A stretch of 64,000 nt of DNA, taken from assembly GCF_012295615.1 (NCBI RefSeq), contig NZ_CP051183.1:2631001-2695000 (forward strand), read 5' to 3'. The position numbers and the translations under genes are program-made. Positions 1 to 64,000 of the stretch are shown in pieces. Each line of letters starts with the position of its first letter. Positions within the stretch are counted from its first letter, which is position 1. This stretch comes from Bermanella marisrubri. GTDB taxonomy: Bacteria; Pseudomonadota; Gammaproteobacteria; Pseudomonadales; Oceanobacteraceae. The notes below the pieces were generated by a model, which worked only from the letters and a program-made list of their open reading frames with translations, was not told where the DNA came from and made no database searches.

Positions 1-148
1 GCAATGATTGTATCTGCTGCCAAGTATGACGAATAAGTTTGACATGAAGCTTAACCGACTGTTCAGGGCTCAACACCGGTTGCATACGCGTTTTGACGTG
101 GCCTAGTTTAGGCTGCTTTGCGAACTGTAAAACTAAAGCTTTTTTCAT
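1..148 (-). CDS. TIGR04282-type glycosyltransferase (DUF2064), N-terminal part only
   Basis: Only the first 49 codons are inside the window. The translation starts MKKALVLQFAKQPKLG and continues with HVKTRMQP, which matches the amino end of the TIGR04282/DUF2064 glycosyltransferases found in arsenosugar clusters (a FAK.P..G.VKTR pattern for nucleotide-sugar binding). The ATG overlaps the TGA of the preceding gene as ATGA, so the two are probably translationally coupled. The coupling to a TIGR04283 protein and ArsS supports the same pathway. The rest of the gene lies beyond the left edge, so integrity cannot be judged. Confidence 0.8.
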   Translation of the reverse strand, partial: MKKALVLQFAKQPKLGHVKTRMQPVLSPEQSVKLHVKLIRHTWQQIQSL

Positions 149-864
149 GAACGATATTCTTTCGCTAATATTTCAGGGGATTTTCCCAACCAATATAAAA
201 AACGTAATTTCCACATCAGAAAAATGGTTCTAATTATACCTTTTTGTTGCCAACGTCGGGCAGACGTTACGATGGGAGTCTGAATACAAGCAGGTTTGGA
301 GTATCTCTTTAATCGTTTGCTGATGTCGATATCTTCCATAAGCGGGATATCAGAATAACCACCCAAGGTTTTGAAAACAGATTGGCGGATAAATATACAT
401 TGATCGCCCGTAGCGATGCCGGTCAATCTGGAGCGCCAGTTCATAAAAAAAGCAATCATAAGAAACGGCCAACGCTTATCATCAAAACGAACATTGAACC
501 GTCCCCATTTGTAGCCGGTCGAATCGGATATGGATTGCTTGATATGCTTGGGCCGTAGATCGGTATCAGCATGTAGAAAGAAAATCCACGCCCCCTTTGC
601 CTCAAGGGCACCTGCGTTCATTTGTTTGGCTCGACCCGCCTGAGATGCGATAACATGGAACTCTTCGCTTAATAGAGCGCGGGTTTTGTCGTGACTACCG
701 CCATCGACAATAATGATGTCTTCGGTAATTTCTGATTGAAGTAAACGCAAACGGTTAATGAGCTGCTGTACTTGCTGTTCTTCATTGAGAACCGGTACAA
801 CCACTGATACGTTGTACAAATTGTGGTGAGAATGAGCATCCAATTCCATGGGGGGTGATTCCAC
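145..864 (-). CDS. TIGR04283 family arsenosugar biosynthesis glycosyltransferase
   Basis: This 239-residue GT-A fold glycosyltransferase of family 2 has the nucleotide-sugar motif VVVPVLNEE near residue 22, then DIIIVDGGSHDKT, and FLHADTDLRP (the DxD metal site). Members of TIGR04283 are found beside ArsS and are thought to modify the arsinoyl sugar; this substrate assignment comes from genome context, not sequence. The GTG start at 864 is chosen because AAGG lies seven bases upstream, while the internal ATG five codons later lacks a Shine-Dalgarno. It lies nine bases downstream of arsS and overlaps the next gene by four bases, so it is the middle gene of an operon read on the minus strand. 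Confidence 0.85.
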   Translation of the reverse strand: MESPPMELDAHSHHNLYNVSVVVPVLNEEQQVQQLINRLRLLQSEITEDIIIVDGGSHDKTRALLSEEFHVIASQAGRAKQMNAGALEAKGAWIFFLHADTDLRPKHIKQSISDSTGYKWGRFNVRFDDKRWPFLMIAFFMNWRSRLTGIATGDQCIFIRQSVFKTLGGYSDIPLMEDIDISKRLKRYSKPACIQTPIVTSARRWQQKGIIRTIFLMWKLRFLYWLGKSPEILAKEYRS

Positions 865-873
865 TTTAAAACC

Positions 874-1836
874 TTAGCTTAGCGCGCCACCACAAGAACT
901 TCCTGCACCAGCAGTACAACCAAAGCAATGTCCTGCCACTTTAATCTGCTCTCCATCCAAATCATCGTTCACAAGATCAGCAATATGACGTCGTTGCCCC
1001 TTATCACTTTCGCAAGGCATATCCAACATTTGGTTAAAATCACAATCGTATAAATTACCTTGATAATCCACACTAATGGTATTGCGACACATAACGGTTT
1101 CTAGGTTGGCGTCTTGATGGTTATCTAATAATAGCTGCATGTAATCATTAAACTGACCTTTAGAGATCAACATGCTGCCAAAGCGACTGATGGGCATATT
1201 GGTAATGGTATATAAATCATTAAAATCGATATCCCAATCTTGCTTGAGTCGCTCTTGATAATCCGCTTTTAGTTTTTCTTGAGCGGGCGGCAAAAACGCA
1301 CCACCAGGATTGTAAACTAGATTCAACTCCAAGCCTGAATCAGATTTGCCATAGCCCAAAGCGTTTAATTTATGTAAGCCCGCGATGCTACCATCAAATA
1401 CACCCTTGCCGCGCTGTGCGTCTACATTCTCTTGTGTGTAGCAAGGAAGCGAGGCGACAACCACCACTTTCTGGTCGGCCAAAAACTGAGCTAGATCCTC
1501 GTAACCCGGTTCCATCAAAATTGTGATATTGCAGCGATCAATCACCTCGACATCCAACTTGCGAGCCTCAGTGACCAAATAACGAAAGTGAGGATTCATT
1601 TCAGGTGCCCCACCAGTTAGATCAAGTGTCTTTACATCACGCGCTTTGATCACATCCAAAATGATATCAATGGTTTCTTTGTCCATTAATTCGGTACGAC
1701 GAGGACCCGCGTTCACATGACAATGAGTACAACTTAGATTACACAGATATCCAAGGTTTACTTGTAAGATATCGAGCGGACGACGCTGAATAGCGGGGAA
1801 TTCTCTGGCAATCAGCAAATCTTTAGTATCAAGCAT
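874..1836 (-). CDS. arsS: Arsenosugar biosynthesis radical SAM protein ArsS
   Basis: A 320-residue radical SAM enzyme. The iron-sulfur motif CX3CX2C is at C32, C36 and C39 (LCNLSCTHCH), followed by a glycine-rich DLTGGAPEMNP SAM-contact segment. The C-terminus is the Cys-rich extension typical of this family, with C304, C307 and C315 in CFGCTAGAGSSCGG. ArsS forms the dimethylarsinoyl-5'-deoxyadenosine type precursor of arsenosugars from SAM and a methylated arsenical. An ArsM methyltransferase would be expected elsewhere but is not seen in the window. It is the first gene of the arsenosugar operon, as the next upstream feature is a tRNA on the other strand. Confidence 0.93.
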   Translation of the reverse strand: MLDTKDLLIAREFPAIQRRPLDILQVNLGYLCNLSCTHCHVNAGPRRTELMDKETIDIILDVIKARDVKTLDLTGGAPEMNPHFRYLVTEARKLDVEVIDRCNITILMEPGYEDLAQFLADQKVVVVASLPCYTQENVDAQRGKGVFDGSIAGLHKLNALGYGKSDSGLELNLVYNPGGAFLPPAQEKLKADYQERLKQDWDIDFNDLYTITNMPISRFGSMLISKGQFNDYMQLLLDNHQDANLETVMCRNTISVDYQGNLYDCDFNQMLDMPCESDKGQRRHIADLVNDDLDGEQIKVAGHCFGCTAGAGSSCGGALS

Positions 1837-1979
1837 TAAACTCTCACAATCATAAATTTGGGTGCATTTTTATTATAGTGGACGCTATTGATACGACATT
1901 CTTACACAATCGGCTTACATCATCACACCCTAATTGTCTAAAATATCTGCGATTTCCATGGAATAAGCCACTGATTCCA

Positions 1980-2007
1980 TTGAGATTTTTTTTCGAGGCG
2001 ATAAACT
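1980..2007 (+). promoter_or_regulatory. Probable sigma-70 promoter of the tRNA-Arg gene
   Basis: TTGAGA (1980-1985) and TAAACT (2002-2007) are separated by 16 bases and lie ten bases before the mature tRNA 5' end, a normal arrangement for a tRNA promoter. This is inferred from sequence only. Confidence 0.5.
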
Positions 2008-2016
2008 ATAGACGCT

Positions 2017-2092
2017 CTCCCCATAGTTTAACCGGATAAAACTGCCGCCTCCTAAGCGGCTGCTCCAGGTTCGAGTCCTGGTGGGGAGACCA
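2017..2092 (+). tRNA. tRNA-Arg (anticodon CCU)
   Basis: The 76-base cloverleaf folds fully. The acceptor CTCCCCA pairs with TGGGGAG, followed by discriminator A and an encoded CCA. The D stem is GTTT/AAAC, the anticodon stem GCCGC/GCGGC with loop CTCCTAA (anticodon CCT), and the T arm is CCAGG-TTCGAGT-CCTGG. The variable loop is four bases. The organisation matches the minor AGG-decoding tRNA-Arg of Enterobacteria. Its 3' half is duplicated in degenerate form just downstream. Confidence 0.95.
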
Positions 2093-2266
2093 CACTTCTA
2101 GCAATATCCTTCATGATAAAACTGCGCCCTCTACACAGTGACTAAGCGGCAGCTTTGAGTCCTGGTGGGGAGACCACACTTCTAGCAATATCCTTCATGA
2201 TAAAACTGCGCCCTCTACACAGTGACTAAGCGGCAGCTTTGAGTCCTGGTGGGGAGACCACACTTC
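2087..2266 (+). repeat. Tandem 84-bp duplications of the tRNA-Arg 3' region
   Basis: Starting with the last bases of the tRNA (AGACCACACTTCT), an 84-base unit is repeated perfectly twice (2087-2170 and 2171-2254), and a third copy begins at 2255 and stops after about 12 bases. Each unit ends in GAGTCCTGGTGGGGAGACCA, the tRNA T arm and acceptor. It also holds a recognisable but broken anticodon arm (GATAAAACTGC...CTAAGCGGC). The copies cannot fold as functional tRNAs because the 5' acceptor strand and the anticodon loop are lost. They look like slippage or recombination products of the tRNA 3' half. Confidence 0.9.
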
Positions 2267-2317
2267 TGGACCCTCCACTAAGTAACTAAGCTGATTGGAG
2301 TGGTAAAGTAAGAGACT

Positions 2318-2884
2318 CTAAGGTACTTGTCGATATGCTCGATTGAAATCCAAAGTAATCGGGCGAGCATAGCATTTTGTTGTCTCTTCAAACTCGCGCA
2401 CTTGGCCATTTAAAATATCCACATCTAGTGTTGTTATCTCGTAATATTCACCTTCACAGGTTTCAACCAAATTTGCATTGCCAAAATACAATTCATCATC
2501 TTTAACATAAACAATATCCAATATCTTTACGATATTGCCGTCAGCATTCTCAAAACTAAAGTCGATTGTTTTAGCGCTCACCCCGCTATTTACAATCACA
2601 CTCCGCTCGCTTGAATAAGTGCCAATAGTTCGTATAGTCTCGCGTTCACCGCTACCCATCCTGACTTCTTGAGTTTTCACATAATTAGTACCCTTAAATT
2701 CCCATGAGTAGCTTACTAATGTGCCATTTTCGACAAACTCGTCTGACTGCCACTCACCTTGAATCCGCTCGTTTTCTATATTTTTAGCGAATGGATTTGG
2801 CGTATCCCCACTAGTCGAATCCGCTATACAGCCACTCAAAACAATGGCATTGGTCGCGATTATTAGAAGGATTAATTTTTTCAT
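2318..2884 (-). CDS. Hypothetical lipoprotein
   Basis: 188 residues. The N-terminus is a lipoprotein signal: a hydrophobic core (LILLIIATNAIVL) followed by the lipobox LSGC with the lipidated cysteine at residue 19. The mature part begins ADSTSGDTPNP and is mostly polar and beta-rich (WQSDEFVENGTLVSYSWEFKG). I do not recognise the family. The pattern of an EWQ-like strand followed by 'GTYSSERS' is reminiscent of small lipocalin-like lipoproteins, but that is a guess. It stands alone between the tRNA repeats and an acetyltransferase gene. Confidence 0.75.
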   Translation of the reverse strand: MKKLILLIIATNAIVLSGCIADSTSGDTPNPFAKNIENERIQGEWQSDEFVENGTLVSYSWEFKGTNYVKTQEVRMGSGERETIRTIGTYSSERSVIVNSGVSAKTIDFSFENADGNIVKILDIVYVKDDELYFGNANLVETCEGEYYEITTLDVDILNGQVREFEETTKCYARPITLDFNRAYRQVP

Positions 2885-3078
2885 TTTTATAATATAAATT
2901 TCTTTGAATTGTTTTTATGAGAATAGCGAATAATGTCAAAGACGTCCGAGTACTAGTCGAAATTTTGGGTCATCAAGACTAGAGAGTGCACAAGTCGGAA
3001 GATGCACCTTTAATCTTAAACCAGTATTCTCTCCATGCTGTAATTGATAAGCGATACACCTTCTCGCTTGATCTCATT

Positions 3079-3492
3079 TTATGCAATTAGTTGGAACCCT
3101 CTTTTCTCGAAAAAGGGTTTGGCTAACATTGATGCTTCAACATAAAGACGCGCCATATTCGATGCCTTGGCGATGCTAAAGATATGATCAAACAATAAAC
3201 TCGCAACGCCCTGCCCTTGAAAGCGAGGATGTGTGTACAAGCAATCGATATGACCATCAGATTCTAGCTCGATAAAACCTGATAATTGATGATCTATGAA
3301 AGCCAAGTAGGGCCGCTTAATATTTAGTCTCTGCTGCCAAAATTTGTAATCGATCGGTTTTGGAGCCCAAGCATGCTTTTGTTGATCTGAATAAGCTTCA
3401 GGGTTGATGCTATGAACAGCCACATAAAAGAGCTCCGCAATTTCTCGCGAACTATCTTCAGTGTACGGCTGGATGGTGACGGTATGCTTCAT
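3079..3492 (-). CDS. GNAT family N-acetyltransferase
   Basis: A 137-residue GNAT protein. The C-terminal half carries the acetyl-CoA binding motif A (HPRFQGQGVASLLFDHI, the R/Q-x-x-G-x-G/A pattern) followed by LYVEASMLAKPFFEKRGF, the usual ending of small GNAT enzymes. The N-terminal SREIAELFYVAVHSIN stretch matches YafP-like members. The substrate cannot be told from sequence. It lies 17 bases downstream of the small gene at 3510-3728, so the two may be cotranscribed. Confidence 0.88.
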   Translation of the reverse strand: MKHTVTIQPYTEDSSREIAELFYVAVHSINPEAYSDQQKHAWAPKPIDYKFWQQRLNIKRPYLAFIDHQLSGFIELESDGHIDCLYTHPRFQGQGVASLLFDHIFSIAKASNMARLYVEASMLAKPFFEKRGFQLIA

Positions 3493-3509
3493 ATGACGAT
3501 ATAGAAAGG

Positions 3510-3728
3510 CTAGAGACCAGACTGCACCATTTCCTTTATCTTGATGGCTTTTTCAAAGTGATCTAACCGGTGAGTTTCTATCCACCATTTAGCGGCTTCC
3601 ATCAATACTTCGGGTTGATCATTTTTATTCTTAAAAAATGCATAAAACGAGAGACCAACATTGGCCCCCTTTTGTTGTATCTTGCGGTCACAAACCTCAA
3701 TGATCTTGTCCCTTAATTCTTGTCTCAA
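3510..3728 (-). CDS. Small conserved protein (DUF6500-like)
   Basis: 72 residues, starting at TTG with AAGGATA upstream. Sequence features are ELRDKIIEVCDRKI, GANVGLSFYAFFKNKND and a C-terminal WW.ETHRLDHFEKAIKIKEM. I associate this pattern with DUF6500, a small family of unknown role; the assignment is from memory and not certain. There is no signal peptide or membrane segment. It precedes the GNAT gene in the same direction. Confidence 0.7.
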   Translation of the reverse strand: MRQELRDKIIEVCDRKIQQKGANVGLSFYAFFKNKNDQPEVLMEAAKWWIETHRLDHFEKAIKIKEMVQSGL

Positions 3729-3976
3729 TGGCCTATCCTTTTGTCTTAATCAACAGCTTATCCAGCATTCTGACTGTATTAACCGCCTATTATAAACACT
3801 ATTAATAATACTGTATAAGCAATACATTCGCCTATCTGACCTAATCCTTATGGCTTAATGACGATCATTATTCAACCAACCATACTGAGTTAAGCGTTTT
3901 GCTTCATGGCTCGTCGTGCAGTTTCTTGATGAAGTAAACATGCACAAATAAATAAAGAATAATAGGAAGGCCCGAT

Positions 3977-5086
3977 ATGCAGAAGACACTCCGTTTGATT
4001 GCAGTAATGATATTCGCTTGTGGTATGTTCATACCCGCGATGGCCAATGCGGCTCTGGACTATGGCTTGTATTGGTTTGATGGTAACAATAATTCCGTGA
4101 AAGCGGTTGAAGCCAACGGCAAAGTTAACAAAGTCCAGCGTTCATTCTACGACCCTAAAAAACCTACCATAGTGCATTTTCACGGTTGGCAGCCTGCCTC
4201 TGGAATTCTTGGACGTGAAGACTTCAACTTTAAAGGCATCATTACTTCACGCGCTTGGAAGGAAAAGGGTTGGAACATTGCCTATTTCTACTGGGACCAA
4301 TTCGCTAATGAATTGGAAGTGAAGCACGCAGAAGCAAAAATGTGGAGCACCAACGGCCCGCGAGGTATGCGCTACAAAAAAAGCGATGGTAGCTATAGCA
4401 CTCAGAATGCGCCCAATAAATCTATTGGTCAGATTGCTTTTGAGCAAGTAACAGCGGCGCTCGCAGATAACTCATCGAACTATTTACGTTTATCAGGCCA
4501 CTCGTTAGGTAGCCAGTTGGCGACCATTGTTGCGGGTAAAATTAGCGATGCCGTAACGTCAGGTTCAATCTCTGCCAATGTTATGGTTGATCGTCTAGAG
4601 TTGCTGGACCCCTTCTTCTCTAAATATGGCAAAAGCTATTTAGGTGATGCTAATGGGGATGGTTATGACGACTGGACAGGCGAACATGTTCGCTGGACTG
4701 TACAGACTCTTATTAATCGCCATGACATCCCAGTAACCGGTTACTATTCGAGTAACATTAATGATCTATGGATCGGCGATAAGAATAATGGCCTACGTTC
4801 AATGATCGCAGAAATGTGGCACCGCTATTGGTACCTTGTGGATGAAGTAAACAAACACAATCATGTTGTGCCCAACTACTTCCGTTCAATGGCTTCTGCA
4901 CCACCAGAAGAAGTGACGATCAACTGGTGGGGACGCCGTTCACAAACAGGCAATGTAGCAGCCAGTGCGTCAACCAGTGACAGTCGTGTAAAAGCCATGA
5001 TGGGGAATACGTATTACTGGGATCAGGTAGAGGGTCGTTACACATCTGACCCTGCGGATGATCAGTTCGAGATTAAAAGGTACTAA
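3977..5086 (+). CDS. Secreted lipase-like alpha/beta hydrolase
   Basis: 369 residues with a Sec signal peptide ending near residue 25 (PAMANA). The core resembles pancreatic-lipase/hydrolase folds: the strand PTIVHFHGWQ (oxyanion region) and the nucleophile elbow GHSLG at residues 174-178 with Ser176. LDPFF then provides the likely Asp and later HRYWY or HNH provides a His. Residues 223-232 (GDANGDGYDD) form a DxNxDG-type calcium-binding loop, unusual inside a lipase domain. AGGAAG precedes the ATG. It is a single-gene unit followed by a strong terminator. The substrate is unknown; phospholipase or triacylglycerol lipase are options. Confidence 0.75.
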   Translation: MQKTLRLIAVMIFACGMFIPAMANAALDYGLYWFDGNNNSVKAVEANGKVNKVQRSFYDPKKPTIVHFHGWQPASGILGREDFNFKGIITSRAWKEKGWNIAYFYWDQFANELEVKHAEAKMWSTNGPRGMRYKKSDGSYSTQNAPNKSIGQIAFEQVTAALADNSSNYLRLSGHSLGSQLATIVAGKISDAVTSGSISANVMVDRLELLDPFFSKYGKSYLGDANGDGYDDWTGEHVRWTVQTLINRHDIPVTGYYSSNINDLWIGDKNNGLRSMIAEMWHRYWYLVDEVNKHNHVVPNYFRSMASAPPEEVTINWWGRRSQTGNVAASASTSDSRVKAMMGNTYYWDQVEGRYTSDPADDQFEIKRY

Positions 5087-5100
5087 TCCCTAAACGTAAA

Positions 5101-5136
5101 AGCCCGCAGTACATTTTCAACTGCGGGCTTTTTTTA
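5101..5136. terminator. Rho-independent terminator between convergent genes
   Basis: A ten-base-pair GC-rich stem (AGCCCGCAGT at 5101-5110 with ACTGCGGGCT at 5120-5129) is followed by seven T on the plus strand. Four A precede the stem, so it may also act on the minus strand. It lies just after the lipase-like gene and before the end of the convergent kinase gene. Confidence 0.9.
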
Positions 5137-5143
5137 TAACTGT

Positions 5144-5632
5144 TTACTTGAGCACTTCATTCGATGTCAGCATTTTCTTTGCACCATTAAACCTGTCGTA
5201 AAAGGTTTGATGTGCATCATATGAGAACGTATCTTTTCGCTCTGTGTATTGAGCAATCCACTCGATGAGCATGCTTAAGTTGTCATCTTGCGCCTGCTTT
5301 GATTCATATTTATGGGGCTCCCAAGGTCTTGCTTTCGCATTTTTGATGCAATCCTCGATAGATAAGTTCATAAATACAATTTCAGTGGCTTGAGTTTCAA
5401 GTAACGTTAATAGATCAGTATAACAACCTTCTATCACCCACTCTTCGTTGTTATCAGTAAAGTGTTTAATTGCTTCAAAAGAGACATTAATATCTTCTCT
5501 TTCTGGTGGCGTTATCGGTTTCCAAGCCAGCGTATCTAAATCTAAGTGCGCTAAATTTTCGCTTTCACTTAGGTACTTAGCAAACGTAGACTTACCTGAA
5601 CCCGAGTTACCAAAAATTAAAATTCGTTTCAT
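5144..5632 (-). CDS. P-loop small-molecule kinase-like ATPase
   Basis: 162 residues with an N-terminal Walker A GNSGSGKST at residues 8-16 and the following LAHLDLDTLAWKP. This pattern is typical of the AAA_17/adenylate-kinase-like family sometimes annotated as FlaR or topology modulation protein. EWVIEGCY and IVFMNLS fit the Walker B and following strands. R-rich ARPWEPHKYESK resembles the lid of nucleoside kinases. The substrate is not known. The gene is convergent with the lipase-like gene across a terminator. Confidence 0.8.
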   Translation of the reverse strand: MKRILIFGNSGSGKSTFAKYLSESENLAHLDLDTLAWKPITPPEREDINVSFEAIKHFTDNNEEWVIEGCYTDLLTLLETQATEIVFMNLSIEDCIKNAKARPWEPHKYESKQAQDDNLSMLIEWIAQYTERKDTFSYDAHQTFYDRFNGAKKMLTSNEVLK

Positions 5633-5693
5633 CTATAAACCCGAAATATGTGTATCTATATATTTGACGCTAAGGTATTCGTACCAGCAATAG

Positions 5694-7001
5694 CTATATA
5701 TCGAAACATTTTGCTCTGGCATGTAAATCCTGCAAATCATTCTTTTCCGACAAGGTTTCCTTTCCGAGTCTCAAAGTCATATCAACATGTTTTTTAACAG
5801 CTTGGCGATGGTGCTTCGAAGAACAAAATTCATAAATGATACATAGCACCTCCATCAATCGAATGATGACAGCAGCGTTATGACTAGAGCATTGCCTGAT
5901 CTGATTAAAAGAAGCATCTAAAATGCCTTCAAAATCCAACGTATCGGCGACAATTCTTACTTTTTCTTTTTCATCTTTCATATAGGCCGATGGAAACTCA
6001 GCACTTGATAAATAACACATGGATGCTGTTAAGTTATTGATACAAGTGATTGCCGTATTAGGATCATTAACACCCGAGGACAGCGCCCTTAATGCAATCT
6101 CTACAATTTGATGAATTGAAAACTCCAAGTCTTGTTGAGCATTTTTAACGGCACCCACTACAAATTTCTGTAGAAGAACTCCTATTTCATCCTTTGAAAC
6201 TTGTTTATCACTGTATAAGGTCGCAAGCTCAACACCTTCAATCACATAGCCGCCAGGCCGATAGTGTAACTCCATTAATTCGTCATCTGCCTCCAGTTCA
6301 CATAAAAGTGAATCGTATTCAACGTACTGAAGATACCCACTCTTGGCCGCTAAAAGACTAGTTTTATACTTGTAATGCGATTTCATGACATCTAAATCGT
6401 ACGATTCATTAGATGATGGCTCTGCCTCATCGCTATTAGGAAATAACTTCCTTACTTGATTTGATAGCGCAGTCGATACGTCCGCAATAACCTTATCTGC
6501 CTGAATACTCGTCGCTATTCGATGAATAAACACAATTAGCATTAAAATATTAACAACTGTGAAGGCGATCGCCACCAAAATTGAAATTGAAGGTACAAAG
6601 GAACCGTCCTGAGTTTGTTCGATACTGTTTAGCACTAGCAATGAATAAAGGAAAGTAGAGACATATAAACCCAGCACAACTTGATTCAAGCGTACGTACA
6701 TGAACGTCTGAATTAATCTTGGCCCTAATTGATTACTCGCCAACGTCAAAGCAACCAAGGTCACAGAAAAAACCGTCCCCGCAACACTGATCATTGCGCC
6801 GGCAATGGTCGACAAAATAGTACGTGCTGAAGCGATATCGTTGACAAAAACAAGCTGTAAAACACCTTTTTCAACAATCATTACTTTTTGGTCAACATAG
6901 ATCAAAACAAACGCCAAAACCACGGACGTCACAAGAATCATCGAAGGAATAAACCAGAAGGTACCCTTTAATTCATTCCAGAAAAACACATTCTTTTTCA
7001 T
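5694..7001 (-). CDS. DUF2254 family membrane protein
   Basis: 435 residues. Four hydrophobic segments occupy about residues 12-35, 60-90, 105-125 and 135-160, followed by a cytoplasmic domain. The segment ALSSGVNDPNTAITCINNL is the family hallmark (ALS.G.NDP.TA). The gap with GYLQYVEYDSLL and PGGYVIEGVELATLYSD also matches DUF2254. The function of the family is not established. The gene is monocistronic, and lies directly beside the left end of the cassette array. Confidence 0.88.
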   Translation of the reverse strand: MKKNVFFWNELKGTFWFIPSMILVTSVVLAFVLIYVDQKVMIVEKGVLQLVFVNDIASARTILSTIAGAMISVAGTVFSVTLVALTLASNQLGPRLIQTFMYVRLNQVVLGLYVSTFLYSLLVLNSIEQTQDGSFVPSISILVAIAFTVVNILMLIVFIHRIATSIQADKVIADVSTALSNQVRKLFPNSDEAEPSSNESYDLDVMKSHYKYKTSLLAAKSGYLQYVEYDSLLCELEADDELMELHYRPGGYVIEGVELATLYSDKQVSKDEIGVLLQKFVVGAVKNAQQDLEFSIHQIVEIALRALSSGVNDPNTAITCINNLTASMCYLSSAEFPSAYMKDEKEKVRIVADTLDFEGILDASFNQIRQCSSHNAAVIIRLMEVLCIIYEFCSSKHHRQAVKKHVDMTLRLGKETLSEKNDLQDLHARAKCFDI

Positions 7002-7068
7002 AAATTTCGACCAACTTGTGAGTAAACAAAATAACCGTATAGTACATTACGTCTCGGTAATTAATACC

Positions 7069-7488
7069 CTAGGTATCTTGCTCGTGTAACCAAGGTGCAA
7101 AACTCAATCCGATGAGTACGCCCTCAGGACTGATAAACCGAGCGACTGTTTGCCCCCAAGGTTCGGTTCTAGTTTCATGAACAAATACTTGGTCGTTGGC
7201 TTTCATTTCTTCTACGGCAAGCCCTACGGCATCCGCGCTTGCAAGCTCGAACTCAATAGTTGCTGTTGGTTCTGGTATGTGACTTGGCCAATCATCTTGT
7301 CCGAAACAAGACTGCGCAGCCATTTTTAGAGGCCAAACACCAAAATGATTGGCTCCAGGAAATTTATCCATAAAGCGATAATCATCTTGATGCTCAAGTG
7401 GCAAGCCTAATATTTCCTGATACAAGGAAGCACTCTCATCAGGATGTTTGGTTATTGCGGCAAAACCAGAAATGCATTTAATATCCAT
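7069..7488 (-). CDS. VOC (glyoxalase/bleomycin resistance) superfamily protein
   Basis: The vicinal oxygen chelate fold is indicated by IKCISGFAAITKHPDESASLYQEILGL at the start (split over the start strand), ANHFGVWPL, and the closing TRFISPEGVLIGLSF-like end (ARFISPEGVLIGLSFAPW). The frame stays open up to a TTG at 7578, but the domain starts at the ATG at 7488, so the 139-residue form is preferred. No attC site follows it, so it is not clear whether it is the last cassette or chromosomal flank. The substrate is unknown; dioxygenase, glyoxalase and antibiotic-binding roles all occur in the superfamily. Confidence 0.75.
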   Translation of the reverse strand: MDIKCISGFAAITKHPDESASLYQEILGLPLEHQDDYRFMDKFPGANHFGVWPLKMAAQSCFGQDDWPSHIPEPTATIEFELASADAVGLAVEEMKANDQVFVHETRTEPWGQTVARFISPEGVLIGLSFAPWLHEQDT

Positions 7489-7567
7489 TGAAAACTCATT
7501 TTCGTGGTCAACAACGAGTAAAGCAAAGTCAGTCCCCGAGGGCAATGCCTTTGGTTTTTTTAGCTGA

Positions 7568-8089
7568 TTACCCGTCAATACTCTCTAATGTAGATACCCC
7601 ACCTTCAACATTTAAGCAGAAATAATGACCAGCCTTTTTACAAAATAGATTGACACTCCATTTATTTTCGATGTTCCCATTAAGTGGGACCGAAAAACCA
7701 TCAACAATAAAATGAGATTCCCATTCTTTTGGAAGCTCCTCACGAAACCATTCGAACCAACCTTCTTCAACACCTGAAACCACTATTGGAAACAGACGTT
7801 CTAAATTGGTTATGTACTTCTTTGAAAACTCTACTTCTTCAATTGTTGGTTCTGCATCACTCAGTGTTTCATAGTTATCTTCTGCGTGCAGACCAATAGT
7901 ACCGTTCGAGTATTTTGATATGAGATCATACTCTGCTTCCCATCGAGTATGCTCACCTTTTGGCCAAAGCCACAACCGAGAGAAGAAATCATGATCCGCT
8001 ACAACAACCTTTTCGCGGTTTCTGTTCTGGAACCAATAGAGCGCCCCAACGATAGTAGCGATAATTATTAATATGAGAATGAAGTTCAT
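7568..8089 (-). CDS. Hypothetical membrane-anchored protein
   Basis: 173 residues from the ATG at 8089. A single N-terminal membrane helix (NFILILIIIATIVGALYWF) is followed by a soluble, acidic, tryptophan-rich domain (FSRLWLWPKG, GVEEGWFEWFREELPKEW). I do not recognise the family. An in-frame ATG at 8113 is possible but lies against the attC core (8104-8109). The gene begins immediately after an attC site, as cassette genes do, and ends 80 bases before the start chosen for the VOC gene. Confidence 0.65.
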   Translation of the reverse strand: MNFILILIIIATIVGALYWFQNRNREKVVVADHDFFSRLWLWPKGEHTRWEAEYDLISKYSNGTIGLHAEDNYETLSDAEPTIEEVEFSKKYITNLERLFPIVVSGVEEGWFEWFREELPKEWESHFIVDGFSVPLNGNIENKWSVNLFCKKAGHYFCLNVEGGVSTLESIDG

Positions 8090-8103
8090 ATGTATTGTTC
8101 TGT

Positions 8104-8159
8104 TAACGCTCATGCTAAGCGGCGCAGTTTACTGCGTCCAAAGCTTGAGCGCCTTGTTA
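8104..8159 (-). other. attC recombination site of the 8157-8594 cassette
   Basis: Read on the minus strand it starts CTAACAAGGCGCTCA and ends TGAGCGTTAAC. R'' (CTAACAA) and R' (GCGTTAA) cores flank complementary L''/L' boxes (GCGCTCA/TGAGCG). A central hairpin GGACGCAG...CTGCGCC completes a 56-base imperfect palindrome. The layout is the same as the classical aadA attC. The site overlaps the stop codon of its gene. Confidence 0.88.
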
Positions 8160-8594
8160 GTTTATTGATTCAATTATTGACTTGATCTTTTTTAGCTGTT
8201 CGTTTTGGTAATTTGTATAACTAAAAGACCAAGATGTGCCGTTTTTAAAGTAAAAAACAACCATCGTAATCCCCCTTTCAGCTTGATATTCAGAAAATGT
8301 ATCCACATCTACAGATTCAATATCTTTAGCACTTCCTTTCCAAATAGCCCTCTTGCCCTTAATAACTTGTAGATAATCATCTTCTATCTTAAAGGCCTCG
8401 TAGACCGCTGAGATTCTTGTATAGAAATATAAAAAGACTATCAAAGCACCAAACGTGAGCATAAATCCGGCTGGAAAAGCTATAAACAAGAGTGGAATAC
8501 CGAACAAAGAAAGTAATGTTACATAGAAGTACATTGGCGCCAAATCATTATGAGTCGGCTTAGGAGCTTCTATGAGGATATCCGTATCTGACAA
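8157..8594 (-). CDS. Cassette-encoded two-helix membrane protein
   Basis: 145 residues, TTG start with AAGGGA nearby upstream. Two adjacent hydrophobic segments (PMYFYVTLLSLFGIPLLFIA and FMLTFGALIVFLYFYT) are followed by a roughly 80-residue domain of alternating strands (DDYLQVIKG, AIWKGSAKDIESVDV, TMVVFYFKNG) and a final helix. This resembles the bacterial PH-like (DUF-type) membrane proteins. No specific function can be given. The gene is followed directly by its attC site and preceded by the attC of the next cassette, so it is a single-gene cassette. Confidence 0.75.
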   Translation of the reverse strand: MSDTDILIEAPKPTHNDLAPMYFYVTLLSLFGIPLLFIAFPAGFMLTFGALIVFLYFYTRISAVYEAFKIEDDYLQVIKGKRAIWKGSAKDIESVDVDTFSEYQAERGITMVVFYFKNGTSWSFSYTNYQNEQLKKIKSIIESIN

Positions 8595-8616
8595 GTGATT
8601 CCCTTACCTTAATAAA

Positions 8617-8717
8617 CTAACGCCCGCAACAACGGATTGGGTGAGATGGCGGAATTTTTGCGGCTTTTTGCAAAAATGGTGACAGATTACCCAAGTCCGA
8701 TTACTTGCGTTTGTTAG
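8617..8717 (-). other. attC recombination site of the SIR2-like cassette
   Basis: About 101 bases. On the minus strand it runs from CTAACAAACGCAAG to GCGGGCGTTAG. The outer boxes and an inner pair (CGGACTTGGG with CCCAATCCG) are complementary. The R' core CTAACGC (plus strand) is at 8617-8623 and R'' TTGTTAG at 8711-8717. Its length is in the range of Vibrio-type attC. Confidence 0.88.
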
Positions 8718-8719
8718 TT

Positions 8720-9607
8720 TCATTTAAACCTTTTTTTAAGAATATCAATACATTTTGAAAAGTCTGACTCTATGAAAAATGCATTTTTCTTTTTATGGTT
8801 ACTCTTCCAAACGTCGAAACTAGATTTATCACTTGAAAAGCCCACATACCAAACCTTGGCTTTAGATTTCCCAATAATATCCCATACATGATCATCTACT
8901 TCATGGACCTTAACACCAATAATCGCAATTTTTGTTGCTTTAGATGCAGATACTTTCCATTCTGCTAATTGTCTATTTACATACGAAGGACTAACTTTGA
9001 CTGATTTACCTTCTGCATAAAGGGCAATTGCAGGGGCTAAACCTTTTTCTTTTTCGCACCGATACAGCGTTTCTCTTTGATTTAATGAGCTTACAGGTGC
9101 TTCAATTGCAACATTACAGTTTTCAATAGTTACGCCATCCATCTGGCCTACAGGGATTTGAGGCCAGAAATTACAAGAACCGTGAATTTTAAGAAGCGAC
9201 ACATAATTATCTGGTTTTTCCGTACTGTAACAAGTATTAATATTCTCTAAACTTGCACTTAGCTCAAATAACAAATCATAGTTTAGACTTACATATACAG
9301 TATTTTTTATTCCAAATTCTTTAATTAAATCGATATAGGTATTACCAGGCAAAGGGGTAAAGCTTGCAAGATAATGAGCTAATTCTCTCTGAAATCCAAT
9401 AGTATTATCATTAGTGAATTCTGTATAAGCTGCCATACCTTGTTCAAAGTTCTCTCTAAATAGATCCTTAATCTCGCTAGGCATTGTTGCAGCTATTCCT
9501 CCACGCTTTTCTAGTTCGTTAAAAAGAGTATTTCCTAACGGCGGAGCATATGGTTCAGTTGGCCCACTGCCATAACTAGCTCCCGCACCTAGTAGAATTA
9601 ACTTCAC
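8720..9607 (-). CDS. SIR2-like NAD-binding protein on an integron cassette
   Basis: 295 residues. The Rossmann start has GAGAS at residues 7-11; SLNYDLLFE (N109, D111) and KIHGSCNFW (H142, G143) are the two other SIR2 signatures, with the His as the catalytic candidate. No zinc-binding cysteine pairs of classical sirtuin deacylases are seen, so an NADase-type SIR2 is more likely. SIR2-domain NADases are known effectors of several phage defence systems. GTG start with AAGGAGAGG upstream. A cassette position with its own attC makes it a stand-alone module. The C-terminal 120 residues (from about 175) do not match a domain I know. Confidence 0.8.
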   Translation of the reverse strand: MKLILLGAGASYGSGPTEPYAPPLGNTLFNELEKRGGIAATMPSEIKDLFRENFEQGMAAYTEFTNDNTIGFQRELAHYLASFTPLPGNTYIDLIKEFGIKNTVYVSLNYDLLFELSASLENINTCYSTEKPDNYVSLLKIHGSCNFWPQIPVGQMDGVTIENCNVAIEAPVSSLNQRETLYRCEKEKGLAPAIALYAEGKSVKVSPSYVNRQLAEWKVSASKATKIAIIGVKVHEVDDHVWDIIGKSKAKVWYVGFSSDKSSFDVWKSNHKKKNAFFIESDFSKCIDILKKRFK

Positions 9608-9622
9608 GACCTCTCCTTGAAA

Positions 9623-9715
9623 CTAACGCCCGATTAACGGGTAAAAAATTGTGGGCTAAAATTGAGCGAAGCGAATGGCCCGCAAGTTTTTTATCCCTGT
9701 TGAATTGCTTGTTAG
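9623..9715 (-). other. attC recombination site of the HEPN-like cassette
   Basis: A 93-base imperfect palindrome. The R'' core (plus-strand GTTAG at 9711-9715) and R' core CTAACGC (9623-9629) frame complementary arms: GGGATAAAAAACTTGCGGGC opposite GCCCACAATTTTTTACCC on the minus strand. Like the other sites it overlaps the stop codon of the gene it follows. Confidence 0.88.
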
Positions 9716-10236
9716 CCAACTTCTACCGCGGAAGTAATTAACCCATAGTCCATTATGTCCTTATTATTTCCCATTACATACCAAAGCTCATCGAGAACTG
9801 AGTTTGCATGCTTAAGAAATTCAATCGTCAAGAGATCATCATAAGGTCGCTTAAACACAGCAAATTCGTCTTCACTGTCACCTAGATCGTATTCATATCT
9901 ATCAGGCTTTGCATGTGCCAAACTATTCCTTGCACCTTGAAGTGCATCAAGGACTTCATGCAACCCTTCGATATGCTCGACATTTAAAAACGAGAAAACT
10001 TTTTTTCGTTTCCAGTGATACGATTTCATTTCCTTGAAGCTTTCCCTGAGTAAGCCAAAACCCGCCATATTTATTAACGCCTCAGCCAGAAATGCATGTG
10101 AGATTAAACATGCTTTCATATCCATGCTGATACCATTGGAATGACCAGAGCTACTTTTTGTCTCAAGGCAATCAAGTTGATATTGAGCTAAATTCGCCAA
10201 GTCTGAATGTGGATTGTATCTAACTTGAAACTTCAA
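9712..10236 (-). CDS. HEPN-like cassette protein
   Basis: 174 residues, mostly helical. ARNSLAHAKP contains the RX4H form of the HEPN ribonuclease motif (R103, H108). The preceding helices (SHAFLAEALINMAGFGLLRESF) match the helical bundle of that superfamily. HEPN proteins are common RNases in toxin-antitoxin and phage defence systems. No partner antitoxin (for example a MNT nucleotidyltransferase) is encoded in the cassette. The TTG start has GGAGGTAAT upstream. The upstream cassette junction (10251-10256) is interrupted by an insertion sequence. Confidence 0.65.
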   Translation of the reverse strand: MKFQVRYNPHSDLANLAQYQLDCLETKSSSGHSNGISMDMKACLISHAFLAEALINMAGFGLLRESFKEMKSYHWKRKKVFSFLNVEHIEGLHEVLDALQGARNSLAHAKPDRYEYDLGDSEDEFAVFKRPYDDLLTIEFLKHANSVLDELWYVMGNNKDIMDYGLITSAVEVG

Positions 10237-10256
10237 ATTACCTCCAGTTGGCTAAC

Positions 10257-12051
10257 GAGGCTGTAGAAAAACCAACTTTGAGACAGTGATTTCCTGCAGC
10301 CTAAATTCTTAATTTAATTAGCCGTTAATTTGCCACATCAATTTTAATTATCAACCTTAAACACCAAAATGTTGTAGATAATCACTATGAGCGCTCTATA
10401 ACACCCTCTTAATGACTTAATTGCCCGTAATTCGTTAACTTTTCAATATTATGAACCATACAATACAGCTGCCATTGGGATTCGACCTTGTCTTTTCCTC
10501 GCAGGCTGAATCGATTTAATCCTTTATTGGTTCCGATATTGGCAAAGACAGGTTCTACTACCGACATTCGGTGGCTGTAAATCTGTTTGCCTTCTTTACT
10601 ATCGACTCGATGTTTCATCCAATCGGTGTAGGTTGGCCCTCGCTTATGGGATAGCGTGAAAGAGACCTGTCGGCCACTGCCTTTTCTGTGATCGGCGGAT
10701 GCTGGGTTTTGCATGCACTTGGTTTTTAGCTCGCAGTTTCGACATTGCATGATTCGGCCATTAAAGAAGGCCTTGGGCGCGCCAGAGTCTGAGATGCGGG
10801 TATTTTGATAGCTAAGGGTTTCACCTGCTGGACAGACACAGACAAGATTCACTGGATCGAAGTTAAATTCACTGGGTGGAATGACGTTTCGAACTGAACC
10901 TTTCTTCTTTTCATTCTGGTGTCGCTTACCGTATTTCTTCTTTTGCTCTGCGAACTTTGGATCTCGGCTTCGAAAATGATTATCTGGCACGTAGGCATTG
11001 ATACCCGATTCATGTAGGTATTTCATATTGGCTTCATTGGCGAAGCCTGTATCGGCCGTGACGATGGTTTTCTTTTTATAGATGTTGTTGCTGATACCGA
11101 TTCGCTTATATCTATCCTGTACTTTTTCTAGTATCGGTCTTAAAGTATGGTGCTCTTGACCTTCACCAAAGGCTTGCGCATCAATAATAATCTGGTGTTT
11201 TTTATCCACAGTCGCAACACCATTGTAGCCCTGTATCGTCCCTTTGCTGGTGGTCATTTTGGCTGACTGATTATCGGTAATATTACTTTTAACTTCCTGT
11301 TTTCTCTTGCCCTGCCCCATGCGTGGGTCAGACGTCTTTAGGAATTCATTAATTTTTTCATGGGCTTTTGAAAGCGTTTCTATCGCCTTTTCAGCTCGCT
11401 TAGTCCGTTCTTCATTAAGTGAATCATACTTGTCTATCGCCTTATGCTCTGTCACATGATGATTAATCAGGCGCTTTATCTTTGATCGCTTTTCTTCCAA
11501 TTCTTTAAACGTACCAGACCATTCTTTCGCGGCATTAGAGGACATCTTACAGCCATCAATGGCAAATAGTTCATTCCCTAAAAGACCCTGCTCATGACAA
11601 ATCAGAAGTATCTGCTCGAAAAGATGTTCGATCTCGGATGTATGACCACTTACAAATGCAGCAATAGTCGTAAAGTGAGGCACTGTATCGCAGGACAATG
11701 CTTTAAATATAATATTGGTTTCGCAGCACCATTGAATTTCACGACTAGAAGTAATGCCTTTTGAATACGCAAACAATATGATCTTTAACAAAATAGCTGG
11801 GTCATAGGCAGGACGGCCACTATCATGATTACTGTACTTAGGATAGAAAATAGAAAGATCGAGTTTTTCATTAATCAAGTAATGAACAGCGTACTCAAAC
11901 GTACCCGGTTGCAATTGATCTTTGAAATTAATTACAACCATTGAGGTTTGATCGTAATTGTAAGGAATGAATTTTGGCATTGTCACACCTCCATATGCGA
12001 AGGTGCATTTTATCAAAATTTATAAAGGAAATGGGGTTTTTCTACAGTCTC
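10257..12051 (-). mobile_element. IS1182-family insertion sequence, copy 1
   Basis: About 1795 bases bounded by inverted repeats GAGGCTGTAGAAAAACC at 10257 and, with one mismatch, its complement ending at 12051. The flanking trinucleotide AAC (10254-10256 and 12052-12054) is a candidate target duplication. The left flank GCTAAC and right flank AACGCC rejoin into an attC R' core, GCTAACGCC. One transposase gene fills the element. A 17-base repeat of this kind and the encoded protein fit IS1182. Confidence 0.85.
10409..11980 (-). CDS. IS1182 family transposase
   Basis: 523 residues from the ATG at 11980, which has GGAGGTG five bases upstream; a longer frame is open but unneeded. The N-terminal DUF772-like domain (GRPAYDPAILLKIILFAYSKG) is followed by ELFAIDGCKMSSNAAKEWSG and VTADTGFANEANMKYL, the two Asp sites of the DDE domain. 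A Cys-rich segment CRNCELKTKC follows, and YSHRMSVVEPVFANIG holds the final Glu. All parts appear intact, so the element may be active. Confidence 0.92.
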   Translation of the reverse strand: MPKFIPYNYDQTSMVVINFKDQLQPGTFEYAVHYLINEKLDLSIFYPKYSNHDSGRPAYDPAILLKIILFAYSKGITSSREIQWCCETNIIFKALSCDTVPHFTTIAAFVSGHTSEIEHLFEQILLICHEQGLLGNELFAIDGCKMSSNAAKEWSGTFKELEEKRSKIKRLINHHVTEHKAIDKYDSLNEERTKRAEKAIETLSKAHEKINEFLKTSDPRMGQGKRKQEVKSNITDNQSAKMTTSKGTIQGYNGVATVDKKHQIIIDAQAFGEGQEHHTLRPILEKVQDRYKRIGISNNIYKKKTIVTADTGFANEANMKYLHESGINAYVPDNHFRSRDPKFAEQKKKYGKRHQNEKKKGSVRNVIPPSEFNFDPVNLVCVCPAGETLSYQNTRISDSGAPKAFFNGRIMQCRNCELKTKCMQNPASADHRKGSGRQVSFTLSHKRGPTYTDWMKHRVDSKEGKQIYSHRMSVVEPVFANIGTNKGLNRFSLRGKDKVESQWQLYCMVHNIEKLTNYGQLSH

Positions 12052-12120
12052 AACGCCTCAATAACCGGCGCAGCTTTGCTGCGTCCGGCACCGAAGGTGC
12101 GAAGTTGATTGATTTGTTAT
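12052..12120 (-). other. attC site of the 12117-13163 cassette, split by copy 1 of the IS
   Basis: On the minus strand CATAACAAATCAATCAAC and GTTATTGAGGCGTT are the two ends, around central hairpins CGCACCTTCGGTGC and GGACGCAGCAAAGCTGCGCC. The R' core is cut after GCGTT; its missing half is the GTTAGC at 10251-10256 on the other side of the insertion sequence. Confidence 0.82.
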
Positions 12121-13163
12121 GAATTTTTATCCTCAAGAGATAGAACCCTTTTTTCTAATTTTTTAATTTCAGAAAAGTTCACTCTTAACTTTTCTATTTC
12201 TTCGCTTTCTTCATCTTGATCAGGAGTAAAGAAGTCTACTTCGCCTCCTTTTTCCACAAAATCAATTAGGTTTCTAATAGACTTTTCTAATACTTTAACT
12301 TTTTCTCCATCACCGTTCTGGTTGATATTGAGATTTATAGATATTTCTTTGGTTATATTTTCTAGGCCTTCTTTTTTCTCTTTTTCAGCCTCTTTTTCTA
12401 GATCATTTTCTAGCTTTTGGTTGCTTAGCTTTAAGGCTTTAATTTCTTCAGCTTTCTTTCTTATGGTTAGAACTCGATCTGCAACTTTTAGTGCAGATAA
12501 GATGATAGTGCTTGTAGTTGTTGCAATAGCAGCAATTACTGCAAGCTCAATGATTATGGAGCCTTTTTGTGCACCAATAACTTTTATGTCTTCTGGCGAG
12601 TGATCGTGAGCCATAGCTATACCACGACCTATTTCCCACCATGTGTTGCCCAACTTTTTGAAGTCTGAAATATTTTCTAAAGACACTTCATTTTGAAAAT
12701 GTACTCTCATAACCACATTTTCATTGTTCTCAGGTTCTTCCTGACTTTCGTAGTCGGGTATTAGTGGTTTTAAATTTGTTTGGATTTGATCTGATCTTTG
12801 GATCGCTATGTTGAATTTTTGTACGATCTCGTTAACTTTGACTGCTGCGGTTGCGATATCTAATGAGTTTTTAAAAAGAATGCCTTCTAATTTATCGACA
12901 CCGGTTTGGCCAAGGTGATCCAATATTCCAAACGATGAAAGCATCCTTTCTTGCTCGTTTGTTAGGGAACTTGTAGATATATCGATGATTTCGTCAATAA
13001 CTGCATTTTTTTGGACTTCAAAAGGTTGCTTTGCCTGATTGTTCCTAGCATTAACATTCTGCTGAATTACTGCTTGTAGCTGTTGGTATTTCTGAGTGAT
13101 CGCAGGTGATTTTATATTTCTATCAATCCAGAACGTGAGTTCTAAAAGCTCTAATATTTGCAC
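12117..13163 (-). CDS. Cassette-encoded protein with membrane helix and coiled coil
   Basis: 348 residues, GTG start with AAGGAAGA five bases before. The N-terminal 150 residues are helical and Gln/Asn-rich. Residues around 205-230 form a single membrane helix (IIIELAVIAAIATTTSTIIL). This is followed by a long charged coiled coil (KKAEEIKALKLSNQKLENDL and EKEAEKEKKEG), and a second one ends the protein (EIKKLEKRVLSLEDKN). I do not recognise the family. The soluble sensor - membrane helix - coiled coil layout is seen in some membrane-acting defence effectors, but that is only an analogy. Confidence 0.7.
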   Translation of the reverse strand: MQILELLELTFWIDRNIKSPAITQKYQQLQAVIQQNVNARNNQAKQPFEVQKNAVIDEIIDISTSSLTNEQERMLSSFGILDHLGQTGVDKLEGILFKNSLDIATAAVKVNEIVQKFNIAIQRSDQIQTNLKPLIPDYESQEEPENNENVVMRVHFQNEVSLENISDFKKLGNTWWEIGRGIAMAHDHSPEDIKVIGAQKGSIIIELAVIAAIATTTSTIILSALKVADRVLTIRKKAEEIKALKLSNQKLENDLEKEAEKEKKEGLENITKEISINLNINQNGDGEKVKVLEKSIRNLIDFVEKGGEVDFFTPDQDEESEEIEKLRVNFSEIKKLEKRVLSLEDKNS

Positions 13164-13186
13164 GATTCTTCCTTAAAGTTCATAAC

Positions 13187-14980
13187 GAGGCTGTAGAAAA
13201 ACCAATTTTGAGACAGTGATTTCCTGCAGCCTATATTCTTTATTTAATTAGCTGTTAATTTGCCACATCAATTTTAATTATCAACCTTAAACACTAAAAT
13301 AATGAAGATAAAACTATGAGGCAGCTATATGTCTATATTAATGACTTAATTGCCCGTAATTCGTTAACTTTTCAATATTATGAACCATACAATACAACTG
13401 CCATTGGGATTCAACTTTTGCCTTCCCTCGTAGACTAAAACGATTCAATCCTTTATTGGTTCCGATATTGGCAAAGACAGGTTCTACTACCGACATTCGG
13501 TGACTGTAAATCTGCTTGCCTTCTTGGCTATCGACTCTATGCTTCATCCAATCTGTGTATGTTGGCCCACGCTTATGAGATAGCGTAAATGAGACTTGTC
13601 GGCCACTGCCTTTTCTGTGATCAGCAGATGCTGGATTTTGCATGCACTTGGTTTTTAACTCACAGTTTCTGCATTGCATGATGCGACCATTAAAGAAGGC
13701 TTTTGGTGCTCCGGATTCTGAAGTTCGAGTATTTTGATAACTTAATGTTTCGCCGGCTGGGCAGACACAAATAAGATTAACAGGGTCAAAATGAAACTCG
13801 CTGGGTGGAATCACATTTCGAACATGGCTTTTTTTCTTTTCATTCTGATGACGCTTACCGTATTTTCTCTTTTGTCGTGCGAACTTAGGATCTCGGCTTC
13901 GAAACTGATTATCCGGCACGTAGGCATTAATACCCGATTCATATAGATATTTCATATTAGCTTCATTGGCGAAGCCCGTGTCGGCAGTCACTATGGTTTT
14001 CTTTTTGTAGATATCTTTGCTAATGCCTATTCGCTTATATCTTTCTCGCACTTTTTCTATAATAGGCCTCAACGTATGGTGTTCCTGGCCCTCTCCAAAG
14101 GCTTGCGCATCAATAATGATTTGATGCTTTTTATCGACCGTTGCCACACCATTGTAGCCTTGAATGGTTCCTTTACTGGTGGTCATCTTGCCTGACTGAT
14201 TGTCGGTGATGTTACTTTTAACTTCCTGTTTTCTCTTGCCTTGCCCCATCCTTGGACTAGACGTCTTTAGGAACTTATCAATCTTATCGTAAGCATCAGA
14301 TAAAGTTTTAATGGCTTGCTGAGCGCACTTGGCTCGTTCCTCACCAAGGGATTCGTTTTTATCGATCTTTTTATGCTCGGTAATATGATGCTTGATCAAG
14401 CGCTTTATCTTTGCTCGCTTTTCCTCTAATTCTTTAAAAGTACCTGACCATTCCTTTGCCGCATTGGATGACATCTTACATCCATCAATGGCAAACAGTT
14501 CGTTACCTAGCAATCCTTGCTCGTGACAGATTAAAAGGATCTGTTCAAATAGGTTTTCAATTTCAGAGGAATGACCGCTCACGAAGGAGGCAATGGTTGT
14601 GAAGTGGGGTACCGTATCGCAGGACAACGCCTTAAAAATGATATTGGTTTCGCAGCACCATTGAATCTCACGGCTAGAAGTAATGCCCTTGGAGTACGCA
14701 AACAAAATAATCTTCAACAAAATGGCTGGATCATAAGCAGGACGACCGCTACTGCTATTGTTGTAATTCGGATAGAAAATAGAAAGATCTAGCTTTTCAT
14801 TAATCAAATAATGAACTGCGTACTCAAACGTTCCGGACTGCAATTGATCTTTGAAATTAATTACAACCATTGAGGTTTGATCGTAATTGTAAGGAATGAA
14901 TTTTGGCATTGTCACACCTCCCTATGCGAAGGTGCATTTTACCAAAATTTATAAAAGAAATGGGGTTTTTCTACAGCCTC
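13187..14980 (-). mobile_element. IS1182-family insertion sequence, copy 2
   Basis: About 1794 bases with perfect GAGGCTGTAGAAAAACC ends (13187 and complement ending 14980) and AAC on both sides (13184-13186, 14981-14983). The flanks rejoin as CATAACGCTTGC, an attC R' core. It is clearly related to copy 1, but the two differ at many synonymous positions, so they are not a recent duplication. Confidence 0.87.
13338..14909 (-). CDS. IS1182 family transposase (second copy)
   Basis: 523 residues, the same length as the first copy and highly similar; differences include FYPNYNNSSSGRP against FYPKYSNHDSGRP, and KCAQQAIKTL against KRAEKAIETL. The ATG at 14909 has GGAGGTG upstream. All DDE segments seen in copy 1 (IDGCKMSSNAA, TADTGFANEA, EPVFANIG) are kept. 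Confidence 0.92.
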   Translation of the reverse strand: MPKFIPYNYDQTSMVVINFKDQLQSGTFEYAVHYLINEKLDLSIFYPNYNNSSSGRPAYDPAILLKIILFAYSKGITSSREIQWCCETNIIFKALSCDTVPHFTTIASFVSGHSSEIENLFEQILLICHEQGLLGNELFAIDGCKMSSNAAKEWSGTFKELEEKRAKIKRLIKHHITEHKKIDKNESLGEERAKCAQQAIKTLSDAYDKIDKFLKTSSPRMGQGKRKQEVKSNITDNQSGKMTTSKGTIQGYNGVATVDKKHQIIIDAQAFGEGQEHHTLRPIIEKVRERYKRIGISKDIYKKKTIVTADTGFANEANMKYLYESGINAYVPDNQFRSRDPKFARQKRKYGKRHQNEKKKSHVRNVIPPSEFHFDPVNLICVCPAGETLSYQNTRTSESGAPKAFFNGRIMQCRNCELKTKCMQNPASADHRKGSGRQVSFTLSHKRGPTYTDWMKHRVDSQEGKQIYSHRMSVVEPVFANIGTNKGLNRFSLRGKAKVESQWQLYCMVHNIEKLTNYGQLSH

Positions 14981-15046
14981 AACGCTTGCAGTTGCGGCAG
15001 GTACGAAGCGCAGCGTAGGAACTGTCCGACAACCTGCACTTGTTAG
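14981..15046 (-). other. attC site of the 15054-15545 cassette, split by copy 2 of the IS
   Basis: Read on the minus strand GCTAACAAGTGCAGGTTG starts the site and CCGCAACTGCAAGCGTT ends it; the arms TGCAGGTTG and CAACTGCA are complementary with one bulge. An inner pair GTTCCTACGC/GCTTCGTAC gives the second stem. The R' core is split: the remaining GTTATG is at 13181-13186, across the IS. Confidence 0.83.
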
Positions 15047-15053
15047 CTATTCT

Positions 15054-15545
15054 TCAGCCAAACTGGAAATGGACGGCATTCTCTCCTGCTTCAGAAATCT
15101 GCCAATCCTCGAATCTGAGCCCGACACCGTGTTCAACTTCCCACTTAGCCCAGAAGCCCATACCGAAGGTGCCAACCTCGCGCCAAGCAGGGATGAACAT
15201 CGACTGGTATACCAGTAGGGAAGCCAGTTCATCGGGCTTGTCAATGCGGGGAGCGCTTACATCAGGGTTTTCTTTCCATTCTCGAAATGCTTCCCGGGAG
15301 ATTTCTATGGTCGCCTGATACTCGTTGAAGATACGTTCGACTGCTTTCGCATGATAATCCTCAACTCGTTCGAGGTAGCCCCGCATTGTATTCAATTGAT
15401 TGTCGGTTACTGCGCTTTGTTGGCCCACAAAACACACCTCGATTGGATCTTCTTGGCTTAAGAAAGGAACACGTATCTCGCCAACAAGCAGATCGTCTTC
15501 CTGCCGAAGTGAACGTAACCATTCTTCCAGCTTTTCGAGGTGCAC
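15054..15545 (-). CDS. Cassette-encoded hypothetical protein
   Basis: 163 residues, GTG start with AGAGGA six bases upstream. The C-terminal part (GTFGMGFWAKWEVEHGVGLRF, the last residues of a W..EHG.G.R pattern) resembles the DUF6985 group of small proteins that often accompany toxins and immunity proteins; this link is uncertain. The N-terminal half has EIRVPFLSQEDPIEVCFVG, a beta-rich start. There are no membrane segments. Its own attC follows immediately, so it is a single-gene cassette. Confidence 0.7.
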   Translation of the reverse strand: MHLEKLEEWLRSLRQEDDLLVGEIRVPFLSQEDPIEVCFVGQQSAVTDNQLNTMRGYLERVEDYHAKAVERIFNEYQATIEISREAFREWKENPDVSAPRIDKPDELASLLVYQSMFIPAWREVGTFGMGFWAKWEVEHGVGLRFEDWQISEAGENAVHFQFG

Positions 15546-15562
15546 AACTGATCCTCTTTTAG

Positions 15563-15639
15563 CTAACGCCCGGCCTTTGAGCGCGCGCTTGTTGCGCGTC
15601 CCGCCACGTTTTTCAGTGGCCTAAACGGCCGCTTGTTAT
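15563..15639 (-). other. attC recombination site of the DUF2695 cassette
   Basis: A 77-base site. On the minus strand ATAACAAGCGGCCGTTTAGG is the left arm and GGCCGGGCGTTAG the right arm; inner stems GGCCACTG...CGTGGC and GCGCGCGC complete it. Cores are CTAACGC (15563-15569) and TTGTTAT (15633-15639) on the plus strand. Confidence 0.87.
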
Positions 15640-15947
15640 GAGTTTTCATCAAGGTGCCATCCTACGATGTCACCCACATCGTCATAGACGTTATAGATTA
15701 CCTCGCAGTCACAGAAACCACCGTGCTCTCCAAGCCAAGGAATAACCACTTCTGGATCAAGCTTCCGCGACTTAATGAATTCAATGGACTCCTTCAGTGA
15801 GTGATCACACTCTGGAGCAGAATCCCTGTTTAAGTAGGATAAGAGATCTTTTAGATCATCAATACTCATAGGAATTGATGCTCGAATCTCATCTTGCTCA
15901 TTCTGCTTAAATTGAGCTTTAAGTTTCTTCTTCTGCTCTTTGTCCAT
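15636..15947 (-). CDS. DUF2695 domain-containing protein
   Basis: 103 residues from the ATG at 15947. The C-terminal half carries a conserved pattern of DUF2695: CDHSLKESIEFI, then VIPWLGEHGGFCDCEVIYNV, with Cys and His in positions suggesting a small metal or redox site. The N-terminus is a lysine-rich helix (KEQKKKLKAQFKQNEQ). The family's role is unknown, but it is a frequent cassette and accessory gene. It is the most attI-proximal cassette still visible, since the next core is joined to an IS110 element. Confidence 0.8.
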   Translation of the reverse strand: MDKEQKKKLKAQFKQNEQDEIRASIPMSIDDLKDLLSYLNRDSAPECDHSLKESIEFIKSRKLDPEVVIPWLGEHGGFCDCEVIYNVYDDVGDIVGWHLDENS

Positions 15948-15956
15948 GCTCAATTA

Positions 15957-15964
15957 CTCATAAC
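15957..15964 (-). other. Truncated attC core adjoining the IS110-family element
   Basis: CTCATAAC (plus strand) is the R' core GTTATGAG that begins the DUF2695 cassette. The rest of that attC is absent: four bases later the inverted repeat of the IS110-family element begins. The sequence beyond the far end of the element (from 17280) does not restore an attC arm that I can recognise. Confidence 0.65.
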
Positions 15965-15980
15965 ATCTATGGACACCCCT

Positions 15981-16211
15981 GTTTTTTGCAAGCAAAATAT
16001 TTAGTAACAAGAGTAGTTTTGCAGCCATCTATTCGGATTCTATTTAAGGCCTGCAGCCTTGATCCCTGATGAACTCCGCTGACTTGGCTCTAATCATTTT
16101 ACCGTTTTCAAAGAAACGATGTTAGGCACAGAATCTCCAAGTCACGGTCTTACCTGTCTTGTCATCAACTATTTTACTAAGCAAAACTGGATGATCTTTA
16201 ATTTAAAAGCT
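15981..16211 (-). ncRNA. Candidate bridge RNA region of the IS110-family element
   Basis: The 231 bases between the transposase stop and the inverted repeat have no gene. In IS1111-type elements the bridge RNA that pairs with target and donor DNA is encoded in this 3' end. This is inferred from the family; I have not folded it or matched its loops to the attC target. A short internal inverted repeat (AGGCCTGCAGCCTT around 16046) is visible. Confidence 0.35.
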
Positions 16212-17228
16212 TTAGATTGTAGCGCAATACTGTGATTGCTTTGCAAGTATTGCCCATGCAATACGCACTAACTTGTTTGCCAATGCAACAATCACTTTAT
16301 TTTTGTGCATTCGTTTGAGCAATGCCATGATCCATTCATGAAATGGCTTACCCTCTTTTGTGTGCCTAATTACTGCCCTAGCTCCATGAATAAACATACG
16401 TCTTAAATATGCGTCTCCACGCTTGCTTATACCAAGTAATAATGCCTTACCGCCACTCGAATGCTGACTCGGAACAAGACCTAGCCAAGCAGATAGTTGA
16501 CGGCCAGATTTAAATTCCTTTGCATCACCAATACTTGCGACCAATGCCGAAGACGTTAACCGCCCTACACCCGGAATTTCTTGAACCTTCTTGCACTGTT
16601 CACTTTTACGACTTGCAGAATCAATCTGCCTATCTAATTCCTCTAAGTAAGCTTCGATATCAACCAAACGCGTGTGCATAAGCTTGATATGATTCAACAG
16701 CATGCTTGGTATCTTGCTTTCTAATACCCCAAAATCTTCTCGGAACCACTTTCTAAGTCGAAATCTTCCTGCCGGTATTGATATACCAAACTCATGGAGA
16801 CTAGCTCTTATTCGATTTATTAGGGAAGTGCGATCCCGAACAACACCGTCACGTTCCCGATGCAATAAAAGCAGTGCTTGCTGCTCTTCACTCTTAACTG
16901 TCACAAATCGCATCGTGGGGCGACTAACAGCTTCACATATAGCCTCAGCATCAGCACTATCATTCTTGTTTGTCTTAACATAAGGCTTTACGTATTGTGG
17001 CGGCATCAGCCTCACCTTATGACCGAGCTTTTTTATCTCTCGAGCCCAGTAGTGAGCGCTGCCGCAGGCTTCCATCCCTACGAGACAAGGCTCTATGTTT
17101 GCCAAAAACTTTAATACTTGGTTTCTACGCAGCGCTTTATTTAGGAGCTTCTTTCCATACTCATCAAAAGCACATACTTGAAAAACAGACTTAGCTAAAT
17201 CAATACCTATTGCATGAATCTGGTTCAT
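16212..17228 (-). CDS. IS110 family transposase (IS1111 type)
   Basis: 338 residues. The RuvC-like DEDD domain starts GIDLAKSVFQVCAF with the first Asp at residue 10, then GMEACGSAHYWA (Glu) and NKNDSADAEAICEAV (the two Asp). The C-terminal Tnp_20 domain has IPGVGRLTSSALVASIGDA and the WLGLVPSQHSSGGKALLLG segment with the conserved serine. The ATG at 17228 has AGGAGG upstream. The gene looks complete and possibly active. Confidence 0.95.
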   Translation of the reverse strand: MNQIHAIGIDLAKSVFQVCAFDEYGKKLLNKALRRNQVLKFLANIEPCLVGMEACGSAHYWAREIKKLGHKVRLMPPQYVKPYVKTNKNDSADAEAICEAVSRPTMRFVTVKSEEQQALLLLHRERDGVVRDRTSLINRIRASLHEFGISIPAGRFRLRKWFREDFGVLESKIPSMLLNHIKLMHTRLVDIEAYLEELDRQIDSASRKSEQCKKVQEIPGVGRLTSSALVASIGDAKEFKSGRQLSAWLGLVPSQHSSGGKALLLGISKRGDAYLRRMFIHGARAVIRHTKEGKPFHEWIMALLKRMHKNKVIVALANKLVRIAWAILAKQSQYCATI

Positions 17229-17393
17229 AACAACCTCCTATTTAACTGACCAACTCAGTATAGAAGGGGTGTCCATTTCATTATTTTAATAATGCGCGTG
17301 CGCGTTTTTCCGGTTGAGGAGATAAGGCGTAATCGCAGCTAAGTATTTGAAAGAAATGGATTTTTTGATGAATTCCCTTTCTTGCTCAGCGGC

Positions 17394-17522
17394 AAAAACG
17401 CGCATGCTCGTTTTTCCAGAATCACGAGGTCCTCTATGCACTGCGCTTGATTTTATAGTCCTTTGATTTTGCATGGTTTTGTCTCTGATCGCCAGTATAA
17501 ACGCGCATTTTCTGTGCGCGTT
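17394..17522. repeat. Alternating purine-pyrimidine palindromes upstream of the nuclease gene
   Basis: 17394-17415 is a near-perfect 22-base palindrome, AAAAACG at one end, CGTTTTT at the other, centre GCATGC. 17500-17522 is a hairpin AACGCGCA, seven-base loop, TGCGCGTT. A related GCGCGTGCGCGTTTTTCC stretch stands at 17294. The region between the IS110 element and the LexA box (17277-17560) has no gene that I can support. Confidence 0.6.
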
Positions 17523-17562
17523 ATTCTTGGATTGGCCGTTGATTTTCGCCACTTTATAAATA

Positions 17563-17582
17563 TACTGTATATAAATACAGCT
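17563..17582 (+). promoter_or_regulatory. LexA (SOS) box
   Basis: CTGTATATAAATACAG at 17565-17580 is a full match to CTGT-N8-ACAG with the AT-rich spacer preferred by gammaproteobacterial LexA. It lies 24 bases before the start of the VRR-NUC/exonuclease gene and over a TATAAAT-like -10 element, a position that would block transcription until SOS induction. Confidence 0.8.
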
Positions 17583-17603
17583 TCAATGATTTATTGATTT
17601 ATC

Positions 17604-19820
17604 TTGAAAGAACTACCTGAGAAGTACTATCTCACTCATTTCTGTGAGTTTTTGAGCTATCTATCTGATACTTGCCGTCATTTATTGGATGAGGGTGATT
17701 GGGCACATTTAAACGCGTTTAAAGCACTGCCAGAAGAGGCTCAATGTGTATTTGTGCGAATGCTTAATCGCAAAGGTGATGTCATTAAAACTGGCGATTT
17801 TCGCTACGCGGAAGTGTCCGATATCCCATCGGCTCTGGCTGATTTAGAGCACGCGGGGTTTATTCAAGGTGTTACTGAACCTTTCTTCAATGATTGGCTA
17901 TTAGCTTTAAATAAAGAGGAATTAATAGCCCTTGCGCATTATCGGCTTGAACATCATGAACATAGTTCTGCACTTAATGATTTCGATACACAGCCCCTCC
18001 CCAAAAAAAGCCATACAAAAAGTCGTTGGTTAAGCTGGGTACAGCACCATGTATCGCCATGCAGCCTCATGAATGCACCTTTTGCTCTAATGCAGCAATA
18101 TCACGTGATTGCCAAAGCGGATGTCGTTCAATATTGGTTATTTTTATATTTTGGTCACTTGCGTGGTCGCTTAAATCAATTTTCGCTTCGCGACATGGGC
18201 ATTATGCATACTCATCAGGAGCAACACATTAATGGTGCCCGCTTTGATGATCTCGATCAGGCCAAGTCAGCTTTTTTCTTCAGTTTACAAAACCAAAATC
18301 TTAAGCTAACCAGTGACGATGATTTAGCCGACTTTGCTCGGAAAGCTAAGGCGTTTAATGAAGCGGACGGTCAGCAGGCCGAAAGCCATAGAGACAAGTT
18401 ATTTTACCGCCTCGGAAAGCGCTTATTATCGTTGCCACTATCAGACACATTCTCAGCCACAGATAGAGATCACTTAGCGATGAGTGTGCTGGAGCTTAGT
18501 CATGACCCTGCAGCAATCGAAAAAAGCATTCGTTTACTGTATCAAAAGGGGGAGCATGATGAAGTGCAAACACGCTTACAAGATATTATTGATGATCCTA
18601 GTTCAGAACACTTATTGATTTTTGCGCAAGACTTTTTACAGCGTAAGTTTCATAAAAAACGGACAAGTTTACTGACAGATTTGTTGCGGGCTTGTGAGTC
18701 ACCTATTTCTTTAGATGAAGCCTACCGCGGTTATGCTGAAGGTGGCGTGATTGATCATTATCAACGTTCAGGTGTACGCGCTTTTCATAGTGAAAACAAT
18801 ATTTGGCGCGCCCTTTTCACTTTATTCTTTTGGCATGAACTGTATGAGCATGAAGCGTCTGGCTTTCATTCTGAGTTCGACTTTAAACCTAAATTAATCA
18901 AACAGCGGCAGTTTTATGCTGTTTTATCCTCTGCAATCGAATCACGTTTACAATCCATTCGCAGTAAAACGGATCTACTAAAATGCATTCAGAGTAATTG
19001 GGCACGTCATTACGGGCAACGTAACGGCTTGTTCCATTGGCATGCAAGTTTGCTAGAGCCGTTAACCTTGTTGATTCAGTACGGCTCTTTACCGGGATTA
19101 ATAGAACATTTACGCAATATGGCTAAACAGTTTCATGAACTTTGTGATGGCTATCCGGATTTAATGATCATTGACGATAATGGTATTCGCTTTGAAGAAA
19201 TAAAAGCACCGGGAGATCAGCTGAGGCGTAACCAATTAATCAGTTTGCAAAGCTTAAAGCGCAACGGTTTTGATGTGCGAGTGCAAACGACGGATTGGAA
19301 AATTAATCCTGAACAACCTTATGTGATTGTGGATGTGGAAACCACGGGTGGGCGAAAGGAACAACATAGAGTAACCGAAGTGGGTATGGTCAAGGTATTG
19401 AATGGCGAAATTGTTGATGAATGGCAGAGCTTAATCAACCCCATGCGTCATATTCCGCAAAGTATTACGCGCTTAACGGGCATCAGTAATGAAATGGTAT
19501 CCAACGCCCCTGTTTTCGATGATGTGGCTGATGAAATTGCTGAGTTTTGCGCTGGTTCAGTATTTGTCGCTCATAACGTTAATTTTGATTATGGTTTTTT
19601 CAGAAGTGAGTTTGAGCGTTTAGGTCGGCGTTTTCATGCACCTAAACTTTGCACCGTACAGATGTCTCGTAAATATTTACCAGGCCATAGCTCTTATTCA
19701 CTGGGTAAACTCTGCGCCGCCCTAGACATTGATTTAGAGAACCATCACCGCGCTCTTGACGATGCAAAGGCCGCTGCCCATGTATTTCGTTTGATTCAGG
19801 AAAAAAGACAAACCTCCTGA
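17604..19820 (+). CDS. FAN1-type VRR-NUC nuclease fused to a DnaQ-like exonuclease
   Basis: 738 residues. Residues 1-510 match bacterial FAN1 (LPEKYYLTHFCEFLSYL start; MLNRKGDVIKTGDFRY; a TPR-like middle). Residues 515-568 form the VRR-NUC site: DGYPDL, FEEIKAPGDQL and RRNQ give the Asp, Glu-x-Lys and Gln of the PD-(D/E)XK fold. Residues 569-738 are a complete DEDDh exonuclease: VDVETTG (577-582), AHNVNFD (657-662), HRALDDAKA (715-720). FAN1 processes interstrand crosslinks and flaps; the added 3'-5' exonuclease would trim ends. Start is TTG, as the only upstream in-frame ATG (17586) is closed by TGA. A LexA box precedes it, so it is likely SOS-induced. Confidence 0.88.
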   Translation: MKELPEKYYLTHFCEFLSYLSDTCRHLLDEGDWAHLNAFKALPEEAQCVFVRMLNRKGDVIKTGDFRYAEVSDIPSALADLEHAGFIQGVTEPFFNDWLLALNKEELIALAHYRLEHHEHSSALNDFDTQPLPKKSHTKSRWLSWVQHHVSPCSLMNAPFALMQQYHVIAKADVVQYWLFLYFGHLRGRLNQFSLRDMGIMHTHQEQHINGARFDDLDQAKSAFFFSLQNQNLKLTSDDDLADFARKAKAFNEADGQQAESHRDKLFYRLGKRLLSLPLSDTFSATDRDHLAMSVLELSHDPAAIEKSIRLLYQKGEHDEVQTRLQDIIDDPSSEHLLIFAQDFLQRKFHKKRTSLLTDLLRACESPISLDEAYRGYAEGGVIDHYQRSGVRAFHSENNIWRALFTLFFWHELYEHEASGFHSEFDFKPKLIKQRQFYAVLSSAIESRLQSIRSKTDLLKCIQSNWARHYGQRNGLFHWHASLLEPLTLLIQYGSLPGLIEHLRNMAKQFHELCDGYPDLMIIDDNGIRFEEIKAPGDQLRRNQLISLQSLKRNGFDVRVQTTDWKINPEQPYVIVDVETTGGRKEQHRVTEVGMVKVLNGEIVDEWQSLINPMRHIPQSITRLTGISNEMVSNAPVFDDVADEIAEFCAGSVFVAHNVNFDYGFFRSEFERLGRRFHAPKLCTVQMSRKYLPGHSSYSLGKLCAALDIDLENHHRALDDAKAAAHVFRLIQEKRQTS

Positions 19821-20011
19821 CGCTTTAAGACACCAACTCAGTCTTTTTCGGCCAACATACTCCCATCTGCGCCAGCACCGATGATTTTGTCTTAATTTGA
19901 TTGTTTTTTGGCCACATAACACATGGGGCAATATGACCTCCTCCTCTTTACTGTAAAAAGGAGAAAGCACTCTCCATTCCGATCCTATAAAAACGATAAA
20001 GAGAAATAGTC

Positions 20012-22198
20012 ATGAAATGTACATTTAGAATGACTTGTGCAGCGGTTAAGGTGAGTACCTTAGCTTTTGCAACATGCTTGTCAGCAGGGGTGCTGGGCTT
20101 TTCATCGGCACCGGAGCCACAATCTCAACCACAAGCCCCAGGCTACAACGGTGATGCTCACAGTATTGCGCAGCAATGCTATGCAATACAGTCGCCGGAA
20201 AATGGGAATTATCTTCAGAAATTCAATAACGGGAGTCCTGTAGACAATGGTCTATCTTATCGCTTTGCGAATATCAGCAAAGATAGCGCCACCCGTTTCT
20301 TTGTGAAGCCAACCGGTTTAGGTCGCTTTATGCTGACTGATCGCGATGGCCGCTATTTTGCAACACACTTACCGGGTCAAATAGGCGCTGGCCGTTACGC
20401 CGGAAAATTTGCCGAGTGGACGATTGAAAAGCAAGGTTCCGAGCGCTTTAGTTTTCATGGCACTGGCTTAAACATGAAGCTACGACACAACTACAATGAT
20501 GGTGGTTTGTATTTCTTCGATTTGTTAAATCCTTTTAACTTTAACAGTGAAGACAGTTTCAAACTCGTAGCACAAACAAACTGTAAGCCTTACCCCGAAG
20601 TGACCACGAACGTGACCGGCGATGTGAATAACTTGAAAGGTAATGTGAATCAGCCCATACGCGGTTATGTAGACCCGCATACACATATTACTTCATATGA
20701 ATTCATGGGTGGCAAAATGATGGCGGGTAAACCGTTTCATCGCTGGGGCGTAGAAGAAGCCTTAAAAGACAGTAAGGATATTCATGGTCCGAATGGCTCG
20801 CTGGATTTAATCGGTAATCTTTATACCTTTGAAGATCCTAACATGCGGTACGATACTCGTGGTTGGCCAGACTTCCCATGGTGGCCGAACCACAAGCAAA
20901 TGAGCCACAGTGGTTATTACTACAAATGGATTGAGCGTGCTTATCTTTCCGGCTTACGTTTAATGGTCACAGACCTCGTTGAAAACGAAGTTTTATGTAA
21001 CGTGCAAAAAACCATTAACCCAGCGAGTTGGATTAATCCGAATAGCTGTAACACGATGGATAGCATTCGCTTACAAGCTAAACGCCTACATGAAATGCAA
21101 GACTACATTGATGCACAAAGCGGCGGGCCAGGTGAAGGTTTCTTCCGCTTAGTAACGTCACCAGAACAAGCTCGTCAAGTTATCGCGGATGGTAAAATGG
21201 CTGTGCTAATGGGTGTTGAGGCTTCAGAAACATTTAACTGTGGACTAAAAGACTCATGCTCTAAAGACAGTATTGAAGCTCAACTGAACGAACTTTACGA
21301 CATGGGTATTCGAACCATTTACCCAACTCATAAATTCGATAATCAGTTGGCTGGTTCCGCTGTTGAAGATGGCTTCATCAACTTAGGTCAGTGGCTTTCG
21401 GGCGGACGCTTCTTTGAAACCAAAGAATGTGATGACCATACCAAGGGACGCTACTTTAAATCTGGCTTCCCGTTAATTGGCGATGTGCCTGTAATTCGCG
21501 ACATCTTAAACGGTGTCGGTCTTAACCCTGTGTACGACGAAAGCATTCAACATTGTAACGAGCACGGTATTACAGAGTTAGGGGTGTATCTAGTTAATCG
21601 TATGATCGACAAGAAAATGCTGGTTGAGCTAGACCATATGAGTAACGATACTGCGACGGCTGTTATGGACATCGTTGAAGCGCGTAACTATAGCGGTGTG
21701 ATTACCTCTCATAGCTGGATGCGTGATGGCAAAAATGGCGAAGTACACAGCAATACCGAGCGCTTAATTCGCTCTGGCGGTTTCAGCGCGCCATACAACT
21801 CCGATGCTCACAATGTCGTCGGTAGCATTAGCCGTTATTTAGATGTGGTGGAAGATACACCATACTTAAATGGAGTAGGCTTTGGTACCGATATGAGTGG
21901 CTTGGGAGGACAGGCCGGTCCGCGTTATGACACCGACATCAATCCGCTTGAGTATCCATTTACGACAGAATTTGGTTTGACCTTCGAGCAACAAAAATCA
22001 GGTAACCGGGTTTTCGACCTCAATACAGACGGTATTGCTCATTACGGAATGGTTGCCGATCATGTTCAGGACATTCGTGAGCAAGCACCTCAGCGCATTT
22101 ACGAGTCGGTTATGAATTCTGCTGAAGCCTATATCCAGATGTGGGAACGTGCAGAAGCATCTCCAGACACGCCTCACTACGATCCCTTAGCGGATTAA
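20012..22198 (+). CDS. Secreted metal-dependent hydrolase (amidohydrolase/M19-like)
   Basis: 728 residues with a signal peptide ending near residue 30. A beta-trefoil-like N-terminal region (SPENGNYLQKF, LTDRDGRYFATHL) occupies about 50-190. The catalytic part begins with VDPHTHITSYEF, the HxH metal site after the first strand. VLMGVEASETF, YPTHKFDNQLAGSA, VELDHMSNDTA, GVITSHSWM and GVGFGTDMSG give further His and Asp ligands in the order seen in amidohydrolase and dipeptidase M19 barrels. The substrate is unknown. AAAGAG stands before the ATG. It is single-gene with its own terminator. Confidence 0.75.
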   Translation: MKCTFRMTCAAVKVSTLAFATCLSAGVLGFSSAPEPQSQPQAPGYNGDAHSIAQQCYAIQSPENGNYLQKFNNGSPVDNGLSYRFANISKDSATRFFVKPTGLGRFMLTDRDGRYFATHLPGQIGAGRYAGKFAEWTIEKQGSERFSFHGTGLNMKLRHNYNDGGLYFFDLLNPFNFNSEDSFKLVAQTNCKPYPEVTTNVTGDVNNLKGNVNQPIRGYVDPHTHITSYEFMGGKMMAGKPFHRWGVEEALKDSKDIHGPNGSLDLIGNLYTFEDPNMRYDTRGWPDFPWWPNHKQMSHSGYYYKWIERAYLSGLRLMVTDLVENEVLCNVQKTINPASWINPNSCNTMDSIRLQAKRLHEMQDYIDAQSGGPGEGFFRLVTSPEQARQVIADGKMAVLMGVEASETFNCGLKDSCSKDSIEAQLNELYDMGIRTIYPTHKFDNQLAGSAVEDGFINLGQWLSGGRFFETKECDDHTKGRYFKSGFPLIGDVPVIRDILNGVGLNPVYDESIQHCNEHGITELGVYLVNRMIDKKMLVELDHMSNDTATAVMDIVEARNYSGVITSHSWMRDGKNGEVHSNTERLIRSGGFSAPYNSDAHNVVGSISRYLDVVEDTPYLNGVGFGTDMSGLGGQAGPRYDTDINPLEYPFTTEFGLTFEQQKSGNRVFDLNTDGIAHYGMVADHVQDIREQAPQRIYESVMNSAEAYIQMWERAEASPDTPHYDPLAD

Positions 22199-22205
22199 TA
22201 TTATG

Positions 22206-22235
22206 ACGCCCGATCATTTTGATTGGGCGTTTTTA
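22206..22235 (+). terminator. Rho-independent terminator of the secreted hydrolase gene
   Basis: ACGCCCGATC (22206-22215) pairs with GATTGGGCGT (22221-22230, one G-T pair) and five T follow. It sits eight bases after the stop codon. Confidence 0.88.
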
Positions 22236-22333
22236 TAACCTTTATGCAATCTCATCCGAAGTGGCCTCCAAAAAGTTGATGCATTTCACATTTCCTGATT
22301 TACTAAAAGTAAAGCAGCCGTCAGGTCACCGCT

Positions 22334-23413
22334 ATGAAATACCTACCTGTCTTTCTTCCTCTTTGTGTTTCCTTTTGCAGCATGAGTCTCACTAGCCATG
22401 CATTAGACAAGCAACTCGTGACTTACAAGCAAACTCAATATACCCCTATCTTTGATAACGATGGCGTATTTCCAAAGGACAGTATTGATTTTAACAGCTC
22501 TACTTTTACGGAGTTAACCTACTCTAGTCCATCAGAAAAAGAGTTTTCTGTTGAAGTATCAGCACTCTTGAACGCGGACAATGAAGTTGATCAATTGAAA
22601 GCCTTATTCAATTGGGGAGGTACCGTTATTGTCGCTAGCCAAGGGACTATTGAAGGCAGCTTTGAACAAACCGATGAAGCTCGCTTTCCCGGAAACCAAG
22701 ACCCTGATGAATTATTCCAAACCTTGTTGCCCAATGAAGCATCGTTTGAGGGAGAATCTTCATTTTTAGGTTTAGGTTGGGAAATGTATGGCGATCGCAT
22801 TGTCGGGCTAGGCTATCAAAAAACGGTGTCCCCAGTTTTACTATCAATTGATACTTTCCAAAGCTATGAGTTTGGATTCAATAATCGCACAGGTGAATTT
22901 GAGAACTATCACCCTGAAGGCACTTACCCTTACAAAGCAGTCGATGCAGAGGGCACTATTGAAACATATGGCCTTTGGGTGCGACTGGATCCGCTTAGTA
23001 AAGCATTTGAAAAAGTCGAGCGCACCGGTCAATCCGAGTCGGGTTTCTTTTTCTCAGCAGACGTAATGACCGGCATCGCCGTATACACGCCAGGAGAACA
23101 AGTTGAAACCGATTATGCAGAGGCAACAGAGGCCGTTGCAGCCAGTGTTGGCCGCCCAGGGGAAGGCACCACACTAGAAGTTGCAGAAGCCACCTCGCTG
23201 CTTACTTCACGCTTAGTTTATGGCACCGGCTATCAAGTGGTATTCCCAGTTTCTAGCGCGATTGTAGGTGCAAGCATCGGCGTAGAAGGATCTCTGCATG
23301 TTAATTTATTTGAAAGTGATTACGCGAGTGGCTCGGGAGCCGAAGGTGAGATATTTACCGAATCTAGTAACTTTGGTTATGGATTTTTTTTCCGATTGGC
23401 TGTGGCTTACTAG
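22334..23413 (+). CDS. Secreted hypothetical protein, probably outer membrane
   Basis: 359 residues. A signal peptide (residues 1-24, ending SHALD) is followed by a glycine- and glutamate-rich sequence of alternating strands (EGSFEQTDEARF, ETYGLWVRLDP). The last 60 residues are amphipathic strands ending in GYGFFFRLAVAY, compatible with a short beta barrel and the C-terminal aromatic signature of outer-membrane proteins. I do not recognise the family. It stands alone between two terminated units. Confidence 0.6.
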   Translation: MKYLPVFLPLCVSFCSMSLTSHALDKQLVTYKQTQYTPIFDNDGVFPKDSIDFNSSTFTELTYSSPSEKEFSVEVSALLNADNEVDQLKALFNWGGTVIVASQGTIEGSFEQTDEARFPGNQDPDELFQTLLPNEASFEGESSFLGLGWEMYGDRIVGLGYQKTVSPVLLSIDTFQSYEFGFNNRTGEFENYHPEGTYPYKAVDAEGTIETYGLWVRLDPLSKAFEKVERTGQSESGFFFSADVMTGIAVYTPGEQVETDYAEATEAVAASVGRPGEGTTLEVAEATSLLTSRLVYGTGYQVVFPVSSAIVGASIGVEGSLHVNLFESDYASGSGAEGEIFTESSNFGYGFFFRLAVAY

Positions 23414-23469
23414 ACTCACCAAGCAGAAGCGGCATCACGCCACTTCAATCTGTATCTGTCGCTTCATTT

Positions 23470-25245
23470 TTATTGAGTAAGCGGCCAGCCAATTAATAAC
23501 ACCGAAATGGTCATGACACCGATGAACACATTCATGGGTAGACCCACTTTCAAGAAGTCCGTAAAGCGATAATTACCTGGGCCGTATACCATCAAGTTAG
23601 TTTGATAACCTAGTGGTGTAGCAAAGCTGGCAGAGGCTGCCATCATGACTGCAAATACAAACGGCTCGTGATTTAAACTCGCCTTCTCGGTAATCTCTAA
23701 CACAATGGGCAACATTAAAACGGCTGCCGCGTTGTTGGTGATGCTCTCAGTCAGCATGGATACAGTGATATAAGTTAGGATCAGCATTAACCAAGGAATA
23801 CCAAAACTTAGATCAATAATACCTCCAGCAATAGCTTGCCCTGCTCCGGTTTTTTGCAGTGCCGCTCCTAAGGCAAATGATGCTCCTATAGTTACGATCA
23901 CTGTTAGGTCCAAACTTTTTTCTGCACGGCTAATAGAACAGCAACCAGAAACGATCATTAAGCCTGCCCCTAATAATGATGCATTCAACATCGATGTCAC
24001 ACCAAATGCGGCAAGCAATACCACGAGCGCCAAGATACCCCATGATAAATAAGCCCGTTCATGGCGGGGGGGCTCACTGTCTAAATCATTAACCAACAAA
24101 AAGTCTTTGTTAAAACGCTGACGACTCACAAATGCAGGACGAGCTTCAAGCAACAATGTATCACCTGCTTCTAAACGGATACTGCCCAAATTACCCTGTA
24201 CACGTTCACCATTGCGCGCTACTGCTAAAACCACTGCGCCATAGCGATTACGGAATTTCGAATCACGAATGGTATTACCCAAAGCATCGCAGTGAGGCGA
24301 AACCACAACTTCTACCAAACGACGTTCTGCACGCTCGATGGCAATACTTTCTGAATAATCACCATCCGTTGAAGGTTCGATACCATTAATGCGTAACAAA
24401 TCGGATATGGCTTCCGTTTCTCCCGCAAAAACCAAACGGTCGCCTCCTTGGAGTTTTTCTTCTGATGATACTGCCGTTACAACGGTATCATTACGCTCAA
24501 TCTCGACCAAGTACACTTGGCTTAGATCACGCAAACCAGCTTCTTGAACAGACTTACCCACTAATGGACCATGATGAGCTACCGCCACCTCGAGCGTGAA
24601 TTCACGTAAATTGGCAAAGCCACTTTTATCACTGCGATCTGGCAGCCATTTTGGAAAGAAATACCACATAAATACCAAGCCCATTAGGGCCACGGGCAAA
24701 CCCACTGCGGTAATAGAAAATATAGAGAGCTGAGATTCACCTGTGATCTCATTGTACATGCCTGCAACGAGCAGATTCGTACTGGTGCCGATCAACGTCA
24801 AGGTACCGCCTAAAATGGCACAATAACTCAGCGGGATCATGAGTTTGGAACTCGGGATATTAATTTTGCGCGACCATGCGTGAATCGCTGGAATCATGGT
24901 GGCGACGACAGGGGTGTTATTGAGGAAACCACTGAGCCCAAATACGGGTGCGAAAATACGTAATAATGCACCACGCAGGCCTTTAGGTTGACCTAAGGCC
25001 TTGTTTACCAGCAAATCGATACCACCGGAGGCGTGAATTCCTGCAGCGACGACAAACATTGCCGCAACGGTAACAAGACCTGCATTACTGAAGCCAGCCA
25101 AGGCTTCATTGGCGTCTAGGATACCAGTGATGCTCAACACCACCATGACCGCCATCATCACCATATGCGGTGCTAGACGGGTGAAAATAAGAACGCCGAG
25201 AGCCAACACCATTAGGCCCAAGGTTAAGCTTGCTTGCCAATCCAA
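23470..25245 (-). CDS. SLC13-family permease with TrkA-C domains
   Basis: 591 residues. An N-terminal hydrophobic block (LTLGLMVLALGVLIFTRL on) with SGFLNNTPVVATMIPA, then two TrkA-C regulatory domains around residues 215-380 (VGKSVQEAGLRDLSQVYLVEI and GNTIRDSKFRNRYGAVVLAV), and a second transport block ending in ITNNAAAVLMLPIVL and the Na+-site-like YQTNLMVYGPGNYR. This is the layout of SLC13/divalent anion:sodium symporters such as the SdcS/YfbS group. The substrate may be sulfate or a dicarboxylate. The start is TTG; the upstream Shine-Dalgarno is weak. Confidence 0.88.
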   Translation of the reverse strand: MDWQASLTLGLMVLALGVLIFTRLAPHMVMMAVMVVLSITGILDANEALAGFSNAGLVTVAAMFVVAAGIHASGGIDLLVNKALGQPKGLRGALLRIFAPVFGLSGFLNNTPVVATMIPAIHAWSRKINIPSSKLMIPLSYCAILGGTLTLIGTSTNLLVAGMYNEITGESQLSIFSITAVGLPVALMGLVFMWYFFPKWLPDRSDKSGFANLREFTLEVAVAHHGPLVGKSVQEAGLRDLSQVYLVEIERNDTVVTAVSSEEKLQGGDRLVFAGETEAISDLLRINGIEPSTDGDYSESIAIERAERRLVEVVVSPHCDALGNTIRDSKFRNRYGAVVLAVARNGERVQGNLGSIRLEAGDTLLLEARPAFVSRQRFNKDFLLVNDLDSEPPRHERAYLSWGILALVVLLAAFGVTSMLNASLLGAGLMIVSGCCSISRAEKSLDLTVIVTIGASFALGAALQKTGAGQAIAGGIIDLSFGIPWLMLILTYITVSMLTESITNNAAAVLMLPIVLEITEKASLNHEPFVFAVMMAASASFATPLGYQTNLMVYGPGNYRFTDFLKVGLPMNVFIGVMTISVLLIGWPLTQ

Positions 25246-25370
25246 AACAAATACTCGATGAAACTATAGTAACAGCGCACTTTACACCGGGGATCATATA
25301 ATTAAAAAGAACTTATTTTAATCTATATATATCTGAAATGAATATAGCTATTGAGTGTTGAAAAATATCA

Positions 25371-25534
25371 TCATTCTCAGCTCGACTGAGAATCTATCCA
25401 CTTGATTTCAAATCGGGCATGGATTCCCGATCGAGTCGGGAATGACGAACTTTGCTGTCATTCTCAGCTCGACTGAGAATCTATCCAGTTGATTTCATAC
25501 CGATACATGGATTCCCGATCGAGTCGGGAATGAC
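25371..25534. repeat. Two copies of a ~76-bp double-palindrome repeat
   Basis: Unit 1 (25371-25446) and unit 2 (25458-25534) share two hairpins: TTCTCAG-CTCGA-CTGAGAA and ATTCCCGA-TCGAG-TCGGGAAT. The loops CTCGA and TCGAG are complementary to each other, so the unit can fold as a cruciform in several ways. The spacing is 87 bases. The gap 25246-25616 holds these, a CCCCGC/GCGGGG hairpin at about 25542 and nothing coding. Confidence 0.85.
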
Positions 25535-25616
25535 AGACTGTGGCCCCCGCCTTCGCGGGGATAACGTGCAAACTCAACACTGACCACTAACCACCATCCA
25601 CGAAACATCAGCACCA

Positions 25617-27533
25617 TTAAAATAGGTCTTTCAGTGCTTTTTTCGCTTTTTCTTCTAGCTCTTTCTTTTTACGATCTGCCTCTGCTTTGGCTTTGGCCTT
25701 TTCTTTCTCGGCTTTTGCTTTCGCTTCGGCTTTCAATTGGTCTTGATAACTCGATATCTCAGCCTTTGCTAAGTTTTCCAACGCTTCTTGCTTATCGCTT
25801 AAACGGCCTTCAGCCAGGTTCAAGTCTTTCAGTTGTGCTTGATAATCACCAGAATAGCTCAGCAATTTTTCATTAAGTTTATCTTTTAGTTTTTGCTCGA
25901 ACTCTGCTTGTTTTTGATCAATGCGCTCATCAAAAGCATTCTCCAACTGACGATCCAAGTCACTGGCAATACGGAGATCAGGGTCATTAAATTCACCCTT
26001 CGCACTGGCCTCTAAATTAAACTGATCGATTGTTCGCAAAGCCGCCAGCATTTCCTTTGCCAATACCGTACGGTCGGACGAGGAAAACGCAGATTTGCTA
26101 AACGTCATAACACCTTGTGCATTCAAATCTCTTCCAACCAATACTGCATTAGCGCTCACTTGTGTATTAGTTTCTTCAATCGAGAGACCAGCAAGGCCTA
26201 GCTTCATTTCATAAAGCCGCCAGTTTTCAATGGTGAGATTTAGCTTGTCTTCACCGCGACCGTCATTTACAGCACGACGATGGTCAAAACGTCCCTTTAA
26301 AGTTAGGGCATCCATGGTGGTTAAATCAGTGCCGGTCGCCAGCAGTGTCATCGGTTTGTTAATAACATCAGGCTGATGCGTTATGTCTTGAATACGCACT
26401 TTCACATTCCCCATGCTACGTAACTGTCCGCTCTTATCCGTTGCTTCAGGAAGCTTTACACTAAAACGTGTTTGCTTAATCCAAAAATCCGGAACCGGTC
26501 TATCGGTTTCGAAATGAACAAAACGCCCCTCTAAACGTGCTGCTTTCGCTTCCGTCTTGGTTGCTTTCAACTCTTCATTCACTAAATATGGACGAGCCAT
26601 TTCATAATACTTAAGCGCCGTTGCAGCATAGCCACCCATATCATCACCAAATAACAGAGCGGTTAGATTGGCTGTGCCCTGCGCATCAAGGGTGTATTTA
26701 TTTTTAATATTATTAATGTCTTCTTTAGGAGCACGCTTCAATGCTGACCATTTTTGCTTCAAATCCGACTTGGCCGTCTCAATGGTTTGCTTGGCATTGC
26801 GAATAGCTTGTTTATCTTGCTTGAACTGCTGTTTCAGATCCTCAAACTGACGCTTACGCTGTTTAAAGTCCTCAACGCTTTTGAAGCGACCAGAGAGAAT
26901 TTGATCTAGACGCTGCTCATAATCTTTTAATGAATCTTCGGTTGGTAGATTATCCTCCGCTTGATTAATAGCCATTTCATGATCTTTCACGGCTTGCTCT
27001 AACGCTTTACCACGTTGCTCTGTCAGCAGGTTTTCACGGGTAACGATCTCGTCAACACTGGGTAATTTATCTTTGGTTGTCGGGTCGTACGTGAAAGCCT
27101 TATCTTCGGTATTGTCGTCACTTTCTTGCGACGTTTTCGCTTGTTGCTGGGATTCAGTCGATTTCTCAATTAAGGCTCCCGAACGTGAACGCTCTGTACC
27201 AGTTGCTACGCCATCTAACACCAATTCAGGAATCACCGCCTTGCCCACCAATAACGGTAGCGGTTCGATGGTCGCTACCGCTTTATCAAAACTGAATAAA
27301 TTTGTCATAGGTGCGTCTTTATCAGCCACTTGAACACCTGTTATTTCGATCGCTAAGGGATTAAATGCAAAGCTTACATCCTCAACATTAACTTCGGCCT
27401 CTGCAGTGCGTGATCCAAAATATTCAATAGTCATTTTCACTAATGGGCCAGCAGCGAATAACCAGAAACTTGCAATTAACGCCATGACCACTAAAAAGCC
27501 TGCGATGCCTGACCAGCGGATCCATTTCAACAT
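25617..27533 (-). CDS. TIGR03545 family protein
   Basis: 638 residues from the ATG at 27533. One membrane helix near residues 6-28 (GIAGFLVVMALIASFWLF) is followed by an AsmA-like region (VNVEDVSFAFNPLAIEITGVQV). A central coiled coil and a long Lys/Glu/Ala-rich C-terminus (KAEKEKAKAKAEADRKKKEL) complete it. The family is found next to TIGR03546, as here: the TAA of that gene and this ATG are two bases apart. Its job is unknown; the AsmA-like start suggests envelope or lipid transport work, a weak inference. GGGGGCC precedes the ATG. Confidence 0.88.
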   Translation of the reverse strand: MLKWIRWSGIAGFLVVMALIASFWLFAAGPLVKMTIEYFGSRTAEAEVNVEDVSFAFNPLAIEITGVQVADKDAPMTNLFSFDKAVATIEPLPLLVGKAVIPELVLDGVATGTERSRSGALIEKSTESQQQAKTSQESDDNTEDKAFTYDPTTKDKLPSVDEIVTRENLLTEQRGKALEQAVKDHEMAINQAEDNLPTEDSLKDYEQRLDQILSGRFKSVEDFKQRKRQFEDLKQQFKQDKQAIRNAKQTIETAKSDLKQKWSALKRAPKEDINNIKNKYTLDAQGTANLTALLFGDDMGGYAATALKYYEMARPYLVNEELKATKTEAKAARLEGRFVHFETDRPVPDFWIKQTRFSVKLPEATDKSGQLRSMGNVKVRIQDITHQPDVINKPMTLLATGTDLTTMDALTLKGRFDHRRAVNDGRGEDKLNLTIENWRLYEMKLGLAGLSIEETNTQVSANAVLVGRDLNAQGVMTFSKSAFSSSDRTVLAKEMLAALRTIDQFNLEASAKGEFNDPDLRIASDLDRQLENAFDERIDQKQAEFEQKLKDKLNEKLLSYSGDYQAQLKDLNLAEGRLSDKQEALENLAKAEISSYQDQLKAEAKAKAEKEKAKAKAEADRKKKELEEKAKKALKDLF

Positions 27534-27534
27534 A

Positions 27535-28041
27535 TTAGGCCCCCATCTCTTCATAGACTTTGTAGAACTTACTGGCTTTTAACCATTTTGTGATTTTTAG
27601 TTTCTCAACCCATGCCATAAATTTATGACGGTAAAAAACAACAAATACATAGCTCAGAATCAAAACAGGAATAAACGCAATAACTGAAATAGCCAAGCTG
27701 CCCATCAGCAACGTATGGTTAAACTTAAAAGCACGCCAGAAATCACTTTGATACAAGCTGGTCCAAACAGTTTGTAAGTCCGGTAGCGTTAGCAAATACT
27801 CGCCCAGCGAAATAGACCAAGGATCAATCAAATAAGCGATTAGGGTAAAAATTGCACTTGCTAGGAAGAAAGCCCCAAGATTGACGCGAGTGACAAAGGC
27901 GATAAATAAGATGACTAAATTATGCAGACTAAAGAATGGGGTTAATCCAATAAACAAAGCCAAAGCAAAGCCAAATGCAATTTGCAATGGTGATGCATCA
28001 CTACCAAGTATCTTTAGAAATTTTGCGAGCATAGTAAGCAT
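27535..28041 (-). CDS. TIGR03546 family membrane protein
   Basis: 168 residues with three or four hydrophobic segments (IAFGFALALFIGLTPF, LVILFIAFVTRVNLGAFFLAS, ISVIAFIPVLILSYVFVVFY). SPLQIAFGFALALFIGL is the family hallmark, similar to the DUF2062 pattern. It is translated just before the TIGR03545 partner and follows the esterase gene's end by about 24 bases, so it may share a transcript with it. Confidence 0.88.
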   Translation of the reverse strand: MLTMLAKFLKILGSDASPLQIAFGFALALFIGLTPFFSLHNLVILFIAFVTRVNLGAFFLASAIFTLIAYLIDPWSISLGEYLLTLPDLQTVWTSLYQSDFWRAFKFNHTLLMGSLAISVIAFIPVLILSYVFVVFYRHKFMAWVEKLKITKWLKASKFYKVYEEMGA

Positions 28042-28065
28042 AAGCGTATTTCCAATTGTTCGATG

Positions 28066-28983
28066 TTAATGTTTTGTTGTTCTGAGTGTATCACTGATCA
28101 TGGTGTATACGGGGTTCAACCAACGCAAACCATAACATAACGCGCCGACCAAATGACGATGATTGACCTCCTCAATCATAATGCAATCGTGCTTTACGTG
28201 TAATTGCTCTAAACGACGTGAAAAACGTTCACTATGGTAAGGACCCACTGTTACATCATCAGATCCGTGTATTAATAGACATGGTGGCATGTTTTCATGA
28301 GCCCAGTTTATTGGATTCGCCTCGTGAGCATTGTGCTCATGACCATAGTCTTCACGTATTTCACTTACGTCGTAAACTCTTACACCATCAAACTTACCCA
28401 CTACTAGTGGATCGTCTAAAGGCAGGTCATAAGGCCCAGCTAAACCAATAAACTGATTAATAGAAGTATCGCTTTCTTGCAGATATTGCTCGTGTGTCGC
28501 GAGCATTGCGCCAGTATGTGCTCCTGCACTGTGACCCATCATAACAAAACCGTTTTGCCGAAGCCCTTGGCTGTCAATACTTTTCGCGTCGATCAATGAG
28601 GGAAGCCGCCTAACGGCTTCAGCTATGTCCTCAATGAAGTGAGGATATTTAACAGCTGGATACAATCGGTAAGTCGGCACCGCGCAGGCAAACCCAAGCT
28701 CAGCTAAAGCTCTACCAGCAAACGCATATTCATCTTTGTGCCCAGTATCCCAAGCTCCGCCATGGACAAACATCACCCAAGGAGTATCCGCACTGTATTC
28801 GATAGGTAGATAAACATCCATGCTTTGGCGAGCATCTTGACCATATTGTAGGTTTTTAATCCTCTTGACCCCTGCAAATGTGGCTCCTACTGGAGACAAT
28901 AAATAGTTCATTAGCCATAAAGGCTTAAACAAAATAACGACAACAAGTAGAACCCAAAGCGCAATCAGTACTGCCCAAATCAA
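28066..28983 (-). CDS. Alpha/beta hydrolase (esterase)
   Basis: 305 residues from the TTG at 28983. HGGAW is the oxyanion-hole motif and GHSAGAH the nucleophile elbow; LLIHGSDDVTVGPYHSERF carries the Asp, and EEVNHRHLVG the His. An N-terminal membrane anchor (LIWAVLIALWVLLVVVILF) puts it at the inner membrane. The frame is open to an ATG at 29022, but that lacks a Shine-Dalgarno, whereas AAGGGGA lies eight bases before the TTG, whose bases overlap the TGA of the upstream gene (TTGA). This is of the kynurenine formamidase/carboxylesterase type; the substrate is unknown. Confidence 0.85.
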   Translation of the reverse strand: MIWAVLIALWVLLVVVILFKPLWLMNYLLSPVGATFAGVKRIKNLQYGQDARQSMDVYLPIEYSADTPWVMFVHGGAWDTGHKDEYAFAGRALAELGFACAVPTYRLYPAVKYPHFIEDIAEAVRRLPSLIDAKSIDSQGLRQNGFVMMGHSAGAHTGAMLATHEQYLQESDTSINQFIGLAGPYDLPLDDPLVVGKFDGVRVYDVSEIREDYGHEHNAHEANPINWAHENMPPCLLIHGSDDVTVGPYHSERFSRRLEQLHVKHDCIMIEEVNHRHLVGALCYGLRWLNPVYTMISDTLRTTKH

Positions 28984-29570
28984 AGTATATTCCCCTTTTT
29001 TAAGTATCCCATACGCTGACAATACTGACGCATTGCGTGAGCTAGTATTTCAATTTGTTCATTATTCAACTGGCGATAATCAAAATATGGGCACACCCAT
29101 AACGGCCGTTGACGATGCTGAAAAATGCGGGTTGATAATGGCGTGAAGTCATGGCTATTTTCATATTGTAAACCGCAGTCTTCGGCATGTTGCTTACCCA
29201 TTATCAAATGTAAACCCGCATCCCATTGAAATTGATTACTCATATCATGGCAGCCAAACAATAATCGTGTTCCGCTTCGTGCCTGCAATAAGCAGTGCTC
29301 TCGATAGGTCTGCCACTTGTCATAAAACGGAAAAGCGCTATGCATAAGCTTGGCGTAAACATTAAAGATCTTACGCCAATGATTACCTGTCATTTGTGCG
29401 ATATAAGAGATATCGGCGTCCGCCAGCGGCACAACGCCATTTGGATGTTCGAAGGGCTGTATCGGCGGACGATTAGCCGTATACACAGTTATGGGTAAGG
29501 GCTGGGCGTCTTCATAGTGCAAGATATGGTCACCCAAACCCTGCCATGGATAGCTATTGCTTATGCTCAC
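28980..29570 (-). CDS. Conserved hypothetical protein
   Basis: 196 residues without signal or membrane segments. YIAQMTGNHWRKIFNVYAKLM and DKWQTYREHCLLQ look like conserved helices; GTRLLFGCHDMSNQFQ and HLIMGKQHAE follow. I recall a DUF6942-type pattern, but cannot be sure. The stop overlaps the start of the downstream esterase, so the pair is translationally coupled. No function is offered. Confidence 0.65.
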   Translation of the reverse strand: MSISNSYPWQGLGDHILHYEDAQPLPITVYTANRPPIQPFEHPNGVVPLADADISYIAQMTGNHWRKIFNVYAKLMHSAFPFYDKWQTYREHCLLQARSGTRLLFGCHDMSNQFQWDAGLHLIMGKQHAEDCGLQYENSHDFTPLSTRIFQHRQRPLWVCPYFDYRQLNNEQIEILAHAMRQYCQRMGYLKKGNIL

Positions 29571-29639
29571 GATAAAAATGTTTTTATTACTTGGGTTACG
29601 GACCTCTCTATAATCCGCCTTTTACACTAGGGCTGGATC

Positions 29640-30299
29640 ATGGATTTAACGCAAGAGAGAGACCCCTCGGTATCTGAAATCTATCAGAAAATCTGCGATG
29701 ACATCTATGCACAAGGATACAGCATTATCGATAATGCTCTACCTCAAGCTTTATTACAGTCCTTGATGAACCATATTGCTACCCTCTCTAGCCAAGAATT
29801 CAAAGTCGCAGGTACTGGCCGTCAAGATGAACACCAAGTAAATCAATTCGTGCGCCGCGACGAGATCCATTGGTTGTCGGAAGAACGCGAGTGTGAGAGA
29901 GAATGGTTCCATTGGGCGCAAGGCCTACAAACAGAAATCAATAAGCGCCTGATGCTGGGTCTCTTCAGCTATGAGGCCCATATGGCACACTATGAGCCAG
30001 GCGCTTTCTATAAGAAACATCTAGATGCTTTCAAGGGCAGTCGCAGCCGTGTATTGAGTACCGTGCTCTACCTTAACCCTCAATGGCAAAGCAACTATGG
30101 TGGCGAGTTGGTGATTTATGATGAACATAATCACGACAGCGAACTTACCCGTGTGAGTCCAATGCCAGGCACCTTGGTTGTATTTTTAAGTGAGGATTTC
30201 CCTCATGAAGTGTTACCTGCTAGAGAGCATCGACACAGTATTGCAGGCTGGTTCCGAGTCAACGAAAGCGTTGGGAATCAAATCGCCCCACCGCAATAA
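29640..30299 (+). CDS. 2-oxoglutarate/Fe(II)-dependent oxygenase, SM-20 like
   Basis: 219 residues. The HxD...H iron triad is H127, D129 and H189 (KKHLDAF and FPHEVLP). The 2OG-binding Arg is in HSIAGWFR near residue 206. The segment YLNPQWQSNYGGELVIY lies between. The family resembles prolyl hydroxylases that modify ribosomal protein or elongation factor residues in bacteria; the target here is unknown. It is read divergently from the conserved hypothetical gene at 28980-29570. Confidence 0.88.
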   Translation: MDLTQERDPSVSEIYQKICDDIYAQGYSIIDNALPQALLQSLMNHIATLSSQEFKVAGTGRQDEHQVNQFVRRDEIHWLSEERECEREWFHWAQGLQTEINKRLMLGLFSYEAHMAHYEPGAFYKKHLDAFKGSRSRVLSTVLYLNPQWQSNYGGELVIYDEHNHDSELTRVSPMPGTLVVFLSEDFPHEVLPAREHRHSIAGWFRVNESVGNQIAPPQ

Positions 30300-30338
30300 T
30301 GATCGTCATACATTCTATCCATAGGGTAGACTTAGCCT

Positions 30339-30806
30339 ATGGATAAACATACTTTACTAGATCAGCTCGTTCAGCAACTGCTTGCCGATATCGATGAACA
30401 TATCAAAGCTGCCGAACAAGCCCACAATGCCGCCACCCACGAACAAAGCAAGGCCGAGACCCAATACGATACGCTAGGTTTAGAACAAGCGTATCTTGCA
30501 CATGGTCAAAGCGAACGCATTGACAACCTTCAGCAACAAATCGCTCGACTAAACCACTTTGATCTGCGTACTTTTGATGAAGATGACGAAATACATTTAG
30601 GTGCTTTTGTACAGCTAATAAACAGCCAGACCAATAAAAACCTCGATGTATTTATATTACCCTGTGCCGGTGGCTATACCCTCGAGAAAAGCATTCATAC
30701 ACTCACGCCAGATACGCCTATTGCAAAAGCCATAATGGGATTGGGTATCGATGATGAATTCAAATTAGGAAATGGGCAGCGTTATCGCATCACTAAGGTC
30801 TCTTAG
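30339..30806 (+). CDS. GreA/GreB C-terminal domain-like protein
   Basis: 155 residues. The C-terminal half (GAFVQLINSQTNKNLDVFIL and LTPDTPIAKAIMGLGIDDEF) matches the FKBP-like C-terminal domain of GreA/GreB, with the diagnostic S/P-P.A.A..G pattern. The N-terminal half is a helical, Gln/His-rich stretch, not a recognisable Gre coiled-coil tip. It could be a RNA polymerase secondary-channel-related factor, or simply a stand-alone Gre-like fold. The stop codon is followed within a few bases by the heptanucleotide satellite. Confidence 0.75.
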   Translation: MDKHTLLDQLVQQLLADIDEHIKAAEQAHNAATHEQSKAETQYDTLGLEQAYLAHGQSERIDNLQQQIARLNHFDLRTFDEDDEIHLGAFVQLINSQTNKNLDVFILPCAGGYTLEKSIHTLTPDTPIAKAIMGLGIDDEFKLGNGQRYRITKVS

Positions 30807-30987
30807 TTGAATTGTGAGTTGTGAGTTGTGAATTGTGAGTTGTGAGTTGTGAGTTGTGAGTTGTGAGTTGTGAGTTGTGAGTTGTGAGTTGTGAGTTGTG
30901 AGTTGTGAGTTGTGAGTTGTGAGTTGTGAGTTGTGAGTTGTGAGTTGTGAGTTGTGAGTTGTGAGTTGTGAGTTGTGAGTTGTGAGT
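30807..30987. repeat. Heptanucleotide satellite, GTTGTGA, about 26 copies
   Basis: Roughly 181 bases are tandem GTTGTGA/ATTGTGA units with only two or three variant units at the 5' end. Because seven is not a multiple of three, every frame cycles through the same heptapeptide (THNSQLT on the minus strand), creating open frames that are not genes. The rest of the gap to 31244 holds a palindrome (31036-31062) and no gene. Confidence 0.97.
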
Positions 30988-31035
30988 ATCCAATGATTGA
31001 TTTATCGATACTCATGTCAAGCAAAATCGTCGTTT

Positions 31036-31062
31036 TCCGGCGTCGCGGAGCGACAGACCGGA
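31036..31062. repeat. REP-like palindrome
   Basis: TCCGG-C-GTCGC-GGA-GCGAC-AGA-CCGGA forms a hairpin with an inner five-base stem and an outer five-base stem. It has the look of repetitive extragenic palindromes, but only this copy is seen in the window. Confidence 0.55.
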
Positions 31063-31244
31063 GAATCCATCATTCATAACTCAACATTCATAACTCATAA
31101 CTCCTTAAATAAGCCTACCTTATAGACATCAACAGCCGGTACTTATATTGCGTATATAAAGCCAGCAAATACTTTTGTTCCCTTCTGACACTTGTTAAAG
31201 TCTATCGATTACATGTTCATTGAATAATAAAAACAGAGGGCGAA

Positions 31245-32468
31245 ATGGCTGATTCTCAATACGACATTATTATTTTTGGTGCCACTAGTTTCGTTGGCGA
31301 TATATTAACGGGCTATATGCACAAAACCTATGGCACCAATGGTGAAATCAAATGGGCCATGGCTGGGCGTAGCGAGTCAAAACTACAAGCCATTAAAAGT
31401 AAACACGGTGCGCAAGATGTTCCTCATTTTATCGCTGATGCGAGTAACGAAGAGCAGCTCAAAACATTGGCAGATAAAGCTCGTGTCATTGTCAGCACAG
31501 TCGGTCCTTATGCACTGTACGGTGAACCCCTGGTTAAAGTCTGTGTTGAATCAGGCACCGATTACTGCGATTTAACTGGTGAAGTTCAATGGTACAAACG
31601 CATGGTGGACAAGTACGAAGCGAAAGCAAAAGAAACGGGCGCACGCATTGTTCATTGCAGTGGTTTTGACTCGATTCCATCCGATTTAGGCGTTTACTTC
31701 ACTCAGCAGCAAGCACAAAAAACCTTTGGCGAAATGTGTCACCAAATTGATATGCGTGTGGCCAAACTCAAAGGAGGTGCCAGCGGTGGTACCGTGGCAA
31801 GTATGATGAACATCGCAAAAGAAGCGGCAAAAGACCCTAAACTGCGCAAAGAATTACAAAATCCGTACAGTATTTGCCCAAGCGATCATGGCTTCAAAAC
31901 TCGCCAACACAATGTGGGCGGCGCAGAGTTTGATGAAAATGTTGATGGTTGGATTGGGCCTTTTGTTATGGCTGCGGTAAACACTCGAGTTGTGCATCGT
32001 TCAAACGTATTGCAAGACAAAGCCTATGGCCAAGACTTCAAATACAGTGAGGCCATGATGATGGGTAAAGGGAAAAAAGGTGAAAAACGCGCCAAGAGCA
32101 TGGGGCGCATGTTGAAATGGTTTATGATTTTTGCCGCTATTGCCCCAACGCGCTGGTTATTAGAGAAATTTGTACCTAAGCCTGGCGAAGGTCCAAGTCC
32201 GAAAGAACAAGAAGAAGGTATGTTTGACATGCGCTTCTATGGACAGACCCCGTCTGGCAAAAAAATTATCGCAAAGGTAGTCGGCGATCGCGATCCTGGA
32301 TATGGCAGCACGGCTAAAATGCTTGGCCAAGCTGCAGTTTGTCTTGCAAACATTAATAAAGACGAAAAAGCCGGCGGCTTTTGGACGCCTGCTAGTATTT
32401 ATCAAGACGATCTCATCGAACGCTTGCAAGCCAAAAGCGGCTTAACCTTCGAGGTTTTGGGCTCTTAA
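31245..32468 (+). CDS. Saccharopine dehydrogenase-like oxidoreductase (trans-acting enoyl reductase family)
   Basis: 407 residues. The Rossmann start DIIIFGATSFVGDI matches saccharopine dehydrogenase NADP-binding domains, with GATG-like dinucleotide contact. YCDLTGEVQWYKRMVDKY and CSGFDSIPSDLGV are signature segments of the trans-acting enoyl reductase type group. The C-terminal part (LTFEVLG) closes the domain. In Mycobacteria these enzymes act in phthiocerol lipid synthesis; the substrate here is unknown. AGAGGGCG precedes the ATG. Confidence 0.87.
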   Translation: MADSQYDIIIFGATSFVGDILTGYMHKTYGTNGEIKWAMAGRSESKLQAIKSKHGAQDVPHFIADASNEEQLKTLADKARVIVSTVGPYALYGEPLVKVCVESGTDYCDLTGEVQWYKRMVDKYEAKAKETGARIVHCSGFDSIPSDLGVYFTQQQAQKTFGEMCHQIDMRVAKLKGGASGGTVASMMNIAKEAAKDPKLRKELQNPYSICPSDHGFKTRQHNVGGAEFDENVDGWIGPFVMAAVNTRVVHRSNVLQDKAYGQDFKYSEAMMMGKGKKGEKRAKSMGRMLKWFMIFAAIAPTRWLLEKFVPKPGEGPSPKEQEEGMFDMRFYGQTPSGKKIIAKVVGDRDPGYGSTAKMLGQAAVCLANINKDEKAGGFWTPASIYQDDLIERLQAKSGLTFEVLGS

Positions 32469-32608
32469 ACGTCAGTACTCGACATTCGGTGCGACTAATG
32501 TCCACCGAATGTCATAGCCTATCAGTAACAGAGTGTCTCACGCACTAACGAAGCACCTTCTGACATGATTCGATATACTGGCGCTAACATTTATTAACCA
32601 GTGCTATC

Positions 32609-33481
32609 ATGCGTTTCTATCCTCTTATAATTCTTGCTCTCAGCATAGTCATTATTCCCTCATGGGCAGATGACAAATCTGACCTAGTGCCCAGACCCAT
32701 GGCAATGGGTATTCAATACTCTCAGTTAGATTCAGCACAATTAGCAGATTCAGATTTGCACTTAGCCATTCACAGGTCCAGACTAAAACTTCCGATTAAT
32801 CGATACGCCCTACTCGGACATACTTTTATTCCGCATTTATCCTATGAGGAAAGCGTATTTCAAGTTCCAAACCCCGCGTCTGCGTCAAGCCTTACACTTC
32901 ATACTATTAAAACGCCGTTAATGTTCATTAAAAAGCAGGACAATGGCTGGTTAAGAATCTTAAATATTACACCTAGTTGGCATACCGATCTCAAAGCGAA
33001 AGATGAAAAATCCTACTCTTTGATGGGGCTACTTCTATGGCGATTCAGAGACGAATCTAGCCCACATAGCTATACATTTGGTTTGGGCATGAATCGGTTG
33101 TTCGGTGAATACAAACCTGTTCCCATGGTGGCATATAGCTATCAAACCTCTACACACACACGATATGATTTCGGCTTCCCAGTAACGAAAGCTGAGCATA
33201 GGTTTAACAATTCCTGGGCTGCATTTTCTGCCATTGCCCCCTCGGGAGGCAATTGGCGCTATCAAACTAGAAATGAAGAGCAGCGTCTAAATCTATCCTA
33301 TAAAGGCTGGAATGCAACGCTTGGACTTCGGCGTCATTTGTGGAAAAAGGTTTGGCTTACATTAGAGGTAGGAAAAAGTATTGATCGTAGCCTAGATTTT
33401 AGCAATGACAGTATTGATAGTCAGGAAGTTAAAATTGAAGATACGACGATTTATAAGATAAGTATTGGTTTGCATCCTTAG
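32609..33481 (+). CDS. Predicted outer membrane beta-barrel protein
   Basis: 290 residues, signal peptide cleaved after about residue 20 (SWA-DD). It is made of alternating amphipathic strands (HTIKTPLMFIKKQDNGWLRI, SYTFGLGMNRLFGEYKPVP, GWNATLGLRRHLWKKVWLTL) and ends with a strand TIYKISIGLHP. The pattern resembles the DUF6268 outer-membrane family. Its function is unknown. Confidence 0.65.
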   Translation: MRFYPLIILALSIVIIPSWADDKSDLVPRPMAMGIQYSQLDSAQLADSDLHLAIHRSRLKLPINRYALLGHTFIPHLSYEESVFQVPNPASASSLTLHTIKTPLMFIKKQDNGWLRILNITPSWHTDLKAKDEKSYSLMGLLLWRFRDESSPHSYTFGLGMNRLFGEYKPVPMVAYSYQTSTHTRYDFGFPVTKAEHRFNNSWAAFSAIAPSGGNWRYQTRNEEQRLNLSYKGWNATLGLRRHLWKKVWLTLEVGKSIDRSLDFSNDSIDSQEVKIEDTTIYKISIGLHP

Positions 33482-33547
33482 GCTGTAAATTTAAATTAGA
33501 GATAAAGCATGGTATCGTAACTCCATTGCCACAAAAAAAGATTAGTC

Positions 33548-33931
33548 ATGTCCGATAGTGTATTACATCAACGTATTGAAGATGCCTTGAAAGCAATTAT
33601 CCCTTTTGCGCAACAAGCAGACGAAATAATTGAAGCGCTAAAAGCAGAAAACAAAGCAAAGTTCACTGCTATTTTTCCTCAGGATAGTATTTTTCAAACG
33701 ACCGCCAATCGTTTTTTACCCTACATCGAAGAATTGGATAAGGATTATCAGGCGTTGCCTGAAGATGTAAACGACCCAGCGTTTGAGCCATTACTAAAAG
33801 ACTTGGTAAAGAAGATGGAGTTAATCCAGCTTATCTTGCAAGAGTTTCACAATGCACGTGATTATGATGATGAGGAAGAATCAAGTCCCACCATTGAGCC
33901 AGATTCTGACGAAAAACCTACATTGCATTAA
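33548..33931 (+). CDS. Acidic helical hypothetical protein
   Basis: 127 residues, no membrane segment. The first 100 residues are predicted helical (LHQRIEDALKAIIPFAQQADEI; LVKKMELIQLILQEFHNA), and the tail is acidic and unstructured (DDEEESSPTIEPDSDEKP). I do not recognise the family. It is transcribed toward a convergent HEPN-like gene, with only three bases between their stops. Confidence 0.65.
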   Translation: MSDSVLHQRIEDALKAIIPFAQQADEIIEALKAENKAKFTAIFPQDSIFQTTANRFLPYIEELDKDYQALPEDVNDPAFEPLLKDLVKKMELIQLILQEFHNARDYDDEEESSPTIEPDSDEKPTLH

Positions 33932-33934
33932 CGG

Positions 33935-34603
33935 TTATTGATTAATAACAGGATAGTAAATATCGCCCCAGTCTTCTTCTGGGGTGTCTAACATAATTTC
34001 TAAAACAGTAGGCACTAACGCCCCGAGCAGCTTCACACCGTCACTCACTTGGGTTCGATTAATTTGGCTTTGATAGGTTGCACCGCCATGAATGACTTGG
34101 TTGCGAAGTACAAACAACCTATCCAGCACAATGCCAAGTAGCCCTTCTACATTTTGACGGCTTAAAAAATTCAACGCTTCAACACTAGAACGATCAAATT
34201 GTTCCGACCAAGATTCGTCTTCAATATCGCGGCGCTTTGCTAACCAAAACCCGTGATACACATAAGGATTTTTAATCAGCGCTTTCACTGGGCCGGAATA
34301 GGTTTGCCAAAGGCAGGCATAAATAGCTTGCGACTGGTCATGCCTGACTAGCTTTGAAACAAACCGCTGAAACGCAAATTGTTCTGCTAGGGATTCGCTG
34401 CCGCCTTCATCGACGGCGTAGCACGCATTAAATGCTATCCACAAACTTATGAGCTGGAGGTCTGGGTTTTCTGATTGCTCTTCAGCACATTTTAGCCAGC
34501 TAATGGCGCGATGTAGGCGCGTGGCATGGGTCTCTGATAATTCTCCTCGCTTTTCTTTCAACGAGGACTTTAACGTTTCAAAATTCAAATCAGCATACTC
34601 CAT
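33935..34603 (-). CDS. HEPN-domain protein (Apea-like)
   Basis: 222 residues from the ATG at 34603. A helical bundle ends in LFVLRNQVIHGGA, with the RX4H motif at R167/H172 and the following Gly-Gly often seen in Apea-type HEPN proteins. SLWIAFNACYAVDEGG near residue 60 is the first conserved block. HEPN proteins of this kind are found in defence or RNA processing contexts; no partner gene is visible here. AAGGG lies seven bases before the ATG. Confidence 0.72.
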   Translation of the reverse strand: MEYADLNFETLKSSLKEKRGELSETHATRLHRAISWLKCAEEQSENPDLQLISLWIAFNACYAVDEGGSESLAEQFAFQRFVSKLVRHDQSQAIYACLWQTYSGPVKALIKNPYVYHGFWLAKRRDIEDESWSEQFDRSSVEALNFLSRQNVEGLLGIVLDRLFVLRNQVIHGGATYQSQINRTQVSDGVKLLGALVPTVLEIMLDTPEEDWGDIYYPVINQ

Positions 34604-34632
34604 TACCACACCCTTCCATCCTTCATTAACTG

Positions 34633-35115
34633 CTAGTGCTGATGACCACCAACGCCGTGGACATGACCATGGCTTAACTCTTCTGCTTCAGCAGCACGCA
34701 CTTCTTCAATACTGATATCGAAGGTCAGTGTTTTACCCGCCAATGGATGGTTGGTATCCACATCCACATTGAATTTGCCCACTTTAACAATGGTCACGTC
34801 ACGCAAGCCTTTATCGGTATTCACTTTGACCGCCATGCCCTTTTGCAGCTTGCCTTTTGTCGCCAAGTGCTTAATGGGAATGCGCTGAACACCCTCTTCA
34901 TTGCGCATGCCATAGGCTTTTTCGGGAGGCAACGTCACTTGGAACTGATCACCTTCGTTTTTGCCTACGAACTCGGCTTCAAGGGCGGGAAGAATATTAT
35001 TGTGACCATGTAGGTACGTCATGGGATGACTACCGGTACTGGTCTCAAAGGTCTGGCCATCTTCACCGCTTAGCGTGTAGTGAAAATACACAACTTTATC
35101 TTTTTCGATACTCAT
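34633..35115 (-). CDS. slyD: FKBP-type peptidyl-prolyl isomerase SlyD
   Basis: 160 residues: FKBP start (DKVVYFHYTLSGEDGQTFETS), YLHGHNNILPALE, the inserted-in-flap segment, and a His-rich metal-binding tail (HGHVHGVGGHQH). SlyD is a cytosolic chaperone and prolyl isomerase that delivers nickel to hydrogenase in E. coli. The His tail here is shorter than in E. coli SlyD. Confidence 0.94.
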   Translation of the reverse strand: MSIEKDKVVYFHYTLSGEDGQTFETSTGSHPMTYLHGHNNILPALEAEFVGKNEGDQFQVTLPPEKAYGMRNEEGVQRIPIKHLATKGKLQKGMAVKVNTDKGLRDVTIVKVGKFNVDVDTNHPLAGKTLTFDISIEEVRAAEAEELSHGHVHGVGGHQH

Positions 35116-35158
35116 TACTGCTTCCTAATAAAACATAAGCTCAGAGATCACTCTTGGC

Positions 35159-35833
35159 TTACCAAGGGAGTGTTTGGCCGTTGCTATGCCAAAAACCACC
35201 GGTATTTTCTAAGGTTAATTCTTCAATACGCTGCAACAAACCTGATGCCGCTTGCTCAGGAGTCAGGTCACCGTTGAATCCAACCATGCGAGTTTGTACA
35301 AAGCCTGGGTGCAATTGGGCAACAGCTATCCCTTTAGGCTTAAGATCCATGGCAAGAGATTTACCAAACGCATTCAGCGCGGCTTTACTAGCCCGATAAC
35401 CATAATAGCCACCGCTGGTATTATCTTCGATACTACCCATACGGCTGGTTATGTTGGCAATTTTACCACCTTCGCCCATCAATGGCAGAACCGCTTCTGC
35501 GAGCTTTAAAGGTGCCAAGGCATTGATTTCAAACTGTGCGCGAATCGTATCAAGATTTAATTCGTCTAGACTTTCCGATTCCAAAAGACCTGCATTATTA
35601 ATCAGGCAATCTACCTTCTCACCGTCCGCAAGGCTTAGTTGAATAACCTGTGTTAATTGGGCAACCGCTTCATCATTGGTAATATCGATACCACTGATGA
35701 TTTGATCGGCAATGGCCTCAAGCTCTTCTGATTCTTCTCGACAAACAGCAATCAGCTCGTGACCTTGTTCATGAAGTTGCTGCGCCATGGCCAAGCCGAT
35801 ACCGCGGTTTGCACCTGTGATGACAACACGCAT
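35159..35833 (-). CDS. SDR-family oxidoreductase
   Basis: 224 residues. NADP site TGANRGIG at residues 6-13, NNAG at about 80, and the catalytic pattern Ser (ITSRMGS), Tyr-x-x-x-Lys (YGYRASKAAL). The C-terminal QTRMVGFNG fits the C-signal/short SDRs. The substrate is unknown. The gene is next to slyD on the same strand, 43 bases away. Confidence 0.93.
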   Translation of the reverse strand: MRVVITGANRGIGLAMAQQLHEQGHELIAVCREESEELEAIADQIISGIDITNDEAVAQLTQVIQLSLADGEKVDCLINNAGLLESESLDELNLDTIRAQFEINALAPLKLAEAVLPLMGEGGKIANITSRMGSIEDNTSGGYYGYRASKAALNAFGKSLAMDLKPKGIAVAQLHPGFVQTRMVGFNGDLTPEQAASGLLQRIEELTLENTGGFWHSNGQTLPW

Positions 35834-35891
35834 TGCATACCTCCTATAATTCTCTTTAAATAGTCATTCATTCTCAGCTGTGTATTGTGAC

Positions 35892-36485
35892 ATGGATAAA
35901 CCGGTTTGCCAGCCTTGTTTGCGTAATCAAGAACCTATTTGCAATTGTCTCGCGGAACACTTTGTTGAAAAAGGTAAGGTGCTAGAGCTGGCCAGCGGCA
36001 CAGGGCAACATTGCGTGTATTTTGCCCAACACCTACCGCACTTGATTTGGCAAAGCAGCGAATTGGCGGACAATTTGGGTGGTATACGTGCTTGGATTAG
36101 CGAGGCTGGTCTAGACAATACCCCTAGCCCGATCGCACTGAATATCAATCAAGATCATTGGCCAAACGAACGCTATGACTACGCGTTCTGTGCCAATCTT
36201 CTGCATTTTGTCACCGCTGACACGGTACAAACCCTATTCACTCAAGTCGCTAAGGTTCTAAAACAAGACGGTCTATTGGCTTGCTATGGTCCCATCAATG
36301 AACATGGCTATACCAGTGAGGGGAATCGACAATTGGATACTTGGCTTAAGCAAGATATTCACCCTGATGCCGGTATTAAAGAAATTGATTCTCTATGTTC
36401 ATGGGCAACTGAGGCGGGCTTAAACTTCTTCAAGATTGAGCGTCTTCCTGCCAACAATGTGATTGTATTATTTCACAAGAAATAA
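35892..36485 (+). CDS. DUF938 SAM-dependent methyltransferase-like protein
   Basis: 197 residues from the ATG at 35892 (a GTG four codons earlier is possible). ELASGTGQHCVYFAQHLP is the SAM-binding glycine loop, and CANLLHFV the following strand. PINEHGYTSEGNRQLDTWL is characteristic of DUF938. The substrate is not known. It is convergent with the alkD-like gene (eight bases between stops). Confidence 0.87.
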   Translation: MDKPVCQPCLRNQEPICNCLAEHFVEKGKVLELASGTGQHCVYFAQHLPHLIWQSSELADNLGGIRAWISEAGLDNTPSPIALNINQDHWPNERYDYAFCANLLHFVTADTVQTLFTQVAKVLKQDGLLACYGPINEHGYTSEGNRQLDTWLKQDIHPDAGIKEIDSLCSWATEAGLNFFKIERLPANNVIVLFHKK

Positions 36486-36493
36486 AAAAGGAC

Positions 36494-37609
36494 TTAACAG
36501 CCTTCAAGTGTGAAGCTTTGCCTAGCCACTTCTTGACCATTGACCAAGATGGCTAACTCATGGTGCCCGTTATAATAGCGTCGTGTTGTTACAGGCTTAA
36601 TAGCATGGCTGCGCTCGCCGTTAAATTCTCCAGTATTACTTAGCTGAGTATTTTTCCACTTGAATACCTTAGGCGCCAAACTGCCATTGGCTTTCTGAAA
36701 ATCAATTAAGTAATCGATAATGACAGGGCTTTTGGGTGTGGATTGAAAGCAAAAAGAAAATGCTAACTTATCACCATACTGGACAACCGGTGTAAGAATA
36801 CTTAACTCACCATCTGCTACCACTAATGGCTTATAGCCAAGCATATTAAGAGTGCCTGCATGGCCCTGCTTAATCAGTGTACGGCAGGCATGGCGAATGA
36901 CTTTTTCTCGATGTTTATTTTGTGGCTCGACCCAATTTTGCAACTGGTTTTGCAACCAATCCGGATGGTCTTTTGCGATGTCGTTTAAATGATTAGCAAC
37001 ACTTAGGCGAACATAATCGCTAGAATCATCTTTTAGCCTTTCCAATAGCGGCCATGTCTTTTCTGGACGCTTAATAAAACTGGTCAGCTGAAATCCCCAA
37101 GGTAGTCGAGGACGTGTACCTTCAGAAACCAATCTGCGCACATGATGATTATCATGTTCACACCAGTTTTCTAAATGCTTTAAAACCTGATCTTCATCTG
37201 CCAATAGTAAATGACGAATAGCGAACTCCGCACTGAATAGTGCAGTAATATCCGCAAGCGCTTGCAGCGCGATAGGAATGTCTTCAACTCCGTACTTTCC
37301 TATGTATTCTTTTATCGGAAGACTCTGCCAGCTACGCAAGCCTGAGCGTTTTACTTGCTCACTTAGTGGATCAAACTCTTCACACGCGGCTACTAGGTCT
37401 TGGCAGTTTTGCTCAAAATTAGAGGAAAGTGTTTGCTGTAATACTTCTGCTATTTGGCGATTGCGCTGCATCAAGGATAATTCATCCAAGTCTTCACTGG
37501 CCAATTCGATGAAGCGTTGCTTATCAAATGCTGTATTTTGACTTTTGATCGCATCAGCGATAGCAACAATGGCACTACGACCAAGGTTCTCTTTAAAAGC
37601 TTCAGCCAT
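36494..37609 (-). CDS. AlkD-like DNA alkylation repair protein
   Basis: 371 residues of HEAT-like helical repeats. HHVRRLVSEGTRPRLPWGFQL and SSDYVRLSVANHLNDIAKDHP are the AlkD-type segments holding the DNA and the nearby conserved Trp/Asp. The C-terminal 90 residues (GELSILTPVVQYGDKLAFSF on) add a beta-sandwich like domain not in B. cereus AlkD. It would excise N3- and N7-alkyl purines. The ATG overlaps the end of the hyi-like gene by eight bases. Confidence 0.85.
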   Translation of the reverse strand: MAEAFKENLGRSAIVAIADAIKSQNTAFDKQRFIELASEDLDELSLMQRNRQIAEVLQQTLSSNFEQNCQDLVAACEEFDPLSEQVKRSGLRSWQSLPIKEYIGKYGVEDIPIALQALADITALFSAEFAIRHLLLADEDQVLKHLENWCEHDNHHVRRLVSEGTRPRLPWGFQLTSFIKRPEKTWPLLERLKDDSSDYVRLSVANHLNDIAKDHPDWLQNQLQNWVEPQNKHREKVIRHACRTLIKQGHAGTLNMLGYKPLVVADGELSILTPVVQYGDKLAFSFCFQSTPKSPVIIDYLIDFQKANGSLAPKVFKWKNTQLSNTGEFNGERSHAIKPVTTRRYYNGHHELAILVNGQEVARQSFTLEGC

Positions 37610-38417
37610 TACCGTGCACTTCTATTTGGGTTTGCAGCCAATCTAAGTCCAGGTTTTCCATCCAAGCTAAGCTGTCTTCGGTCTTCCCAGTAGGTTTGTA
37701 TTCAGCTGCTACATACCCCTTATAATGGCTATGCTGGATATCATTAAATAAGCTTTTAAAATTTAAATTACCACTGAGCGGTTCACCTCGCCCTGGATAA
37801 TCCGCAAACTGAATATGCCCTATAAGGTGCCCATGGTTGCGAATTTGTTCATCCACATTACCGTCCATAATATGCATATGATAGACATCAAATTGCATTT
37901 TAATATTCGGATGATCAAGCTCCGTTAATACATCTAGCATTTGCTGAGTATTGTGGATAAGGAATCCCGGCATATCCTTGGTATTGATTGCCTCAAAGAC
38001 GACTAAGATATGATGCTTTGCTAATGCGCTTGCAGCTTTAACTAAATTCTTTTTAAAGACTTCGGTATATACTTCTGCCTCGCCTGCATGATCGCATCGA
38101 CCTGGCAGTACATTAACGCATTTTACCCCTAACGCTTTCGCGTATTGAAAGCCAAGCTTGATAGCCTCTTCGAATTCTTTTTCTTTACCTGGAACGCACG
38201 CTAAACCTTCCCCGCCTTGCATTAAGTCCCCTGCCGGTAAATTTATGAGGCACACATCGACGTTGGCCGCCTCCTTGGCCTTGACTAAGTCTTCAATTTT
38301 TTCTTCGTAGGGAAATTGAATCTCTACCGTTTTAAAACCAGCGTCTTTGGCTTTTTGAAAACGCTGTAATAAAGGGACTTCGGTAAACATCAATGATAAA
38401 TTCGCTGCTAAACGCAT
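37602..38417 (-). CDS. hyi: Hydroxypyruvate isomerase-family protein
   Basis: 271 residues of the AP-endonuclease-2 TIM-barrel family. Motifs AANLSLMFTEVP, GVKCVNVLPGR, VFEAINTKDMPGFLI, MQFDVYHMHIMDGN and HIQFADYPGRGEP with the metal ligands (Glu, Asp, His, Glu) match Hyi/OtnI. It interconverts hydroxypyruvate and tartronate semialdehyde, or 2-oxo-tetronate. The neighbouring GlxR-type reductase supports the glyoxylate/tartronate-semialdehyde route. Glyoxylate carboligase is not in the window. Confidence 0.9.
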   Translation of the reverse strand: MRLAANLSLMFTEVPLLQRFQKAKDAGFKTVEIQFPYEEKIEDLVKAKEAANVDVCLINLPAGDLMQGGEGLACVPGKEKEFEEAIKLGFQYAKALGVKCVNVLPGRCDHAGEAEVYTEVFKKNLVKAASALAKHHILVVFEAINTKDMPGFLIHNTQQMLDVLTELDHPNIKMQFDVYHMHIMDGNVDEQIRNHGHLIGHIQFADYPGRGEPLSGNLNFKSLFNDIQHSHYKGYVAAEYKPTGKTEDSLAWMENLDLDWLQTQIEVHGNG

Positions 38418-38430
38418 GGGGTTGTCCTCT

Positions 38431-39300
38431 TTATTTTTCTAGCAAGGCTTCATACAGCATAACAAGGGTTGACGGATCTTGCTCGGCGAAGCCTCTCGCG
38501 GCATGCTGTCGCATAAGCTCGGCGCCTAAGCCAGCCATAGGCACACTGCTAGTCATATCATGAGCTAGTGTATTGGCCATATCTAAATCTTTGAGCAGGG
38601 TTTTGACTTTCCATTTAACTTCATCAAAATCCTGCTCTGCCATTCTTGGACCCGTGAGTTGCAATGGAAGACTATCGGCAAATCCACCCTTCAAGGCTTC
38701 TGGTAAACGCGCTGCATCCACTCCAGACTTTTTAGCCAATGCCATGACTTCTGCCATCACTAATACATTGCAACTTACCAGCATTTGATTACAGATTTTA
38801 CTAGTTTGCCCTGCCCCATTAGGACCCATATGAGTAATGCGTTGTCCTAGGTTTTGCAAAATAGGCTCTATCGTTTTCAAGATATGAGTATCGCCACCCA
38901 CCATAATCGCCAAACTACCAGCCTCTGCGCCAGCTACACCGCCAGACACGGGACTATCGATCCATGCACATTGCTTGGCCTCAACTGACGTTGCAAGCTG
39001 TCGAGTGGCTGCAGGACTAATAGAACTGAAATCAACAATGATTTGCTTCGGTTTTAGATAAGGTAAAGCCTCAGCCATGACACTCTCTACTGCTAGCGTA
39101 TCGCTTACACAAAGCATAATGATGTCGACGCTGGAAACCAGAGATTCGATACTGTCCACCGCTTTTGCCCCCTGCTCTTGTAGAGCCTGGGTTTTACTTG
39201 GCGTACGGTTATAAACCGTTAAATCACAATGGGCCGCCAACAAGCGCTGACACATTGGCAACCCCATAAGACCTATACCAATAAAGCCGATCTTTTCCAT
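38431..39300 (-). CDS. NAD(P)-dependent beta-hydroxyacid dehydrogenase, GlxR/GarR type
   Basis: 289 residues from the ATG at 39300. The glycine loop GFIGIGLMGLPM is at residues 4-15 (GxGxxG), DSPVSGGVAGAEAGSL is the substrate loop, and GPNGAGQTSKICNQML contains the catalytic Lys. This is the pattern of tartronate semialdehyde reductase. A longer open frame to 39471 lacks family homology and is not used. The gene lies 13 bases before the hyi-like gene, which would supply its substrate, and the two form an operon with the AlkD gene. Confidence 0.9.
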   Translation of the reverse strand: MEKIGFIGIGLMGLPMCQRLLAAHCDLTVYNRTPSKTQALQEQGAKAVDSIESLVSSVDIIMLCVSDTLAVESVMAEALPYLKPKQIIVDFSSISPAATRQLATSVEAKQCAWIDSPVSGGVAGAEAGSLAIMVGGDTHILKTIEPILQNLGQRITHMGPNGAGQTSKICNQMLVSCNVLVMAEVMALAKKSGVDAARLPEALKGGFADSLPLQLTGPRMAEQDFDEVKWKVKTLLKDLDMANTLAHDMTSSVPMAGLGAELMRQHAARGFAEQDPSTLVMLYEALLEK

Positions 39301-39440
39301 ACTGTTATCCCGTTGGCAATTTGTCGCCAGTTTATCAGGTAATCTAGAAGCAACAAAAATTAGCGATTCCAAGTGCCTTGGCCTAGGCTTATTGGAGGAC
39401 AATTCGAGCACTTCGATAAAGGACGATAGGAGCCTAAGTG

Positions 39441-40268
39441 ATGGATTTCGATGCGATTTTTGCGAAATCACCCCCTTTACCCAGCATTCCTAAGGTGGTT
39501 CAGGATCTCATTGAGACCTTTAATCATGATGATTTTGATATGGATGACATTGCCACCAAAATCAGCATGGACCCAGTATTAACCGCTAAAGTTCTACGCT
39601 TAGCCAACAGCGCACACTATGGTGTCAGCCGCACAATAGGCAGCACATCAGAAGCATCCGTACTGCTTGGGTTTTCAACTTTGCGCACATTAGTCTTGGC
39701 GTCTGGCATCTCTGGTGCGATTAAAACACCACCTGAATTTGATCGAGAGGGCTATTGGAATGATAACTTTGCCGTTGCTGCAATTGCACGATGGCTGGCT
39801 CCTTATTGTGGAATTAATGGCGAGACAGCCTTTACCGCAGGTATGCTCCATTCTATTGGCGAGCTTATTTTACAATTGGTGCTTCCTGATGAAGCGAAGA
39901 AAGTTGAAAAAGCCATGCAGTTTGGCGGTAAAAGATTGGATCTTGAGAACGCTATGCTGGGATATAACTATGCGGAAATCGGTGCAGAACTCGCCAAACG
40001 TTGGAAGTTTCCAAACGATATTGTAAATGGTATCTGTCAGCACCCGAATCCTTTGAATTTTGATCCTATCTCACCGCTGGCAGGGCTACTGCATATTTCA
40101 TGTTATATACATGAGAGTCACAAACAAAAACTCAGTGATGATGAAATTTTAGAAGACTTCCCAACAACTGTCGCCCATGCCATTGATATGGATTCAGTCA
40201 ATGCCAAGGCTGATATCGAGCAACTGCATGACGTAGAATCTGGAATGGATTTGTTGTTTACGACGTAG
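39441..40268 (+). CDS. HDOD-domain signalling protein
   Basis: 275 residues from the ATG with AGGAGCC upstream. HDOD family hallmarks: PSIPKVVQDLIETFNHDD at the start, the KISMDPVLTAKVLRLANSAHYG core, LGFSTLRTLVLASG and LHSIGELILQLVLPDEA. The HD-like catalytic residues are not all there, as normal for HDOD. It probably acts in regulation or chemotaxis-type signalling. Its stop region overlaps the convergent MFS gene's stop by 11 bases. Confidence 0.9.
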   Translation: MDFDAIFAKSPPLPSIPKVVQDLIETFNHDDFDMDDIATKISMDPVLTAKVLRLANSAHYGVSRTIGSTSEASVLLGFSTLRTLVLASGISGAIKTPPEFDREGYWNDNFAVAAIARWLAPYCGINGETAFTAGMLHSIGELILQLVLPDEAKKVEKAMQFGGKRLDLENAMLGYNYAEIGAELAKRWKFPNDIVNGICQHPNPLNFDPISPLAGLLHISCYIHESHKQKLSDDEILEDFPTTVAHAIDMDSVNAKADIEQLHDVESGMDLLFTT

Positions 40269-41448
40269 TCGCACTTCGAGAAGAGAAATACCAGCGCCCA
40301 ATGAAAAATAAAGCAACTAAAAGCATTGGCACAGAGACTAGGTTTAGTGCAAACCAACCAAAACCGAATACGATACTACCTGCGGCAATAGACGCTATCG
40401 CTTGAGTACCAAAAACCATCAGCTCGTTGACGCCTTGAATGCGAAAGCGCTCAGAAGGAGCATAGCTTTGCGCCAACAATCCCGTTCCGCCCACAAATAA
40501 AAAATTCCAGCCAACACCCAAAAACACAAGTGCAAACCAGTAGCCCCAGTAGCTTTGATCCAATATAGCCATGGTTATAGCAAGTACCATGGCCAGTAGG
40601 CCCAAGAACAGAAGTGTATGAGTCCGAATATATTTCAATAAAAAAGGCGCAAACAAAGAAGGTAAAAACATAGCCATTATGTGGCTTTGCAAAACTGTTT
40701 TGGTATCTTGCAACGCAAAGTTTTGAATCTCACTCATACTAACCGGAGTCGCCGTCATGATTAAACTCATTACAGCGTAGGCAACGGCAGCACTTGCGAT
40801 AGCCGCGGCTATCGCCGGTGTTTTTAGTAGCTGTGAAAGTGGTCGACCTTCTGTTTTAGAAAAATTTTCTTGTACATCAGCGAATGCCATAACACTCAAG
40901 AGCAGCAGTAAAATCATGTGACATAAAGCCAATAAAACAAAGCTACCGCTGTAATCTACCTCTAAAAGGTCTTTGCCCCACAGCGCAATTTCTGGACCGA
41001 ACCAAGCAGCAAACAAACCACCAATCATAATAATACTGGCGGTAATAGAGGCGAGCTCCGCTGTAACGAACTCTAACGCTGCAAAGCGAAACTGCTGAAC
41101 AAACGCTAGGTGCATGCCCAATAAAACAATGCTGAGGCAGACTCCCCAGAACAATTCATGACGAATACTGAATATGGCAAGAATGGAGCCTAGAATTGCT
41201 ACTAAGGTGGCGTAAATAAAACCTTGGCGGCGGCCTATACGCTGCATAATAAATGCCGCAGGCATACTGGCTAGAGCAGTACCAATTACTAAAGCAGCCA
41301 CAGGCAGTGTGGCCAACGCTGGGGTTGGCGCTATTTGAACTCCTATAAAGCCGCCAACAAAAATCACCATAGGTGCAGTAAGCATGCCTAAGGCTTGTGC
41401 TGCGATAAAGAAGTATACGGGGCCAGGTATCTGCTTTAGTACTTTCAC
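40258..41448 (-). CDS. MFS transporter
   Basis: 396 residues with about 12 hydrophobic segments. The motif MQRIGRRQGFIYATL matches the conserved loop between helices 2 and 3. LGVGWNFLFVGGTGLLAQSYAPSERF is typical of the bacterial YdhP/YnfM-like group. The substrate is not known. It ends 11 bases inside the HDOD gene and lies downstream of the nitronate monooxygenase gene, four bases apart, so it is in an operon with it. Confidence 0.88.
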   Translation of the reverse strand: MKVLKQIPGPVYFFIAAQALGMLTAPMVIFVGGFIGVQIAPTPALATLPVAALVIGTALASMPAAFIMQRIGRRQGFIYATLVAILGSILAIFSIRHELFWGVCLSIVLLGMHLAFVQQFRFAALEFVTAELASITASIIMIGGLFAAWFGPEIALWGKDLLEVDYSGSFVLLALCHMILLLLLSVMAFADVQENFSKTEGRPLSQLLKTPAIAAAIASAAVAYAVMSLIMTATPVSMSEIQNFALQDTKTVLQSHIMAMFLPSLFAPFLLKYIRTHTLLFLGLLAMVLAITMAILDQSYWGYWFALVFLGVGWNFLFVGGTGLLAQSYAPSERFRIQGVNELMVFGTQAIASIAAGSIVFGFGWFALNLVSVPMLLVALFFIGRWYFSSRSATTS

Positions 41449-41451
41449 ATA

Positions 41452-42486
41452 TTATCCAAGTTTTTGTTGATTCCCTTCATGTATCGTTTTTGCTTGATTT
41501 AAAACGCGATCCACGATTTCTTGCACACTGGGCTGATCTTCTATCAACCCTTGCGTTTGCCCAATGAACTGTACACCTTTTTGTAAGTCACCATCCACTG
41601 TTGCTGCCTGAATCTTTTCTGTGGCCGCACCAAACAAACTCAATAGTTTTACTTTATCAAACTGGACAATCAGACCCGCTAAAATGGTACGTACTGGCAT
41701 TTTCGCGATTTTTGCCGCTTTAACACTTAATAACGCCGCTTTAATGAAGCCCACAGGTTTTTTCATGGCTTTCTTAGCTGTTGGCGTTTTCATTACTCGG
41801 GCATACAAGCCATCAAAGTTATTGCCATATATCGTTTGATTTTCATCACGTTCGACCACGGCATCTTTTGTATTCTGATGCAACGGACTTTCTTTACTGG
41901 TCGCAAAACGAGATCCCATAGCGATAGCATCTGCACCCAAAGATAGAGCTGCCATTAAACCGCGACCATCTGCAAAACCACCGGTAGCAATAACAGGAAT
42001 CGAAACTTTGCTAGCGATCGCTGGCACCAATACTAGTGACGTCACATCGCCGCCATGTGCAGCCGCCTCATGACCGGTTACGAGCAAGGCATCTGCTCCC
42101 ATCTTCTCTGCACTTTTTGCATGCTTTTCGGTAACCACTGTGGCAATGACTTTACCACCATATTCGTGAGCCGCTTTTACTATCCAATCCCCTTTGCCTA
42201 AAGAGAAGTTGATAACAGGCACTTGCTCTTCTAATGCCACTTTAGCGTTATCAACGGCGCCCGGCATCATTAACGTTGCCCCAATACCAAATGGCTTATT
42301 GGTTAATGTACGTATTTTCTGAATCGCAGCTCGAGTTTCTTCTTTATTGAGTGGCCCCGTGGCTAGGATACCCAAACCGCCTGCGTTACTAACCGCTGCC
42401 ACAAGCTCTGGTGTGCTAATCCAGCTCATACCAGGCAATAGAATAGGATGCTCAATGCCTAACAATTCAGTAATACGTGTTTTCAT
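41452..42486 (-). CDS. Nitronate monooxygenase family flavoprotein
   Basis: 344 residues of the 2-nitropropane dioxygenase TIM barrel. ITELLGIEHPILLPGMSWIS and GGLGILATG start the FMN site; LVTGHEAAAHGGD carries the catalytic His; GGFADGRGLMAALSLGADAIAMGSRF binds the phosphate of FMN. The enzyme oxidises nitronates such as propionate-3-nitronate. An adjacent MFS gene could export or import a related compound. Confidence 0.92.
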   Translation of the reverse strand: MKTRITELLGIEHPILLPGMSWISTPELVAAVSNAGGLGILATGPLNKEETRAAIQKIRTLTNKPFGIGATLMMPGAVDNAKVALEEQVPVINFSLGKGDWIVKAAHEYGGKVIATVVTEKHAKSAEKMGADALLVTGHEAAAHGGDVTSLVLVPAIASKVSIPVIATGGFADGRGLMAALSLGADAIAMGSRFATSKESPLHQNTKDAVVERDENQTIYGNNFDGLYARVMKTPTAKKAMKKPVGFIKAALLSVKAAKIAKMPVRTILAGLIVQFDKVKLLSLFGAATEKIQAATVDGDLQKGVQFIGQTQGLIEDQPSVQEIVDRVLNQAKTIHEGNQQKLG

Positions 42487-42765
42487 ACTTTACCCCTAAT
42501 TCATCATTGCTTGGATTATAGCGCTTGAAAGTCAAATAGAAACTCGCTTAAATGAACAACTTATTAGCTTTTTCTAATTAATTTGAGCTTTATGGCGTCT
42601 ACCACTTCAGTTCGTACCTATTTTTTCACCATGCTTAGCTGGCTGCTGCTCGTCGCACTCAGCTAGGTTCAATCATGCCTGGCTGTTTGGCAGTCAGGTT
42701 ACTCTCTCGCCACACTCAACCTTTTTGCCAATCAGCCTGCATATAAATACACAAAGGAGTTTCTT

Positions 42766-43638
42766 GTGAATATTACGTTTAGACAGGGATTGGCACTGGC
42801 CTTAATGGCTAGCTTCATGTTTTCGCTAAAACCCATATTAATCAAACAAGCCTACGAGCTCGGTGCCAACAGCGAAGGTTTTATGGTGCTGCGTATGTGG
42901 TTTGCCTTTCCTTTTTATGCAGTGCTCATGCTGCTTTATATCAAGCCTTATAAAGGTGGCTTACGCTTAATTGCTTTAAGCGCGGCGGCTGGATTCATTG
43001 GCTACTTTTTATCAAGCTACTTAGATTTATTAGCACTTGAAACCATCAGTGCTCAAGCTGAGCGTATCATTCTCTATGCCTATCCAAGCCTAGTAGTGTT
43101 ATTGAAAGCACTATGGGACAAGCGACTTCCAAGTGTGCGAGTCGTTGTGGCCGTTGGCGTTGTCTATGCGGGCTTGCTTACATTGCTACCCGGTGAGTTC
43201 AATCTTACGGGTTCACCATTGGGTTTGTTTCTCATGATTGCCTGTGCATTCAGTTTTGCTACCTATGTATTGGTCAGCAAACCTTTGATTGAAAAAATGG
43301 GTGCCACATTATTTACTTCTGTTGCTATGGTGGCTTCTTGCTTGTTCACTCAAGTCAATCTGTTGCACACGCCAATAGCAACTATTATCGACTACCCTTG
43401 GGAAGTTTTTGCCTATGGCTTTGCGCTGGCATTTTTCTGCACGGTTATTCCAAGCTATGCCATGAGCAGTGCGATTAGTGTGATTGGCACAGAGAGAACC
43501 GCCATTACCGGCACAACGGGTCCCTTATTCACCACGATTTTGGCGGCCTTAATTTTAGGAGAAAGCATTACCCTTTTCCATATAACGGGTCTATTGCTCG
43601 TAATACTCGGCGTGTACTTGCTGAGTAAAAAAAGTTAG
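42766..43638 (+). CDS. EamA-family (DMT) transporter
   Basis: 290 residues, ten hydrophobic segments in two EamA repeats, ending GLLLVILGVYLLSKK. GTG start with AAAGGAG six bases upstream. The substrate is not known. The 279-base gap before it holds a small hydrophobic open frame (42592-42666) and a hairpin (42678-42698) of uncertain meaning. Confidence 0.9.
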   Translation: MNITFRQGLALALMASFMFSLKPILIKQAYELGANSEGFMVLRMWFAFPFYAVLMLLYIKPYKGGLRLIALSAAAGFIGYFLSSYLDLLALETISAQAERIILYAYPSLVVLLKALWDKRLPSVRVVVAVGVVYAGLLTLLPGEFNLTGSPLGLFLMIACAFSFATYVLVSKPLIEKMGATLFTSVAMVASCLFTQVNLLHTPIATIIDYPWEVFAYGFALAFFCTVIPSYAMSSAISVIGTERTAITGTTGPLFTTILAALILGESITLFHITGLLLVILGVYLLSKKS

Positions 43639-43654
43639 CTGTCTTTGCTCGCAA

Positions 43655-43687
43655 TAAAAAACCCTCGGCTCTCTAAAGCGGAGGGTT
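43655..43687 (-). terminator. Rho-independent terminator of the ilvIH operon
   Basis: On the minus strand AACCCTC...GAGGGTT (43660-43666 with 43681-43687) is followed by a run of six T. The distance to the ilvH stop (43715) is about 27 bases. Confidence 0.85.
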
Positions 43688-43714
43688 CATATTTAGCGAA
43701 GTTCGCAGAATACG

Positions 43715-44206
43715 TTACAAGCTTAAGGTCTTCTCTCCACGAGAAATACCAGATACACCTGTGCGAACGGTTTCTAATATACAGTTTTCACCGATAGCAT
43801 CGATGAAAGCTTCTAGCTTATCAGTCGAACCTGTTAACTGAATGGTATAAACGTTTGACGTAACATCCACGATTTGTCCGCGGAAAATATCGGCAGTACG
43901 TTTAATTTCAGCGCGCTGGGCACCGGATGCTTTGACTTTAATCAGCATCAGTTCACGCTCAATATGCGCACCTTCTGTTAAATCCACCAGCTTAACAACC
44001 GCAATCAATTTATTTAATTGCTTGGTGATTTGCTCGATAACACGATCCGGACCTGTGGTCGTGATCGTCATACGTGACAAACTTTCATCTTCGGTTGGTG
44101 CAACGGTTAGGGTTTCAATGTTGTATGAACGCTGTGCGAACAAACCAACAACGCGAGCCAATGCACCCGGTTCATTTTCCAACAGGATAGATATGATACG
44201 TCTCAT
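43715..44206 (-). CDS. ilvH: Acetolactate synthase 3 small (regulatory) subunit IlvH
   Basis: 163 residues, the same length as E. coli IlvH. ACT domain start RRIISILLENEPGALARVVGLF, then YNIETLTVAPTED. The second half has TADIFRGQIVDVT and ends with GVSGISRGEKTLSL. It binds valine and gives feedback inhibition of the IlvI catalytic subunit. It follows ilvI with one base between. Confidence 0.95.
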   Translation of the reverse strand: MRRIISILLENEPGALARVVGLFAQRSYNIETLTVAPTEDESLSRMTITTTGPDRVIEQITKQLNKLIAVVKLVDLTEGAHIERELMLIKVKASGAQRAEIKRTADIFRGQIVDVTSNVYTIQLTGSTDKLEAFIDAIGENCILETVRTGVSGISRGEKTLSL

Positions 44207-44207
44207 C

Positions 44208-45932
44208 TTAGGTGCGCTCCGTTTTGCTTAACCACATATCACGCATGGCTCCCATTGGAACCTGCATTGGGTATACATGTTCTTCTGGATCAACCGCTAC
44301 ATTGACAAATACCAAGCGATCTTTGTATTTGTTAAAGCAATCATCCAGTGCACCTTTAAGTTGATCCTTGGTTTCTACATTGATACCAACGTGACCATAA
44401 GATTCAACCAGTTTCGTCCAATCCGGCAGTGACTCCATATAAGAGCTAGAGTGACGACCTTCATAGTTCATATCCTGCCATTGACGAACCATACCAAGAT
44501 AGCCGTTATTCAAGCAGAAGATTTTTACCGGAATACCATACTGCAAACAGGTAGAAAGCTCTTGAATATTCATCTGAATAGAGCCTTCGCCAGTTACACA
44601 AACCACCATATCGTCTTGATAGTTCAGTTTAATACCCATAGCGGCTGGCAAACCGAAACCCATGGTGCCAAGACCACCGGAATTGATCCATTTGTTAGGC
44701 TCATCAAACTTATAATATTGAGCAGCAAACATTTGGTGCTGGCCTACATCAGAAGTGATGTACGCTTGACCATTTGTAGCTTCCCAAAGGCCTTCAATAG
44801 CTTCTTGTGGTTTAAGTAAGCCGTTGTCATTTTTATCGTAATGACCACCATGACGCTTGCGCCACTCTTCGATTTGTTTCCACCAAGACGCCAATGCATC
44901 CGCGTCTGGCCTCTCTTTCATTTTGCTCAAGATATCCAGCATATCATTCAATACTGAATCCACTGGGCCAACGATTGGTACATCAACCTCTACCGTTTTC
45001 GAGATAGAAGATGGATCGATGTCGATATGAACGATAGTGGCATCTGGACAGAACTTAGCAGTTGAATTAGTTACACGATCGTCAAAACGTGCGCCAACCG
45101 CCAAAATTACATCCGCATGATGCATCGCCATGTTTGCTTCATAGCTACCATGCATACCCAACATACCAAGAGACTGCCTGTCAGTTGCTGGATAAGCGCC
45201 TAGTCCCATCAATGTTTGCGTAATAGGCGCATTTAATTCACGAGTCAGTTTACGTAGTTGCTCATGGGCACCACCTAAAATAACGCCACCACCGGAATAA
45301 ATGATCGGACGTTTGGCATTCACCATTAGTTCAACTGCTTTACGAATCTGACCGGCGTGACCTTTCGTTGGTGGTGTGTAAGAACGAATTTTTACTTTCT
45401 TAGGGTATTCGTATTCAAAGCGTTCGTTCGGCATAGTCATATCTTTCGGTACGTCTATTACTACCGGACCAGGGCGACCAGAAGTCGCTATATAAAACGC
45501 TTTTTTGACAATCTCTGGGATATCACGAGGATCCGTTACGCTAAAACTATGTTTAACGATTGGACGAGAGATACCCATCATATCGGTCTCTTGGAATGCA
45601 TCATCACCAATCAAGTGACTCATTACCTGTCCAGAGATAACGATCATTGGAATTGAGTCTGTAAAGGCTGTTGCAATACCTGTAATAGTATTTGTTGCGC
45701 CGGGACCCGAGGTCACCATGACGACGCCAGGTTTGCCAGATGCACGTGCGTAACCGTCAGCCATATGGGCTGCCGCTTGTTCATGACGGACCAGGACGTG
45801 CTTGACCGCGCTTTGCTGATAAATAGCATCATACACGTGTAACAAGCTACCACCTGGGTAACCATAAATATATTCAACTCCTTCCTCATGCAAGGAGCGA
45901 ACTAACATTTCTCCACCGGAAAGCATTTCCAC
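44208..45932 (-). CDS. ilvI: Acetolactate synthase 3 large subunit IlvI
   Basis: 574 residues from the GTG at 45932, exactly the E. coli IlvI length and start (MEMLSG). The GTG has AGAGGA eight bases upstream; a TTG at 45956 would add eight codons and has GGGGAG close by, but is not supported by homology. The catalytic Glu is E51 in [13 protein letters not shown]. The ThDP-diphosphate segment is [21 protein letters not shown], and the end is MWLSKTERT. It makes acetolactate and acetohydroxybutyrate in branched-chain amino acid synthesis. Downstream is ilvH. Confidence 0.94.
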
Positions 45933-46017
45933 CGCTTTTTTCCTCTTTTTCAACAACTCCCCCCATTGGGAGCTTGAAATTCAATAGGTTGGCTTTTCAT
46001 ACACAACTCAAATGGGG

Positions 46018-46095
46018 TTAAAGATTCCCATGAGCCATACCATTTATGTCGAGTGGATGAAGCACGGATAGCACTGCACCATAATGTTGCTGCAT
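46018..46095 (-). promoter_or_regulatory. Possible ilvI leader peptide with hairpins
   Basis: A 25-codon frame on the minus strand, beginning MQQHYGAVLSVLHPLD, contains four Leu, two Val and one Ile among residues 7-16 and beyond. It ends 85 bases before the ilvI start. Its ATG has no good Shine-Dalgarno. CCCCATT just after its stop is complementary to AATGGGG next to the ilvI region. The gap 45933-46470 otherwise holds hairpins at 46086-46106 (GTTGC/GCAAC) and about 46128-46141 (CTGGAG/CTCCAG), and no other gene. Attenuation is only a hypothesis. Confidence 0.3.
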
Positions 46096-46470
46096 CTTAG
46101 GCAACAACTGAAAACTGGCTGGAGCGAGGTTGTCGTCTCCAGAACCCGCAAAAAAGCCTGATCAGGGGTATCTGCGTCGGCAAATTTTGGGGCCCGATAT
46201 TCTGACACTCGTACCTATTAAGTCAAGCTAGAATGGCTATTTCAGCCCTGTTTTCATCCGTAAATTGGGAGTAAAACAAAATAAATATCGAAAAACACGG
46301 AAAGCCCACACGGACACTGGGCTCTTAAGACTTCGACAAATTAAGTATATTTTTTAGAGCGGAGCATGCAAATGGTTCACTAATCACTTTGCATGATTGT
46401 AGACCCCTCTATGGTTTAGCCTGCGCGCATTTGATAATCTATCGCCAAAAATACTAAAAGAGATATCAGC

Positions 46471-46914
46471 ATGAGAATCAGCATTCTTATTTCAGTGTTG
46501 CTTTTCGCAATGCCCAGTTTAGCCCAAGTATATAAATGGGTAGATGATAATGGACAAACTCATTTCTCTCAGTTTCCTCCAAACGAATCCAAAGAGGCTG
46601 AACAGATAAACATTACTGTAGGAACTTCAGGTTCGGCGGAAGAAGCGAAAAAACGATTGCGGGAGCAACGGGAAAGCCTACTTAAAGATTCGATTGAGCG
46701 TGGCCTAGATGAAGAAGAAAAAATGCGCGCAAGGGCGGAAGCTGAGGATCAACAAAAACGCTGTGAACAAGCACGAGAACAACTTACAACATTGCAAACA
46801 GGAGGTCGTGTATTCACGACGAACGAGGCTGGAGAGCGCGAATATCTTGACGATCAGAAACGCCAAGATATGATTAAAAAGACTCAAGCACGTGTAAACG
46901 AAGCCTGTAATTAA
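46471..46914 (+). CDS. DUF4124 domain-containing secreted protein
   Basis: 147 residues with a signal peptide (residues 1-18). DUF4124 motif VYKWVDDNGQTHFSQFPP directly follows. The rest is a charged coiled coil (EEAKKRLREQRESLLKDSIE). DUF4124 proteins are periplasmic and of unknown role. The stop is three bases from the end of the convergent pgeF gene. Confidence 0.9.
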   Translation: MRISILISVLLFAMPSLAQVYKWVDDNGQTHFSQFPPNESKEAEQINITVGTSGSAEEAKKRLREQRESLLKDSIERGLDEEEKMRARAEAEDQQKRCEQAREQLTTLQTGGRVFTTNEAGEREYLDDQKRQDMIKKTQARVNEACN

Positions 46915-46917
46915 CTA

Positions 46918-47640
46918 TTACTGATTTTCTATCCAAATACAGGACGCCATGCGTCCTGTCATACCATCTCGGCGATAACTAAAATATTTGTCCTCTTGTG
47001 TAAACGTACATTCCATTCCACCGTAGATTCGTTTGACACCCTGAGCCAATAAACGAATGCGCGCAAGGGCGTACATATCACCCAACCATTTACCCTTATT
47101 TGAGCTTGCTCTAAAACAGCTCTCTGCATCAGCATTGCGCTCAATAAAACCGTCTCGTACTTCAGGCCCCACTTCAAATGCATTCGGTCCGATGGCAGGG
47201 CCCAAATAGGCGATTATTACGTCATCACCAGAAAACTTGCTAAGTGTTGCCTCTAATACACCCTCCATTAAGCCTTTCCAGCCTGCATGGGCTGCAGCCA
47301 CCTTTGTACCTTGCACATTGGTAAATAAGACGGGTAGGCAATCAGCTGTCATGACAGCGCAGACTGCTGCTGGTGAATCGCTGAACACAGCATCGGCTTC
47401 AATACCTGATTGAGCTGTATTTGCATCAACCACGACTGTGCCATGAACCTGCTGTAGCCACGCAGGCTCACCAGGCAAATGTTGATACAGGCGAGAACGA
47501 TTTTCCTTGACCGCTTGCGGATCATCTTCGACATGATGACCAAGGTTCAAACTATCGTAGGGTGCGCTACTCACGCCGCCATCGCGCGTTGTAATCAACG
47601 TTTTAATATGTTTTGGAACCGGCCAATCTGCGCTGTACAT
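46918..47640 (-). CDS. pgeF: Peptidoglycan editing factor PgeF (laccase-domain)
   Basis: 240 residues. LNLGHHVEDDPQAVKENR, QVHGTVVVDA, AVMTADCLPVLFT, AAHAGWKGLMEGVLEA and YLGPAIGPNAFEVG are the YfiH/PgeF blocks, with the His and Cys zinc ligands. It removes misincorporated L-Ser from peptidoglycan precursors in E. coli. It lies five bases downstream of rluD, the usual order. Confidence 0.94.
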   Translation of the reverse strand: MYSADWPVPKHIKTLITTRDGGVSSAPYDSLNLGHHVEDDPQAVKENRSRLYQHLPGEPAWLQQVHGTVVVDANTAQSGIEADAVFSDSPAAVCAVMTADCLPVLFTNVQGTKVAAAHAGWKGLMEGVLEATLSKFSGDDVIIAYLGPAIGPNAFEVGPEVRDGFIERNADAESCFRASSNKGKWLGDMYALARIRLLAQGVKRIYGGMECTFTQEDKYFSYRRDGMTGRMASCIWIENQ

Positions 47641-47644
47641 GGTT

Positions 47645-48613
47645 TTAAATTCCGTCGTGATATTGTTCGGCGTCGTAATTCAATTCTTCCAGAAGCTCTT
47701 CAAAGTCATCGGGCAAAGACACCTGCCAAGACATTAATTCATTGGTAGCAGGATGATGCAACTCCAGTTTCACCGCATGCAGTGCTTGGCGTGGAAACTC
47801 ACGCAATACTTCTCGCAATTCCTGACTAAGGCCTTTAGGGAAACGCACCTTACCGCCATAGGTTGCGTCTCCAACCAAAGGATGCTGCATATGAGCCATA
47901 TGTACACGAATTTGATGCGTTCGACCGGTTTCTAACTTGACTCGGATATGTGTATGGGCTGGATATTGCTTTACTACTCGATAATGGGTAATCGCCTCTT
48001 TGCCTGTCGGATGGACAGCCATCTTTGTGCGATCTTTACTGTGGCGAGCGATAGGTTCACTGATTTTTCCGCCACCCGTCATTTTACCCTGTATCACTGC
48101 CTCGTATTCGCGTCCCATTTGACGGCTTTGTAGCTGTTCTACAAGATGATTCTGTGCTTGCAACGTCTTAGCCACCACCATTAACCCAGTTGTGTCTTTA
48201 TCCAAACGGTGCACAATGCCCGCTCTGGGGATTGTTTCCAACGATGGGCAATGATGCAACAAGCCATTGAGCAAAGTACCAGTTAGATTACCCGCCGCTG
48301 GATGCACCACCAGATCCGCGGGTTTATCAATAACAATGATATGCTCGTCTTCATAAACAATTGGAAAGTCGATATCTTCAGCTATCCATTCACCCTCCGC
48401 TTGCAGCGTCACATCCAGCGTAAGCGTTTCTCCCCCTATCAGCTTGTCTTTGGGCTTGCGCACAGCGCCATCGATTTTTAGCTCGCCATCTTTAATCCAA
48501 GACTGGAGACGAGCGCGACTGTAGTCAGGGAACAATTGCGCGGCTATTTGATCCAAGCGCCTATTGCCGAGTTCATTCGGGACAACAACGGTTTCGTTAA
48601 TATGCTCTGGCAT
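47645..48613 (-). CDS. rluD: 23S rRNA pseudouridine synthase RluD
   Basis: 322 residues. The N-terminal S4 domain (LDQIAAQLFPDYSRARLQSWI) and the catalytic block GIVHRLDKDTTGLMVVAKT with its Asp are clear, followed by HTHIRVKLETGRTHQIRVHMAH. RluD modifies U1911, U1915 and U1917 in helix 69 of 23S rRNA. It is divergent from bamD, as is common in gammaproteobacteria. Confidence 0.94.
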   Translation of the reverse strand: MPEHINETVVVPNELGNRRLDQIAAQLFPDYSRARLQSWIKDGELKIDGAVRKPKDKLIGGETLTLDVTLQAEGEWIAEDIDFPIVYEDEHIIVIDKPADLVVHPAAGNLTGTLLNGLLHHCPSLETIPRAGIVHRLDKDTTGLMVVAKTLQAQNHLVEQLQSRQMGREYEAVIQGKMTGGGKISEPIARHSKDRTKMAVHPTGKEAITHYRVVKQYPAHTHIRVKLETGRTHQIRVHMAHMQHPLVGDATYGGKVRFPKGLSQELREVLREFPRQALHAVKLELHHPATNELMSWQVSLPDDFEELLEELNYDAEQYHDGI

Positions 48614-48725
48614 GGTTTTTCAATAAACCTTATCAAATTGGGGCTGCTTGCACCTTGGTCATCCAAGATGCATGTGGTTAAATGCCCCACTTATTTCAAA
48701 TATCGAGATTATATCAGATACGATT

Positions 48726-49547
48726 ATGCGATTCCTGATTCTACTAATAACAATTGCCAGCTTGGCCGCCTGTTCCTCTTCCGGTAAACGTCCTGATCAA
48801 GAATTAAGCGAGCGTGGTATATACGATAAGGCGATGGAAGCCATTGGGAACGAAAACTTCTTTTTGGCTATCGAAACCCTAGAGCGCCTAGAAAACCGTT
48901 ACCCATTTGGTAAATACAGCGAGCAAGCGCAGCTCGAAATGATTCATGCGCAATACCAAGCACAAGATTTAGAAAATGCTCGTGCGACAGCGGAACGCTT
49001 TATTCGCTTGCACCCACAGCACCCAAAAGTGGATTACGCCTATTACATGAAGGCGCTTACAACCTATGAACTTGGGCTAAGTCTAGTAGAGCGTTACTTT
49101 GCTGATGAAGAATCACAGCGCGATCCAAGCCCGGCGCAAGAGTCTTTCAATGAACTAGCGGAACTCATAAAACGCTTTCCCAATAGCGAATATGCCGCTG
49201 ACGCTCGTCAACGCATGATCTATTTGCGCGACCGCATCGCCCTACATGAGATCCATGTGGCTCGCTATTACCTAAAACGCCACGCTTACGTGGCGGCGGC
49301 AAATCGTGGCCGAAACGTAGTAGAGAACTTTCAAGGCACAAAACAGGTGGATGACGGCCTAGCAATGATGGTAGAAGCCTACACCTTGTTAGGTCAAAAA
49401 GACTTGGCGGACAAAAGCCTTAAAGTACTGAAAGCCAATTATCCAGAGCACGAACAACTAGTAGACGGAAAGTTTCAACTCAGCGGCTGGCACAAAAAGG
49501 ACCATCGCAGTATATGGAATGTCATGACCTTTGGGTTGGTGGATTAA
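48726..49547 (+). CDS. bamD: Outer membrane protein assembly factor BamD
   Basis: 273 residues from the ATG at 48726; an open frame from 48648 adds 26 codons without homology. The lipobox LAAC is at residues 13-16. Five TPR-like repeats follow (YDKAMEAIGNENFFLAIETLERLENRYPFG; YAYYMKALTTYELGLSLVERYF; RYYLKRHAYVAAANRGRNVV). The lipoprotein is an essential part of the BAM complex. Confidence 0.93.
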   Translation: MRFLILLITIASLAACSSSGKRPDQELSERGIYDKAMEAIGNENFFLAIETLERLENRYPFGKYSEQAQLEMIHAQYQAQDLENARATAERFIRLHPQHPKVDYAYYMKALTTYELGLSLVERYFADEESQRDPSPAQESFNELAELIKRFPNSEYAADARQRMIYLRDRIALHEIHVARYYLKRHAYVAAANRGRNVVENFQGTKQVDDGLAMMVEAYTLLGQKDLADKSLKVLKANYPEHEQLVDGKFQLSGWHKKDHRSIWNVMTFGLVD

Positions 49548-49592
49548 TCCAAAGAGATCACCTAGAAACATAGAAAGTGATCAATAAAAATC

Positions 49593-49630
49593 AAAAAAGG
49601 CGCTGCAATCAAAATTACAGCGCCTTTTTT
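49593..49630. terminator. Bidirectional terminator between bamD and ffh
   Basis: AAAAAAGGCGCTG (49593-49605) pairs with CAGCGCCTTTTTT (49618-49630) around a 12-base loop, giving a T tract in each direction. It lies between convergent genes. Confidence 0.92.
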
Positions 49631-49691
49631 ATTACTTGGCAATTATAAGTGGTGACGCGAGGCAATAGCTGCTAAGCCAGCTGAGTCATAC

Positions 49692-51107
49692 CTATTTAAA
49701 TGGAAAACCTCCACCTGGGCCGCCCATACCAGGAGGCATACCGCCCCCCGGACCACCTTGGCCACCCATGCCTTTCATAGCGCCAAGCATTTTCTTCATG
49801 CCGCCTTTGCCCTTCATCTTCTTCATCATTTTTTGCATCTGCTTATGCTGCTTTAGGACGCGATTGATGGCTTGGATATCGGTGCCAGAACCAGAGGCAA
49901 TACGTTTTTTGCGACTTCCGTTGATTTTATCTGGGAAGGCTCGCTCCATTGGCGTCATAGAGTTTATGATGGCTTCGGTCTGTCCCATTTGTTTTTCAGC
50001 AGCGCCCATCTGATCCGCCGCTGCGCCCATATTACCCATACCAGGCAGCTTATCCATCATGCCCATTAAGCCGCCCATGTTTTTCATTTGCAGCAATTGG
50101 TCTCGGAAATCTTCCAAATCAAAACCTTTGCCTTTTTGCAGTTTTTTCGCAAGTTTGTCGGCTTTACTTTTGTCAATCTTGCGTTCGGCTTCCTCAATGA
50201 GCGACATGACATCACCCATATCCAAAATACGGGACGCTACACGATCAGGGTGGAACGGCTCAAGCGCATCAGTCTTCTCACCCATACCCATAAATTTGAT
50301 CGGTTTGCCTGTCACGTGGCGCACAGAAAGAGCTGCACCACCACGAGCATCACCGTCAGCTTTCGTCAATACCACACCCGTTAGCGGTAATGCTTCGCTA
50401 AACGCTTTTGCAGTATTTGCAGCATCCTGACCCGTCATAGCATCGACTACGAATAGTGTCTCAACTGGGTCTATGGCTTTGTGTAAACTCTGAATCTCGG
50501 CCATCATATCTTCATCAACAGCCAAACGACCGGCCGTGTCGACAATTAACACATCGGCAAATTGTGTTTTTGCTTCCTTGATTGCATTGTTGGCGATATC
50601 TACAGGCTTTTGCTTTTCATCTGATGGGAAGAACTGTGCACCCACTTCACTGGCCAGCGTTTCAAGTTGCTTAATAGCCGCAGGACGATAAACATCCGCA
50701 CTCACCACCATGACCTTTTTCTTTTCACGTTCTTTTAGGTAACGCGCAAGCTTGCCCACTGTGGTGGTTTTACCCGCACCCTGTAGGCCTGCCATCAAAA
50801 TGACCGCAGGGGGCTTTGCAGCGAGATCCAAACTTTCATTAGCCTCGCCCATGACGCTTTGCAGCTCTTCCTGAACGATCTTTAAGAATGCTTGACCTGG
50901 ACTCAGACTTTTTAGAACTTCACTACCAACGGCACGCTCTTTTACTTGGTTAGTAAACGCTTTCACCACTGGTAAAGCGACATCTGCTTCTAACAAGGCC
51001 ATGCGAACTTCTCGCAACGTTCCCTTGATGTTGTCTTCTGTGATCTTTGATTTTCCACTGATGGCGCGCAGCGCGCCATTTAAGCGGTCTTGTAAATTCT
51101 CAAACAT
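49692..51107 (-). CDS. ffh: Signal recognition particle protein Ffh
   Basis: 471 residues. An N domain, then the G domain: GLQGAGKTTTVGKLA (P-loop), DTAGRLAVDEDMMAE, TKADGDARGGAAL. The M domain is Met-rich (MKNMGGLMGMMDKLPGMGNMG) with the SRP RNA-binding RIASGSGTD, and a Gly/Met/Pro-rich tail that is somewhat longer than in E. coli. It recognises signal sequences at the ribosome with 4.5S RNA. The gene is divergent from the CcsA-like gene. Confidence 0.96.
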   Translation of the reverse strand: MFENLQDRLNGALRAISGKSKITEDNIKGTLREVRMALLEADVALPVVKAFTNQVKERAVGSEVLKSLSPGQAFLKIVQEELQSVMGEANESLDLAAKPPAVILMAGLQGAGKTTTVGKLARYLKEREKKKVMVVSADVYRPAAIKQLETLASEVGAQFFPSDEKQKPVDIANNAIKEAKTQFADVLIVDTAGRLAVDEDMMAEIQSLHKAIDPVETLFVVDAMTGQDAANTAKAFSEALPLTGVVLTKADGDARGGAALSVRHVTGKPIKFMGMGEKTDALEPFHPDRVASRILDMGDVMSLIEEAERKIDKSKADKLAKKLQKGKGFDLEDFRDQLLQMKNMGGLMGMMDKLPGMGNMGAAADQMGAAEKQMGQTEAIINSMTPMERAFPDKINGSRKKRIASGSGTDIQAINRVLKQHKQMQKMMKKMKGKGGMKKMLGAMKGMGGQGGPGGGMPPGMGGPGGGFPFK

Positions 51108-51312
51108 GTTTAATTTCTCAAATCTTAGGTCTTAGCCACGTGGTTTGGACTTTAATCTAGCGTAAATTCTCGGCCTAAACGCGTGAGAGCCGCTTTTTGG
51201 CTCTATACTTCCGACCCATCTGTGTGCACAATTAGTCCAATTATAAAGATAACTGCAACGCATGAACACAGGGGATTAGCTTCTGTGTTAGGTATGAGGA
51301 AAAACACTAGGA

Positions 51313-52113
51313 ATGGCCACTTCATTCGCTGTCATCGCCATCGTTCTTTATAGCGCTAGCGCCATACGCCAATACATAACTATCGGAAACCCGCAAAAGG
51401 TTAATCGCCAACTGGTTTTAGGACTTGGCACATCAGCCGTCGCGAGCCATGTTTTACATTGGGTTTTTGTTGTCTCTGAAGGCCAGTTTTCGTTTGGTTT
51501 TTTTATGGTGGGCTCACTCATCGCCTTGGTAGTCAGCTTCTTGTTTGTGCTCAGTGCCTTGAAAAAACCATTGGAGCCGCTTTTGCTCGGCGTATTCCCC
51601 ATGAGCGCGGTCATTCTTATTATTAATATACTAGCTCCTAACCAACCAGAGAGCCTCGAGCATAGCATTGGTTCAGGTATTCTAAGTCATATAATATTGT
51701 CCATTGTGGCCTACAGTGTACTCATCATTGCAGCGTTTCAGGCTATTTTACTAATGGTTCAAGATCATCATCTCAAGCATAAGCAACTGGACGGCATCAT
51801 GCGGGTACTGCCACCACTGCAAACCATGGAACGCTTGCTTTTCGAGATGCTAACAGTGGGCACTGTGCTGCTTTCCCTCTCCATATTGTCTGGCTTTGTG
51901 TTCATTGAGGACTTCTTCGCTCAACACTTGGTCCACAAAACTGCATTCACAATTTTAGCGTGGGCCACCTTTAGCTTTTTATTGTTCGCCCACTGGAAAT
52001 TCGGCTGGCGTGGCAATCAAGCCTCTCGCTGGACTTTGGCAGGCACCAGTTTCTTGATACTGGCCTACTTTGGCAGCAAATTTGTGTTGGAGATCCTTTT
52101 GGGGCGGCCCTAA
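51313..52113 (+). CDS. CcsA-like inner membrane protein YpjD
   Basis: 266 residues with about eight hydrophobic segments, of the cytochrome c assembly (CcmF/CcsA) family. HHLKHKQLDGIMRVLPPLQTMERLLFEML is the conserved loop, and LLFAHWKFGWRGNQASRWTL carries the conserved His/Trp. Family members between ffh and a CNNM/CorC gene are the E. coli-type YpjD. Function is not known; a haem link has been suggested for the fold. Confidence 0.9.
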   Translation: MATSFAVIAIVLYSASAIRQYITIGNPQKVNRQLVLGLGTSAVASHVLHWVFVVSEGQFSFGFFMVGSLIALVVSFLFVLSALKKPLEPLLLGVFPMSAVILIINILAPNQPESLEHSIGSGILSHIILSIVAYSVLIIAAFQAILLMVQDHHLKHKQLDGIMRVLPPLQTMERLLFEMLTVGTVLLSLSILSGFVFIEDFFAQHLVHKTAFTILAWATFSFLLFAHWKFGWRGNQASRWTLAGTSFLILAYFGSKFVLEILLGRP

Positions 52114-52185
52114 GTAAGCGCAGCCCCTTTGGTTCAGCATAAAATCTGTTAAACTCCTCCCTTCTTTAGCCAATTGGAAACCTGA

Positions 52186-53454
52186 GTGAACGACATCCCA
52201 TTAAGCGTCCTTTTCATATCGCTTTTCGTTTTATTAGTGTGTTCTGCTTTCTTCTCTAGCTCAGAAACGGGCATGATGTCTTTAAATCGCTATCGCATGC
52301 GGCACTTGGCTAAACAAGGCCATGGCGGTGCTAAACGTGCATCTCAATTACTGGCTCGTACTGATCGCTTAATTGGCGTCATTCTAATTGGCAATAATTT
52401 TGTAAATATCGCTGCAGCATCCATTGCTACGTTAATTGCTCAACGCATTTGGGTAGACAACCCTGAACTGGGGGTGTCAATAGCTACTGTGTTGCTTACT
52501 CTAGTCGTTTTAATATTCGCCGAAGTAACACCAAAAACCATTGCAGCCAACCATCCAGAAAAGGTCGCCTACCCGTTCAGCTACTTATTGCGACCTCTAT
52601 TATTTCTACTAATGCCGTTTGTGTATGTGGTCAATACCATTGCCAATTTCTTGATTCGCTTAACGGGTATAAAGCTCGATCAAGACAGTAAAGATCTATT
52701 GAGCACCGAAGAATTCCGCACATTGATTCATGAAGCAGGTGCAATGATCCCGCCAAAACGCCAGCAAATGCTTCTCTCTATTTTGGATCTCGAAACAGTG
52801 CGAGTAAATGACATCATGGTGCCGCGCAATGAAATTGTGGGCATAGATTTAGATGACGATATTCGTGAGATTGAAAATACTCTACGCAACAGCCAGCACA
52901 CTCGACTGCCGGTGTGGAAAGGCAATATCAATAATATTTTGGGCATGCTGCACATGCGCAATGCTGCCAAAGTTTTAGCACAACCAGAGTTCACCAAAGC
53001 TGAGCTATTGCAGGCAACCCGAGAACCCTACTTTGTTCCCGAAACGGCTCAGTTACACAATCAGCTGTTTAACTTCCAAAGTGAGCAACGTCGAATTGCT
53101 ATCGTGGTAGACGAGTACGGGAATGTACAAGGTATAGCAACACTAGAAGATATACTCGAAGAAATTGTAGGTGATTTCACCACTGATATGTCAGCCACAA
53201 GTTTAGATGTCATGCCGCAAGACGATGGTAGTTTTATTATCGATGGCACGATTACCATTCGCGAATTAAACAAAGCCTTAAATTATGAGTTATCTATGGA
53301 TGGACCTAAAACATTCAGTGGCTTGATTATTGAACATCTAGAATCGATCCCCGATAGCAACATATGCTTAAAGATAGACGATTACCCTATCGAAATATTA
53401 AAAGTAAAAGCCAATACTATTGCCTCAGCTAAGATTTATCCGATTCCTAAATAA
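52186..53454 (+). CDS. CNNM/HlyC-CorC family protein (YfjD-like)
   Basis: 422 residues, GTG start. N-terminal DUF21 with four hydrophobic segments (FFSSSETGMMSLNRYRMRHL), then a CBS pair (VNDIMVPRNEIVGIDLDDDI and REPYFVPETAQL) and a CorC/HlyC C-terminal domain (FQSEQRRIAIVVDEYGNVQG, EEIVGDF). Proteins of this family are linked to magnesium and cobalt homeostasis. Confidence 0.93.
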   Translation: MNDIPLSVLFISLFVLLVCSAFFSSSETGMMSLNRYRMRHLAKQGHGGAKRASQLLARTDRLIGVILIGNNFVNIAAASIATLIAQRIWVDNPELGVSIATVLLTLVVLIFAEVTPKTIAANHPEKVAYPFSYLLRPLLFLLMPFVYVVNTIANFLIRLTGIKLDQDSKDLLSTEEFRTLIHEAGAMIPPKRQQMLLSILDLETVRVNDIMVPRNEIVGIDLDDDIREIENTLRNSQHTRLPVWKGNINNILGMLHMRNAAKVLAQPEFTKAELLQATREPYFVPETAQLHNQLFNFQSEQRRIAIVVDEYGNVQGIATLEDILEEIVGDFTTDMSATSLDVMPQDDGSFIIDGTITIRELNKALNYELSMDGPKTFSGLIIEHLESIPDSNICLKIDDYPIEILKVKANTIASAKIYPIPK

Positions 53455-53587
53455 ACTGCTAATTTCTTAGCAACTCTATACACAGTGTTTCAGCGGTAAG
53501 GCTCGTCATGAGCCTTGTCTTGAACTAACCTTACAGTTTTCTCAGTTGTCAGATGCATTCTGACTTCACAGTTTATTCGAGTAACGA

Positions 53588-54478
53588 ATGCCTCAATTGA
53601 TTCACCGCCCTTACGCCATTTTAATTCTTGTGGTAACCGCTACGCTTTTTGCTGGCAATCATATTTCTGCTCGCATTGCATTTGAACATGATACGGGACT
53701 TTTACTGGCGATCTTATTGCGCGGGCTCACAGCATTAAGCCTGATGCTAATCATTGCTTATCGTCAGAGAGCTTCATTTGCCATTCCCGCCGGACAACGA
53801 TTCTGGGTGTTTAGCTTAGGCATTCTGATTGCTTTACAGAGCCTTTGTTTGTATTCCTCTATCGTGCGTATCCCAGTTGCTATGTCCCTATTGTTGGTAA
53901 ATACATGGCCGATGATGTTCATTCTAGCCAGTTGGATAATGGGTAAACGTCAACCCGATGCACTCACCTTTGGTTTATTGTTTTTTATTCTTGTTGGCCT
54001 GGCATTAGTTCTCGATGTAACAAGCTTGGGAAACATGACTGCTGAAAAACAAATAGGAATAATTCTTGGTCTACTCGCCGCTCTTTTCTTAGCGATTACT
54101 ATGTGGCTGACTCAGTACCACTTGCACGCCTTGCCTGGTTCCGTTCGAAGTGCTTATACGATGATGACTGTGGTTGCTGTAATGATCATTGCTGGGGCCA
54201 TGGACTGGGTACCCGGAGGATTAAAGGTACCGCAAGCTACAGAGGGCTGGTTTGGCTTACTCGGTTTATCAATACTCTACGGCATTGCATTTACTTTGCT
54301 CTTCGTTTTGGCACCGCGACTCGATATGGGTCGAAATTCTCCAGTGCTCAACTTTGAACCTGTTGCGTCTTTATTTTTAGGATTTGTTTTCCTTGGTCAA
54401 TTTCTTCTACCGATGCAGCTCGTTGGTGGAGCAATTGTCATTGCCGGCATATTGGCCATTGGGTTCAAGGGCCAATAA
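53588..54478 (+). CDS. EamA-family (DMT) transporter
   Basis: 296 residues, ten hydrophobic segments, two EamA repeats (FAGNHISARIAFEHDTGLLL and ILGLLAALFLAITMWLT), ending GAIVIAGILAIGFKGQ. The substrate is unknown. It is convergent with purT. Confidence 0.9.
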   Translation: MPQLIHRPYAILILVVTATLFAGNHISARIAFEHDTGLLLAILLRGLTALSLMLIIAYRQRASFAIPAGQRFWVFSLGILIALQSLCLYSSIVRIPVAMSLLLVNTWPMMFILASWIMGKRQPDALTFGLLFFILVGLALVLDVTSLGNMTAEKQIGIILGLLAALFLAITMWLTQYHLHALPGSVRSAYTMMTVVAVMIIAGAMDWVPGGLKVPQATEGWFGLLGLSILYGIAFTLLFVLAPRLDMGRNSPVLNFEPVASLFLGFVFLGQFLLPMQLVGGAIVIAGILAIGFKGQ

Positions 54479-54508
54479 GCCGACGAATGAATTAGCTATG
54501 TGCCGTAG

Positions 54509-55693
54509 CTAAAGTTCTACTTTAACCGCTGCAGAGCTCTGGCGCGCGTTTTCTCGCGCTTGATCAATGGTTTCTGCCCTAGCTAAAGCGACACCCATAC
54601 GGCGCTGACCCTGCACTTCTGGTTTTCCAAATAAACGCAAGTCCGTATTTGCAATCGCAAGCGCTTTTTCCAAATCGAGAAAACGTACTTGGTCACTTTC
54701 GCCATTAACTAAAATGACGCTAGATGCACTAGCGCCATATTGCTGAATATTCGGAATTGGTAAATCTAATATAGCTCGCGCGTGTAAAGCAAACTCGCTT
54801 AAATTTTGTGAAATCAACGTGACCAAGCCAGTATCATGTGGACGTGGAGATACTTCACTAAAAATCACTTCATCCCCTTTTACAAAAAGCTCTACACCAA
54901 ATAACCCCTTACCACCCAATGCACTTGTGACTTTTTCTGCAATATCTTGGGCACTATTCAATGCAGTTTCCGACATAGCTTGTGGCTGCCAAGATTCTTG
55001 GTAATCACCATTTTCTTGTCGATGACCTATGGGTGCGCAAAAAGAAGTGCCATCCCTATGGCGCACCGTGAGTAGCGTGATTTCAAAATCAAAATCGACA
55101 AAGCCTTCAATAATGACTTTACCTTTGCCTGCACGTCCACCTTCTTGCGCATAGTCCCAAGCCTTTTGAATGTCGCTCTCTCGTTTTACTAGGGACTGGC
55201 CTTTGCCAGAACTACTCATGATAGGTTTAACAACACAAGGTAAGCCAATATTTTTTATGGCATTTTGATACTCATCAAACGTCGCCGCAAATTCATATGG
55301 ACTGGTTTTAATACTCAACTCTTCTGCCGCCAGACGGCGAATCCCCTCTCGATTCATAGTAAGCTGCGTCGCTTTGGCCGTAGGCACCACATTAAAGCCT
55401 TCACTCTCCAGTTCTGCCAATGTATCCGTAGCGATAGCTTCTATTTCCGGCACAATCAAATGCGGCTGCTCCAATTCTATTACTCGGCGCAACGCTCTCC
55501 CGTTTAACATGTCCACAGTATGGTGACGATGTGCAACCTGCATAGCTGGGGCATCCGCATAGCGATCCACCGCAATGACCTCACATCCCAAACGCTGTAA
55601 TTCAATGGCAACTTCTTTACCTAATTCACCTGAACCACATAATAAAACGCGTATTGCATGTTTACGCATGGGTGTGCCGATAGAAACACTCAT
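54509..55693 (-). CDS. purT: Formate-dependent GAR formyltransferase PurT
   Basis: 394 residues. The N-terminal Rossmann [20 protein letters not shown], then the ATP-grasp domain ([44 protein letters not shown]). The end [23 protein letters not shown] is characteristic of PurT. It makes formyl-GAR from formate, ATP and GAR in purine synthesis, an alternative to PurN. Confidence 0.96.
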
Positions 55694-55730
55694 GGTTTTC
55701 CCCCAAATGACGTGATATAAATTTCTTCAT

Positions 55731-55760
55731 GACCAAAAAAATGGGCCTGTTAGGCCCATT
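55731..55760 (-). terminator. Terminator of the DUF1289 operon
   Basis: AATGGGCCT (55740-55748) pairs with AGGCCCATT (55752-55760) with a three-base loop; on the minus strand six T follow. It is downstream of the DUF1289 gene by about nine bases. Confidence 0.85.
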
Positions 55761-55768
55761 TTACTCTA

Positions 55769-55972
55769 TTAATATGACAGTATGTTTCCCGAGGCGACTT
55801 CTCGCTCTGCCACTTTTTTCAACACCACTTCTTTTTCCGCGTTGTTCATTTCTCCCCACTGAGTGATTTCTTCTCCGGTACGGTAACAACCAATACAGAC
55901 ATCATTTTCATCCAATGCACAAACAGCAACGCAGGGACTCTTTACCATACCTAAAATATTTTTCTCACTCAT
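55769..55972 (-). CDS. DUF1289 domain-containing protein
   Basis: 67 residues from the ATG at 55972. The Cys pattern C-x3-C-x7-C-x2-C (SPCVAVCALDENDVCIGCYRTGEEITQW) is the DUF1289 signature; the cysteines probably bind metal. The C-terminal part is helical and charged. It is the last gene of the operon with the gamma-carbonic anhydrase and NudL-like genes. Confidence 0.92.
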   Translation of the reverse strand: MSEKNILGMVKSPCVAVCALDENDVCIGCYRTGEEITQWGEMNNAEKEVVLKKVAEREVASGNILSY

Positions 55973-56006
55973 AAGCGATAACCTACAACCAACCAACGTT
56001 TATTCA

Positions 56007-56549
56007 CTATTTCTGACGCGCAAAATCCTGCTGTGCTTTCAGCTTGGCTTTATAGCGTTTAAAGTTTTGTACATAAAAGCCAGCACTCATTTCAAGTTGT
56101 TTTTTCTGTGCGTCGTTTAATTCACGTTTAATTTTACCGGGACTACCTAACACCATCGACCCATCTGGAATTTCCATGCCCTCAGGAATTAATGTATTCG
56201 CGCCGATTAAACAGTGCTTGCCAATTTTAGCGCCATTAAGAATCACACTATTGATACCTACTAGGGTGTAATCACCGATGTCGCAACCATGCAGCATCGC
56301 TTTATGACCTACAGTGACACCTTTACCCAGGGTTAACTTAAAACCTGGATCCGTATGTAAAACACTACCATCTTGTACATTACTATCTTCGCCGATAATA
56401 ATCAGATCATTATCAGCTCGCACAACGACGTTGAACCAGATAGAGGCATTATTGTGAAGCTCAACACTGCCAATCAAGTCGGCACTATCCGCAATGAAAT
56501 ATTCTTCTCCATGGACTTGGATTTGGCGATCATCTAATGCGTAAACCAT
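56007..56549 (-). CDS. Gamma-carbonic anhydrase-family hexapeptide protein
   Basis: 180 residues, a left-handed beta helix of hexapeptide repeats ([33 protein letters not shown]). His residues in [18 protein letters not shown] fit the zinc ligands. This is the YrdA-type family; catalytic activity is often low or absent. It is five bases downstream of the CoA pyrophosphatase gene. Confidence 0.92.
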
Positions 56550-56554
56550 CTTCG

Positions 56555-57169
56555 CTACCCTTCTTTATTATTTTTAATTAATTGGTCCATGTGGTCTTGT
56601 ATATGACCGATGGCTAGTTCTAATTGGGTACCACAAAACTCATTGAGCATTTCTGCTAGCATCACAGCCGTTAACCCCCAAATGGTAAAGCTCTGAAACT
56701 GCCAGCGAGGACCTTTAAACGATCCAAACTTATCAATATTATCCGGTTCACCATCAATGAAGAACGAAAGTGGTACTCTAAAATACGCTTCAATTTCGTC
56801 ACTATCATTGCTCAGAACCACATCATGGGGAACTACTGCAAGCACTGGAGTAACCAGAAATCCGTAGCGTGATATCACCTGACTCATGGGTCCCACCACA
56901 TTTACCGTCTCTGGGTTGAGGCCAATTTCTTCCTCTGCTTCTCGCAAGGCCGTTTCAATGACATCGCGATCTGTGGCCTCACATTTACCGCCGGGGAACG
57001 CCACTTCACCTTGATGAGTGGGCATTTCACTGGAGCGCAAAGTCAGTATCACTTCTGGTTCAGGCGCGTCGGTAACTGCGACCAATACAGCCGCTTGTGC
57101 CAACTCACTGATTTCTAGGGTCCTCGGTTGATGATTTTGAACGCCATTAATCAGTGTGGTTAATATCAT
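56555..57169 (-). CDS. NUDIX CoA pyrophosphatase (NudL-like)
   Basis: 204 residues. The Nudix box [25 protein letters not shown] is preceded by [10 protein letters not shown], the NudL/YeaB CoA pyrophosphatase pattern. [22 protein letters not shown] and PYLVWGLT-like ([15 protein letters not shown]) match the family. It cleaves CoA derivatives. It is the first gene of a three-gene operon. Confidence 0.92.
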
Positions 57170-57613
57170 ATTTGGACTTTTCCCTTAGTTTTACAGCATT
57201 CTAGCGAATTGAACTATCAATTTCAGTACCTTACTTCACCATAATGTAAGGCTGTGTATCCAATCATTGATCATTCAACTGACATACCTAGAATTACGAT
57301 AAAAACTCGTATTCAGCCTGCACTAGGTCACAATATTTCACAAAGACATATAAAATTTTGCTTTAGTAATCCAGGTCTTTTATTACCAAAGTACCAAAAA
57401 ACTTAGCATGGCTGACGCTCGTAATACTATAACTTATTGTTTTTATTAAGTTTATTTAGAGCTCGTATTGAATTGGCATAAAACCGATGCGCTGGTTATT
57501 TGACGGCCTGCCCCAAATCTTAAGAGTTTTCAAGCTTATGGCGACGTGAAAAGCTCGGTAGACTATGAAACATAAAATTACAAATTTTAAAATGAATTTT
57601 TTGGGGATGTTGT
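57170..57613. other. Non-coding gap
   Basis: This 444-base AT-rich stretch separates divergent genes. I looked for tRNA arms, riboswitch motifs, REP-like palindromes, small frames with a Shine-Dalgarno, and long hairpins, and found none I can support. GGGGATGTTGT precedes the DUF3135 start. Confidence 0.6.
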
Positions 57614-57940
57614 ATGCAGAAGCCTTTGCCAAGTTTCGAGCAGCTAAAGGAAATGGCTAAGGCCAATCCAGACGCATTAGAGAGGTTGCGCCAAGAGCAC
57701 GTTCAAGCAGCCATTAATGCTGCACCAGAGCAGTACCGAAAACGCCTTGAGGGACTTCAATTTCAAATCGATGGTCAGCGTCGGATTGCTAAAAATCCCA
57801 TGTCTTCTTGCATCACGATCAGTAAAATGATGCATGATTCGCTTCACAAACTAAAAACCTGCATTCAAGGCTCCGAGGACGAGCAACCTGCCGAGAGTAA
57901 CAAACGATCGACAGCTAAAATCATTAGCTTGCACATCTAG
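57614..57940 (+). CDS. DUF3135 domain-containing protein
   Basis: 108 residues, soluble and helical. PSFEQLKEMAKANPDALERLRQ and RKRLEGLQFQIDGQRRIAKNP are the family blocks; the end has MSSCITISKMMHDSLHKL. The function is unknown. Confidence 0.87.
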   Translation: MQKPLPSFEQLKEMAKANPDALERLRQEHVQAAINAAPEQYRKRLEGLQFQIDGQRRIAKNPMSSCITISKMMHDSLHKLKTCIQGSEDEQPAESNKRSTAKIISLHI

Positions 57941-58006
57941 CCTCTCTATAGTGATTTCCCTTATCACCATGGTTATACTGGGAAAAACTTAGGGCTAAAG
58001 GTGGCT

Positions 58007-58564
58007 ATGAAATACTGCAGCGAATGCGCTCATCCCGTTGAGTACATCGTTCCGGATGGCGATAACCGCGAACGAGCAACCTGCACTCAGTGCGGCACGA
58101 TCCATTATACAAACCCTCGTATTATTGCCGGCACACTGCCGTTATTCGAAGACAAAGTCATGCTTTGCAGACGCGCTATAGAGCCAAGGAAAGGTTATTG
58201 GACATTGCCCGCAGGCTTCATGGAAAACGGTGAAACATTAGAAGAAGGCGCGCAGCGGGAAACGCTAGAGGAAACCGGCGTAGAAGTGGCCATCGGACAA
58301 CTACTAGCCAGTATCAGCGTACCTCACATTTCTCAAGTTCATATATTTTTCGAAGCGCAAATGCAAAGCGCTGAACATGCAGCCAGTACTAGCGAAAGCT
58401 TAGAAGTAAAACTCTTTAGTTGGAACGAGATTCCATGGGAAGAAATCGCGTTTCCCACGGTGAAGAAAACTCTGCGCTTTTATCAAGAAGACATGCTAGC
58501 GGGTCACATCCAAACTCGTATATTAGATATTCAGCCTCAAGAAAGACTGAAGGTTGGGGATTAA
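58007..58564 (+). CDS. NUDIX hydrolase with N-terminal zinc ribbon
   Basis: 185 residues from the ATG at 58007 (AAGGTGG upstream). A zinc ribbon CxxC...CxxC (YCSECAHPVE and CTQCGTIHYTNPR) is followed by the Nudix box GFMENGETLEEGAQRETLEETG. This is the layout of NudC-like or ADP-ribose pyrophosphatases of the YjhB kind. The exact substrate is unknown. Confidence 0.92.
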   Translation: MKYCSECAHPVEYIVPDGDNRERATCTQCGTIHYTNPRIIAGTLPLFEDKVMLCRRAIEPRKGYWTLPAGFMENGETLEEGAQRETLEETGVEVAIGQLLASISVPHISQVHIFFEAQMQSAEHAASTSESLEVKLFSWNEIPWEEIAFPTVKKTLRFYQEDMLAGHIQTRILDIQPQERLKVGD

Positions 58565-58585
58565 AAAGCTCGATGTAAGTTACTA

Positions 58586-58915
58586 CTAACTTACTATGGC
58601 AATGGGTAAATCAACGGGTTTATACACATCATAGGCAGGCTCTTCAAAGGGATGGGCCTGCTGCATGGCAGCAATCACCGCGTTCACATGCTCATCCGCC
58701 ACCACCATTTCGACCTTATATTCTTCCACCAGCTCTAACTGCCCAGTCTCACCAATAAACGCATTATTGCCCTCTAAGGGGCGGAACTGCCCTTGGCCTG
58801 CAATCTGCCAACAGCATCGATCATAATTACCAATGCGTCCAGCGCCAGCTTCAAACATAGCGAGCTTTACTTGTTCTAGGTGAGTTGCAGGAATATATAC
58901 ATTAATACGATGCAT
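58586..58915 (-). CDS. Nif3-like (YqfO-type) small protein
   Basis: 109 residues. INVYIPATHLEQVKLAMFEAGAGRIGNYDRCCWQI is the family hallmark; EVEMV-like VEMVVADEHVNAVIAAMQQAHPFEEPAYDVY gives the second half. Small PII-like dimers of this type correspond to the inserted domain of YqfO/Nif3. The function is unknown. Confidence 0.9.
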   Translation of the reverse strand: MHRINVYIPATHLEQVKLAMFEAGAGRIGNYDRCCWQIAGQGQFRPLEGNNAFIGETGQLELVEEYKVEMVVADEHVNAVIAAMQQAHPFEEPAYDVYKPVDLPIAIVS

Positions 58916-58950
58916 AAATCAGAAACCTTTATATTATTGGGCAATAGTCA

Positions 58951-59208
58951 TCACTGTAACAATGTAATGTCTTCCAACTGGATAAGGGTCTGCAGAGCCT
59001 CGTCACGAGTATCTCCACAAATATCATATTCCGCTGTAAAAGAATCACAGACTTTAGGGCGCTCAGACTGACCAAAGATTTTACATAAATTTTGATCATC
59101 TAATTGAATACAGCGAACCCCTGCTGGCTTGCCGTTGGGCATCCCGGGAATGGGACTAGTGATAGATGGCGCGATACAACATGCACCGCAACCCAAACGA
59201 CATTCCAT
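58951..59208 (-). CDS. YkgJ family cysteine-cluster protein
   Basis: 85 residues. [22 protein letters not shown] and [14 protein letters not shown] followed by [23 protein letters not shown] contain eight conserved cysteines, likely a zinc or iron-sulfur cluster site (CxxC..C pattern). Family UPF0153/YkgJ; the role is not known. It is 35 bases downstream of the small secreted protein gene. Confidence 0.93.
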
Positions 59209-59231
59209 AATGATCCTGTGTGTGAAATCCT

Positions 59232-59579
59232 TTAATGACCCAATTCTGCTATCAGGGTTCGATTGAACCTAGTGCAATAACGCTCCAAAAGCACTTTTTC
59301 TGATTTGGGCATGGGACTTTGACTGTATAAACGACCTTCGTTCATGATGCTGATATTATACTGATTTTCAACCACTTGCCTCTGCTGACGAGATAAGCCC
59401 GGGACTCTTGGTTTCTTTTGTGTATCTAAAATAAAGGCACAAAACCGTGGATAAGGCTTTTGTGCGGTTTGCCGCGCATCCATCACAGGGTACTGAAAAT
59501 CCCGCATATCAAGGCCCCAAGCTTGGCTACACATCATTGCAACCAGCACCGCTGCCCCAAAATATCGCTTTGCCAACAC
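59232..59579 (-). CDS. Small secreted hypothetical protein
   Basis: 115 residues with a signal peptide to about residue 22 (CSQAWG). The mature part is short, basic and helical ([38 protein letters not shown]) with two or three Cys. I do not recognise the family. It may be cotranscribed with the YkgJ gene (23 bases apart). Confidence 0.72.
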
Positions 59580-59686
59580 CTTAGATCTCCTTTAGTCGCT
59601 TTTTATTCAGTGTAGACCTCAGGTGGTTTTGCTACCATTGAGCCCATACGAAATCATTGATCCCCCTCTAAGATAAGGACAAGGCA

Positions 59687-60163
59687 ATGGGACTATTTGC
59701 CGAAGAGTTTGAAGACGCTATTTTCTTTTCTCGCTTAGATGAAGAGGAGATGCTGGGTAGCCGTATTCATCAGCCATTCCTTTTGGACGACTACAATTGG
59801 CCAACAGCAGAACACTATACTCAGGCCTTGCTCTTTAAAGACGCCAAGATCCAGCAACAAATCCGTGAAAGCGAAGAACCTGTAGAAGCCGCCAAGCAAT
59901 ACAAATGGCGTTTTTGGTTGAAACATAAAGACTGGAAAAAACGTGGTCCGATTTTAATGACCCGTGCCATTTACACGCAATGTAAAACGTATCCAGTAAA
60001 AGCACAGGCCTTATTGGATACAGAAGATCGCCTCTTGATGGAAAATAGTCTTTACGATTATTTCTGGGGGTGCGGACGGGATCGTCGCGGTGACAATCGC
60101 TATGGCAAAGTCATGATGAGCGTTCGTGGTCGATTAAGAAAAGAAGCCGCGCAATCGCAATAA
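59687..60163 (+). CDS. NADAR-family protein
   Basis: 158 residues. WPTAEHYTQALLFKD, AAKQYKWRFW and MENSLYDYFWGCGRDRRGDNRYGK are the NADAR (YbiA) blocks. These enzymes hydrolyse N-glycosidic bonds of ADP-ribosylated or riboflavin-pathway substrates, and also remove ADP-ribose marks from DNA in some toxin systems. It is convergent with the SMC-like gene that ends at 60251. Confidence 0.9.
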   Translation: MGLFAEEFEDAIFFSRLDEEEMLGSRIHQPFLLDDYNWPTAEHYTQALLFKDAKIQQQIRESEEPVEAAKQYKWRFWLKHKDWKKRGPILMTRAIYTQCKTYPVKAQALLDTEDRLLMENSLYDYFWGCGRDRRGDNRYGKVMMSVRGRLRKEAAQSQ

Positions 60164-60186
60164 TCCAATGAATCGATGACGAAAAA

Positions 60187-60216
60187 AATGGCTACTCTCA
60201 AAAGAAAGTAGCCATT
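60187..60216 (-). terminator. Rho-independent terminator of the SMC-like gene
   Basis: AATGGCTACT (60187-60196) pairs with AGTAGCCATT (60207-60216), with a ten-base loop; on the minus strand seven T follow. It lies 34 bases after the stop of the SMC-like gene. Confidence 0.88.
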
Positions 60217-60250
60217 ATTGATCACGCCTAGCTAGCGAATAAAAACAGGC

Positions 60251-63200
60251 TTAGGCAAACTCTTCCATAAAATCCAACTCCGCTTGCTGGCGAACCACTT
60301 TGCGATGTTGCGCCCACAATGCTTGAATTTTCTCTTTATTGCATTGCTGTCGATCCACCAATACTCGCGTATTCAATTCACCGCGTTTACCGGCTCCAGC
60401 CAACGGCACTTTACTGAATACGTATTGGTTGCTGATTAAATCCATGAACGGGCCAGACTTACTGGTTGGCATAATGAATAGCAACTGCAAGCCAAGGCTT
60501 TCCGTTAAATAGTTAATCACTTCTTTAGATCGCGTTTCATCCATTTTACTAAAGGCTTCATCCACCAAGACCATACGTAAATGGGTATCGCCATGATTGA
60601 AACGGAACGCAGACGTAATCGCCGCACTTCGAATAATATAAGCCGGCGTTTCTAGTTGACCACCAGAGCCCGTACCATATTGCGATAATGCAATGGGTTC
60701 TTTACCTTCAGGCTGCTTATAAATCTCATAATTACGGTAGTTACGATAGTCGGAAATACGTTCCAACTCACGCATGGCTTTTTGCTCATCATCATCCAGT
60801 AACATGGACATTAGCTGTTCACGCACTTTGGTTGATTTCGCGCTCAATTCAACATCGAATAAAGTCTGACCTTCACCTATGGCTGGGTTTTTAATGACTT
60901 CCTCAAAGAAGTTCCAGTAATCGCGATACTCAGGCACCCATTCCCAATCGAACCAATAGTTTTCTTTATCAGTACCGAAGCGATGATGCTCAAGCTCTTT
61001 GTTCATCTCTTCTAGCGTACGCTTGCCTTCACTAATCGCTTGGTAGATCGCGTGACACAAGTTGGTAACAAATGCGTTATCAAAGCTTTCTTTAAGTCCC
61101 ACTAATTTGTCTTGTTTTTCCACCAAGATATTATTTTTAAGACGGTTATGAATACGTTCGATTTCGCGCTGTACATCACAAATACCTTGGAAGAAATCAG
61201 CACTATGTTCATTGCTATAATCTGGGTTATAGACAATCGCATCCAGGGTTTGGCAACGTTGATTATGATCTGCCAACGCTCGATCCAAACATTGTGCGCG
61301 ACTATTGAGTTCACTCAATATAGCCTGCTGCTGGTTTTGCGCAATTTCGGCTGTGGTGCGTTCAGCTTCTGCATCTGCGTCTTCTAAGCATTTTTCCACA
61401 TCAAAATCTGGCCACAACTTAGCGATCGAACGAAGGTTATCCTCATTCTCATCGGCTTTTTCAGAAGTAAATTCCTGTTGGTCACTTAACACCGCACAAC
61501 GTTTTTCGCATTCTTTGAGTTGCTGTGCTGTTTGACCCAATTCGCTATCTAAGATCTGAATAGACGCATCCAACTCTTGCGCTTGTTCGGCAAGTTGCTC
61601 GTATTCTACTTCTAGTTCAGAGAAATCAGATAAATCAATTTGCTCTAAGTTCTTTTCAGCGTTTTGCCAGCTACGATTCACACTTACCATTTGCTGAAGT
61701 TGGTCAGCATAGGTCAGATGACGCAATTGATTTACGGCCAACAATAGATCTTGCGCTTCACGCAGGCTCTGCTGAGCCTGACTTGCTTGATCGGCCAATT
61801 GTTGCAGTTCTCGCTGCTTTGCTTGCTCGGCACGCTCGCGAGCACCTTGACCAAAGACAAGTTCCGTATCGCTCATATCACAGCGATACATAGAATAAGA
61901 ACCAGAACCCATGCCTTGCTTGGTAATACCGCGACGGGTGCGACGCAAAGTATCCGCATCAGGCACTTGCTCAACTGAACCATAACTGGCTGTCAGATAA
62001 TGACGCGCCGTTGCATGCTCAAATGACATCAAATGAATGATCGAGTTATGCGGAGTATTACCGCGTTCGGCGTCCTGTTTAGCTTTACTGCCTTGAATCA
62101 CGCGAGCTCGATTGCCGCCCTGCATATTACGCACGATACTAATGGCTTGAGATTCGTAATCGCTTTCAACAATGATGCTAAAGCGAGCACCACCGATATA
62201 CCCCTCAATAGCGTTTTGCCAATCTGGGTCTTTTACTTCGACATAGTCACATAGCACTTTCGGGTCGGCTTGTGGACATTCGCGACGAATGGCATCCAAT
62301 GCCGCCTCAACAAAATAAGGATAACTCACCTGGGATGCATTCAAACGATCCAAGTCCATTTGTATTTGCTGCATTTTCTTTTGTTGGGACTGCAGCTTTT
62401 GCTCGCGGCGATCAGCCAATCGCGCAAGTTGATCTCGAAGACTCACACCATCTGTGGTTAATTCAGGGTTGAACCAACGATCACGCCATTCATTAATTTG
62501 TTGCTGGCGCTTAATCCCCTCATCGAGATGACTTTCTAACGGTGCCATATCGATCATGTCTTTATTTAGAATCGCCGCAAAGTCCAATTGATCTTCATCG
62601 GCTAACGCAACCACATCTTTGGCTTGCTTTAAAAAATTACGTTCATTGAGCGCACTGATTTCTGCGCCAATGCTGGTATTTTGCAAGGTTTTGAAAATGC
62701 TTTTACTGGCATCAAGGGTAAACTTAAGCTGTTTATCTTGTTCAAGCAGCATGACCGCTTGTTGTTGCAATTGCTTTTTAAAGCCCTCAATTTCTTGCTC
62801 GAGATGATCTTTATCTTTGAGCGCCGGAATACCTTGGCGACGGGCTTCCAAGCTTACTAATTGTTCACGGGCTTGTTTGCGTCGCGCATCTGCTGTTTCA
62901 CGCTCACTTTGCTTGTTGCTAAGTTCGCTGCGTAAATGTTGTTGCTGGTTCTTGGCGTCGCGATAGGCTTTTTGGTCTTCTACATAGCGACTTTTTGCCG
63001 CTACATAATGCGCCACTTGGTAATCGATCCATTGATCGATATACGTCTGGCTATTGCTTTTTGCATCCAGTAGAACATCGATATTTTCAATCAATCGATT
63101 GGCATCGCTTTCCATGGCGTGAATGGTTTTCATCAAATCACTCACGGTGCGAATCGCTTCACCCAAATCCTTTTTCTCAAGAATTTCGTTGGCGACAAAA

Positions 63201-63889
63201 CCATTGATACTTTTTACTGGCTTATAAGCCATGAAGCGACTGAAGGCTCGAGCGGCGTTAATGGCTTCACGTTCACTGATGGCATCTTCACGACCACGTA
63301 ATGCGCCATACAAGCGACGTAAATATTGCTTTTTGGTATCGTATTTTTCTACCGCACGCTGACCACAACGTTTTTGTAAACGCTTATAAATTTTATCAAC
63401 ACCAACGACTTGCTTACCTTCTTCTTCGTCCAGTAAGAAATCGCTTTGCGTCAATTCATGGCCAGACACAATCATCAGCAGCATATCGCTTTGACGCGCT
63501 ACCGCTTGATTGCCCGCTTTATCAATATAAGCGCTGACACCCATCACCGCCGTAAACGGCTGACCACTTTCTCCCTGAGTAGGATGAAATACCGCCGCTA
63601 AATAACCGTTGGCGCCACCAGGTCGGGCATAAGAACCGTCGTCACAACCCAATACGTAAGAAGCCAAAGTACGCACCTGCTTACCACGGCCACGCTGTGT
63701 GGATTCATCCTGACCCGGGTTATAACTAAACAAAGTATCGTGGGCTGCGGTCATGATGGTTTGAATCGCATCCGCTGCCGTGGTTTTACCACTACCGTTA
63801 CCACCACTTAATAAATTGATCGGACCAAATTCAAATTCAGTGGCTGGGATATTTCCCCAGTTTACATATACAAACTTTTTCAAAAACAT
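60251..63889 (-). CDS. SMC-like ATPase MksF/JetC
   Basis: 1212 residues. Walker A GGNGSGKTT is at residues 29-37, with the preceding NWGNIPATEFEFGPINLLSG start of MksF/JetC. A long coiled coil (about 290-470 and 680-1000) has a hinge between. The ABC signature YGTGSGGQLE is at 1071-1080 and Walker B LVDE at 1108-1111 with the catalytic Glu1111. The N-terminal globular part carries a DDGSYARPGGANGYLAAVF insertion. It is the ATPase of an Mks-type condensin or of the Wadjet system. ATG overlaps the upstream gene's stop (TAATG), AGGAGA upstream. Confidence 0.85.
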   Translation of the reverse strand: MFLKKFVYVNWGNIPATEFEFGPINLLSGGNGSGKTTAADAIQTIMTAAHDTLFSYNPGQDESTQRGRGKQVRTLASYVLGCDDGSYARPGGANGYLAAVFHPTQGESGQPFTAVMGVSAYIDKAGNQAVARQSDMLLMIVSGHELTQSDFLLDEEEGKQVVGVDKIYKRLQKRCGQRAVEKYDTKKQYLRRLYGALRGREDAISEREAINAARAFSRFMAYKPVKSINGFVANEILEKKDLGEAIRTVSDLMKTIHAMESDANRLIENIDVLLDAKSNSQTYIDQWIDYQVAHYVAAKSRYVEDQKAYRDAKNQQQHLRSELSNKQSERETADARRKQAREQLVSLEARRQGIPALKDKDHLEQEIEGFKKQLQQQAVMLLEQDKQLKFTLDASKSIFKTLQNTSIGAEISALNERNFLKQAKDVVALADEDQLDFAAILNKDMIDMAPLESHLDEGIKRQQQINEWRDRWFNPELTTDGVSLRDQLARLADRREQKLQSQQKKMQQIQMDLDRLNASQVSYPYFVEAALDAIRRECPQADPKVLCDYVEVKDPDWQNAIEGYIGGARFSIIVESDYESQAISIVRNMQGGNRARVIQGSKAKQDAERGNTPHNSIIHLMSFEHATARHYLTASYGSVEQVPDADTLRRTRRGITKQGMGSGSYSMYRCDMSDTELVFGQGARERAEQAKQRELQQLADQASQAQQSLREAQDLLLAVNQLRHLTYADQLQQMVSVNRSWQNAEKNLEQIDLSDFSELEVEYEQLAEQAQELDASIQILDSELGQTAQQLKECEKRCAVLSDQQEFTSEKADENEDNLRSIAKLWPDFDVEKCLEDADAEAERTTAEIAQNQQQAILSELNSRAQCLDRALADHNQRCQTLDAIVYNPDYSNEHSADFFQGICDVQREIERIHNRLKNNILVEKQDKLVGLKESFDNAFVTNLCHAIYQAISEGKRTLEEMNKELEHHRFGTDKENYWFDWEWVPEYRDYWNFFEEVIKNPAIGEGQTLFDVELSAKSTKVREQLMSMLLDDDEQKAMRELERISDYRNYRNYEIYKQPEGKEPIALSQYGTGSGGQLETPAYIIRSAAITSAFRFNHGDTHLRMVLVDEAFSKMDETRSKEVINYLTESLGLQLLFIMPTSKSGPFMDLISNQYVFSKVPLAGAGKRGELNTRVLVDRQQCNKEKIQALWAQHRKVVRQQAELDFMEEFA

Positions 63890-64000
63890 TAGTTTGTCTC
63901 CTGTGCGAAGACGCTCGGTCCATCTTCGACATCAATTGCGGTCAATGATGGTTCTTGTGGTTCTTCTGGCTGATCATCGCTTTCGTTTACTTGCGCTTCT
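63889..64000 (-). CDS. C-terminal end of the upstream condensin subunit (MksE/JetB type), partial
   Basis: The last 36 codons of a gene reading into the SMC-like gene. The tail is acidic and unstructured (EAQVNESDDQPEEPQEPS; then LTAIDVEDGPSVFAQETN). Only operon position supports MksE/JetB: the stop TAA overlaps the next ATG by one base. Domains cannot be seen. Confidence 0.55.
   Translation of the reverse strand, partial: EAQVNESDDQPEEPQEPSLTAIDVEDGPSVFAQETN

Follow-up and report, generated by a model that had tools for sequence, protein, structure and literature searches.

We found that Bermanella marisrubri carries, within the 64,000-nt stretch of DNA analysed here (hereafter the window), a gene in which a FAN1-type nuclease and a DnaQ-like DEDDh 3'-5' exonuclease are joined in one chain, and that a LexA (SOS) box precedes this gene. 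Each of the domains is well known, and the combination represents an exonuclease-armed FAN1 subfamily. This conserved family is common to marine bacteria and soil rhizobia and is apparently undescribed. We propose, with a probability of about 0.65, that the product is a LexA-repressed, damage-induced bifunctional repair nuclease whose main substrates would be interstrand crosslinks and other bulky adducts. The features of the locus are listed in Table 1.

Table 1. Features of the fusion gene and its upstream region, in window positions
Feature	Position	Strand	Evidence
IS110-family transposase, directly upstream of the fusion gene	16212..17228	-	Pfam
Promoter-like TTGATT-N16-TATACT	17539..17566	+	Consensus match only, 9/12
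LexA (SOS) box TACTGTATATAAATACAGCT, core CTGTATATAAATACAG at 17565-17580	17563..17582	+	Motif match
FAN1-DEDDh exonuclease fusion gene	17604..19820	+	ORF, Pfam, homologues, catalytic residues
FAN1_HTH N-terminal domain, residues 8-88	17625..17867	+	Pfam
Helical SAP/TPR-like FAN1 middle, about residues 89-369	17868..18710	+	PaFAN1 fold match
VRR-NUC nuclease domain, about residues 375-566	18726..19301	+	Pfam, invariant residues
Junction G555-D577	19266..19334	+	22-residue spacing in 62/62 proteins
DEDDh 3'-5' exonuclease domain, residues 568-737	19305..19814	+	Pfam, invariant residues, fold match

The gene is a single uninterrupted ORF of 738 amino acids with a TTG start, and the in-frame TGA at 17595-17597 leaves no room for a start farther upstream. 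Its composition gives no mark of foreignness (GC 42.4% vs 43.4%). Pfam recovered three domains above their curated cut-offs, namely FAN1_HTH (9e-19), VRR_NUC at residues 459-562 (1.9e-9), and RNase_T (PF00929) at residues 574-728 (5.5e-37). The chain has the complete FAN1 architecture, with an HTH domain, a SAP/TPR-like helical body, and a C-terminal VRR-NUC domain, and the PD-(D/E)xK residues D519, E532, K534, and Q544 align to the PDL...EVK motif of human FAN1. The original prediction had placed the VRR-NUC motif at residues 515-568; the PD-(D/E)xK core does lie there, but the domain itself starts at about residue 375-459. Meanwhile, the full C-terminal DEDDh exonuclease that it described is borne out by the RNase_T match and by D577, E579, D662, H715, and D720, which follow the D-x-E ... 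D ... H-x4-D pattern of a DnaQ-like enzyme.

An AlphaFold2 model of the fusion, built from 52 sequences, had a mean pLDDT of 92 and a pTM of 0.85, and the high pTM suggests that the two modelled halves hold a defined mutual arrangement. In the model, residues 5-567 matched the PaFAN1-DNA complexes (Z 29, 3.8 Å over 527 residues, 21% identity). The closest solved structure to residues 568-737 was the Staphylococcus aureus DinG exonuclease (Z 27, 1.4 Å, 34% identity), followed by the PolC and epsilon exonucleases (Z 23-27 overall).

To find homologues, one genome per species was scanned. The scan gave 60 full-length proteins that share the architecture and one ended by a contig edge (L004-L064), and one further full-length fusion (L084) was found within the window's order. 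The full-length set thus has 62 members, the window protein included, and the other 61 share 36-50% identity with it. The gammaproteobacterial hosts are Pseudoalteromonas, Alteromonas, Glaciecola, Idiomarina, and allied genera, and the alphaproteobacterial hosts are Bradyrhizobium, Tardiphaga, Asticcacaulis, Hellea, and their allies. In all 62 proteins, the VRR-NUC residues D519, E532, K534, and Q544, together with E379 and E397, are unchanged, and so are the five exonuclease residues. Furthermore, the distance across the junction from G555 to D577 is exactly 22 residues in 62/62. The conserved active sites and the fixed junction indicate that the domain join is old, selected, and fixed in length. 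The 62 co-linear homologues also support the single-chain fusion that had been predicted, and the predicted gene coordinates are right. Some annotated members are named just 'exonuclease domain-containing protein', a label that conceals their FAN1 half.

A frameshift, an assembly or sequencing join, or a dead gene might be suspected here because insertion sequences lie nearby. In addition, an Alteromonas-like genome (L165, G355:C4:3196900-3201300) has a fusion gene split by an IS3-type element (two ORFs), with 105 aa left on the N-terminal side and 610 aa on the other, and its relatives hold intact copies. However, 61 other independent, full-length, co-linear homologues with invariant active sites rule out such an artefact, and we give it a negligible chance.

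The results of the promoter analysis showed that the perfect CTGT-N8-ACAG box predicted before the start is present; the core CTGTATATAAATACAG ends 23 nt ahead of the TTG codon, is the only perfect match in the window, and lies in a box that overlaps the -10 hexamer of the promoter-like element. The box of the genome's own lexA gene, CTGTATATAAAAACAG, located 12 nt upstream of lexA, differs from it by one base. This is a host-type box that overlaps a promoter-like element. It should be noted that the bare motif is no rarer than chance in this genome (27 sites vs 28 for the reversed control). The fusion box is credible because of where it lies, because its extended form is AT-rich, and because relatives conserve it, not for CTGT-N8-ACAG alone. 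Similar boxes precede lexA and genes that, read from sequence alone, are presumed to be imuA(-imuB), sulA, and an integron integrase. In the last case, the box immediately ahead of the apparent integrase gene, CTGTATATATATACAG (L118, G000:C1:2074665-2074680), is a perfect palindrome. This locus adjoins an IS110 transposase gene whose visible N-terminus is identical to that of the IS110 beside the fusion gene.

Among the relatives, a perfect box occurs within 200 nt upstream at 15 of the 43 other gammaproteobacterial loci (shuffled mean 0.08, maximum 2), and about 34/43 have a box when at most one mismatch is allowed; a recognisable LexA box is missing at nine gammaproteobacterial loci. At 17 of the 19 alphaproteobacterial loci, we found GAAC-N7-GAAC or GTTC-N7-GTTC (shuffled mean 0.14, maximum 2), which we take to be the LexA operators of Alphaproteobacteria. 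Neither class had the box type of the other upstream of its loci. The class-typical box is therefore kept in orthologues, though not at all gammaproteobacterial loci. Of all the evidence, this persistence of the control with two kinds of operator argues most strongly for the importance of LexA regulation. With the box resembling that of the genome's own lexA and the class-correct boxes in two proteobacterial classes, the SOS regulation proposed earlier gains backing; predicted LexA control of the fusion gene is well supported, and in all likelihood the gene is switched on by DNA damage. In addition, 6 of the 37 ordinary FAN1 genes have a perfect box, and given these boxes, damage control may be older than the fusion. 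Many Pseudomonas-like ordinary FAN1 genes (L138, L140, L134, L129, and others) have at their start a near-LexA box whose one change is shared among them (CTGTATGTAAAACCAG type).

The result of phylogenetic analysis showed that the 62 fusions and the 37 ordinary FAN1 proteins are split by one fully supported branch in the FAN1-part tree. In the exonuclease tree, all fusion exonucleases grouped together (93/97), beside those of Bacteroidota DEDDh-GIY-YIG proteins; L056, mislabelled 'dnaq' in this tree, is the fusion ended by a contig edge, and L065 and L087 were checked by Pfam for the DEDDh-GIY-YIG comparison. Both trees, whose root is not fixed, fit one fusion event. This bears on whether the domains work independently and are only co-expressed by way of the fusion. 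The exonuclease module is promiscuous, being partnered in other proteins with GIY-YIG nucleases, DinG helicase, and PolC. However, each half forms one group in its tree, as expected if the fusion arose once, the examined loci included no split form, and the junction spacing is invariant; we regard independence as unlikely.

A survey of the phylum found FAN1_HTH in 67 of 397 genomes, with the fusion status read from frame length and alignment confirmation for the L004-L064 and L084 loci only. Pseudomonas-like frames were mostly about 550-600 residues long. Frames of 719-784 residues were found in alphaproteobacterial families (5/6 genomes) and throughout family f145, except for one interrupted copy. 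Bacterial FAN1 had been described as normally lacking an exonuclease. This holds for the sampled Pseudomonas-like FAN1s but not for the sampled Alphaproteobacteria and Alteromonadaceae, in which most FAN1-HTH frames have fusion length.

The fusion is the sole FAN1 of the B. marisrubri genome. It is absent from 8/8 genomes of the same genus, and several genomes of the same family have ordinary FAN1. In the FAN1 tree, the window protein is placed among Alteromonadales, near Idiomarinaceae (93 SH-aLRT, open fork). Meanwhile, an IS110 and two DDE transposase genes lie upstream of the fusion gene. The absence from the genus, the place in the tree, and the flanking transposases indicate that the gene was probably acquired horizontally in this genome. 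A search of the genus for a clean empty site found none; most of these genomes retain the downstream M19 gene, but with other genes around it. The two DDE transposase genes (10409-12016 and 13338-14915, minus strand) are much alike and bracket a 348-aa ORF (12117-13163), an arrangement that looks like a composite transposon. Small DUF6985 and DUF2695 genes (15054-15545 and 15636-15953, minus strand) lie between the transposase genes and resemble the cargo of a mobile region.

The patchy distribution, the likely horizontal transfer, and the adjoining transposases could also point to a nuclease that defends the genome from phages or plasmids and is SOS-induced by happenstance, and the exonuclease half resembles the PADLOC candidate PDC-S48. 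However, this match is confined to the exonuclease (residues 571-734 against positions 4-169 of 411) and falls short of full length, and the FAN1 half matched no PADLOC model. Furthermore, no defence gene was recognised among the neighbours, and the relatives showed no conserved defence operon. The FAN1 family serves repair, and LexA boxes persist across classes. Thus, we consider a defence role very improbable. The gene was also checked as a possible phage-borne gene, which we rejected; no phage record covers 80% of the query, and the matches listed are exonuclease-only or partial.

For the repair nuclease that we propose, we infer both enzymatic activities, the order of the steps, and the lesion by analogy. 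After DNA damage, the LexA-repressed gene would be induced. Judging from fold and active site, the FAN1 half would bind a branch or flap in the DNA of a damaged fork or gap and, like PaFAN1 and human FAN1, cut the 5'-flap strand beyond the lesion. The fused exonuclease, held at a fixed distance, would then trim the incised or unhooked strand back from its 3' end, which would let gap filling or recombination go on. The main substrates would be those of PaFAN1 and SaDinG, namely interstrand crosslinks and other bulky adducts. Previous studies showed that both PaFAN1 and its human counterpart cleave 5' flaps a few nucleotides beyond the junction and also act as 5'-3' exonucleases (PMC9635880, PMC4103454), and the pairing of a 5' flap cutter with a 3'-5' trimmer would fit in polarity. 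In addition, SaDinG requires both its exonuclease and its helicase against mitomycin C and formaldehyde (PMC12345164), and MrfB is a DEDDh 3'-5' exonuclease for the repair of mitomycin C damage (PMC11194089). The PaFAN1 gene itself responds to UV-C and ciprofloxacin (PMC12796719). With PaFAN1, these precedents make stepwise crosslink repair by the two activities plausible.

Alternatively, the protein could be an SOS-controlled nuclease that serves stalled-fork flaps, gaps, and recombination intermediates generally, with an exonuclease that trims 3' flaps and with crosslinks not the main substrate. In general, 5' flaps are substrates of FAN1 enzymes, which are also 5'-3' exonucleases (PMC9635880), LexA control suits any DNA damage, and PaFAN1 (PA1865) is induced by UV-C and ciprofloxacin (PMC12796719). 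However, SaDinG, the closest solved exonuclease, is needed specifically against crosslinking agents (PMC12345164), and we give this general role only a minor share of the probability. Identity between the FAN1 half of the fusion and characterised or ordinary FAN1 is low, at about 21-25%, so the substrate preference could have shifted. The patchy distribution and the absence from the rest of the genus also indicate that the gene is dispensable. More tentatively, the crosslink repair nuclease could be a rigid two-site machine, in which incision and 3'-5' trimming would be coupled in one binding event through the invariant junction. We find this possible but doubtful; if true, it would be a one-protein, SOS-induced route by which a crosslink is unhooked and the ends are cleaned, used under two LexA operator systems.

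Four known systems are close to the fusion. The P. aeruginosa FAN1 (PA1865; PDB 4R89, 5Y7G) shares the fold of residues 5-567 and the VRR-NUC catalytic residues, and it is damage-inducible, as the fusion would be by predicted LexA control. However, PaFAN1 stops after VRR-NUC and is only about 21% identical, and the fusions, with their C-terminal DEDDh exonuclease, are a group of their own. S. aureus DinG (PDB 8ZEF, 9II8) likewise joins such an exonuclease (34% identity, 1.4 Å) to a crosslink-repair enzyme; there the exonuclease is N-terminal and the partner is a helicase, whereas in the fusion it is C-terminal and the partner is the FAN1 nuclease. The nearest exonuclease sequences (50-61% identity) belong to the Bacteroidota DEDDh-GIY-YIG proteins (Cho/UvrC-like, with an exonuclease as in NCBIfam PRK07883). 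These follow the same principle of an exonuclease plus a structure-specific nuclease, but with a GIY-YIG partner, reversed domain order, and no FAN1. B. subtilis MrfAB also pairs a DEDDh 3'-5' exonuclease with a second enzyme in mitomycin C repair, but as separate proteins and with a helicase.

Our literature search, to which subscription journals were mostly closed, found no paper on a FAN1-exonuclease fusion or on VRR-NUC together with DnaQ, and a prior description is possible. For FAN1/VRR-NUC with LexA/SOS, it returned only a T6SS effector, Pseudomonas UV, and unrelated papers. Bacterial FAN1 serves as a structural model of human FAN1, and its bacterial role and regulation are little studied. 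A conserved hard-wiring of FAN1 to an exonuclease, under predicted damage control in two classes, points directly to the partner activity. The question of what follows FAN1 incision could thus be tested through a single gene in bacteria that grow readily (Pseudoalteromonas, Bradyrhizobium).

No conserved operon or partner gene emerged around the fusion; neighbours are kept only within Alteromonadaceae and, separately, in some Bradyrhizobium. Two Bradyrhizobium plasmids (NZ_CP064702.1 and NZ_CP126014.1) carry the fusion, so it has also spread via large plasmids. One alphaproteobacterial genome (G449) has two FAN1_HTH genes, both of fusion length. In addition, at five Bradyrhizobium loci (L036, L042, L043, L053, and L064), an ORF with a DinB-like start (IIHIDMDAFYASVEQ) lies near the fusion on the opposite strand.
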